A stretch of 32,587 bases of DNA, from positions 1 to 32,587 of IMG/VR virus record IMGVR_UViG_3300032401_000046. The stretch is one strand, 5' to 3'. Under the pieces are notes generated by a model. It ran no database searches, was not told the DNA's origin, and was given only the letters and a program-made list of their open reading frames with translations. Within the stretch, counting starts at the first letter, position 1. The number at the start of each line of letters is the position of its first letter. Source of the DNA: a virus. Below, one piece after another: positions 1 to 32,587 of the stretch. The translations under genes and the position numbers were made by a program.

Positions 1-1951
1 GGGTGTCCAGTCTCTTACTGAAAGATGCTTCGTCTGTAAGAAGCAAAAGCCTTTTGCCGATCAAGCTGTGAGCTTCAAAACGATTTGTCTCGATCGTTTC
101 TAGATCGCTTGTATGAGTGCCGGTAAAGCCTGCAAGAGCAATGAGAATCTGTTGCAGCGTGGACTTACCCGAACCACCAGCCCCTATTAAGTGAAGGAAT
201 TTTTCTCCCGTTGTGTAGCCCGTTAGGACTGCCCGACAGAAAGCTCGAATGATGATTACCTTGTCAGGTTCAACCGCCCAGCTAAGCCACTTTATGAACT
301 CAGTACAAGTTGCTGTGGGATCATAAACGTAAGAAAGTTTTGTCTGAAAATATAGATCCTTTTGATTCCCAGGCGTAAATTGCTGAGTATTCGCGTTGAA
401 TACACCGTTTTTAAACGCAATTAATCCCCGTCCGGCTTGCCAAATGGAACTACGTCCACCGTTAATGGATTTAAGTAATTTGGCTTTAAGAATATGAAAA
501 ACTGAACTGACAGTGGAGGAGTTATAGCGAGGCAGAACCCCAGCCGTAATAAACGTATCCAGTGTTTTTACAATACGTCTTTTTATATGCTGTTCGTCGT
601 TTATATACCAAACACCTTCGTCTTCGTCATAAGCAAAAAATTCATCCAGATTTGAATCAAATAAGAATTGATCGCCGTAGTTATTAACAATTACATCTGC
701 AATATCGTTCTCAGAAAACTGTTTGTTTTTTGACTGAATTTGAATCAATTGTGCCGGTGTGGATGGGGTAGAACTAGACATAGGTGCAGTTTGTGTTGCT
801 GAAAAAGAACTTGATGTTGAGGAAGAAGTTGATGTTGAAGTGGGATCGTCAAAACTCAGTATTGAATTAACTGGTTTGGGTTTGCTGTTAGCAATTTCTG
901 TCCGTACATTGTCCGGACAATGTGCTTCAAAAATGTCTTTATTAGTAAACTTTATCTTTTTCCAAATAGCACAGTCTCCGTCTTCAGACACGATAGACAA
1001 AGCTGGTTGGAGGCTCTTTGGGTCTGTGATACTACTTAGGATTCGGTCAAATTTGCTGTCCAGTTCGGGGGCGTACTCGTAGATATTCTCGAACACTTGG
1101 TTCGCTATGTCAAGGGGTGCCTTCCGGACTGGCAGCCCAGCATCGTTTAGCCAGTTGCACCAACCAATAATTTCATTAAACGCTGAGGCCATAGCGAAGG
1201 ATCTATCCGTCACCTCTTCGCCGTCTAGGATCCGCCGCACAGCTGCGCTGACCAAGCGGGCTAGATCGACCCCTGTGGGAGAAATCTCTGCTAAGAGAGC
1301 CTCAGACGCGGCATCCTTAGATGTATTTTCTTTAGGTAATTTTAAATAAACCTGATAAGCTTCGTCAATTTTGTTAATGGGTATGTAATTTTCAGAAGTA
1401 TAAATAAGTTCTGTGCCTTTTTTAGCACCATAAAATAAATTAGGTACTTGTGTTGCACGTATATCAGATCCCGGAATTTGCGCAGATATTTGACGAGTAA
1501 ACCATTGATAAAATCCGGTATCAATAATTGGTTTTTCTAAACCAAAAACTAAACGAAATCTTGGCCACTCTTCTTTATGACTCGGAGAGTAGTAAGCAAA
1601 ACTTAAATAATTTTTACAAATGTCTAATTGCTGTGCTTGTTCTGCATTTAATTCTTGTTTCTGTATTTTGTTCCCTTCGCTATCTTTTCCGTCTGCTTGA
1701 TTGTCAATGTCAATAATTAATAAACCAGCTTGAATACAACCAGTTTCATTTTTAGCTCGTTTTCCGTTAACAAGATGCCACGCACATAGGCCATAGCCAT
1801 GCTGTACTATTTCAGCTATTTCAGCTGTACCTTGAGTTAACTTTTCCCAATTTTCATTAAAACTTTTAAAATTTCCGCCAGTAGGAATTTTGCCTGTTTT
1901 GGGGCTTACGTACTTACGTACTTCCTGATTGACACTGAAATGAAACTGCAT
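1..1951 (-). CDS. D5-like primase-helicase (SF3-type), C-terminus beyond window
   Basis: Replicative primase-helicase, expected to unwind DNA and prime synthesis at the phage fork. About 650 residues are visible, and the gene runs off the left edge. The N-terminal half has a primase-like stretch with acidic LLIIDIDNQ near residue 90 and YYSPSHKEEWPRFRLVFG after it, a pattern seen in phage PriCT/archaeo-eukaryotic-type primases. A Ser/Thr-rich linker (TSTSTSSSTSSS) sits near the middle. The C-terminal half resembles D5_N plus an SF3/AAA+ helicase, with Walker A GAGGSGKST near residue 595 and an LLLLTDEASF Walker B-like segment just before the edge. I chose ATG at 1951 because GGGCAGGAG lies upstream at good spacing; an in-frame ATG at 1972 has no ribosome site. 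It is last in a minus-strand replication cluster. Helicase part is firm; primase fold is inferred. Confidence 0.85.
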   Translation of the reverse strand, partial: MQFHFSVNQEVRKYVSPKTGKIPTGGNFKSFNENWEKLTQGTAEIAEIVQHGYGLCAWHLVNGKRAKNETGCIQAGLLIIDIDNQADGKDSEGNKIQKQELNAEQAQQLDICKNYLSFAYYSPSHKEEWPRFRLVFGLEKPIIDTGFYQWFTRQISAQIPGSDIRATQVPNLFYGAKKGTELIYTSENYIPINKIDEAYQVYLKLPKENTSKDAASEALLAEISPTGVDLARLVSAAVRRILDGEEVTDRSFAMASAFNEIIGWCNWLNDAGLPVRKAPLDIANQVFENIYEYAPELDSKFDRILSSITDPKSLQPALSIVSEDGDCAIWKKIKFTNKDIFEAHCPDNVRTEIANSKPKPVNSILSFDDPTSTSTSSSTSSSFSATQTAPMSSSTPSTPAQLIQIQSKNKQFSENDIADVIVNNYGDQFLFDSNLDEFFAYDEDEGVWYINDEQHIKRRIVKTLDTFITAGVLPRYNSSTVSSVFHILKAKLLKSINGGRSSIWQAGRGLIAFKNGVFNANTQQFTPGNQKDLYFQTKLSYVYDPTATCTEFIKWLSWAVEPDKVIIIRAFCRAVLTGYTTGEKFLHLIGAGGSGKSTLQQILIALAGFTGTHTSDLETIETNRFEAHSLIGKRLLLLTDEASFSKRLDT

Positions 1952-2011
1952 TGCTTGCTCCTGCCCAGACATTGTGGCACACTGCCCCCAGCGTGGCCAC
2001 CGGAGAAATCC

Positions 2012-2791
2012 TTAATTCTGTGCCTGAGCCTCATAGAATTGTTTAACTACTTCCAGCCACTGAACTTCGTGTTTTTCAACGTCGTTTTTGGAAAAAGTAA
2101 AAACTTGAACTGAGAACTCAGGTATCGCCGTAGAAACGATTATTTGCGTCTTATCAATTTTAATCCCTAAACATTTTTCAGCGGCAAGTTTATAAGCAGC
2201 AAGCTGAAGTTGAGTTTTTTTAAGTTTAAATACACCAGAAATTAGAGCCTTCTTGAGTTTATCGTCTATACCTGAGTTAGCTCTGGGAAATTTATAACTA
2301 TACGGACCTGCGGATGTTTTAAAGTCACCCAGAATTGTTTCACCGTTTTGATCTATATAGATAATGTCGCAACACCCCGCATATCCGTGCCCAGTATTTT
2401 CATCGTAGTAATGTATACGTCCTACACCGTCTTCACCAGTAAAATTCGCCCATTGCGGTTGATTATACGGTTTTTCCGACCACAGAACTTTACCATTTCC
2501 AAGTAATTCTTCCAGTTTTTCAGGCATATCCGTCCAATAAGGAGCGTATTCCTTGGGAGGATGTACCTGTAAACCTCTAATCCAATTCTCAGCTGCGTTA
2601 TGGATCCAGTTTCCCCTCTCAGCTGCTTTATCAGCAACTCCAGGGTTCATAATGTTCCAGTGTGCTAATTTTGCGCGAGTCTCTTCTGTTTGCGTGGCAG
2701 ATAAAACACTAGTTACGGATGGTAAAGGTTTAGGAACACCAGCGCAATTGTAGTGCCTAAGTCCGTTTAAAGTTAATCGTGTTTGAGACAC
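2012..2791 (-). CDS. PD-(D/E)XK exonuclease, RecB/Cas4-like
   Basis: Predicted DNA exonuclease for recombination, end processing or host DNA breakdown. The 259-residue protein shows the RecB/Cas4 nuclease signature: GYAGCCDIIYID (first Asp), then GETILGDFKTS (D-x-K), then QLQLAAYKLAAEK, matching the downstream QxxxY motif. The N-terminal part (SVTSVLSATQTEE..., ERGNWIHNAAENW) resembles the helical region before the core in phage nucleases of this class. It starts with GTG, without a clear Shine-Dalgarno. No Cas4-type Cys cluster is visible, so an iron-sulphur cluster is not supported. It lies between the primase-helicase and small replication genes on the same strand. The exact substrate cannot be read from sequence. 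Confidence 0.75.
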   Translation of the reverse strand: MSQTRLTLNGLRHYNCAGVPKPLPSVTSVLSATQTEETRAKLAHWNIMNPGVADKAAERGNWIHNAAENWIRGLQVHPPKEYAPYWTDMPEKLEELLGNGKVLWSEKPYNQPQWANFTGEDGVGRIHYYDENTGHGYAGCCDIIYIDQNGETILGDFKTSAGPYSYKFPRANSGIDDKLKKALISGVFKLKKTQLQLAAYKLAAEKCLGIKIDKTQIIVSTAIPEFSVQVFTFSKNDVEKHEVQWLEVVKQFYEAQAQN

Positions 2792-2829
2792 AAAACCGTG
2801 TCGAATTAACTAAATACTAGCGTTTATTT

Positions 2830-3189
2830 TTAGAATTTCATTGCAGGAAATCTAGCTGCTGTACTATCATCATCCTCGTCATCATCTTCTGAATCTTCTG
2901 CTTCATTATCTTCTTCGCCACCAATAAAAAATTCAGATTTCTGATAATCAAATTCTTTACTACGGTCACTGAGTTCTTCGTTTAAACACATACCTGCACA
3001 AAAACTTTCACTGACAATTTCAGCGCAATCTTGTGCCGAACGAATTTCTCCTTCGGGAGATATACATTCTTGAAGTAGTTGGTTCGAAACCAGCAAAGCA
3101 CAAACTTTATCAAGTTTGGTGTTCATCTGAATAAGCTGTTCCAGGATTGACTTTTGGAACACTTCAAATTTTTGTGATCTTGATGTCAT
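2830..3189 (-). CDS. Small protein with strongly acidic C-terminal tail
   Basis: No family recognised. The 119-residue protein starts with a helical, probably coiled-coil segment (SILEQLIQMNTKLDKVCALL), has several Cys in the middle, and ends in a long Glu/Asp run (EEDNEAEDSEDDDEDDD) followed by a hydrophobic FPAMKF end. Acidic tails ending in hydrophobic residues occur in single-strand-binding proteins and T7 gp2.5-like proteins, where they contact replication partners. That comparison is only an analogy. Its ATG overlaps the stop of the upstream gene by one base (TAATG), so translation is probably coupled. Confidence 0.6.
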   Translation of the reverse strand: MTSRSQKFEVFQKSILEQLIQMNTKLDKVCALLVSNQLLQECISPEGEIRSAQDCAEIVSESFCAGMCLNEELSDRSKEFDYQKSEFFIGGEEDNEAEDSEDDDEDDDSTAARFPAMKF

Positions 3190-3866
3190 TATTCGAGCGG
3201 AGGAAGTGGCTCAACGCGGTCCCAATCTAAACCGAATGTCACTTGAGTGCCATCGCACCAGTTTTCCGGCTTCTGAAAGAGAAACCAACAGCTAGTTACA
3301 GAATCTTTGGTCGAACCAAGTGCCCTGAATTTCGGGCGGGGGCTCAGAACAATCATGTTCGACAATTTATTTGCCAAGAGAAAATTTCGCCTCCTAGCAA
3401 CAGGTTCTATGAAAGATAAACGATCTAAAACAGCAATCCCTGAAGTAGCGACCTGCATACCATATTCAAGAATGTACTCAGTGTAATTAGATAAACCCAT
3501 TGTGCTGGAAATAACCCAGTTATACTTCTTTGATTTTTCTGAAATCCACCAAACAGGATCTGTTAAATTTTCTTCTTTTTCATTACGGGTTACTGCCAGG
3601 TTATGTGAGCGCAATTGATCGCTAAGAACTCCCAACGGATCGTGCGGCACTAAAACGGAACCAGTAATAAATGAATGTTTAATTAGAGAATGTGTTACCC
3701 CTTTCGGGATACTGTAAAATTCTGACAAAGTTTTGAGGGGACTGGCTCCGTTAGAGCTTAACTGTTTTTCGAGTGTCGTCCAGTGTTTAGTGAGTATAGT
3801 TAACACATCAATTTCACCCCCGTGGCAACCATGGAGTGGGAAACCGCTGAGCAACGCTTTACTCAT
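3189..3866 (-). CDS. Degenerate DNA methyltransferase-like protein
   Basis: The second half resembles phage N6-adenine methyltransferase-like proteins. A WVISSTMGLSNYTEYILEYG segment sits where a (N/D)PPY catalytic motif and following helix are expected. It is followed by GIAVLDRLSFIEPVARRRNFL, then IVLSPRPKF and a late aromatic CWFLFQK. The catalytic motif itself is not there (ISSTMG instead of NPPY), so it may be inactive or a binding protein. The ATG at 3866 has no ribosome site. A GTG at 3806, preceded by GGGGGTGA, gives a protein 20 residues shorter and avoids overlapping the divergent gene at 3831. I consider that start at least as likely. It could also be an unrelated phage protein. 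Confidence 0.5.
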   Translation of the reverse strand: MSKALLSGFPLHGCHGGEIDVLTILTKHWTTLEKQLSSNGASPLKTLSEFYSIPKGVTHSLIKHSFITGSVLVPHDPLGVLSDQLRSHNLAVTRNEKEENLTDPVWWISEKSKKYNWVISSTMGLSNYTEYILEYGMQVATSGIAVLDRLSFIEPVARRRNFLLANKLSNMIVLSPRPKFRALGSTKDSVTSCWFLFQKPENWCDGTQVTFGLDWDRVEPLPPLE

Positions 3867-4067
3867 CAGAGGGTCATGCTCGAAGCTAAAAAACTTAGCA
3901 AAGACGAACTTTTAAAGATTTTTGATTCAGTTTATAGACAACAACAAATGCACAATCGATTGTTTACTTGTTTAGTTAAATGGTGCGTTAGTAATTCTGT
4001 AGAACTTCCCGCCTTCGATCAGCTACTAACACCCAAAATAGTTGATCACCCTGCGGAACAGAAATAA
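3831..4067 (+). CDS. NblA-like small protein (candidate)
   Basis: A 78-residue protein on the opposite strand from its neighbours. The core LSKDELLKIFDSVYRQQQMHNRLFTCLVKW resembles the NblA pattern (LS-x-E/Q...L...LYrQ-x-M...N-L-F...L-K). NblA is the small cyanobacterial adaptor that directs phycobilisomes to Clp degradation, and phage copies are known, for example in Microcystis phage Ma-LMM01. Unlike standard NblA (about 60 residues), it has a C-terminal extension (WCVSNSVELPAFDQLL...). ATG 3831 has no obvious Shine-Dalgarno, and a GTG at 3822 is possible. Its end overlaps the convergent gene by 80 bp. The call rests on one remembered motif; it could be another small helical family. Confidence 0.45.
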   Translation: MEWETAEQRFTHQRVMLEAKKLSKDELLKIFDSVYRQQQMHNRLFTCLVKWCVSNSVELPAFDQLLTPKIVDHPAEQK

Positions 4068-4389
4068 ACCCCAAACGTTGTATATAACGAGATAATAAAG
4101 CTGAACGACTTGACTCAGGTTGAGTATAAATATGATGGTCTTCTGGAATTTCTTTGAGTAATTTTTTAAGTAAAACAAAAGCGGCAAGTAAATGCTGAAA
4201 AGAACCCACAGGTTGTTGCGCAACAACACGTCTAGATCTTTTATTCTTACGGCCAAAGTACCAATCGTTTGCTGCTCTTTTGGATTTGTTTACAATGATT
4301 CCCAAATTCCACACGTCGGGAGCAATCCGCTCTAAGTACAACGTAGACCAGATACCGTCAATCTTGATTCGAGCTGTTTTAAATCTCAT
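3988..4389 (-). CDS. Unknown protein with GNAT-like C-terminal motif
   Basis: 133 residues. The C-terminal part (SSRSALLSRYIQRLGF followed by the beta-like QLFWVLV) resembles the end of GNAT acetyltransferases, where a helix is followed by a Y-x-x-x-GF turn. The acetyl-CoA loop (Q/R-x-x-G-x-G/A) is not visible. A basic patch, GRKNKRSRR, lies in the middle. It is the first gene after a strong intrinsic terminator on this strand, so it may have its own promoter or depend on read-through. Its last 80 bp overlap the end of the plus-strand NblA-like gene. Function is not assigned. Confidence 0.55.
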   Translation of the reverse strand: MRFKTARIKIDGIWSTLYLERIAPDVWNLGIIVNKSKRAANDWYFGRKNKRSRRVVAQQPVGSFQHLLAAFVLLKKLLKEIPEDHHIYTQPESSRSALLSRYIQRLGFISVPQGDQLFWVLVADRRREVLQNY

Positions 4390-4399
4390 AATTTACAAG

Positions 4400-4425
4400 A
4401 AAAAAAAGGCGGCTTAGTAGCCGCC
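4400..4425 (-). terminator. Rho-independent terminator
   Basis: On the minus strand a perfect 7-bp stem (GGCGGCT/AGCCGCC, 4-nt loop) is followed by eight Ts. It lies just past the end of the 4475-5296 gene and 11 bases before the next minus-strand ATG, so it should end the SSB-region transcript or act as a partial barrier. Confidence 0.85.
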
Positions 4426-4474
4426 CTATTGTTCCATTCCCCGTCTCCCCTTAAGGAGGTAGTGAAAGTCTACC

Positions 4475-5296
4475 TTAGAAATCCAGTCCTAACGACTTTG
4501 CTTGATCTTCCGTAAGCTCGACAGCTTTTTTAGGTTTTGGAGTAGAAGCTGTAGTCGGTTCATCAGCATCATCCACCACAGCAGACTTAAGAGCCTTAGC
4601 AGGAGCTGAACTCTGACCAAAAGTCCGCTCTTGCGATGGTGGTCGAGATGCGGCAAACTGCGCTTTAATCTCCGTGTGATCTGAGCCAAGTGAAAGCTCA
4701 ACCAAATCCGATCCAGGAATGTGAGATTTGAGTGCGGCAGCGATGAGCCCAGGTCCTTGATTCGAAATCCAATCATCGATGTCATTGATTAATTTAGTTT
4801 CTTCGTCTGTAGCAACAGGACGATCAGAGAATTCAAGAGCATTAAAGTTAATCTTTGCTCCATCAGCACCAGTTACAGGATCGCGTTCATTGAAACTTCG
4901 AGTTACAAACTTAGTAGCTGTAACAACTGAAGCACAGTTAATCCTGTTGTTGTAAAGAGTTTGAAAATAACCAATAAAATTTTTCTGAGAGGATTTGCCA
5001 GAAATCATAGAAGTAGTCACACATCGAGGAGGAAGCAACCTGTGGTTAGGGCTGACACCGATGTAAGCAATGCGGAGAAATTCTTCTTGATTACGCATTC
5101 CAAGGTTGCCAAAATACGGGCTAAACCCCAAAAGCACAAATTCAATTGGAATACCATTGTCATTTCGATCTACGATCGCGCTGTCAGAATCAACATCAGA
5201 TTTCCAACGACGAGCCTGTAGATCAATTCTTAAAGTATGTGGGGGAACATTACAAAGAATTTCGTCTTCAGAAAATTGACCAGCGATGAACACCAT
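4475..5296 (-). CDS. Unknown replication-region protein with SSB-like tail
   Basis: 273 residues, no family recognised. The N-terminal 180 residues look globular with beta-rich stretches (IPIEFVLLGFSPYFGN, FLRIAYIGVSPNHRLLP). From about residue 215 the chain becomes Pro/Ala/Ser-rich and probably disordered (SRPPSQERTFGQSSAPAK, EPTTASTPKPKK), ending in ELTEDQAKSLGLDF. A disordered linker with a short acidic-hydrophobic end resembles single-strand-binding proteins, and the upstream neighbour is SSB-like, so a single-strand-binding or annealing role is possible. The ORF is followed by an intrinsic terminator and lies 14 bp after the SSB-like gene. Confidence 0.6.
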   Translation of the reverse strand: MVFIAGQFSEDEILCNVPPHTLRIDLQARRWKSDVDSDSAIVDRNDNGIPIEFVLLGFSPYFGNLGMRNQEEFLRIAYIGVSPNHRLLPPRCVTTSMISGKSSQKNFIGYFQTLYNNRINCASVVTATKFVTRSFNERDPVTGADGAKINFNALEFSDRPVATDEETKLINDIDDWISNQGPGLIAAALKSHIPGSDLVELSLGSDHTEIKAQFAASRPPSQERTFGQSSAPAKALKSAVVDDADEPTTASTPKPKKAVELTEDQAKSLGLDF

Positions 5297-5310
5297 AGTT
5301 AGTACCTAGA

Positions 5311-5958
5311 TCAGAGAGAGAAATCAATAGAACCGAGAGCAGCTGCAGCAACTTTACCTTTTTCAGGATCAGCAGCTTTTTTAGGTGCAGTTTTGTTGGA
5401 TTTGGGCAAGTACAGAATCTTGTCCACGTTGTAGTTTAAATAAAATTTGTCGTCTTTTTCACTTGTTGAAACTTTTCCAACAGCAATGGTTGGAGTTCCC
5501 GGTGCAAGGTCTGACAATTGTTTTGAGAGTTCACCCCAAGCTGTCAGTTTGAACCATGCAGTTTCTGAGCTTTCTGTTTGCCACGCAAGCGAGCGATTCG
5601 TCACCGTGGTATCACTTAGCTCAACTTCCTCAGATTTAGGCCCAAGTCCTCCTGTAGCCATAAACAAATTAATGGCCAGCAAGTCACTGAAGTTATCTGA
5701 AGTAACAACCAGAATAGGCTGCATCTGTAAGACACCATCCGGTGTTGGTCGGGTTGGTCCGAGTGCTAGGACAGTTTGTTCAAGTTTTAAATCTTTTATA
5801 AGGCCACCGACATAGTGTCCTTTTTGCTGTAGCAGTTGCACTTTTGTTGCAACACGCTTGTCACTAGACGGAAGAGATTCCGTCAGCACATTTAAAACCC
5901 CTTGATCGTCCTCTTGTGCTTCAGCTGTTACTCGTAAACCCAGAAGAAAAACGTTCAT
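5311..5958 (-). CDS. Single-stranded DNA-binding protein-like (OB fold)
   Basis: Predicted to coat single-stranded DNA during replication. 215 residues. TAWFKLTAWGELSKQLSDLAPGTPTIAVGKVSTSE matches the SSB core (w-f-x-l-x-a-W-G-x-l-a...K-G-x-x-v-x-V-x-G), and LNYNVDKILYLPKS matches the following strand. The N-terminal half is longer than in standard SSB and has extra sequence (QMQPILVVTSDNFSDLL). A Lys/Ala/Pro linker leads to a GSIDFSL end, a short acidic-hydrophobic tip like the SSB tail that docks partners. ATG 5958 overlaps the upstream gene by 38 bp, with a weak AGGA upstream. The fold call is fairly secure; oligomer state is unknown. Confidence 0.6.
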   Translation of the reverse strand: MNVFLLGLRVTAEAQEDDQGVLNVLTESLPSSDKRVATKVQLLQQKGHYVGGLIKDLKLEQTVLALGPTRPTPDGVLQMQPILVVTSDNFSDLLAINLFMATGGLGPKSEEVELSDTTVTNRSLAWQTESSETAWFKLTAWGELSKQLSDLAPGTPTIAVGKVSTSEKDDKFYLNYNVDKILYLPKSNKTAPKKAADPEKGKVAAAALGSIDFSL

Positions 5959-6502
5959 TTTTTAGTTTCCTGTAAATCGTTGAACGGTGTACGTTAAGTG
6001 CGTCGGCTATCTGGTTTATGCCAGTGCCTTGGCTTCGGTAGGCTAGTAGCAATTTGGTGTCACCGCAAGAGAGTTTTGAGTTTTTTCCAAATAAATACGC
6101 AAAGTGATATGGGTTTATACAACATGTACAATTGCACGTAAGTTTTACATTTGAGTCAGTTGGAATATCTAAGTAACGAAGAATTAAATTTTTTAGAAAT
6201 AACCGTCTACCAAATATATAAACACAAGGAGCTTTATTACTGAATTTACCTCCCCACTCTGTGCATGTGTTGTATGTAAATAAGTTAAAAGCTAATTTTT
6301 CAAATAACTCTGAGAGTGGGGATACTTTTTGTTTTTCGTAACCTAGTTCATAGCTAGAAGCATTTATGCTTCGAGAAATATCTGTTGCTTGAGCCTGAGC
6401 GTGGTTACTGTCGTAAGCTTTTATAGAAATTTTTAAGTGTTTTGATTCTTCTCTTAAAATTAACCTATACGAATCAGTACACGTCGTTGCTGGTAAAGTC
6501 AT
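5921..6502 (-). CDS. HNH-like zinc motif plus helix-turn-helix protein
   Basis: 193 residues. The middle carries LTCNCTCCINPYHFAYLFGKNSK, resembling the Cys-rich N-P-x-H core of phage HNH endonucleases (C..C.NP.HL..G...N). The C-terminus GINQIADALNVHRSTIYRKLKNERF is a clear resolvase/Hin-type helix-turn-helix. This order is common in free-standing phage HNH proteins. The usual first His of the HNH core is not obvious, so nuclease activity is uncertain and it may act as a DNA-binding regulator. AAGGAG lies close before ATG 6502. It overlaps both neighbours (28-38 bp), consistent with coupled translation in the replication operon. Confidence 0.6.
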   Translation of the reverse strand: MTLPATTCTDSYRLILREESKHLKISIKAYDSNHAQAQATDISRSINASSYELGYEKQKVSPLSELFEKLAFNLFTYNTCTEWGGKFSNKAPCVYIFGRRLFLKNLILRYLDIPTDSNVKLTCNCTCCINPYHFAYLFGKNSKLSCGDTKLLLAYRSQGTGINQIADALNVHRSTIYRKLKNERFSSGFTSNS

Positions 6503-6779
6503 GGGCTCCTTCGGGAGCTAATTTTTTTGCTGCGGCAAGTATATCATCCTTTGTGTAGATTGCATTATGCACATCTAAATACCCTGAGTCCATTCCGACT
6601 ATATAGCTATCGCAATCAAATTTAAAAACATCGTAAAGTACATACCGATACGTACCTCTGTCTTTTAAATCTCCTTTATATATTTTGTTTGTAACTACAA
6701 AAAAAGCTTTTAATTTATCTTCGTAAGATAACTTTTCCCACCAATCGTTTGCCTCACTTTCGTAAGCTGCGAACGTCAT
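6474..6779 (-). CDS. Conserved phage hypothetical protein
   Basis: 101 residues. ANDWWEKLSYEDKLKAFF and the later GTYRYVLYDVFKFDCDSYIVGMDSGYLDVHNAIY form a pattern I recall from many marine phage hypothetical proteins, but no function is known to me. The protein is acidic and aromatic-rich with no membrane segment. Its end overlaps the HNH/HTH gene by 29 bp. It sits between replication genes and may be an early or regulatory protein, though the sequence does not show this. Confidence 0.65.
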   Translation of the reverse strand: MTFAAYESEANDWWEKLSYEDKLKAFFVVTNKIYKGDLKDRGTYRYVLYDVFKFDCDSYIVGMDSGYLDVHNAIYTKDDILAAAKKLAPEGAHDFTSNDVY

Positions 6780-6791
6780 TTGTAATTAAAC

Positions 6792-7448
6792 TCAATAACC
6801 TCGACCACTCGCACCAATGGTCGCAAGATCTTGTTTAATCTGGTCTATAGATTTTCCAGTACCTTGCCAGTTAGAGATTTCTTGCGCATTAGGCTGTCTC
6901 CCAAGAGAAGCTTGGTAAGAATCTTTAATTGACTGAGTGCCAGATAAAGAGTATGCACTATTTGCTAAACCTTGTTGAATTTCAGGCAAGGACTTACCCG
7001 TACCCACCCAATTTTGAACTTCCTGTTGCTGTGGTGCACGCCCTAAGAAGGTTTGGTAGGAGCTTTTTATACCCTCGGTCTTGGGGTCAGCCAAAGCAGG
7101 TTTAGGCGCTTCAACAGGTTGTTTCGGCGCAAGCGAAGCTAATATTGCGGATAACTGAGATGAATAGTCAGGTCCAGCAGGAGCAGGAGCGGGGCTAGAA
7201 GCAGGAGCTGAAGGAGGAGTAGGAGCAGGTGTTAGAACAGCAGCCCCACCGGGTGACGTGAAGGTAGCTTGTTGTCCGCCTTGACCAGAAGATGCTCCTA
7301 AACGGCCACCTCGTGAACCTTTATTGATCCCAGCAGAGAGTTTTAATTCTGGAAAATAACCGGACAGCACAGATTCTGACTCTTCCTGATTGTCCTCCTG
7401 TGGGGTAAAACCAAAAAAATTACCCGCGAACCGACGACCTGATGGCAT
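6792..7448 (-). CDS. Low-complexity protein with two DUF4214-like repeats
   Basis: 218 residues. The first 130 are Gly/Ser/Pro/Ala-rich and probably disordered (APTPPSAPASSPAPAPAGP). The last 85 contain two copies of a roughly 38-residue unit: IKSSYQTFLGRAPQQQEVQNWVGTGKSLPEIQQGLANS and IKDSYQASLGRQPNAQEISNWQGTGKSIDQIKQDLATI. The pattern Y-x-x-x-LGR-P-x-x-x-E-x-x-x-W resembles DUF4214, found in S-layer, calcium-binding and cyanobacterial surface or linker proteins. In a phage this could be a structural or adhesion part, although it sits in the replication cluster. No signal peptide. Confidence 0.6.
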   Translation of the reverse strand: MPSGRRFAGNFFGFTPQEDNQEESESVLSGYFPELKLSAGINKGSRGGRLGASSGQGGQQATFTSPGGAAVLTPAPTPPSAPASSPAPAPAGPDYSSQLSAILASLAPKQPVEAPKPALADPKTEGIKSSYQTFLGRAPQQQEVQNWVGTGKSLPEIQQGLANSAYSLSGTQSIKDSYQASLGRQPNAQEISNWQGTGKSIDQIKQDLATIGASGRGY

Positions 7449-7484
7449 TTTTAAAAATAGTCCCGTGTGTTTAGTTTAGCAAGA

Positions 7485-7985
7485 CTATTTACTTTCGATA
7501 AAAAACCGCCTCAAGTAATGCCCTTGTTTCAGTACCATATTTAAAGTATTTTGTTTCATACGAGCTTCCTCATATGTTTTAAATAACATAGCGTTTTCCT
7601 TTGTATCAGAGTACTCTGCTACTTTATTTTCTTTTAAAACAGATTTAACAAATTTACCTGATGGGCTGAGAATAACCCACGTTTCCCGGAACCGTAAGCT
7701 GGTCGCGTCGGCCATTTCGGTTTCCGTGTACAGTTTACAAACTTTGAGTATTTTAGATTGAAATTTTAATTTGAGTGATTGTTGATTTTTTTTAATATTT
7801 AAATCAATTTTATTTGTGCGCTTTAATTGCCTTGCAAAGTTTGCTGCTTTAAGCGGCGAATCAAATGATTCGTCCGTAAGGTAGAGACTTTCTTGCCCCA
7901 CAATAACCCCGTGGTAAGCACTGTTTAATTTCACGGTGCACACTTCTTTGTCTGGATTTACTTTAAGTTTTACTAAGCTCATCAA
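7485..7985 (-). CDS. Hypothetical protein
   Basis: 166 residues, unrecognised. Two possible beta-rich halves share the theme of a strand segment ending in a helix with A-x-x-A-R-Q or E-A-R-M-K-Q (DSPLKAANFARQLKR; KTYEEARMKQNTLN), suggesting an internal duplication around a sequence-display motif. Lys-rich (about 15 percent), so possibly nucleic-acid-binding. ATG 7985 follows an AT-rich leader with no strong Shine-Dalgarno; a TATAAT box lies 20 bp upstream. A second Met at codon 2 is an equal start. Confidence 0.55.
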   Translation of the reverse strand: MMSLVKLKVNPDKEVCTVKLNSAYHGVIVGQESLYLTDESFDSPLKAANFARQLKRTNKIDLNIKKNQQSLKLKFQSKILKVCKLYTETEMADATSLRFRETWVILSPSGKFVKSVLKENKVAEYSDTKENAMLFKTYEEARMKQNTLNMVLKQGHYLRRFFIESK

Positions 7986-8004
7986 ATTTTTAAAAACTGA
8001 TTAA

Positions 8005-8010
8005 ATTATA
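8005..8010 (-). promoter_or_regulatory. Candidate -10 box
   Basis: Perfect TATAAT on the minus strand in the 59-bp gap between the polymerase gene and the 7985 gene. No good -35 is seen at 16-18 bp. It would give a leader of roughly a dozen bases. Confidence 0.25.
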
Positions 8011-8044
8011 TGCCTTAATTATTTGTTTTGGGATTTAAATTTCA

Positions 8045-9937
8045 TTATTTAGCAGCCCACGAAAAACCAGCACTAGCGTCTGCTTCGGCTGGTACCGTTT
8101 TTAAAACAATTTCTGCTGCTTTTATCATCGCATCTTCCAGAATATGTTTGTATTTTTCAGCAAGTTCTTCCTTTACTTCCAGGACCAGTTCATCGTGTAC
8201 GCAAGCGATTAAATAAGCATCCTCATTTAAATAATCCGCGATTTTTGCTATAGCAATTTTTAAAATGTCTGCTCCCGAACCTTGGATTAATGTGTTCGCA
8301 CTACACATCATTGTTGCGTCGTCGTAACTCAGTAATCTGCGCCGTCCGCAAGCGGTTCTGGTGTAGGCCCAGCCGTCGGCAACTAAAGCATTGCGTTCCT
8401 GGTGCCAAGAACGCAAGCGTGGATAAGCCGCATGAAAAGCAGTATGGGCAACTTTAGCTTCAGATAAAGTTATCATTTTTCCGCTTTGAGCTGCGTATGT
8501 TTTATATTTTCTAAAACCCATACCGTATAACAAAGCAAAGTTCAAAGTTTTACCGTCTTGCCGTTCTTCTTTTGTAACGTCATTAATGTCTTTTTTATAA
8601 ATCAAACTTGCGGTTAATGTGTGCAAGTCAATTTTGTTAATAAAAGCCGCTTTCATCTGAGGGATATTGATTAACTCCGCACCTAGTCGAAGTTCAATTT
8701 GAGCCCAGTCACATATGACTAGTTTGAACCCAGGCGTGGCAATAAAACACTCACGAAAGTCTTTTGACCGGGGAATCTGCTGTATGTTGACCCCAAAAAC
8801 TGTTTTTTGTTTGGTTTTAGCAACCTTTGGGGAGCCGCTGCTGGTAAAACGCCCTGAATTTGCTCCGAATTGGTTGTAACCGGAATGAATGCGTTGTGAA
8901 ATCGGGTTAATGTTGTCAATCAGTTTATTTACATGCTCTAATCGCGTTTCAACCTTGGCTCGTTCGCGATACAAACGTAACGTTTGATCGTCACTGTCAA
9001 ATTCTGATAAAGCAACTTGATTCAGCGTGGGTTTATTTGTGACACCATCAAGCGGTAGTGCAATCCCACAGGATGTGAAAGTGGAAACAATCTGAGCAGT
9101 CGATCCAGGATTAAATTCTTTTTTAGCTTTTTTACCTACGGCAATTCTGCCTTCAGGATCTCTTGGAAGTTTCCTATCATCAGGTAGACGCGCATCTAAA
9201 TCTTCGACAAACTGTAAGGTTCGTTTCTCAAGGTCTTCAGCTGTTTTTACTTTTAAAGTTTTTAATTTTTCCAAATCAATATTAAAACCTCGCCGGCACA
9301 TTAAAGATACGGGTCTTATACACCTACTTTCTATCGAATACAGCTCTAGCAAACCTTCTTCTTTTAATTCTTCAAACTGTTGTTTAGCAATAATCGGAAG
9401 AATTTTTACGTCTTTTGCGGCGTAAATTAACTGTTCTTCAAGTAATGGGTCAGCACTCCAATCTGAAACCTGTTGTTCTTTGTCAAGTTCTAAACTCAGT
9501 CGGCGTGCAGCTACAGCTTTCAGGCCGCAGGAGACATCAGCAAAATAAGGTTTCTTTGTCTGCGGAGCTATGCGTTTCTCTTTAAACCCAGCACGCAGCA
9601 CACGTTCAGCAATGTAAGTACAGAAAATTTTATTCTTAAAATCACAGTTTATAGAGTGTAAAAACTGCAAATCAAAATTTGCGTTATGTGCAATCAGCGT
9701 GGATCTAGATTCAATGTAACGACATAGTTCGGTAGTATCAATTTTAAAAACATCAAAAACATAAACAGGATCATCTATATCTTCAACTAAAGCAGAACAA
9801 ATCTGAATAAGGCGTACTTTTGCTATCCAACTGTCTAATCCAGTTGTTTCTGTATCTAGAACAATCTTCTCGTATTTAAGTAAAACAGGTAATACTTCTG
9901 CACACTTTTTATCGGAGTCAACAAAAATTAAGTTCAT
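8045..9937 (-). CDS. polA: DNA polymerase, family A, with 3'-5' exonuclease
   Basis: Replicative phage DNA polymerase of 630 residues. Exonuclease domain: LDTETTG (D28, E30), AHNANFD (about 83-89) and YAAKD (about 172-176). Polymerase domain: motif A DWAQIELRLG (D410), motif B R459-x3-K463-x3-F467-x3-YG and motif C VHDE (about 580-583). Phe at 467 corresponds to E. coli F762. There is no 5'-nuclease domain, and the length matches phage enzymes of the T7 and cyanophage type. It starts 10 bases after a strong minus-strand terminator, so it must rely on read-through or an internal promoter in the upstream gene. No Shine-Dalgarno is visible before the ATG. Confidence 0.97.
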   Translation of the reverse strand: MNLIFVDSDKKCAEVLPVLLKYEKIVLDTETTGLDSWIAKVRLIQICSALVEDIDDPVYVFDVFKIDTTELCRYIESRSTLIAHNANFDLQFLHSINCDFKNKIFCTYIAERVLRAGFKEKRIAPQTKKPYFADVSCGLKAVAARRLSLELDKEQQVSDWSADPLLEEQLIYAAKDVKILPIIAKQQFEELKEEGLLELYSIESRCIRPVSLMCRRGFNIDLEKLKTLKVKTAEDLEKRTLQFVEDLDARLPDDRKLPRDPEGRIAVGKKAKKEFNPGSTAQIVSTFTSCGIALPLDGVTNKPTLNQVALSEFDSDDQTLRLYRERAKVETRLEHVNKLIDNINPISQRIHSGYNQFGANSGRFTSSGSPKVAKTKQKTVFGVNIQQIPRSKDFRECFIATPGFKLVICDWAQIELRLGAELINIPQMKAAFINKIDLHTLTASLIYKKDINDVTKEERQDGKTLNFALLYGMGFRKYKTYAAQSGKMITLSEAKVAHTAFHAAYPRLRSWHQERNALVADGWAYTRTACGRRRLLSYDDATMMCSANTLIQGSGADILKIAIAKIADYLNEDAYLIACVHDELVLEVKEELAEKYKHILEDAMIKAAEIVLKTVPAEADASAGFSWAAK

Positions 9938-9945
9938 TTTAAGGA

Positions 9946-9978
9946 TAAAAAAATGTGCGTCACCTTTCGATGACGCAC
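9946..9978 (-). terminator. Rho-independent terminator
   Basis: Minus-strand 8-bp perfect stem (GTGCGTCA with TGACGCAC, 8-nt loop) followed by seven Ts. It closes the 10.0-16.3 kb operon just before the polymerase gene. Confidence 0.88.
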
Positions 9979-10003
9979 TCTACTCTGTTTTAGCTCAGAT
10001 GGA

Positions 10004-10807
10004 TCAGCTTGCGCGATCCAGTTGGTGGGAGAATTGCTGCGTGATGTAGTGCTCCATATCGCCCCAGTGACCGCACAGCTCACGACCTTTGGCCGTCAAC
10101 CGCACTTTGTAGTACATGCGCTTCATCTTCGAGATCGACTTGGAAACGACTCTCTCTTTATCCGTGCAGCCCGTTGAGTGCATTTGACGCTGCTCAACCA
10201 GACCTTCTTTCGTACAGAAGACCAAGCCTTCCCTGAGGCTGAGGTAGATCGGCGACACGTGGAAAGTCATCCGACGGGGAACACCCGCACTTTGATTAAG
10301 AGTCGTAAGCTTACCGTTCTCCATCGCAAGCCCACGAAAGAATCGAGAATTGCGTGAAATAGTAGGCATAACCCACATGCTGTTAGCAAAAGTCAAAGCT
10401 GTTTCACGAAGAGTAATCCACTCTTTATCGCTAGCAGCTTTCAGGATCATCGCAGCTCCTACAAAAGGATATGCCGTGGACTGAACCATCTTGTCAATAA
10501 GCTCAACCACATCATGGTTTTTATGGACTGGAGTAACCCGCACCGATTTCGGGGAAATTACTTTATGTAGCTGAGGGAGTTGCTGCTTTTGATCGACTGA
10601 CACCTTCCAAGCTAAGGAAGCCAAAGCTTGATTGTTGTTCTCAACAGCAAGTTCAAATAGCTTTTTGCTGTCTACGGTATTGAAATCCAAAAGATTGGAC
10701 AATTCAATATTCAGGGGCTTTTTGCTGGCACCCCTCGTCGCCGTCATCAAAGCAGCAGCTTCGTTCTGGTCGATTGGGGTACCCTTAAGGCAGAATTGAA
10801 AGTTCAT
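10004..10807 (-). CDS. Unknown protein, probable winged-helix C-terminus
   Basis: 267 residues from the ATG at 10807 (MNFQFCLKG...). A longer reading to 10867 adds a hydrophobic stretch without a ribosome site and seems less likely. The C-terminal MYYKVRLTAKGRELCGHWGDMEHYI resembles the last helix and wing of winged-helix domains, and the middle (LFELAVENNNQALASLAWKV, AMILKAASDKEWITLRETALTFANS) is helical. It is the last gene before the operon terminator and downstream of the RavA/ViaA-like genes, so it could be a regulator or substrate of that system; this is inference from position only. Confidence 0.55.
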   Translation of the reverse strand: MNFQFCLKGTPIDQNEAAALMTATRGASKKPLNIELSNLLDFNTVDSKKLFELAVENNNQALASLAWKVSVDQKQQLPQLHKVISPKSVRVTPVHKNHDVVELIDKMVQSTAYPFVGAAMILKAASDKEWITLRETALTFANSMWVMPTISRNSRFFRGLAMENGKLTTLNQSAGVPRRMTFHVSPIYLSLREGLVFCTKEGLVEQRQMHSTGCTDKERVVSKSISKMKRMYYKVRLTAKGRELCGHWGDMEHYITQQFSHQLDRAS

Positions 10808-10899
10808 GTCAGAAAGAAATGACCAACTCAAGATAGAAAGGACTTTGTACGAAAAGCAAGTAGGCAAGCAGTTTCTTAATCTTTCTATGCTACAGCTTA

Positions 10900-11352
10900 C
10901 TATATAGTATGTAAGGCATGGAAAATTTCTTCAATATTGCTACACCAGTCATGTATTTCCTCTCGAACGGAATTACTAACGTCAGTAATATCAGCGGGTG
11001 AAAGCACAATTGCATTCTTTAACTGAACTATATTTGCTGAACCAAATAATTGTTCAAAATGAAGACCTGCAAATATAGATACGTCATAGGAACAGTCATC
11101 ATCTCCTTCTGAAATTGCATCTTTTTTAGGTTTTTTATAAATGCTAAACAAGAGTAACTTAGGATGGTAATCCAATAAACAATCTAGATACAAAGTTTCT
11201 GGTTTAGATTCGTATTCAGGGCTATTAAGCGATCCTAAAAGACAATTGAATATCCACTTACCTAAAACTTCATAATTTATATTTTGCGGATCATATTTAT
11301 ATCTGAGTTGGGCAACAGTTTCAGCACATTCAAGTCTCGTTAACTGACTCAC
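10900..11352 (-). CDS. Hypothetical protein
   Basis: 150 residues, unrecognised. Acidic, with an aromatic/Leu-rich middle (TLYLDCLLDYHPKLLLFSIYKK), a short acidic loop (EGDDDCSYD) and a helical C-terminus (REEIHDWCSNIEEIFHALH). Its start overlaps the upstream 11349-11579 gene by four bases (ATGA-type), showing translational coupling within the RavA/ViaA-like operon. Confidence 0.55.
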   Translation of the reverse strand: MSQLTRLECAETVAQLRYKYDPQNINYEVLGKWIFNCLLGSLNSPEYESKPETLYLDCLLDYHPKLLLFSIYKKPKKDAISEGDDDCSYDVSIFAGLHFEQLFGSANIVQLKNAIVLSPADITDVSNSVREEIHDWCSNIEEIFHALHTI

Positions 11353-11579
11353 TTGAGTTTTTCGAGCATGTGCTTAGAGTGTTCGTCTCCAATTTTAACC
11401 CACCGTGGCTGCCCATTAATCCTGCCCTGACAAAGGTGAAGTGTATTAGAACTTGTATCAAAAAACAAATCTCCAAATTTAGGATCTTTATCACTAAGGG
11501 TATTTAAACTACCAATTTTAACTTTTTGACGCAAAGAATACTCTTCGTATATCTTTAAAATTTCTTGCTGGGGATCCAT
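11349..11579 (-). CDS. Small hypothetical protein
   Basis: 76 residues. An N-terminal helix (QQEILKIYEEYSLRQKV) precedes a beta-like segment, FGDLFFDTSSNTLHLCQGRINGQPRWVKIG. The pattern G-D-x-x-F-D-x-x-x-x-x-L...W-x-x-I-G is like the short 'GDLYFDTT.NTL..W.G..W' units of phage fibre and neck proteins, so it may be structural; the match is weak. It lies 46 bp after the VWA gene and overlaps the next gene by four bases. Confidence 0.5.
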   Translation of the reverse strand: MDPQQEILKIYEEYSLRQKVKIGSLNTLSDKDPKFGDLFFDTSSNTLHLCQGRINGQPRWVKIGDEHSKHMLEKLK

Positions 11580-11624
11580 GTGCCGATGATGTCGAAGAGT
11601 AAGATCAAGTAACTGTATTACCGA

Positions 11625-13175
11625 CTAGCGTAAGCACCTCTGTATGACATCAACTGTATCATTTTGATTCTTTAAGTTTACAGAGTAAAGTTCATCACTG
11701 AACATTTTACAAACAGCAGGCGTTGTAGAGTTCACACAAATTGTGCTCCACTGCATTCCAATAGTTTGTTTGAACTTGTTTAAACGATTAATAAAATTAT
11801 CATGTACTTCACTGTGTCCATCAGTAATCATCAAAACATCTGCTCTCTCTTTAATATTAGCTTTATCTAGAGCGTGGGCAAGCACCGCGTTAAAGCTAGT
11901 GCCTCCACCTAGTGTCCAGGTGCCAACAAAGTCGAGTAGTTCTAAATTATTATTCCGGTCAGCACTAAGCGTGACTGAACCTTCAATTCGTGTATCGAAT
12001 AAGTAGATTTGAACACTACGTTTCTCTTTAAGAGCTTGCTCAGCAATAACAAAAGCAATAGCTTTACTCCAAATTTCAGGCTCTCCTCCCATAGAACCAG
12101 ATACATCGATGTACATAACTATCGGTCCTTTACCAATGTCCTTACGGTGTGCTGTGAAATCTTTTGTTAAAAGAGTTTTCTGAGAATATTTGAGGGCAAA
12201 GAGCGCACGACCTTGCTCAGTGCCAGCTAATGCAATTTCACTAGAGAAAGCTTTAGGGACATCATCACTAAATTTTGCCCCCGTAATAGATTCGTATTTA
12301 TCTGTAATTTTTCTTGCTCGTTTCCGTTCTTGCCAAATACGGCGAAGAGCACCTAATTTTTTAATTAATTGTTGAAGTTGTTTGTTATAACTTAAACTCT
12401 TCGCTAGATCTTTCTTTTCCTGTAGGTCTAGTGAGTGTGAGCCTGCACCCGCTTGGCTACCATGAAGTGCTTCAACAGCATCATTTGTTTCCTGACAATT
12501 TTCAAGAGCCTTATCAATAATTTTATGTGACTGACTTTGAATTTTATCCCTCGCTTTTTCTACCGCATCGGATATATCTTGAGCCAGAGCTTTTCCTTCT
12601 CTCCGTAGTTTCTCTGCTTCCGCCCTATCACCCTTTGCTTGAGCTTCTTGGAACTGTTCCCGTAGCTCTCTTAGTTTTTTACCAGCGTCAGTTAAGAGCT
12701 GTACGTCAAATTGACCTTGCTCAATAGCTTCAGTAATAACTTTTGAGAGTTCGTTGAGAATATTAACGGCATTATTACCCGCATTAAACTGGTCACCGAT
12801 GCTCCTATGAAGCAGGGTTGGCCACGCAGCCGCTTGACTTAAGTCTCCCATGATCGCATACCAGATACTGTTCTCCGGTTTAAACCCGCGTGGCACTGCC
12901 TTGGTATCCCCGTCACACATCTTTCTAAAATAATCTTCGTAGTCATCTTCAGTTACTAACCAATTAACATTGTCACCGTTATATAATCTTTCAAATAATT
13001 CTTTGCCAAAACGAGATAACTGTTTGATGTTATAGGAATCAATCAAATAAGTTACTGAGGGACGTGCATCCCTAATAAAGTCTTCCCACAAAAAATCGGC
13101 TAAAGCTGAGCATGAAAGAGTCAGAGGTTCGTTAGCAATTAAACGAATAATCTCGGAGTGCGTTGTGAGGTTCAT
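11625..13175 (-). CDS. VWA-domain protein, ViaA-like
   Basis: Predicted partner of the adjacent AAA+ ATPase. About 516 residues. The N-terminal 340 are helical with a long coiled-coil stretch (ELREQFQEAQAKGDRAEAEKL). The C-terminal von Willebrand A domain has MIDAS residues DVSGSMG (about 357), the downstream Thr of GGGTSF and the Asp of ITDGHSE. GPIVMYIDVSGSMGGEPE... and the short end after the VWA core match E. coli ViaA layout and size (483). I use ATG 13175, four bases after the ATPase stop and next to AAAGAG; a GTG at 13199 would overlap by 20 bp. In E. coli, RavA-ViaA affects respiration, aminoglycoside sensitivity and lipid contacts. Its phage role is unknown. Confidence 0.8.
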   Translation of the reverse strand: MNLTTHSEIIRLIANEPLTLSCSALADFLWEDFIRDARPSVTYLIDSYNIKQLSRFGKELFERLYNGDNVNWLVTEDDYEDYFRKMCDGDTKAVPRGFKPENSIWYAIMGDLSQAAAWPTLLHRSIGDQFNAGNNAVNILNELSKVITEAIEQGQFDVQLLTDAGKKLRELREQFQEAQAKGDRAEAEKLRREGKALAQDISDAVEKARDKIQSQSHKIIDKALENCQETNDAVEALHGSQAGAGSHSLDLQEKKDLAKSLSYNKQLQQLIKKLGALRRIWQERKRARKITDKYESITGAKFSDDVPKAFSSEIALAGTEQGRALFALKYSQKTLLTKDFTAHRKDIGKGPIVMYIDVSGSMGGEPEIWSKAIAFVIAEQALKEKRSVQIYLFDTRIEGSVTLSADRNNNLELLDFVGTWTLGGGTSFNAVLAHALDKANIKERADVLMITDGHSEVHDNFINRLNKFKQTIGMQWSTICVNSTTPAVCKMFSDELYSVNLKNQNDTVDVIQRCLR

Positions 13176-13179
13176 TTGA

Positions 13180-14370
13180 TTACTCTTTACTAAAGTCACT
13201 AATAGCCCGTGTAAGTGTATTGCAGTTGTTTTGTAAATTTTGCTGAAGTTTCACACCTTTAGATCTAGTAGTAATTGACATGCGGAATCGAGTTCCATCA
13301 AGTATCTCACCAACTTTATCTCGTACAGTTGTCATATCTCTATGGTATTTCTTCAATAGAGTAACAAACTCATTTAACTCTCCCAATCCTTTTGCCTGGA
13401 ATTTATGTTGCAGATTTGTATATTCAGCCACTATTCCAGCTGCTGCCCGCTTAGCGTCACTGAAAACATGATCCGCCGTGGGAACTTCCTGATCTAACAC
13501 TTCCAAGATTACCTCCTGATCTTCTTTAGTTTGGTAAACAATATGTATCAAACTGTTGTGCATATGTTCTGGATAAAGCTTATCGTCACCCTGCACTATT
13601 GCCCAAGCTTTTAGAAACTTAAGCACTTGTACGCGGCGACGATCACTAATAAAAATGTTGCGGTTAGCAAGCATTTCCCAGACACTACTGAACCGATCAA
13701 GAAACTCTTCTGAAATTTCAATTGTTTGAGCAGATTCTTGTAGATCTTGTAACTCAGCAAGTGTAATATGCTCCCCAACTTGCGGTCGTTCGTTACAACC
13801 TAGTGCCCATTCATCTAGCTTTCGTTTAGATACAGGTTTACGGAGAAGATCAACCGTGGGGCGGAATAGAAATCTATCGGCAAATGCCTGTAGAGATTCC
13901 TCATCGGGCCAACTGTTTGTAGCAGAAATAATGGACTGAATTGGGGTTTGAACTAAGTCTTTGCCGTTATTGAATGTACGTTCATTCAGCAAAGTTAGTA
14001 GTGAATTTAAGATTGCCGAACTTCCTCTAAAGAGTTCATCCAAAAATCCAATGTGGCTGCTAGGTAAGTAACCGTCTATGTCGCGTGTGTATTCATCTTT
14101 GAGAAGTTTAGTTACAGCAACAGGACCAAATACTTCAGACGGATCTGTTGTTGGAGTCAGTAAATAACCGAAGTAATTTGCTCCGACAATTCCTTTACAG
14201 ATACTTCTAACAAGATCTGATTTACCTGTTCCAGGAACACCCAACAAGAACGCATTTTGCTTGCTTAGAAGTGTTGCTAAAAGACCATCGATAATGTGCT
14301 CACGTTCAAGAGCAGAGTTATTAAGTGCTCCTCGAAAATTTTGAAGCTTGGTGAATAAAGTGTCTTTCAT
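13180..14370 (-). CDS. MoxR-family AAA+ ATPase, RavA-like
   Basis: ATP-driven chaperone-like ATPase of 396 residues. Walker A is GVPGTGKSD (44-52), followed by TDPSEVFGPVAVTKLLKDE and SGYLP-like DGYLPSSH. Walker B is IGFLDELFRGSSAILNSLL (about 107) and ends in NERTFNNG; sensor 1 is SATNSWP (N152). The order PEEVFGP...GYLP...FLDE...ILN-LL...NER-F-NG is diagnostic of RavA within MoxR proteins. The C-terminus is shorter than RavA (498) and ends in helical sequence. Cyanomyoviruses carry a different MoxR-type gene annotated cobS; this one looks closer to RavA. It is followed immediately by the ViaA-like gene, as in bacterial ravA-viaA operons. Confidence 0.85.
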   Translation of the reverse strand: MKDTLFTKLQNFRGALNNSALEREHIIDGLLATLLSKQNAFLLGVPGTGKSDLVRSICKGIVGANYFGYLLTPTTDPSEVFGPVAVTKLLKDEYTRDIDGYLPSSHIGFLDELFRGSSAILNSLLTLLNERTFNNGKDLVQTPIQSIISATNSWPDEESLQAFADRFLFRPTVDLLRKPVSKRKLDEWALGCNERPQVGEHITLAELQDLQESAQTIEISEEFLDRFSSVWEMLANRNIFISDRRRVQVLKFLKAWAIVQGDDKLYPEHMHNSLIHIVYQTKEDQEVILEVLDQEVPTADHVFSDAKRAAAGIVAEYTNLQHKFQAKGLGELNEFVTLLKKYHRDMTTVRDKVGEILDGTRFRMSITTRSKGVKLQQNLQNNCNTLTRAISDFSKE

Positions 14371-14382
14371 TTTTAGGAAGGA

Positions 14383-14598
14383 TTAAGTGTTTAGACAAAC
14401 CGCAATCGGCCTTGGGAAAGGCACATACTTAGCCACAATCCAGCATTGCTCGACCAGCAGATCGTTTATTTCCGCAAGTCGATAAGCTGCATTATCAAAA
14501 TCAACAAAAGTTACAGCGTCTAAAATGTCATCTGTGTAACGTTCAATGTCTGCTAAAAAACCTTTGTTTGATTCAATTGCATAGAGTAGGCGTTCCAT
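14383..14598 (-). CDS. Small helical protein in RavA/ViaA-like operon
   Basis: 71 residues, acidic and helical (ADIERYTDDILDAVTFVDFDNAAYRLAEINDLLVEQCWIVAKY). No family recognised. Its ATG overlaps the stop of the 405-residue gene (TAATG), and it lies 12 bp before the RavA-like ATPase. Position and tight coupling suggest a subunit or adaptor of the ATPase complex, by inference only. Confidence 0.6.
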   Translation of the reverse strand: MERLLYAIESNKGFLADIERYTDDILDAVTFVDFDNAAYRLAEINDLLVEQCWIVAKYVPFPRPIAVCLNT

Positions 14599-15815
14599 TA
14601 AAAGTCAACCTCTGAATCTGTTGTCAGTTCAAACTCTTCAGTTTCGCTTTCAACAATTGTTGAAATAAGATCATCTAGATTCTCACCAGCGACACCAATA
14701 AACTCTTTACGTTGATTGATAAGTTTGTTCAGTTGTTTGGATCGTTGGGCATAAATATCCAACTCTAAGTTTGCATTTTTAATCAGTAAATTGAGCGCAC
14801 TTGCATTCTCGGTTGTTTTAATCCGTTCACATAGAGTCTTATAGTTGTTTGAGAGTGAAAGTGATTGCTTCAAAGTTTCTAGTCCTTTAGAACTATCCCT
14901 TTGATCACAAATTGTTTCCAACTCTGACCGAATTAAATCTTGAACCTCGTGGAAGTCATCAGCACCTTTATTCCTCGTAACTCGTTCAGTTGATTGGATA
15001 TCCACTCCGGCTTGAAGTAAGCGATCAGCGAGCGAAGTTAGATTGTCAAACCCCTGAACACTGTCGCTAATTAACTTCAGTTTCTGCGCAGTGATCTGCC
15101 AGCTCCCTCGTTTCTTGTCTCCACCCGTTTGTTGGCGGCCAACCTTAGTCGATGAACGAGCATCCAAATCATCTAGCAGCTCAGCACTAATCATCAAAGC
15201 TTTATCAGCTGCATTGTTGCGAGCTGCTTCCAGCACTTGCTGTGTGTTGATTTGATTTTCATAAGCAATCAGAGAATCGATGTCACCCTCTACTGGTTTC
15301 TCTACTCTCTCCATCGAAGCAGGCAATGGTCCTAGAACTGAGACACGAATTGGAGTCTTATATTCTTCCTTTGTAGGGAAGAATTTCATGTAGGCACTGA
15401 AGGCCAATTTAAATTCATCTGAATCAGCAAACAATGGCTTCAGAATTCCCTCAGCAGTTTCTTGCCAAGAGTTATATTCCGATTCCCACAAGTCTTTCAG
15501 TCGATCGTTAGCTTCAGTTGCACTGTCTCTAATCTGTTTAATCAGTGTTTTAGCAGAATAAAAGTAGGAAGCAGTGACAAAGTGAGCGTCACCATAATGA
15601 ATGCAATAGCTGTCATACAGTTCACGCTGCATAATGCGAAGCGAATCAAGCTCTGCTTTAAGTGCATTTGAAAGATTGGGACGCAGGCTGACCGTGTTAT
15701 TCCGTTGCAGGGTTTCGATTACTGAAACTGGAAGTTTTAGATCATCGAATTTGATTTGTACGCTTTGACGTACATCCGCAGAGATTGAACAGGACAGAAG
15801 ATAGTGTGAAGTCAT
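14598..15815 (-). CDS. Coiled-coil-rich protein of the MoxR-VWA operon
   Basis: 405 residues, mostly helical. Layout resembles DUF3150-type proteins that accompany MoxR and VWA genes in phages and mobile elements: an N-terminal beta-like start (YLLSCSISADVRQSV), a central helical repeat region, a short loop VLGPLPASMERVEKP near residue 160, a Gly/Lys stretch (QQTGGDKKRGSW), and an acidic C-terminus (ESETEEFELTTDSEVDF). The DUF3150 link is from memory of gene context more than motifs. Together with the two downstream genes it would make a three-component ATPase system. It overlaps the 14383 gene by one base, and its ATG at 15815 has no strong ribosome site. Confidence 0.6.
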   Translation of the reverse strand: MTSHYLLSCSISADVRQSVQIKFDDLKLPVSVIETLQRNNTVSLRPNLSNALKAELDSLRIMQRELYDSYCIHYGDAHFVTASYFYSAKTLIKQIRDSATEANDRLKDLWESEYNSWQETAEGILKPLFADSDEFKLAFSAYMKFFPTKEEYKTPIRVSVLGPLPASMERVEKPVEGDIDSLIAYENQINTQQVLEAARNNAADKALMISAELLDDLDARSSTKVGRQQTGGDKKRGSWQITAQKLKLISDSVQGFDNLTSLADRLLQAGVDIQSTERVTRNKGADDFHEVQDLIRSELETICDQRDSSKGLETLKQSLSLSNNYKTLCERIKTTENASALNLLIKNANLELDIYAQRSKQLNKLINQRKEFIGVAGENLDDLISTIVESETEEFELTTDSEVDF

Positions 15816-15917
15816 TTGAAGTAGTTAAAAACAAAGTGATGGAAGCTTGCTTCGCGGCGGTAAGCCCAAGCAACTATACCTTATTGAATGCAGTACAGCA
15901 AGTAAACTGGGACTATT

Positions 15918-16343
15918 CTATTTACGCAGCCTGGTAAAAGCTAATACAATTTTCTCTACAGTTTCATCACAGTCACCTGCGATCACCAGTTCTTCCGCAG
16001 TATTTTTGAGTCGTGTTTTAGCAAGTTTCAGTTTCTTTTCTAGCAGCTCTACTTCATTGAGTAGTTTCTCCAATTTCACGTGCGGCGTTGGTTTACGTGT
16101 GATCCTTACGACAATGTTTGTGTTGTACATAGGAAACTTGAAACGGCTTTCTTCTCCGGAAAAGACGGAAAGGTCCAGCCCTTGTGTTGATGCAATAGTT
16201 ACATCGCGCAACAAATTGTCTTTAGTTGCTTCGTACACCACTCCAAAGGATTGATTTAACTCCGTTAGAGCTGTGTCGCATTCATCGTAAGCCTCTGCCG
16301 CCGTGGCAGCTAGCGCCACAAGCTCTGTTGTTTTGATGGCCAT
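15918..16343 (-). CDS. Hypothetical protein, first gene of the operon
   Basis: 141 residues from ATG 16343 (MAIKTTELVAL...); a GTG at 16373 is possible. Ala/Glu-rich N-terminal helix (ALAATAAEAYDECDTALTELNQ), a beta-rich centre (RFKFPMYNTNIVVRITRKP), and a long C-terminal helix with heptad Leu (LEKLLNEVELLEKKLKLAKTRLKNTAEEL), a likely coiled coil. It is unrecognised. A candidate extended -10 promoter lies 58 bp upstream, so it probably leads the 6.4-kb operon. About 100 bp separate it from the next gene, with no clear signal in between apart from a GC-rich patch. Confidence 0.6.
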   Translation of the reverse strand: MAIKTTELVALAATAAEAYDECDTALTELNQSFGVVYEATKDNLLRDVTIASTQGLDLSVFSGEESRFKFPMYNTNIVVRITRKPTPHVKLEKLLNEVELLEKKLKLAKTRLKNTAEELVIAGDCDETVEKIVLAFTRLRK

Positions 16344-16400
16344 GGGGTTTTGATTTGGATGTGAGCGCACCACGTTAAAGGCTCTGTGCCGCCTGTGCTT

Positions 16401-16409
16401 ACTATAGCA
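16401..16409 (-). promoter_or_regulatory. Candidate extended -10 promoter for the RavA/ViaA-like operon
   Basis: Minus strand reads TGCTATAGT, an extended -10 (TG-n-TATAGT). The -35 region is poor. It would start RNA near 16394 and give a leader of about 50 bases before ATG 16343. Confidence 0.35.
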
Positions 16410-16466
16410 CTATACAGGCTCTGTATCTGTGTGTAAATCGGAACCGAGGAAATCAAACCCTACTCG

Positions 16467-16492
16467 CGTTGCGCGTTGCGCAATACGCAACG
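16467..16492. repeat. GC-rich inverted repeat
   Basis: Perfect 7-bp arms CGTTGCG (467-473) and CGCAACG (486-492) around a loop that itself contains the palindrome TTGCGCAA. It lies just downstream of the 16500 gene; no T-tract follows on either strand, so it is either a weak terminator or a protein-binding site. Confidence 0.5.
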
Positions 16493-16499
16493 GATATAG

Positions 16500-16634
16500 T
16501 CAACGTTTAGGGTAAACCGCCAATTTATAATTCTGTATAGCAGAATTTTCCGCTATAACTTTGGATTTAGCCTCCTCTGGAGTGCAGGCTTCGATCGTTT
16601 GGTAATAGGCCCAGCCAGTTTTTGGCTTTTTCAT
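16500..16634 (-). CDS. Small hypothetical protein
   Basis: 44 residues from ATG 16634 (MKKPKTGWAYYQTI...). An upstream TTG reading to 16700 is less likely. The sequence WAYYQTIEACTPEEAKSKVIAEN resembles short phage proteins with a strand followed by an A-x-x-x-E-A helix, a common DNA-mimic or accessory fold, but the function is unknown. It lies just after a 9-bp inverted repeat (725-780), a plausible operator. Confidence 0.4.
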   Translation of the reverse strand: MKKPKTGWAYYQTIEACTPEEAKSKVIAENSAIQNYKLAVYPKR

Positions 16635-16724
16635 GAAAACATCAAATTGTTTAGCCAATGTCGTTAATGAAGTTGAAAACACGGGATTTGAGAAAACCAA
16701 GCAACCTTACTAAGTGTACCGTAC

Positions 16725-16780
16725 CACCTGTGGAAATACCGCAGCACAGTGTTAGTTTTGCTCCTGTGTAACCACAGGTG
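16725..16780. repeat. 9-bp perfect inverted repeat, possible operator
   Basis: CACCTGTGG (16725-16733) and CCACAGGTG (16772-16780), 38 bp apart, sit in the gap between 16634 and 16889 on the 5' side of the 16500 gene. The gap is AT-rich, with a TATA-like stretch (16820-16840). Suggests a regulator site or RNA stem. Confidence 0.5.
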
Positions 16781-16888
16781 TATACAGTAATTTAATAAGG
16801 TAGCTTGGCAAACCTGTCTTATATATAAATCTTTTATAGTCCCCAATTACTTAACGTAATTTTCCTCCCGTTTCCTATAGCTATAGAA

Positions 16889-17098
16889 CTAATAGAAGGT
16901 TTGTTGCCTCCTATCATCTTCTATTTGTTCAATTTGCATGTCTAAGACGGCGCCATCGTATGCCATCGCAAAGCCAGTAGCAAATCCACTAGCAAAGACG
17001 TGAGCTTTTCGATTTTCAGTGAAGTTTCTATGTGTTTCCATATGTAGTTCATCACCGTCATTTGATTGAATCTGTACTTTAATCTTGTAGTAGTTCAT
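16889..17098 (-). CDS. Small hypothetical protein (MNYY family)
   Basis: 69 residues beginning MNYYKIKVQIQSNDGDE, then a His/Glu-rich strand and an Ala/Phe/Gly helix (HVFASGFATGFAMAYDG). The first residues match those of the next gene (MNYYFIEV), suggesting a duplicated small-protein family. Leader is CACACAACAA without Shine-Dalgarno. Confidence 0.55.
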   Translation of the reverse strand: MNYYKIKVQIQSNDGDELHMETHRNFTENRKAHVFASGFATGFAMAYDGAVLDMQIEQIEDDRRQQTFY

Positions 17099-17145
17099 TT
17101 GTTGTGTGCGTTAGGTGATTCGGGCCTTGCGAAGCAAGTAGTAAT

Positions 17146-17370
17146 TTAGGACTCCATTTGAATAAACGCTACCTGACACATACCGCGTGGGATTAATTTT
17201 ATATATTCCCCACAGTCTTCTCGGTCACACCGTATACCGTTCCAACCAATCTCTTTCTTAGCTCTACGTACTGCTGTCTTGTCAGTAGCTTCGATGCAGT
17301 ACTTGTTAACCCAGCTGTAGTTTGCTTCGCCACCAAATGTATCGGTGACTTCGATGAAGTAGTAGTTCAT
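17146..17370 (-). CDS. Small hypothetical protein (MNYY family)
   Basis: 74 residues: MNYYFIEVTDTFGGEANYSWVNKYCIEATDKTAVRRAKKEIGW with four Cys, two of them in CDREDCGEY. The segment from KYCIEA to GW reads as strand, then A-V-R-x-A-K-x-E helix, as in several phage mini-proteins. Its ATG follows the upstream stop by four bases in the linker TTTAACTAACACA. Confidence 0.6.
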   Translation of the reverse strand: MNYYFIEVTDTFGGEANYSWVNKYCIEATDKTAVRRAKKEIGWNGIRCDREDCGEYIKLIPRGMCQVAFIQMES

Positions 17371-17374
17371 TGTG

Positions 17375-17599
17375 TTAGTTAAAGATTTGATGTTGAGCGT
17401 TGGGGTAAATCATCCACCGTTCAAAGGCACGGTCGATCGTGAGAATGTTACGTCGTTCTAGTGATGTAGCTATTCTCCGCGATAACGCATCTGTATCTAT
17501 TGAAAATGCTTTGCAGTATGTATGTTCATACAAAGGTAAATTGCGGCGAATGAAATTAACCATCTGCCGTTGCAGATAACCCAAAGGTCGATCGTTCAT
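17375..17599 (-). CDS. Small hypothetical protein, possible winged helix
   Basis: 74 residues. QRQMVNFIRRNLPLYEHTYCKAFSIDTDALSRRIATSLERRNILTID reads like a winged-helix DNA-binding domain: helix, helix, recognition helix, then a wing strand (A-x-S-L-x-R-R-N-I-L). Could be a regulator. It ends FN-stop in the common linker. Leader ACAAACACA without Shine-Dalgarno; the 12-bp tandem repeat array begins 29 bp upstream, so the array may control this gene. Confidence 0.55.
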   Translation of the reverse strand: MNDRPLGYLQRQMVNFIRRNLPLYEHTYCKAFSIDTDALSRRIATSLERRNILTIDRAFERWMIYPNAQHQIFN

Positions 17600-17628
17600 T
17601 GTGTTTGTAGGAAACTGTGTGATGTTTT

Positions 17629-17712
17629 ACTTGTACGGTTACTTGTACGGTTACTTGTACGGTTACTTGTACGGTTACTTGTACGGTTACTTGTACGGTT
17701 ACTTGTACAAGA
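17629..17712. repeat. 12-bp tandem repeat array (six full copies plus partial)
   Basis: Unit ACTTGTACGGTT, six exact copies from 17629 to 17700, then a diverged copy from 17701 that forms the perfect palindrome CTTGTACAAG (17702-17711). GTAC occurs every 12 bp. The 17600-17880 stretch around it has no supported gene; open frames there read LYGY or VQVT repeats and are products of the array. Possible iteron, operator array or slippage locus. Confidence 0.95.
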
Positions 17713-17880
17713 CGATTGTTAGTCAGGCGTGGGGGAATAGATGGTCGAGAAACAAACAAGCAAAACCAAGTACAAGAAAAATTGCACTTGCTGCGAGTGT
17801 AGTAGTAGAACAGGAGAGCACAATAAACATAACAAACAAGCTCAAAAATAGGTTGAGCTTAGTCTGGGCTTTCATGTGAG

Positions 17881-18129
17881 TCATTGAGATTTAGTGCAGG
17901 GTTCGTTAACCAGATCAAACAATTGTTGTGCAGCTTGCCCAACTTTAGATTGTTGCCCGTGCGTTTGAAATACATACAGACACAGAGAGTTACCGGCTAA
18001 TTTATGCCGTACTTCCCAATCATCAGAGTTAAACCCTGATATATTGTATCTAATAGCAGCCAGCAGTGAATCGGGCGGTATAAGATCTAGAACAGCCTCC
18101 GTGGTATGAGGTACATAATTAGTGTTCAT
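17881..18129 (-). CDS. Small hypothetical protein
   Basis: 82 residues: MNTNYVPHTTEAVLDLIPPDSLLAAIRYNISGFNSDDWEVRHKLAGNSLCLYVFQTHGQ. Unrecognised. Acidic-helical; overlaps the end of the upstream gene by 11 bp, so translation is probably coupled. Confidence 0.55.
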   Translation of the reverse strand: MNTNYVPHTTEAVLDLIPPDSLLAAIRYNISGFNSDDWEVRHKLAGNSLCLYVFQTHGQQSKVGQAAQQLFDLVNEPCTKSQ

Positions 18130-18316
18130 CGTGCTTACTTACTAAACGGTATTCGGCGTTAAGTTCATCAATAATCTCGTCAATTTCATTCATAGAGGGA
18201 TTGTCTGATGTGATGCGGTCAATTATCTGCTCGGCAAGTTGGTATGTATCCAAAGGATCATCACAGTTTTGCCATGTAACTGTTAGGTAGTCCACAACAT
18301 TAGTGAAGTCAATCAT
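18119..18316 (-). CDS. Small acidic hypothetical protein
   Basis: 65 residues, very acidic (DEIDEIIDELNAEYRL), helical. One of few genes in this region with a strong ribosome site, GGAGG seven bases before the ATG. It overlaps the preceding gene by four bases (18313-18316) and the next by 11. No function recognised. Confidence 0.6.
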   Translation of the reverse strand: MIDFTNVVDYLTVTWQNCDDPLDTYQLAEQIIDRITSDNPSMNEIDEIIDELNAEYRLVSKHDEH

Positions 18317-18582
18317 TGGATTCCTCCGTTGTTTATGTACTGCTTACATTCATACACTGTTGCGTATGATTTGATGACTTTGCTAACACCTACAGTGCCA
18401 TCAGCAACTTGTAACGGTATATATTTGCGTACATGGTAGATCTTAGCTCGCGGCGTGGATTCTGTCGGTTCACAGATCTCACCCACAAGTTCATCACCTA
18501 GATAAACAAGCTCGCGGTACCAACTAACTGTGTTGGGATAATGTGCAGTCTTGTAAATGTAGTCTAGTTCAGTGTTAATCAT
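18313..18582 (-). CDS. Small hypothetical protein
   Basis: 89 residues with strands and a C-terminal helix (KVIKSYATVYECKQYINNGG). Unknown. Preceded by two copies of the CTAACA linker (TAACTAACACAATCAACTAACATC before ATG) and no Shine-Dalgarno. Confidence 0.6.
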   Translation of the reverse strand: MINTELDYIYKTAHYPNTVSWYRELVYLGDELVGEICEPTESTPRAKIYHVRKYIPLQVADGTVGVSKVIKSYATVYECKQYINNGGIQ

Positions 18583-18599
18583 GATGTTAGTTGATTGTG

Positions 18600-18812
18600 T
18601 TAGTTAAAGTTTGCAGTCTCTTGGCTGCGTGAGTAGATAGAGATTCCATGGAATCTACCATCTGCTTTCATGTCATCAGCTGCCTGATTTGCATCCTCGT
18701 ATGTATCAAACCATTCGAGTGCATACGTTGTGCCTACATCTGTAATAAAACGAGCAGCATAGACTGACCAACGTTTGCCACGACCATCGTGGCGACGAAA
18801 TGTGTATTTCAT
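18600..18812 (-). CDS. Small hypothetical protein
   Basis: 70 residues from MKYTFRRHDGRGKRWSV (ATG 18812). A longer frame to 18872 would overlap the next gene, and the linker CTAACACC sits just before this ATG, which decides the start. ALEWFDTYEDANQAADDMKADGRFHGISIYSR fits a strand-helix-strand mini-fold. Ends FN-stop inside the linker TTTAACTAACACA. Confidence 0.6.
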   Translation of the reverse strand: MKYTFRRHDGRGKRWSVYAARFITDVGTTYALEWFDTYEDANQAADDMKADGRFHGISIYSRSQETANFN

Positions 18813-18816
18813 GGTG

Positions 18817-19077
18817 TTAGTAATAGAAGCGACGGGTTTCGTGATATTCAGTCCAGTTGGGGTTGCAAGCATCGGCGCCTACTTTATCTGGCAAACATGG
18901 GCGCTCATCGTCACAGTAGATGTAGCCAAATCCGTTGTAGTTACCAGTTTTAAGTAGCACTTGATCTAGTGCATTTGCCAGCCCACGTTTATGCTCTGGC
19001 GTTAAATGGTCCGATGTGAGTCGTTCATTGACCCAATCTCTTAGGTAGGCAACACTAATTGTTTTGCGTTTGGTCAT
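18817..19077 (-). CDS. Small hypothetical protein
   Basis: 86 residues: N-terminal helix (VAYLRDWVNERLTSDHLTPEHKRGLANALDQVLLKTG) like small phage proteins that follow DNA-modifying or cyanophage genes; Cys-rich loop GYIYCDDERPCLPDKVGADACN. Ends RRFYY-stop, four bases before the next ATG in TAACACC. Leader is TCTTTAACATC. Confidence 0.6.
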   Translation of the reverse strand: MTKRKTISVAYLRDWVNERLTSDHLTPEHKRGLANALDQVLLKTGNYNGFGYIYCDDERPCLPDKVGADACNPNWTEYHETRRFYY

Positions 19078-19128
19078 GATGTTAAAGAGAATGTGTGTAC
19101 ACTAAAGTAAACTGTGCGGCGGCCCGCG

Positions 19129-19293
19129 TTAGCGGTTTGCCCATGACTTACATGCACGGATTGATACATAATGGAACGCACTTTGGTCGGAAATGTTATA
19201 TTCCCTGACCATTTTGTATGCCTCCCTACTATCATCAATCTCGTCAATAGTTTCGACCTTGCCACCCTCGCGGCGTTGAATGTAGTAAGCCAT
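19129..19293 (-). CDS. Small hypothetical protein
   Basis: 54 residues from MAYYIQRREGGKVETIDEIDDSREAYKMVREYN (ATG 19293), a strand plus D-x-x-E-A-x-K-M helix. Preceded by GAGG, so it has a usable ribosome site. The longer 19335 reading overlaps the next gene and is rejected. Confidence 0.55.
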   Translation of the reverse strand: MAYYIQRREGGKVETIDEIDDSREAYKMVREYNISDQSAFHYVSIRACKSWANR

Positions 19294-19297
19294 TTGA

Positions 19298-19645
19298 TTA
19301 ACCTCGTACGAAACAATGACGGCTGTTAGATTCAATCTCCCAATCAGTTTCTTCTATTGCAGTTGCATACCATGTATGGTTCTTCTGATAAATACCAGCG
19401 CCACATAGCTCGCGCAGTATTACATTGAGTCGCGACTTAGTTGTAGGTGTCTGCCAACCACAATCGCAGACAGTTACATCCGTGGGAGTAATCATTGCGA
19501 TCGCATTGTTATGCAGATACACTGTGATCCTGTCGATAACTCTATCGCTGTGTACAAATTGTGTACACTGAACGCTAGTATTGCTTAGCCGCCAATCTTT
19601 GTGATTGCGGATTGCATCCAGCATTTGCTGTTCGATCGCTCGCAT
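19298..19645 (-). CDS. Conserved phage hypothetical protein
   Basis: 115 residues from ATG 19645 (MRAIEQQMLDAIRNHKDWRLSNTSV...). I recall this layout from many cyanophage and marine-phage proteins: a start of E-x-x-M-L-x-A-I-R, a VYLHNNAIA strand, then a basic T-T-x-S-R-L-N-x-x-L-R helix (TPTTKSRLNVILRELCGAGIYQKNHTWY). It looks like a DNA-binding or regulatory protein, but no function is known to me. The ACATC before the ATG matches the leaders of neighbours. A single GCGATCGC (HIP1 octamer) lies inside at 19497. Confidence 0.7.
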   Translation of the reverse strand: MRAIEQQMLDAIRNHKDWRLSNTSVQCTQFVHSDRVIDRITVYLHNNAIAMITPTDVTVCDCGWQTPTTKSRLNVILRELCGAGIYQKNHTWYATAIEETDWEIESNSRHCFVRG

Positions 19646-19697
19646 GATGTGATGTAGGTATAGAACAAAGCCCCACACATTTAAGTGCAGGGCAATA

Positions 19698-19739
19698 GGA
19701 ACGCTAGGGATTCGATCCCCCGCTCACACTAAGCGTTCC
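19698..19739 (-). other. tRNA-like mini-helix (acceptor stem plus T-arm)
   Basis: On the minus strand, GGAACGCT pairs exactly with AGCGTTCC. Between them, directly before the 3' acceptor strand, is a T-arm-like hairpin: GGGGG, loop ATCGAAT, CCCTA. The loop keeps T55, C56, G57, A58 and C61 of the tRNA consensus (position 54 is A, not T). An 11-nt linker replaces the D and anticodon arms. There is no CCA. It lies between two small genes and may be a tRNA remnant, a tRNA-mimic or simply a hairpin. Confidence 0.45.
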
Positions 19740-19754
19740 CGTTAGTTATATGTA

Positions 19755-20078
19755 TTAGCAGAAGTATGTGCCGACTATAACTTCACCATACGCACTATCG
19801 TGAAACTTAATACACACCCCACTAAAGAAACTATCTGATGCGTAACCATCCCAGCCAGATAGATCGTGACTAGCATTAGATTCTGTGCGCATGAAGTCAC
19901 CCATAGAATAGAAGTAACCGCGATACTGTATGAAGTCAGTTACCTCAAACTCCTCGTCAGTTAGATAGTCAAACTGCTCACGCAGTTTCTTAGCCTTAGC
20001 CTCGCCGACAAACATGTCAGCTAACATGCCACAGAATGTTTCACGTGGCACGTTGTTAGTCTTGATTGTGAGGGACAT
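19755..20078 (-). CDS. Conserved phage hypothetical protein (WDGY/FFSG type)
   Basis: 107 residues with the pattern NVPRE...FDYLTDEEFEVTDFIQYRG...SGWDGYASDSFFSGVCIKF, which I recognise as a widespread small phage protein with unknown function. Acidic, no membrane segment. Leader CTTTAACATC before the ATG, and a second TAACTAACTAAC further upstream. Confidence 0.7.
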   Translation of the reverse strand: MSLTIKTNNVPRETFCGMLADMFVGEAKAKKLREQFDYLTDEEFEVTDFIQYRGYFYSMGDFMRTESNASHDLSGWDGYASDSFFSGVCIKFHDSAYGEVIVGTYFC

Positions 20079-20115
20079 GATGTTAAAGAGTGAGTGAGTT
20101 AGTTAGTTAAAACAA

Positions 20116-20343
20116 TTAAGAAGGATACGCAGACAGTGTGCGCCGCAGTTCATAATAGAGCTTCGTTGTGATGTCTGTGCGCTCTGCATTGTATGCAGCG
20201 TCCCGCCATACATTAGGTACAGCGTGATGGCCAGAGTAGCCTTCATCCCACGCAGCAACACGTTGATTGTCATCAACTAAAACATAAAGCCGGCGAGGAT
20301 TACCGTTGTAATCGTTAGCGGCGCAGAGATGTTGAAAGTACAT
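20116..20343 (-). CDS. Small hypothetical protein
   Basis: 75 residues from ATG 20343 (MYFQHLCAANDYNGNPRRLYVL...); an ATG three codons upstream (20352) is also possible. The start at 20343 follows AACACA, the leader common in this region. YVLVDDNQRVAAWDEGYSGHHAVP gives a beta-hairpin-like core; unrecognised. It is the first gene of the minus-strand small-gene cluster, with three hairpins (20361-20428) in its leader. Confidence 0.6.
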   Translation of the reverse strand: MYFQHLCAANDYNGNPRRLYVLVDDNQRVAAWDEGYSGHHAVPNVWRDAAYNAERTDITTKLYYELRRTLSAYPS

Positions 20344-20360
20344 TGTGTTCATAACATTCG

Positions 20361-20428
20361 CCAGCAATAGAGCTGGTAGCTAACAACGAGTGAGGGTGAA
20401 TCCCTCGGGCTGAGTTAGTTAAACTCAG
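20361..20428. repeat. Three consecutive small hairpins
   Basis: CCAGC/GCTGG (20361-20376), GAGGG/CCCTC (20392-20406) and CTGAGTT/AACTCAG (20410-20428, 7 bp with loop AGTTA). They lie in the leader of the 20343 gene and before the plus-strand -10 at 20441. Confidence 0.5.
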
Positions 20429-20440
20429 CAGGAGAGAATC

Positions 20441-20446
20441 TATAAT
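20441..20446 (+). promoter_or_regulatory. Candidate promoter (-10 TATAAT) for the structured RNA
   Basis: Perfect TATAAT. The -35 position holds only GTTAAA-like sequence. Transcription would start near 20453, at the first of four spaced TGATC words, and run into the structured region that ends with a terminator at 21457. Confidence 0.45.
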
Positions 20447-20450
20447 CTCA

Positions 20451-20486
20451 TGATCATCTATGATCTAATGTGATCCTTAATTGATC
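20451..20486. repeat. Four phased TGATC words
   Basis: TGATC at 20451, 20461, 20471 and 20482 (steps of 10, 10 and 11 bp, about one DNA turn). A fifth GATC is at 20510. The first overlaps the likely start of RNA, as an operator would. Confidence 0.7.
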
Positions 20487-20567
20487 TTGCCTGCTGACAA
20501 GTTACAGCAGATCTGCAACCGCTCAGAGTAAACTTGTCCGGGGAAACTTAAAACAAATTGCCAGGCA

Positions 20568-20727
20568 TGTAGTTAGTTACAGTGCACAGAATGAATCACT
20601 GGCTGATAATTAATCCCGCCATCGCACGGAAGCGCCGTGGTGAGGGACTAGTGTCCAGTGGCCAGCGTATCTGCATTAGGAGCAGGTACTCTGGACAAAG
20701 AATCTGCGGTAACTGTAACTAACTACA
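20568..20727. repeat. 16-bp perfect inverted repeat
   Basis: TGTAGTTAGTTACAGT (20568-20583) and ACTGTAACTAACTACA (20712-20727), 128 bases apart. Encloses the 20625 and 20652 hairpins, so it would close a multibranch RNA domain. Confidence 0.9.
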
Positions 20728-20821
20728 ACCGGACAAGGGTTGTATTTAGCTGCAACCTGACGAGGGTTGCTAACATTTAGCGTCGCTACTTTGCCTTAGT
20801 TAAAGACAAGATGCCCGCTGA

Positions 20822-20886
20822 CATACAGTGCAGGGTGTTTATCCCTAGGGCCTACTTACGTTCGGCAACATTGCCCACACTGTATG
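20822..20886. repeat. 9-bp stem with two inner hairpins
   Basis: CATACAGTG (20822-20830) pairs with CACTGTATG (20878-20886). Inside are AGGG/CCCT (20832-20846) and GGCA/TGCC (20864-20875), a three-way junction shape. Confidence 0.7.
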
Positions 20887-20898
20887 GGAGATTATATA

Positions 20899-20961
20899 TA
20901 ACTAAGGGCAGTACATTTCATACTAACCTCGCAGTGTTCTTACTACACTTGCCCTTAGTTA
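20899..20961. repeat. 12-bp perfect inverted repeat
   Basis: TAACTAAGGGCA (20899-20910) and TGCCCTTAGTTA (20950-20961), 39 bases apart, in the same gene-free region. Confidence 0.9.
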
Positions 20962-21214
20962 AGTTGTCAAGGTTCGCAAACCTAGAGCCTTACCATTCCC
21001 GCCGCTCACGTTGGGGCACACCATGCCTGCCATTCCCTACAATTCGGGGAGGTTCTCCCTACCATCAGGGACAGGCGCGGGGCCCGTTCGGCCGTCGCGG
21101 GTTGGTTCGGTTGTCTAGTTTCGGCCGGGGCTCTCGCCTCCGACTCCCTAAAGGTAAGGGGTAGGCGGTTCGCCCGTCAACCCCTCAAGCCATCAGCTCT
21201 CCTTATGGTTTGGC

Positions 21215-21307
21215 ATGGAGCGCAGGCAACGCATCCAGAAATGGAACCGCGCCCGCCAGCGCACGCGTAGATACCATAGGCTCGGCCGCTTTGTCAAGCA
21301 ATCTTAA
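21215..21307 (+). CDS. Possible 30-residue very basic peptide
   Basis: MERRQRIQKWNRARQRTRRY followed by HRLGRFVKQS and a stop. Eleven of 30 residues are Arg or Lys. If translated it could bind nucleic acid. There is no Shine-Dalgarno, and it lies in the GC-rich end of the candidate RNA, just before the terminator, so it may be chance. It is the most protein-like frame in the region. Confidence 0.25.
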   Translation: MERRQRIQKWNRARQRTRRYHRLGRFVKQS

Positions 21308-21423
21308 AAAGTTGTAACGTGCCTCACTAAATGTAAAACTACATGAAACTAAATGTTTGCCTGTGGAAAAACGTGATAGCTATTTGATATAACTAACTCC
21401 TGGGCTATGTATAGCTCACTACT

Positions 21424-21457
21424 GGCCGCAATCTGCCCGCAAAACGGCCTTTTTTTT
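21424..21457 (+). terminator. Rho-independent terminator, plus strand
   Basis: GGCCG (21424-21428) and CGGCC (21445-21449) followed by eight Ts. No recognised plus-strand protein gene ends upstream, so it is best explained as the end of the non-coding transcript. Confidence 0.65.
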
Positions 21458-21740
21458 ATATATGGGCTTTGATCGACGGGGTGGGCGAGAACACTTTCAT
21501 AATCTTGCTGGCAAAGTGGGGTGAAACCTCCTGTATGTTAATAAACTGACATTTTCCACGCGGACCCCGAAATCCGGTTTCATCGCCCGAAACGACTCAA
21601 AAACTGAGTTTTACCACCCCAGAACGGGGTAGGATGCCTTTTTTAAAATTTTTTTCCCGCGTGGGGGACCTAAAAATTTTTTTCCGTTCGCGCTGTTCGA
21701 GTAGAATAATTCGAGGTCAAGACTGCTTTTTAGACTCAAA
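21458..21740 (+). other. Non-coding gap before the 21741 gene
   Basis: No gene seen. It contains ACTCA/TGAGT (about 21595-21610), a second terminator-like ACCCC/GGGGT hairpin (21616-21630) followed by T6 at 21639, then two A/T tracts (around 21644-21655 and 21671-21682) of the sort that bend DNA or act as an UP element, and a TAGAAT box near 21703 that could drive the following gene. Confidence 0.4.
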
Positions 21741-22562
21741 GTGGATCCTTCAGCGCTTTTGAACGACGTACTGCAGTACAACCAGGGTAATTTGTTTACC
21801 CGAGCAGGAAATCCTCAAAATTTTTCGGGTCGGCGCCAACCCTTTATTGCCTCTGACCCGGTTCCTGCAAACGTCGCCGCTGAAATCGAGGCTTTGAGCC
21901 AAGCAGTTACTCGAACTCCGGGGCAGTTAGATCTCCCTTTGTATCCACCCGAGATAACTCCTACTCCTGCAAACGCAGAATATTTCCAAGGTAATCTTTT
22001 TACACGAGCCGGGAACCCTCAAAATTTCCGCAGGGGACAACCCTTTATAGCTTTTGACCCTGTTGTACCTAATCCAACCGTTGTTGAAGAAATCAACGCT
22101 TTAGCTTCCCGCGTGGCTCCAGGCCAGTTAAGTATCCCAGGGTTACAAATAGGGAATAATCCTTATCGCCCTGGTGCAACTATTCGGGCTACCGGACCTG
22201 GAATGGCTGATATTCCTGAACTACACCGTTTTACTGAATACGCTCCCGAACGGCAAGCTTTGAATTTGTTAAATAGTTTTATTGCCCAGCAGGGTAGCCG
22301 GCGAATTCCTGCGGCTGTTGTTGAAGATGTTGCTCGGGTAGCTGCACCTGCTGCTGCAGTTGGCGCTAGTGCAGTGTTGAGCCGAGCTATTCCTGTTGTT
22401 GCACGGATGGGCGCACCTGGCGCTGCTGCTGGATTAGGACTTGCTGCAGGTATCGCCGCCAGTAAAGTCCTTGCTGATTCTGGCGCTGCGGATAAAGTTG
22501 GTAACGAACTGAAGTACATGGCCAAGTTACTCGGCAGAGGAAAGCTTCCGTATACTCGTTAA
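21741..22562 (+). CDS. Ala/Pro-rich protein with internal duplication, possible virion protein
   Basis: 273 residues, starting GTG (no clear Shine-Dalgarno). Residues about 15-45 (QGNLFTRAGNPQNF...QPFIASDPV) recur at about 82-112 (QGNLFTRAGNPQNFRRGQPF, then IAFDPV), each followed by a helix (EIEALSQAV / EINALASRV) and P-G-Q-L. From about 190 the chain is Ala/Val/Gly-rich (AAAVGASAVLSRAIPVVARM, then GAPGAAAGLGLAAGIAAS), which is hydrophobic enough to insert in a membrane. The duplicated Asn-Pro-Gln modules plus hydrophobic end suggest a structural or ejected protein. No family recognised. Confidence 0.6.
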   Translation: MDPSALLNDVLQYNQGNLFTRAGNPQNFSGRRQPFIASDPVPANVAAEIEALSQAVTRTPGQLDLPLYPPEITPTPANAEYFQGNLFTRAGNPQNFRRGQPFIAFDPVVPNPTVVEEINALASRVAPGQLSIPGLQIGNNPYRPGATIRATGPGMADIPELHRFTEYAPERQALNLLNSFIAQQGSRRIPAAVVEDVARVAAPAAAVGASAVLSRAIPVVARMGAPGAAAGLGLAAGIAASKVLADSGAADKVGNELKYMAKLLGRGKLPYTR

Positions 22563-22565
22563 CTC

Positions 22566-22582
22566 GATAAAAGGCTTTTATC
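22566..22582. repeat. AT-rich hairpin after the 21741 gene
   Basis: GATAAAA-GGC-TTTTATC, perfect 7-bp stem with a 3-nt loop. No T-tract. Weak bidirectional terminator or RNA-processing site. Confidence 0.4.
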
Positions 22583-22629
22583 ATTAATACAGCTAAAAAC
22601 TAGTAAAATATTTTTATAGAGTATTAATC

Positions 22630-22887
22630 ATGTACGAAAGCGTTGCGCAGTTATTAGCTGCTAGTCCTAGTTTTCAGATCCCTGGTGGCGGCAGCCCATA
22701 TTCTGAGCCCGCTATGCCAGGTGAGCAGCGGCTGATGCCTTCGATGCAGCGGAGGATTCCCGGCTCTCCTTCTCCTAGTTTGCCCGGTGCAACTCCTGCT
22801 TTGCCTCCCGTTCGTGAAGCTTTCGGTTTGCCTGGTGATCCGAACGAGTTCCTGACCGCTTACCTGCAGTTGAATCGGTTAGCTTAA
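22630..22887 (+). CDS. Proline-rich hypothetical protein
   Basis: 85 residues with a short helix at each end (YESVAQLLAAS; DPNEFLTAYLQLNRL) joined by a Pro/Ser/Gly-rich centre (SPSPSLPGATPALPP). Looks like a short scaffold or tail-accessory protein, but no family is recognised. Follows the previous gene by 67 bp of AT-rich sequence. Confidence 0.55.
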   Translation: MYESVAQLLAASPSFQIPGGGSPYSEPAMPGEQRLMPSMQRRIPGSPSPSLPGATPALPPVREAFGLPGDPNEFLTAYLQLNRLA

Positions 22888-22917
22888 GAAAGTTTTGGGT
22901 TCACTGAGCGCATAGAG

Positions 22918-22926
22918 TGCTATGAT
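22918..22926 (+). promoter_or_regulatory. Candidate extended -10 promoter
   Basis: TGCTATGAT, an extended -10 with a TG-n element, 26 bp before the GTG at 22953. Resembles the minus-strand TGCTATAGT at 16401. Confidence 0.3.
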
Positions 22927-22952
22927 GTGTTCGTACCAGATCACATCAGACC

Positions 22953-23270
22953 GTGACTCGACCTTCGTTTGATCTCAAATCGTCTCATTTGATCCCGACC
23001 GTTGCCGTTTGGCAGCTGTGGAAAATCCTGGCTGTCGGTACCGTCGCAGGTCTTGCCGGTATTGGCACAATGATTTGTGTAGGCGCTGTAGGTGGGCTGC
23101 TTTCTCAGACCACTTTTTTCAATGAGAATGTTAAAGTACAAGAAAATTACTATGAGCGCTGTAAAGCGGTCTGGGATCTAGCCAAGCCCAGCACTGTTGA
23201 GCGGAATAAAGGCATCAGCTACTGCTACGCCCGTGCTCGGCAGGCTGCTCTTTCACAAGATCCACTTTGA
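22953..23270 (+). CDS. Membrane-anchored hypothetical protein
   Basis: 105 residues, GTG start. One membrane segment (about residues 24-52, WKILAVGTVAGLAGIGTMIC then VGAVGGLL) precedes a soluble helical part with two Cys (YYERCKAVWDLAKP; GISYCYARARQAAL). Could be a holin or spanin-like protein, but it has a single membrane helix and no lysis gene beside it, so this remains open. Confidence 0.6.
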   Translation: MTRPSFDLKSSHLIPTVAVWQLWKILAVGTVAGLAGIGTMICVGAVGGLLSQTTFFNENVKVQENYYERCKAVWDLAKPSTVERNKGISYCYARARQAALSQDPL

Positions 23271-23306
23271 GACTCAAAAAATACGCTTGATTTTTGCCTG
23301 AAAGGC

Positions 23307-23588
23307 TTGCAGTGCGCTAAAGCGCATGGTTTACTAGTAACGTTCCTTCTTCAACCCGTGGAAAATCGTTTTTTACACGCCGTTTGCCCCGTCTGTGCTT
23401 CTTCGTTTGTTTTAAAGGGTCATAAATTGCGTAAATGGGTCGCCGCTAAGCAGCAGAACCCCGATCGCAAAGGTCCTTATTGCAATTACAAGTGCTCTTC
23501 CAGGGTAAACGTGCTCAATGCCCACTCCGCTACCAGAGGAAAATCAAAGAAAAACGACAAAGCACTTTTATCGGATGATCTGAGTTAA
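23307..23588 (+). CDS. Small zinc-finger-like protein
   Basis: 93 residues from a TTG start (AAAGG upstream). CPVC (about 27-30) and YCNYKCSS (about 58) form the C-x2-C...C-x3-C layout seen in HNH-associated and plant-type zinc fingers (CPVCxKxF...KYCSxxC). The C-terminus is basic and polar (SATRGKSKKNDK). Likely nucleic-acid binding. Start codon is uncertain. Confidence 0.5.
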   Translation: MQCAKAHGLLVTFLLQPVENRFLHAVCPVCASSFVLKGHKLRKWVAAKQQNPDRKGPYCNYKCSSRVNVLNAHSATRGKSKKNDKALLSDDLS

Positions 23589-23601
23589 GTTGGAGCCTTG
23601 A

Positions 23602-23677
23602 GCGCGTCTAGCCATCTGGTGAAAGCAGCGAACTCATAATTCGCGGTAGGTCAGTTCGATCCTGACGACGCGCACCA
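23602..23677 (+). tRNA. tRNA with CAT anticodon (Met elongator or Ile2)
   Basis: 76 nt with encoded CCA. Acceptor GCGCGTC/GACGCGC, anticodon arm GCGAA-ctCATaa-TTCGC, T arm GTCAG-TTCGATC-CTGAC. The D-arm is weak (GC/GC only). The anticodon stem lacks initiator GGG/CCC pairs, so it is not an initiator. Could read AUG, or AUA if lysidine-modified. Confidence 0.9.
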
Positions 23678-23710
23678 CTTTATTGTTCTTGTTCTTGTGC
23701 AGGTAAATCT

Positions 23711-23786
23711 GGCCGAGTAGTCCAACGGAAGAGATAAGCGACTTAAAATCGCTCCAGTGTGGGTTCGAATCCCACCTCGGCTACCA
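23711..23786 (+). tRNA. tRNA-Leu(UAA) with short variable region
   Basis: 76 nt with encoded CCA. Acceptor GGCCGAG/CTCGGCT (first pair G-U), anticodon arm AGCGA-ctTAAaa-TCGCT, T arm GTGGG-TTCGAAT-CCCAC, discriminator A. Only five bases (CCAGT) separate the anticodon and T stems, whereas bacterial tRNA-Leu normally has a long variable arm. Confidence 0.92.
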
Positions 23787-23827
23787 ATTTCAAGATCAAC
23801 AAGTAGTTTGCAATTTGCAAATAGCAA

Positions 23828-24166
23828 ATGACTAACCAACACCAAATCACCCCACCGTCTGAGCTATTAGAGCAGTGGGTAAACACTGCGCAAAAGCTTG
23901 AGGGCCCTCTTGCCTATACCAAATCTATAGCTCTTCAAGCCGCTCAATGGGGGGCCGACCAGGAGCTGGAGGCGTGTTGTGCAGAGGTTGCATGGCTTGA
24001 ATCTTCAGAAACTGCTAAGAGAATGCGTGAGCGACGCCGCCCCAAGCCGCCGACCTTGAAGGAGCAGGCGCTGGAGGCTTTGCGTGAAGCTGAGTCCAGC
24101 GGTTGCCTCTATGTCAATGGTCGCAGCGACACCATCCGCCGCGCACTGGAGACGTTAGATGACTAA
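23828..24166 (+). CDS. Small conserved cyanophage-type protein
   Basis: 112 residues. MTNQHQITPPSELLEQWVNTAQ... is a start I associate with small marine cyanophage proteins of unknown function. Middle is acidic-helical (ADQELEACCAEVAWLES), then a basic turn (RMRERRRPKPPTLKEQALEALREAES). Its stop overlaps the next ATG by eight bases, leading a chain of overlapping genes. Confidence 0.65.
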   Translation: MTNQHQITPPSELLEQWVNTAQKLEGPLAYTKSIALQAAQWGADQELEACCAEVAWLESSETAKRMRERRRPKPPTLKEQALEALREAESSGCLYVNGRSDTIRRALETLDD

Positions 24167-24572
24167 AGAAGATCCCGTATTGCTGGCTGAGTGGTTTGAA
24201 TACGACACTGCTAGCCCCTCTTGTTTGAAATGGAAGAAAAGACCGCCACACGGGGCTACCCCACATACAACAATGACTAACCAATTTCCTGACGCCACGA
24301 AAATGGTCCTCTCCCCCGCCGCTCAAGCTGTGCTGGATGCACTGATTGATGGTCGTGCTGACGCTGCTGTTGGGCCTCAAAAACGCGTTACTTGGTGGAA
24401 TGACCGTGTTGGCCTAGCCGCCGCCCTTCGCGCTGTTGCGGATGAAGTTGCGCCCGAAACTCCCGAGTCTAAGCAGGACGACCCCGACATGCTTAAAGGC
24501 ATTTGGAGTGAGCGCCGCACCATCCGCAAAGAGCTTTTAGCCATCGCCGACGAGCTGGAGGCTCAACCATGA
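24159..24572 (+). CDS. HNH-remnant fused to 'SPAAQA' family protein
   Basis: 137 residues. The first 35 (MTKEDPVLLAEWFEYDTASPSCLKWKKRPP) match the start of phage HNH endonucleases (FEYD-x-x-SG-x-L-x-W-KKRP). The rest begins MTNQFPDATKMVLSPAAQAV at 24273 and belongs to the family of the next gene, LSPAAQAVLDAL...LAAALRAVADEV...KELLAIADELE. The HNH core is missing, so it appears to be a homing endonuclease remnant fused in frame. An ATG at 24273 could give the family protein alone. It overlaps the preceding gene by eight bases and the next by four. Confidence 0.6.
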   Translation: MTKEDPVLLAEWFEYDTASPSCLKWKKRPPHGATPHTTMTNQFPDATKMVLSPAAQAVLDALIDGRADAAVGPQKRVTWWNDRVGLAAALRAVADEVAPETPESKQDDPDMLKGIWSERRTIRKELLAIADELEAQP

Positions 24573-24772
24573 CTAACCTTTCCCCCGCCGCGCAGGCAAT
24601 TATGGATGCTTACTACAGCACAGACAGTCTTAGGTCGGCCCCAGCTCTTGCCGCTGTTCTTCGCGCTGCTGCGGAACATCTTAGTTACCAGTTGCCTTTT
24701 GAAGACTGGGGTCGTATAGACGTTGTTGATCTCCTTGCTATTGCCGACGAGCTGGAGGGTTTTGATGCCTGA
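24569..24772 (+). CDS. 'SPAAQA' family paralogue
   Basis: 67 residues, MTNLSPAAQAIMDAYYSTDS...LAAVLRAAAEHL...VVDLLAIADELEGFDA. It shares all three motifs with the previous gene, so the pair is a tandem duplication. Function unknown, widespread in small cyanophage genes as far as I recall. Overlaps the previous stop (ATGA) and the next ATG by eight bases. Confidence 0.7.
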   Translation: MTNLSPAAQAIMDAYYSTDSLRSAPALAAVLRAAAEHLSYQLPFEDWGRIDVVDLLAIADELEGFDA

Positions 24773-24929
24773 CATCTCTATGTGCGCAAACGGACTTTCG
24801 TGTGAGCTGCGAAATACTTGCTACAGATATGTAGCTAAGTTGAGTAAATATCAAAGTTATATAGCGCCTCCCGATCCTGGTAAAGATTGTGAGTATTATT
24901 GGCCTACTGAGGAGGTGGCAGAAGAATGA
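24765..24929 (+). CDS. Small Cys-rich phage protein
   Basis: 54 residues: MPDISMCANGLSCELRNTCY...RYVAKLSKYQSYIAPPDPGKDCEYYWP. Four Cys (C-x5-C-x5-C ... C) in a pattern I recognise as a widespread small phage and plasmid protein (M.DISMC....C.....CyR...yQSY..P....Cey); probably binds metal. GGAGG sits five bases before the ATG. Too short for a 60-residue cut-off. Confidence 0.65.
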   Translation: MPDISMCANGLSCELRNTCYRYVAKLSKYQSYIAPPDPGKDCEYYWPTEEVAEE

Positions 24930-25015
24930 CGTGGTTAATAGTTTTTGAAATATTTTTTGGATATATTCTTTTTAACGTTGGTTTACTTTGTCTCGCTAAA
25001 AAATTAATCCCATGA
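24926..25015 (+). CDS. 29-residue membrane peptide
   Basis: MTWLIVFEIFFGYILFNVGL then LCLAKKLIP. One hydrophobic helix with a basic end, topologically like a phage membrane mini-protein. ATG overlaps the previous stop (ATGA), and its TGA overlaps the next ATG (ATGA), so it is embedded in a coupled gene chain and is likely translated. Confidence 0.5.
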   Translation: MTWLIVFEIFFGYILFNVGLLCLAKKLIP

Positions 25016-25182
25016 CTCCTGAAGAACTCACTGAACTTTTCCACGCCTGGTGGAACGAGTCTTTTCCCCTGGCTCCTCCAAACAAGCAAGCCGTCAGCAC
25101 CCACGTGGCTTTTGCTGACTATGTTCTAGGTTTAAACGAATGTTTAAACGAGTACGCAGCTTGTAAGAAGGAAAATAATTAA
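25012..25182 (+). CDS. Small hypothetical protein
   Basis: 56 residues: MTPEELTELFHAWWNESFPL then APPNKQAVSTHVAFADYVLG, ending NEYAACKKENN. Helical N-terminus; resembles a short cyanophage protein (F-x-x-WW...F-P-x-x-PP-N). Shares its stop with the following ATG (TAATG), so the chain continues into the NrdR-like gene. Confidence 0.55.
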   Translation: MTPEELTELFHAWWNESFPLAPPNKQAVSTHVAFADYVLGLNECLNEYAACKKENN

Positions 25183-25547
25183 TGGCTTTTGAAGTACGCG
25201 ATCAGTGCCCTTTTTGTAGGGAGAAAGATTGTATAACAGTTGAATCTAGGGTTACTAAAGAGAGTCGTCGTCGCCGCAAAGAATGTCAATCATGCGAGCG
25301 CCGGCACACGAGCCACGAGGTCAGCGAACAGTTTTTTGAAGAAGCTGTCGAAAATAAACGGTTGATTAATTACTTAATTGACAAACTTAAAGTTCACTCT
25401 GTTGCGTGCACTACTCCTCGTACTAAGACTCCTTCAGTTACGTGTGACTCTTGTGTTCATATGTCGTCATCAGGCTGTGGGTTTGATTTCCCGGAAGCCG
25501 GTGATGACTTTGCAGCCGAGTGTCCTGTGTACAATTCTGGACTTTAG
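25182..25547 (+). CDS. NrdR-type zinc-ribbon protein without ATP-cone
   Basis: 121 residues. CPFC (9-12) and CQSC (35-38) frame VESRVTKESRRRRKE, the zinc ribbon of NrdR, which represses ribonucleotide reductase genes. The NrdR ATP-cone that should follow is absent; instead a helix (FFEEAVENKRLINYLIDKL) and a second Cys group (CDSCVHMSSSGCGFDFPEAG...AECP) are present. It may be a DNA-binding regulator of a different type. No ribonucleotide reductase gene is visible in the window. Overlaps the preceding stop by one base. Confidence 0.6.
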   Translation: MAFEVRDQCPFCREKDCITVESRVTKESRRRRKECQSCERRHTSHEVSEQFFEEAVENKRLINYLIDKLKVHSVACTTPRTKTPSVTCDSCVHMSSSGCGFDFPEAGDDFAAECPVYNSGL

Positions 25548-25590
25548 TGGTTCTGTCGGAGTCAACGCATTCGCCCGCCACGTGGAGCGG

Positions 25591-25596
25591 TATAAT
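25591..25596 (+). promoter_or_regulatory. Candidate promoter (-10 TATAAT)
   Basis: Perfect TATAAT followed by another AAT, in the loop of the hairpin GAGCGG (25585-25590) with CCGCTC (around 25607). No good -35. RNA would start near 25603 and include the structured leader. Confidence 0.4.
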
Positions 25597-25603
25597 AATT
25601 CCG

Positions 25604-25844
25604 TTCCCGCTCTGCGTTAGTACCGGGCTCAGTGTACTTCCGGCTAAACGGAAGGGTTGCGTTCTTTGGCCTCACTGAAGAACCCAGCGGGGATGGGACC
25701 CGCAGCACGGGATACTCGTTAGGCACATAGCCTAGAAGGAGATCCCAAATGTAAAGGGTGCAGCTAGGTTAACTGCATTAAATGTACCTCGCCCCGAAAG
25801 TCTGGGGTCGCCCTTTACAACTTTTTAAAATTACCAAGCACTTT
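25604..25844 (+). promoter_or_regulatory. Structured 5' leader with start-stop codon pair
   Basis: Holds TCAGTG/CACTGA around hairpin CTTCCG/CGGAAG (about 25629-25676), a competing GTTCTT/AAGAAC, then AAGGAG (25736-25741), seven bases, ATG and immediately TAA (25749-25754). The TAA lies in the base of a three-way junction: GTAAAGGG (25751-25758) with CCCTTTAC (25811-25818), enclosing TGCAG/CTGCA (25759-25777) and CCCC/GGGG (25792-25807). Placed upstream of the 25845 gene, it looks like a translation-sensing or ligand-sensing switch. Class not identified; the glutamine 'downstream-peptide' RNA of cyanobacteria and cyanophages is one to test. Confidence 0.5.
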
Positions 25845-26087
25845 ATGAAGACCAAATTTAAAATCGGTGATGTTGTTGCAAAGAAAAAGCCTTCAGCGGG
25901 CTTAGAACTCCCGAATAAAAAAGGTACCGTCGTGGATTTTGTTACAAAAACAAATAAGAACGGCGTTAAATCACTTTTTTACGTTGTTCAGTGCGACAAC
26001 ACCGGTAAACGCGAAGAGTGGGCACCAGGAATTACGTTCTTAGCCTCGGACGAGACTGCATCCCGCGTGGCTTTTGCCCGGCACTAG
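25845..26087 (+). CDS. Small SH3/KOW-like protein
   Basis: 80 residues from ATG 25845 (MKTKFKIGDVVAKKKPSAGL...). FKIGDVV...KGTVVDF...FYVVQCDN...EEWAPG is a small beta-barrel pattern like KOW/SH3 domains found in phage accessory proteins. The longer frame to 25782 starts inside the structured leader. No Shine-Dalgarno before 25845. The last four bases overlap the convergent gene. Confidence 0.6.
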   Translation: MKTKFKIGDVVAKKKPSAGLELPNKKGTVVDFVTKTNKNGVKSLFYVVQCDNTGKREEWAPGITFLASDETASRVAFARH

Positions 26088-26851
26088 TCGGCTGTTGGGC
26101 GAATACCAGCACGGGACTCCCTATTAACCATTTCCCGGTACGCAAGTCCGGGATTTTTTTGTGCCCACGCCATAAGTGCCTCATCCGTCATGCCTGAACC
26201 ACCACCGCTTTCTCTCAGGCGACGTTGCAGCTCACCTGTTTGCTCTAATTTCTGGCCCAATGCTTGCTGTGCGCCGTAAAACTGACTCAAAGGTACATTT
26301 CTAGGTGCTTCGTAACCCGCGTTTGCCGCTTGCAGAGATGCTTCTGTGAACTGGGGTACGACGGGAGCTTGAACCGGCGCTGCTTGACGGTTTCCGATCT
26401 GTGGTGTGGCAGCATCTACTCGATTACCAGCGGCTGGCGGTGGCGAAGTAGTACCTAGATTTGTTTTTGCTGCTACTTCTGCGATAGCTCTCTGCAGATA
26501 TTGAGTTCTAGCCTTTTGCAGCTCTTTACCTTCGAAAGCTCCTACCGCGCCTGCATCGAGAACATTTAAAAGAATGCCTGGAGTTACACCCATTCCAAAA
26601 TATTCAACCCGCTGTGCGTCTTCGGGGGACAGATATTGACGCGCTAAGGCAGAAGTAGCCCAAGCCGCAGCGTTAAAAGGGTTTAATGGGTTGGCTGATT
26701 TACCTAGCCCACCCAAGAAAGTTGTCGGTGTGCGGGTTTTTAACGGATTAAGCGCAACTGGAATCCTGTCAGTGGCGCCAAGGATAGACTTCACTACAGG
26801 ATTTTGTCCGGCCATCCGAACTGTTTGAAGCGCTTGCTCAAGCCAACCCAT
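26084..26851 (-). CDS. Hypothetical protein, possible virion-internal protein
   Basis: 255 residues. An amphipathic N-terminal part (WLEQALQTVRMAGQNPVVKSI; PLNPFNAAAWATSALARQYL), a hydrophobic segment (GVTPGILLNVLDAGAVGAFE), a long Pro/Ala/Gln-rich linker (APVQAPVVPQF), and a helical C-terminus (YGAQQALGQKLEQTGELQRRL). Composition resembles phage internal or ejection proteins, as do 21741 and 29044. No family recognised. Confidence 0.55.
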   Translation of the reverse strand: MGWLEQALQTVRMAGQNPVVKSILGATDRIPVALNPLKTRTPTTFLGGLGKSANPLNPFNAAAWATSALARQYLSPEDAQRVEYFGMGVTPGILLNVLDAGAVGAFEGKELQKARTQYLQRAIAEVAAKTNLGTTSPPPAAGNRVDAATPQIGNRQAAPVQAPVVPQFTEASLQAANAGYEAPRNVPLSQFYGAQQALGQKLEQTGELQRRLRESGGGSGMTDEALMAWAQKNPGLAYREMVNRESRAGIRPTAD

Positions 26852-26899
26852 TATCTCTGTTAGTTTTTCTTTAGTTTAATACAGTCTGTACGAGTGTTA

Positions 26900-27337
26900 A
26901 TGGATTGGGATCAACGTTTTCTTGATTTAGCGCAACATATCTCCTTGTGGAGTAAAGATCCCTCAACCCAAGTCGGAGCTGTAGCGGTACGCGATCGAAG
27001 GATTTTGGCCACGGGATACAACGGATTCCCTCGTGGGATCGCTGACACGCAAATTCACCTAGAAAATCGTGAAGCAAAGCTCTTACGGACTGTGCACGCG
27101 GAGGCTAATATTGTCGCGCAGGCTTCTCGCCACGGTGTAAGTCTGGAAGACGCATGGATTTATATCTGGCCGTTCCTCCCATGTGCGAGTTGCTGCACGC
27201 TTCTCATGCAAGCGGGCGTCAGTCGCATTGTGGTACCCGATCGACCCATCCCAGACCGATGGAAAGACAGCTTCTCTACTTCTGTAGATTTGCTTAAAGA
27301 GGCAGGGATTACTTTGTTTGCACTTCCTGAATACTGA
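26900..27337 (+). CDS. dCMP/CMP deaminase
   Basis: Deaminates dCMP to dUMP, feeding dTTP synthesis for phage DNA. 145 residues from ATG 26900. Zinc and catalytic residues: HAE (66-68) and PCASC (94-98); substrate-loop residues T...GYNGFPRGI (about 39-47) match dCMP deaminases. Length is usual for the short bacterial and phage form. Preceded by no strong ribosome site; 35 bp separate it from the reductase gene. Confidence 0.93.
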   Translation: MDWDQRFLDLAQHISLWSKDPSTQVGAVAVRDRRILATGYNGFPRGIADTQIHLENREAKLLRTVHAEANIVAQASRHGVSLEDAWIYIWPFLPCASCCTLLMQAGVSRIVVPDRPIPDRWKDSFSTSVDLLKEAGITLFALPEY

Positions 27338-27371
27338 AAAACTGGTAACATGATGTCAGTTCCGATCGGTT

Positions 27372-28247
27372 ATGAAGGTTCTGGTTTTTGGCGCCACCGG
27401 GCAGCTAGGCAAGCAACTGCTGCGTTGGCAACCGGCTGATATTGAACTTCTAACTCCGTCTAAATTTGAACTTGACTTTTACAGCGGGTCAAAGGTTTGT
27501 GACTACATTTTGCAGCACGCACCCACATGGGTGATTAACGCGGCTGGGTATACAAATGTAGACCAAGCTGAGACAGATAAGACTGTCGCTTCGACTGTTA
27601 ATCACGGCGGCCCCACTTGTTTAGCGTGGGCGTGCGGTTTTACCGGGTCTAAACTTTTACATATTTCAACGGACTATGTTTTTGATGGCACGTCGTCTAC
27701 TCCGTATGAAATTGATGATGCTCCGAATCCTATTAACTATTACGGGCACACCAAGTTACAAGGTGAGCGAGCTATTCAGGATATCATGCGATCGAGTGCC
27801 TATTGCATTCTTCGATCGAGCTGGTTATATAGTCCTTTTCGGAAGAACTTCTTTAAAACAGTTTTTGACTCGTTAGTTAGAAATAAAGACTTATCGATTG
27901 TTGATGATCAGATTGGGCGCCCCACGTCTGCAAGTGCGTTGGCTTCTGTGTGTTGGAGCATCATTGAGTCGGACACAACCGGTTTGTTCCACTACGGCGA
28001 AGCTCCGGCAATGAGTTGGTATGACTTTGCGATGAACATAAGGGGGATTATGGAGAGGTCTAAGTTGTACGACAAGTTGGGATCCGTGGATCCAATCAGC
28101 ACAGAGCATCATGGATCGCGTGCACTACGACCAGCGTATAGCGCGTTGAGCAATATAGAGTTGTCAAAAGTTATTGCCTTGCCTAATGAGTCTTGGGAGA
28201 CTAGTTTGACAAACACTTTTTACGATTACATTCTTCCTGTTACGTGA
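27372..28247 (+). CDS. dTDP-4-dehydrorhamnose reductase-like (RmlD/RfbD)
   Basis: NAD(P)H-dependent last step of dTDP-rhamnose synthesis, or a related sugar-nucleotide reductase. 291 residues. Nucleotide motif GATGQLG (7-13), NAAGYTNVDQAE, STDYVFDG (about 98), YGHTK catalytic motif (about 124-128) and GRPTSAS. Full domain length. It probably alters phage or host glycans along with the FkbM and glycosyltransferase genes. No rfbA, B or C genes in the window, so it would rely on host precursors. It overlaps the convergent gene by eight bases. Confidence 0.9.
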   Translation: MKVLVFGATGQLGKQLLRWQPADIELLTPSKFELDFYSGSKVCDYILQHAPTWVINAAGYTNVDQAETDKTVASTVNHGGPTCLAWACGFTGSKLLHISTDYVFDGTSSTPYEIDDAPNPINYYGHTKLQGERAIQDIMRSSAYCILRSSWLYSPFRKNFFKTVFDSLVRNKDLSIVDDQIGRPTSASALASVCWSIIESDTTGLFHYGEAPAMSWYDFAMNIRGIMERSKLYDKLGSVDPISTEHHGSRALRPAYSALSNIELSKVIALPNESWETSLTNTFYDYILPVT

Positions 28248-28866
28248 CAGTTGTTTCGTATAGAAAGTGATCGGACGTTTCTATCTTGCGAGAGTTCTCA
28301 ACACTGTACTCAGTGAGATCAATCTCATATCCAGGATTTTTTTCAATTCTGTTTTTAAGCCACGCATCGTCATACCAAATGATTCGGTTGTTCGGGTACG
28401 CGTAAAAATTACCGTCATCCATCCGAAAGAAGTGCGCACACTTGTGTTCGGGCGTTTCACTGAAATTAGTATTTAGAGTTGATTTAGATTCCCAAGACCA
28501 GTCAAGGGTGAACATATAGATACCCTCGTTTTTCTCACCTTTAAAGTTAATTAACTGTGCACGTAAATTAGAAAGTCGCGCTCTAACTTGTACATCAATA
28601 TATGGAGAAAAACAATCCCACCAGATGCACTCATTTAGTTCTGGTTTAGGAGCATCGGGTTTCCAGCACAAGGCGTGGATTGGTCGCCTCGTCCAGTTAA
28701 CACCGTTTTCTAAAAACACTTCAAACAGAGGGACGCGTTTCTCCAGGGATGCCACAGAGTGCACGTCACACAACGTTACATCCCCATGACCTTCCTTGTG
28801 GTTGTATAGAAATTCGTTTCGGATATAGCAAGTAAATGTCGGCAGGTTGTGATTTAAGTAACTCAT
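28240..28866 (-). CDS. Conserved phage hypothetical protein
   Basis: 208 residues. The start YLNHNLPTFTCYIRNEFLYN, with VHSVASLEKRVPLFEVFLENG, WTRRPIHALCW and ECIWWDCFSPYI, matches a family I recall from marine phages, function unknown. Tryptophan-rich, probably a globular enzyme-like or structural domain. Convergent with the reductase gene; their ends overlap by eight bases. Confidence 0.65.
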   Translation of the reverse strand: MSYLNHNLPTFTCYIRNEFLYNHKEGHGDVTLCDVHSVASLEKRVPLFEVFLENGVNWTRRPIHALCWKPDAPKPELNECIWWDCFSPYIDVQVRARLSNLRAQLINFKGEKNEGIYMFTLDWSWESKSTLNTNFSETPEHKCAHFFRMDDGNFYAYPNNRIIWYDDAWLKNRIEKNPGYEIDLTEYSVENSRKIETSDHFLYETTVT

Positions 28867-28915
28867 TTAATTTGCTAGCGTCTGCTTACTGTAGCGAATT
28901 GGAAGAACTAAGCAT

Positions 28916-29047
28916 ATGTATAAATTATTTAAGATTTTAAAAATGGGTAAAACGGGTGTGTTTCATGTTGAGTCTCATGAGTCTTATAACGAGCGCGTTC
29001 TACTAGCAGTAATTGGTAAGAGCTGTGGGCGCAAGCTAGTGACCTAG
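28916..29047 (+). CDS. Small basic hypothetical protein
   Basis: 43 residues: MYKLFKILKMGKTGVFHVES then HESYNERVLLAVIGKSCGRKLVT. GGAAG lies upstream; an ATG at 28943 is also possible. Shares the CTAG at its end with the convergent 29044 gene. Unknown. Confidence 0.4.
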   Translation: MYKLFKILKMGKTGVFHVESHESYNERVLLAVIGKSCGRKLVT

Positions 29048-30657
29048 CGTCCAAACAACAGCTCAGAGATGCCAAACTCACCCCGACTCGGATTAAAACG
29101 TTCTTTTATTAGATCAATTCGTTTTTGCAGTTCGTTTCGATTTTGACGCTGCTCCATTGTTTTTCTTTGCTGTGGGTTTAAAGATGTAACTTGCGGCATT
29201 GTCGTTTGCTCTGAAGATCTAAAATCAGGATTTGCATAGTTTGTTCTAGGAGCAGTGCCTATGGTTTGCCTTAGTTTTGAGATAATTCCTTCTCCCGTTT
29301 GTTGCCGCGATACTTCGTCGAGAGCATTTGCGGCTCGTATTGTAGTTAAACCCAAAGCAATTCCTGGGACAATAGGAGCTACGGCAGGTGCTGCTGCGAT
29401 GGCACCGCCCGTTGCAAGTGCTGTTGGAATTCCGCCAGCAAAATCACCGGCCATACGCATAACTCCCTGTAAAGGTCTACCGCTGTAAAAATCTTGTACT
29501 ACTTCACGCGAAGGTATTAGATCTGCTGCACTAACACCTACGGCACTCCTAAAACCTGCTCCCAGATTTCCCCGGCCTTCTAAAATGTTCTTACCGATTA
29601 AATAGTTCCTAGTACCGACAGCTTTTTGAAATGGTGTGAAATCGGGAGCAGGATTTGTATTTAAAACACTAGGCGCGGTGGGATCCCCCGCACGTTGTAA
29701 AAATTCTGTATAAGGTTGTAAAGGAAGGTTTCTTTCGTTCCCTGTAACAAAACGCTGAACGTCTTTAGATCCTCCGCCGTAACCACTTGAAAACCCTTGC
29801 GAACTTAACGGGCCCGCTAAACCAGCTGTTTCATATAAACTGGATCGCCAATTTGGATTTGAAGCCGCTACTTGCTCGACTGGAGTGAGTGTCGATACCC
29901 CGCCAAATGATCCTTGTGTCTCTAAAATTTTATTTTTAAATTCATCTAATATACTTTCTTTAAAGCCAACGGGTTTTTGTGTAACGTACCCACGTTCTTG
30001 CCAAGTTTTAGGCGTTTGTGGTTGACCACTGTAGTCACCAATATAGTCAGATTGATTTTTTATTTCGTCAATTTTTTCTTGTAACTTTGCTGGGCTTTTA
30101 CCGTAATAAGGATCGTTTTCTTTTAACTGTTTTATTTCTGTTTCAATTCGATCTTGTAGGTTAGGTCCGGTTGCAAAGCTATAATCGTTTCCTGCATTAA
30201 GAGGTACTCTAAAATCAACAAGAAATTGTTTAGCAGCAGGAGTTAAACTTGACGAACCAAAGTCTTTTGGTAAAGCACCAAAAGTCATTTGCCAAGGGCG
30301 CCCAGTTGCAGGATTAATTATTCCCGGTAAATCACTAGTTTTATAGTCATATCCTATTTGTTGATCAATTCCGCCAACAGAAAAATTTTGACGACCAGTG
30401 TCTGGTCTTAAAGAAGATTGATTTAAATTAGTTGAAGCTTCAACAGCAGTTAGTAATTCTTTATCTGTAACTGGTATTCCCTTGCGCCCGACAATATTTC
30501 CTTCTCCGTAATAATCAAGAATTTCTTGATCAGTAGTTGTATTACGTAAGTAATTAGTTAAAGCATTATCAACTGCCTGACGCATTTCACCTTGTGCTTC
30601 GGGTGTTTTTGATGCGTTTCCTAAGATTGCATCTAAAAATTGTTTCCCAAAATCCAT
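29044..30657 (-). CDS. Large hypothetical protein, possible virion component
   Basis: 537 residues. Helical acidic N-terminus, several Pro/Gly/Asn-rich loops with Y-G/Y-D repeats (DYKTSDLPGIINPATGRPW; NDPYYGKSP), a Gly/Ala-rich hydrophobic stretch (about residues 405-440, PTALATGGAIAAAPAVAPIV then PGIALGL) and a basic C-terminal helix (MEQRQNRNELQKRIDLIKER). A hydrophobic Gly/Ala segment in a long soluble protein recalls phage ejection or inner-virion proteins. No motif supports a named family. The gene lies between the sugar-modification genes. Confidence 0.6.
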   Translation of the reverse strand: MDFGKQFLDAILGNASKTPEAQGEMRQAVDNALTNYLRNTTTDQEILDYYGEGNIVGRKGIPVTDKELLTAVEASTNLNQSSLRPDTGRQNFSVGGIDQQIGYDYKTSDLPGIINPATGRPWQMTFGALPKDFGSSSLTPAAKQFLVDFRVPLNAGNDYSFATGPNLQDRIETEIKQLKENDPYYGKSPAKLQEKIDEIKNQSDYIGDYSGQPQTPKTWQERGYVTQKPVGFKESILDEFKNKILETQGSFGGVSTLTPVEQVAASNPNWRSSLYETAGLAGPLSSQGFSSGYGGGSKDVQRFVTGNERNLPLQPYTEFLQRAGDPTAPSVLNTNPAPDFTPFQKAVGTRNYLIGKNILEGRGNLGAGFRSAVGVSAADLIPSREVVQDFYSGRPLQGVMRMAGDFAGGIPTALATGGAIAAAPAVAPIVPGIALGLTTIRAANALDEVSRQQTGEGIISKLRQTIGTAPRTNYANPDFRSSEQTTMPQVTSLNPQQRKTMEQRQNRNELQKRIDLIKERFNPSRGEFGISELLFGR

Positions 30658-30675
30658 TATCCCTAAGTTTTACAT

Positions 30676-31374
30676 TTATCTTAAAGCGGCAAACATGTTT
30701 TCGTACGGACGAATTTCAACGATTTTATAATTTAACTTAGTTAAATATTTGAAAAGTTCTTCCTTCTCTTCTGCATACCAGTCATCGTTGTTCGCTTCAA
30801 AAATTATCGGTGGGAATTCTGAGCGTTCTAATGTTTTCTCCGCGCCTTTAAGTGCGGCTAATTCGTTACCTTCTATATCTAATTTAATTAAACCAACGTT
30901 ATTAATCCGATGATGGTCAATATCTATAGTTTTAACTAACTCTGTATTTAGTACTTTTTGCTTCGTTTGCCTGATTGTCGATCCTCCTCCGTCTTCGGAC
31001 ACAACGGATAGAACTACGGTTGCGTGTGAATGTACTAAATCTGTTACTGCGTTGTGGTAAGGAGTTATGTTCTCTTTTTCATTAATAAAAATGTTTCCGC
31101 ATAACTGCATATACGTGCGACGCTGCGCTTCAAACGAATAAACTCCTTTAAAACTATCTGCTAACAAGATGGAGTATGCGCCCATGTGTGCGCCGCAGTC
31201 AATAAAATTCTTGTCTTTTGACCCGAACTGCTTAGCCCACTCGATAATCGGCAGCTCAGGGATTCCTACTTGGTGCATCTGACAACGACCTGAATCGTCA
31301 TCGTGCATCAAGAACGCCACTTCCGGTGTGGGCACGATCAGAGATTGCTCAGGACCCCAGAGGTACGTAGTCAT
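30676..31374 (-). CDS. FkbM-family methyltransferase
   Basis: SAM-dependent O-methyltransferase, probably acting on a sugar or polyketide-like substrate. 232 residues. SAM-binding FIDCGAHMGAYSILLA (about 57-72), acidic motif VYSFEAQRRTY, and late VGLIKLDIEGNELAALKGAE with a following FEAN match FkbM. Its neighbours (reductase and glycosyltransferase) suggest methylation of a surface glycan. Divergent from the glycosyltransferase with a 44-bp shared upstream region. Confidence 0.88.
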   Translation of the reverse strand: MTTYLWGPEQSLIVPTPEVAFLMHDDDSGRCQMHQVGIPELPIIEWAKQFGSKDKNFIDCGAHMGAYSILLADSFKGVYSFEAQRRTYMQLCGNIFINEKENITPYHNAVTDLVHSHATVVLSVVSEDGGGSTIRQTKQKVLNTELVKTIDIDHHRINNVGLIKLDIEGNELAALKGAEKTLERSEFPPIIFEANNDDWYAEEKEELFKYLTKLNYKIVEIRPYENMFAALR

Positions 31375-31418
31375 TGTTTCGATCTCGATGGTAGTATGTT
31401 ACCAGCTTTAGGCTGAGT

Positions 31419-32186
31419 ATGAGCATTCCCGTTATTGGTACAGCCTGTGTTAATGGTCCTCATTGGGTTTATAGGCTGCTATACAGTATTGATTACCCCG
31501 TGGATAACTTTGTTGTCTTTAACAACAACGGACGAGGAGAATTAACAGAAGAGTTAGATCTCCTACAGAAAGTGCCTCATAAGCACGTTAAGAAAATAAC
31601 TGTCTGTCACTTACCCGCAAACGTCGGTTGCTCCGGTGCTTGGAATTTAATCATTAAGTCGTTTATGCGATCTCCCTATTGGTTGATCGTTAACCACGAC
31701 ATTATGTTCACGCCCGGTTTTCTAAACGCTATGGTCACACACGCCAGCGACGCAGAGACGGGGATTGTTCATGGCGAGAACGGAAGTTGGGATGTCTTTC
31801 TTATCAAAGATTGGGTCGTTCAGAACTTCGGTTTGTTTGATGAAAACTTGTATCCGGGGTACTGCGAGGACATGGACTACGGGATGAGGTTCAAGCACCG
31901 CGAGCTTAAGCGGCATATGACGGTCGGCGTCCCTTATTACCACGGGGAGAAGAGTGGAAATTACGACGACGGAAGCCAGACCTGGCGTACTGAACCTGAA
32001 CTTGCTGCGGGTATTCATAGGGCTCACGAACTCAACAAGGAGTACTTACACGCTAAGTGGAATCCTGCGTGGCAATCTCACGTCGAAGGGGAGGTGTACA
32101 GAACGCCTTTTAATAATCCAAATATTCCTCTTGATTTTACAACTTACGATTTACATTTCGTAAGAAGCAAAAACCTAGGTTTTTAG
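31419..32186 (+). CDS. Glycosyltransferase family 2-like protein
   Basis: Probably adds a sugar to a host or virion surface molecule. 255 residues. N-terminal strand with CVNG...LLYSIDYPVDNFVVFNN, NVGCSGAWNLII, then WLIVNHDIMFTPGFL, where HD-x-M is a GT-A DxD-like site, and YCEDMDYGMR as the ED-x-D-Y acceptor motif. HGEKSG near residue 173 may bind metal or substrate. Length is usual for short phage GT-A enzymes. Confidence 0.8.
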   Translation: MSIPVIGTACVNGPHWVYRLLYSIDYPVDNFVVFNNNGRGELTEELDLLQKVPHKHVKKITVCHLPANVGCSGAWNLIIKSFMRSPYWLIVNHDIMFTPGFLNAMVTHASDAETGIVHGENGSWDVFLIKDWVVQNFGLFDENLYPGYCEDMDYGMRFKHRELKRHMTVGVPYYHGEKSGNYDDGSQTWRTEPELAAGIHRAHELNKEYLHAKWNPAWQSHVEGEVYRTPFNNPNIPLDFTTYDLHFVRSKNLGF

Positions 32187-32188
32187 GT

Positions 32189-32518
32189 ATGTCTGACGTA
32201 TTCCCCTGTACTAAATGCGGCCTCTGTTGCCGCCATGTCGGCCTCATCCTGGCCACGGTTGATCAACAAGATAATCCTTTGTTAAAAGAGTTATTTAAAA
32301 GTTTTCCTTATGGGACTGATGCGTTTGGTGCCTGCGAAAAGCTGATTAATAACCGATGTTCGGTCTATGAAGATCGTCCTTTGGCCTGCAATATCGCTGC
32401 TTTGGCAGATACACAGGGTATATCCCGAGCTGATTACTTCAAACAAGCCGCTCAAGCTTGCAATTTTATGATTCAGAACGCTGGGTTGGACGAATCTTTC
32501 TTAATAAAGGAATTATGA
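32189..32518 (+). CDS. YkgJ-family Cys-cluster protein
   Basis: 109 residues. CTKCGLCC (7-14) and later C-x6-C...RPLAC (EKLINNRCSVYEDRPLACN) match the YkgJ family, thought to bind zinc or an iron-sulphur cluster. Family function is not established. Starts two bases after the glycosyltransferase stop and overlaps the next gene by four bases. Confidence 0.85.
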   Translation: MSDVFPCTKCGLCCRHVGLILATVDQQDNPLLKELFKSFPYGTDAFGACEKLINNRCSVYEDRPLACNIAALADTQGISRADYFKQAAQACNFMIQNAGLDESFLIKEL

Positions 32519-32587
32519 TCAACAAAACGACTCAATATACTGTTAATAAAATGCCGTTTTACTCTTCTTATACAACTTATGGTCGTT
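32515..32587 (+). CDS. Start of a gene continuing past the window
   Basis: ATG in the ATGA overlap with the YkgJ-like stop, with AAAGGA before it. The visible start MINKTTQYTVNKMPFYSSYT carries no recognisable motif. Confidence 0.6.
   Translation, partial: MINKTTQYTVNKMPFYSSYTTYGR

Follow-up and report, generated by a model that had tools for sequence, protein, structure and literature searches.

The stretch of DNA analysed here (the window, 32,587 bases) represents the whole of the IMG/VR virus record IMGVR_UViG_3300032401_000046. Its leftward genes end at position 20367 and its rightward genes start at position 21741, leaving between them a gene-free gap of about 1.37 kb (20368-21740). The first-pass annotation of this DNA had pointed to a gene-free kilobase as the putative seat of a giant phage noncoding RNA located upstream of two tRNA genes, and both the gap and, with ARAGORN, the two tRNA genes are confirmed. 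Among the related genomes whose flanks were compared, the RNA consistently occupies the junction of the leftward and rightward gene blocks, and tRNA-Leu(TAA), often accompanied by tRNA-Met, occurs downstream of it in 15 genomes. The features of the locus are listed below, with a strand for those to which one is assigned.

20385-20440, minus strand: conserved leader made of two covarying hairpins (GAGGG..CCCTC and CTGAG..CTCAG) and GGAGAGAATC
20441-20446, plus strand: TATAAT, present in the window, not conserved and not counted as a promoter
20452-20486: four GATC words spaced by 10, 10 and 11 nt
20568-20583 with 20712-20727: helix P1 of the 5′ core, 16 bp, perfect, enclosing P2 and P3
20598-20660: helix P2, with a terminal hairpin (20625-20629 with 20635-20639) and two-sided changes in 13 of its 16 pairs
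20662-20673 with 20683-20694: helix P3, a hairpin with two-sided changes in 6 of its 8 pairs
20725-20785: twin hairpins, the second formed by 20752-20757 with 20765-20770
20759-20762 (loop) with 20781-20784: pseudoknot, covarying as GACG/CGTC, GACA/TGTC and GGCG/CGCC
20899-20910 with 20950-20961: 12-bp hairpin of the variable middle region, perfect in the window
20979-20985 with 21115-21121: long-range helix of the 3′ core, in which the pair 20979/21121 is A-U in 13, C-G in 7 and U-G in 2 copies
20998-21002 with 21097-21101: inner helix of the 3′ core, E close to 0 against 50 simulated alignments
21144-21147 with 21176-21179, and 21249-21253 with 21264-21268: smaller helices, from the consensus fold of 26 genomes without G-U pairs
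21300-21425: variable region, missing or substituted in several relatives, with a column identity of about 0.60 and an occupancy of 0.55-0.73
21428-21545: conserved 3′ element, TGCCCGCAA..CC-T8-ATATA..CGACG..GCGAGAA..TGTCA..ATA
23602-23677, plus strand: tRNA-Met(CAT), downstream neighbour of the RNA locus
23711-23786, plus strand: tRNA-Leu(TAA), downstream neighbour of the RNA locus

With respect to the phages that carry the locus, a related genome of 87 kb (G003) encodes a D5-type primase besides a terminase, an endolysin and virion proteins; among isolates, this primase has its best-ranked match in Synechococcus phage S-EIV1. A cyanobacterial host is likely, because this primase, the gene layout and a protein with 76% identity all point to S-EIV1. 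The protein in question, 537 aa long and encoded at 29044-30657 of the window, is 76% identical over 355 aa to an S-EIV1 protein annotated as sulfate adenylyltransferase and has no PHROG match; most relatives encode a member of the same protein cluster immediately past the RNA, on the opposite strand. The 273-aa product of the gene next to the gap (21741-22562) contains an internal repeat (QYNQGNLFTRAGNPQNF / EYFQGNLFTRAGNPQNF) and has a partial match to Synechococcus phage S-SRM01. The leftward operon includes, at 11625-14370, a large protein which looks VWA-like by eye and adjoins a MoxR-like ATPase (PHROG 'ATPase').

Homologues of the locus were identified by pattern scans in 39 records, i.e., 38 IMG/VR contigs and one contig of a metagenome-assembled genome (MAG), some of them near-identical to each other. 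A degenerate pattern derived from the second twin hairpin retrieved five locus-bearing contigs, the closest with 88% identity and the others with about 70-85% over the aligned pieces; patterns from further conserved words yielded more homologues, and that of the 3′ element gave 31 matches in viral contigs, of which all those not retrieved before proved homologous, together with the one in the MAG contig. Twenty-eight near-full-length copies, with pairwise identities of 41-98%, were aligned. The conserved unit extends from near 20385, in the leader of the left gene, to about 21545 and is broader than the limits originally given (20441-21457). The sole match in bacterial genomes, L137 (CAILMG010000133.1), resides on a 3.6-kb contig of a Methylococcus MAG and is probably a misbinned phage fragment. 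Another match, L111 (G014) at 6714-7281, aligns with no more than a portion of the profile's 3′ half and was set aside; it possibly represents a shortened or chimaeric RNA. Three divergent members gave no blastn match in 50,697 isolated phage genomes, and Rfam returned nothing real for the window at the gathering threshold or even at E≤10, apart from chance matches, e.g., to miRNA and snoRNA models. No description of the RNA was found in the open-access literature, subscription papers and preprints being largely outside this search.

Compared to dinucleotide shuffles, the segment 20441-20990 folds with z-scores of -5.9 on the plus and -6.3 on the minus strand, and the segment 20990-21460 with a z-score of only about -2. 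The perfect inverted repeats of 16, 12 and 9 bp described in the first-pass annotation do occur, the longest as helix P1, the second as the hairpin of the middle region and the third at 20822-20830/20878-20886. The tandem twin hairpins are equally real, both being formed by a 27-nt tandem repeat (20714-20767). A 7-nt complementarity between a loop and a distal segment turned out to comprise 9 nt in the window (20533-20541/20729-20737); most relatives lack it, by eye, and it was rejected as a meaningful contact.

Helix P1 is kept in all genomes of the alignment, but its sequence is nearly invariant among 22 genomes (96.7% of cells paired) and it therefore proves little by covariation. Applied to 22 copies of 20566-20793, RNAalifold predicts 35 pairs, 20 of them with two-sided changes; taken with the second twin hairpin and the pseudoknot, the 5′ structure amounts to 45 pairs, 28 with two-sided changes, in the 22 genomes. 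These 45 pairs are formed in 90.2% of cells, versus 28-39% with slid partners, and reach a covariation score of 0.347, versus 0.144 ± 0.010 in shuffles. One U-G pair within P2 is invariant. No consensus structure emerges overall from the variable middle region, where some relatives show, by eye, a hairpin resembling 20899-20961; G010 carries a G-C to C-G swap in it, and G005 lacks it.

In the 3′ core, the long-range helix 20979/21121 encloses the helix 20998/21097 and further helices up to position 21092. The inner helix occurs as CCCGC/GCGGG, UCCGC/GCGGA, UAAGC/GCUUG, CUCGC/GCGAG and other variants, and ranks, together with the pseudoknot (20758-20762 with 20781-20785), at the top of the helices scored against tree-simulated alignments. 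Two-sided changes affect 37 pairs and 133 cells in the 5′ core (null maximum 12 and 31), and 24 pairs and 75 cells in the 3′ core (null maximum 10 and 23), the maxima being those of 30 alignments simulated along the tree and folded de novo. The same alignments served both to derive the consensus structures and to score them. Only the simulated-alignment null includes a new round of folding and thereby corrects for this; because it repeats the structure search, it provides the main support for a conserved structure. Covariation thus places both cores far beyond the tree-based expectation. Judged from the aligned copies, the locus has a conserved secondary structure, including a covarying pseudoknot, with helices kept by compensatory change and a shape preserved more than its sequence.

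An insertion of about 245 nt occurs in a peripheral part of G002, the 3′ cores of G009, G011, L121 and L126 are shortened, and the group of L117 possesses a different hairpin 2 that, by eye, retains the GACG/CGTC contact. Sequence comparison indicates that the peripheral parts are exchanged between relatives, i.e., that the RNA is modular.

A protein-coding or pseudogene origin of the region would have to rely on an open reading frame of 117 aa at 20811-21164. Compared to the 85-88% identical copy in G005, this frame is interrupted by indels of 1, 1, 6, 4, 3 and 1 nt, and no open reading frame is kept across the genomes at the RNA locus. The frame was accordingly discarded as a gene and a coding region appears extremely improbable; protein conservation, looked for across the relatives, was not found, in agreement with the noncoding nature initially proposed. 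The locus thereby combines covariation beyond phylogeny with the absence of a conserved reading frame, as expected of a large structured noncoding RNA.

The borders of the RNA are less sharply drawn. The initial proposal of a plus-strand transcript starting at a TATAAT box and ending at a terminator at 21457 holds as far as both the TATAAT and a run of eight U residues are present in the window; the comparison supports neither the box, which is absent in relatives, nor the terminator hairpin, and it does not establish the plus strand. On the left side, the leader hairpins (20391-20440) are more stable on the minus strand in 24/24 genomes, with mean z-scores of -4.0 versus -2.4 on the plus strand. 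A second copy of these hairpins, at 1160-1273 of L117, precedes another leftward gene without any RNA body, suggesting that the leader module moves independently of the RNA. Because of this RNA-free copy and of the better minus-strand fold, 20385-20440 probably serves the leftward gene as its 5′ leader, outside of the giant RNA; since the combination of leader and left gene is found free of the body in L117, the body is regarded as a separate module. Nearly all relatives that hold the adjacent region display several GATC words at a spacing of about 10 nt, which could form an operator in phase with the helical turn of the DNA. The region separating the leader hairpins from the RNA is thus a candidate divergent promoter/operator, shared by both sides.

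On the right side, the T8 run of the 3′ element is kept in 33/33 aligned copies, which share 25 invariant columns, and RNAalifold predicts no more than 3 pairs, all of them lacking two-sided changes. The GGCCG..CGGCC hairpin preceding the U8 run is private to the window, most relatives having no stem at this place and the rest unrelated stems of 4-5 bp, near chance level. The conserved U8 run is probably not a terminator, because the hairpin is not conserved and 90 conserved, structure-poor bases follow, and it was rejected as such. In a few genomes, TGCCCGCAA looks able to pair with the downstream TTGCGGG, but this fails across the alignment. The 3′ element is probably a DNA or protein-binding element, and it may act as a phage promoter, origin or packaging signal at the early/late junction. 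With respect to transcription, it may mark the end of the RNA, the start of a leftward RNA or an element of the late genes. A weak match (E 0.003) occurs in S-EIV1 (L144, 4938-5027) at the corresponding junction. As a whole, the comparison of relatives establishes no conserved promoter or terminator for the RNA.

The strand signals are conflicting. In helices chosen without G-U pairs, i.e., from a strand-neutral fold, the whole body shows 112 G-U versus 96 A-C cells, which favours the plus strand with p 0.04-0.06 if these non-independent cells are treated as independent; most of the excess comes from the 5′ core, and much of it rests on one invariant U-G column. The hairpin 21249-21268, with 21 A-C versus 2 G-U, leans to the minus strand, as do the folding energies and z-scores, compared up to the last segments, and the loop composition of the 3′ core. 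A slight preference is given to the plus strand, because the left gene appears to have a leader of its own.

The interpretation somewhat favoured here is that of a standalone noncoding RNA, large (about 0.8-1.0 kb) and structured, with its own transcription unit and a trans-acting scaffold role during infection. The RNA would be encoded between leftward replication genes and rightward genes in a phage lineage probably infecting picocyanobacteria; its separate transcription would, in the simplest case, start in the GATC-repeat region and proceed rightward. It would fold into two cores, one of them pseudoknotted, and swappable peripheral modules, and could act in trans as a scaffold, in the form of a large RNA or ribonucleoprotein particle, as proposed for GOLLD and ROOL. 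The conflicting strand signals, the lack of an established promoter or terminator and the occurrence of S-EIV1 without the RNA body all count against it. The leading rival, to which a clearly lower though still substantial probability is attached, assumes that the same RNA is made leftward, starting at the 3′ element as a promoter (TATATA-A8 on the minus strand), and serves as a structured 5′ leader of about 1 kb for the early/replication operon, controlling early transcription or translation in cis, e.g., as an antitermination or processing RNA. It accounts for the minus-strand preference of the leader hairpins in all 24 genomes, the lower minus-strand energy of the 5′ body in 22/26, the 40% unpaired A and lower consensus energy of the 3′ core on that strand, a 3′ element conserved without RNA structure, as expected of a promoter, and the weak match to this element beside leftward genes in S-EIV1. 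It is at odds with the leader and left gene that move without the body in L117 and with an overall G-U/A-C balance that does not favour the minus strand, and the minus-strand promoter is itself a candidate.

That the structure acts as DNA, i.e., as a replication origin, a packaging site or another element with folding single strands, would agree with the divergent junction, the conserved but structure-poor 3′ element and the conflicting strands of pairing. This reading seems improbable, as some 100 nested or long-range pairs and a pseudoknot over 0.7 kb, together with modular replacement, would be typical of RNA, and P2 contains the invariant U-G pair.

If the standalone RNA is accepted, the locus adds a new candidate, of about 0.8-1.1 kb and present at the same junction in about 40 related phage contigs, to the small set of giant phage RNAs without known function. 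Phages are known to have very few classes of RNA that approach 1 kb. The family is absent from Rfam, to which it would be an addition. Independent of GOLLD and ROOL and represented by a deep alignment, with a candidate structure supported by covariation and a probable host of culturable type, it would offer a second test bed for the reasons behind giant RNAs in phages and for how common RNA cages are as a solution.

GOLLD is a large RNA (often >800 nt) borne by phages and prophages, often near tRNA genes, with conserved and variable parts and without known function; ROOL, likewise large and described as ornate, occurs in phages and prophages close to tRNA islands, and both form RNA-only cages (PMC12286853). 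In this respect, the present RNA resembles GOLLD by its size, its phage location, the downstream tRNA-Leu/Met of 15 genomes and its conserved and variable parts, and ROOL as a large phage-borne RNA in a tRNA neighbourhood. The covariance models of GOLLD, ROOL, OLE and HEARO, the last two being large structured RNAs of bacteria, matched neither the window at E≤10 nor eight further loci at E≤2. Membership of GOLLD or ROOL, one of the two possibilities raised beforehand, has thus found no support in the window or in the relatives, and a very divergent member of either family, which size, phage genome, tRNA neighbourhood and pseudoknot might suggest, is highly improbable. The other possibility, a giant phage noncoding RNA of a new class, accords with the compensatory helices, the lack of a conserved frame and the lack of a match to known families. 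A function similar to that of GOLLD and ROOL is proposed because of the size, the phage location, the tRNA neighbourhood and the complexity of the RNA, and a scaffold role is put forward by this analogy with modest confidence; a new giant, pseudoknotted and modular class, assembling into a large particle of RNA or ribonucleoprotein during the infection of cyanobacteria, is suggested only tentatively. The lytic phage ICP1 produces, from an ORF-less gap of about 1 kb, an orf-less transcript of about 800 nt, its most abundant one, likened by its authors to GOLLD and ROOL (PMC7567579). The gap described here is of the same kind but belongs to a different phage, and the window locus has no blastn match among isolated phages. 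The RNA body was not detected in the gap of about 430 nt of S-EIV1 (KJ410740), the nearest isolate found, which nevertheless shares with the carrier phages a similar gene layout, a divergent junction, the 76% identical protein and the weak match to the 3′ element. The best reading of these likenesses and differences is a new class of large phage noncoding RNA, unrelated in sequence to GOLLD and ROOL but similar to them in kind.
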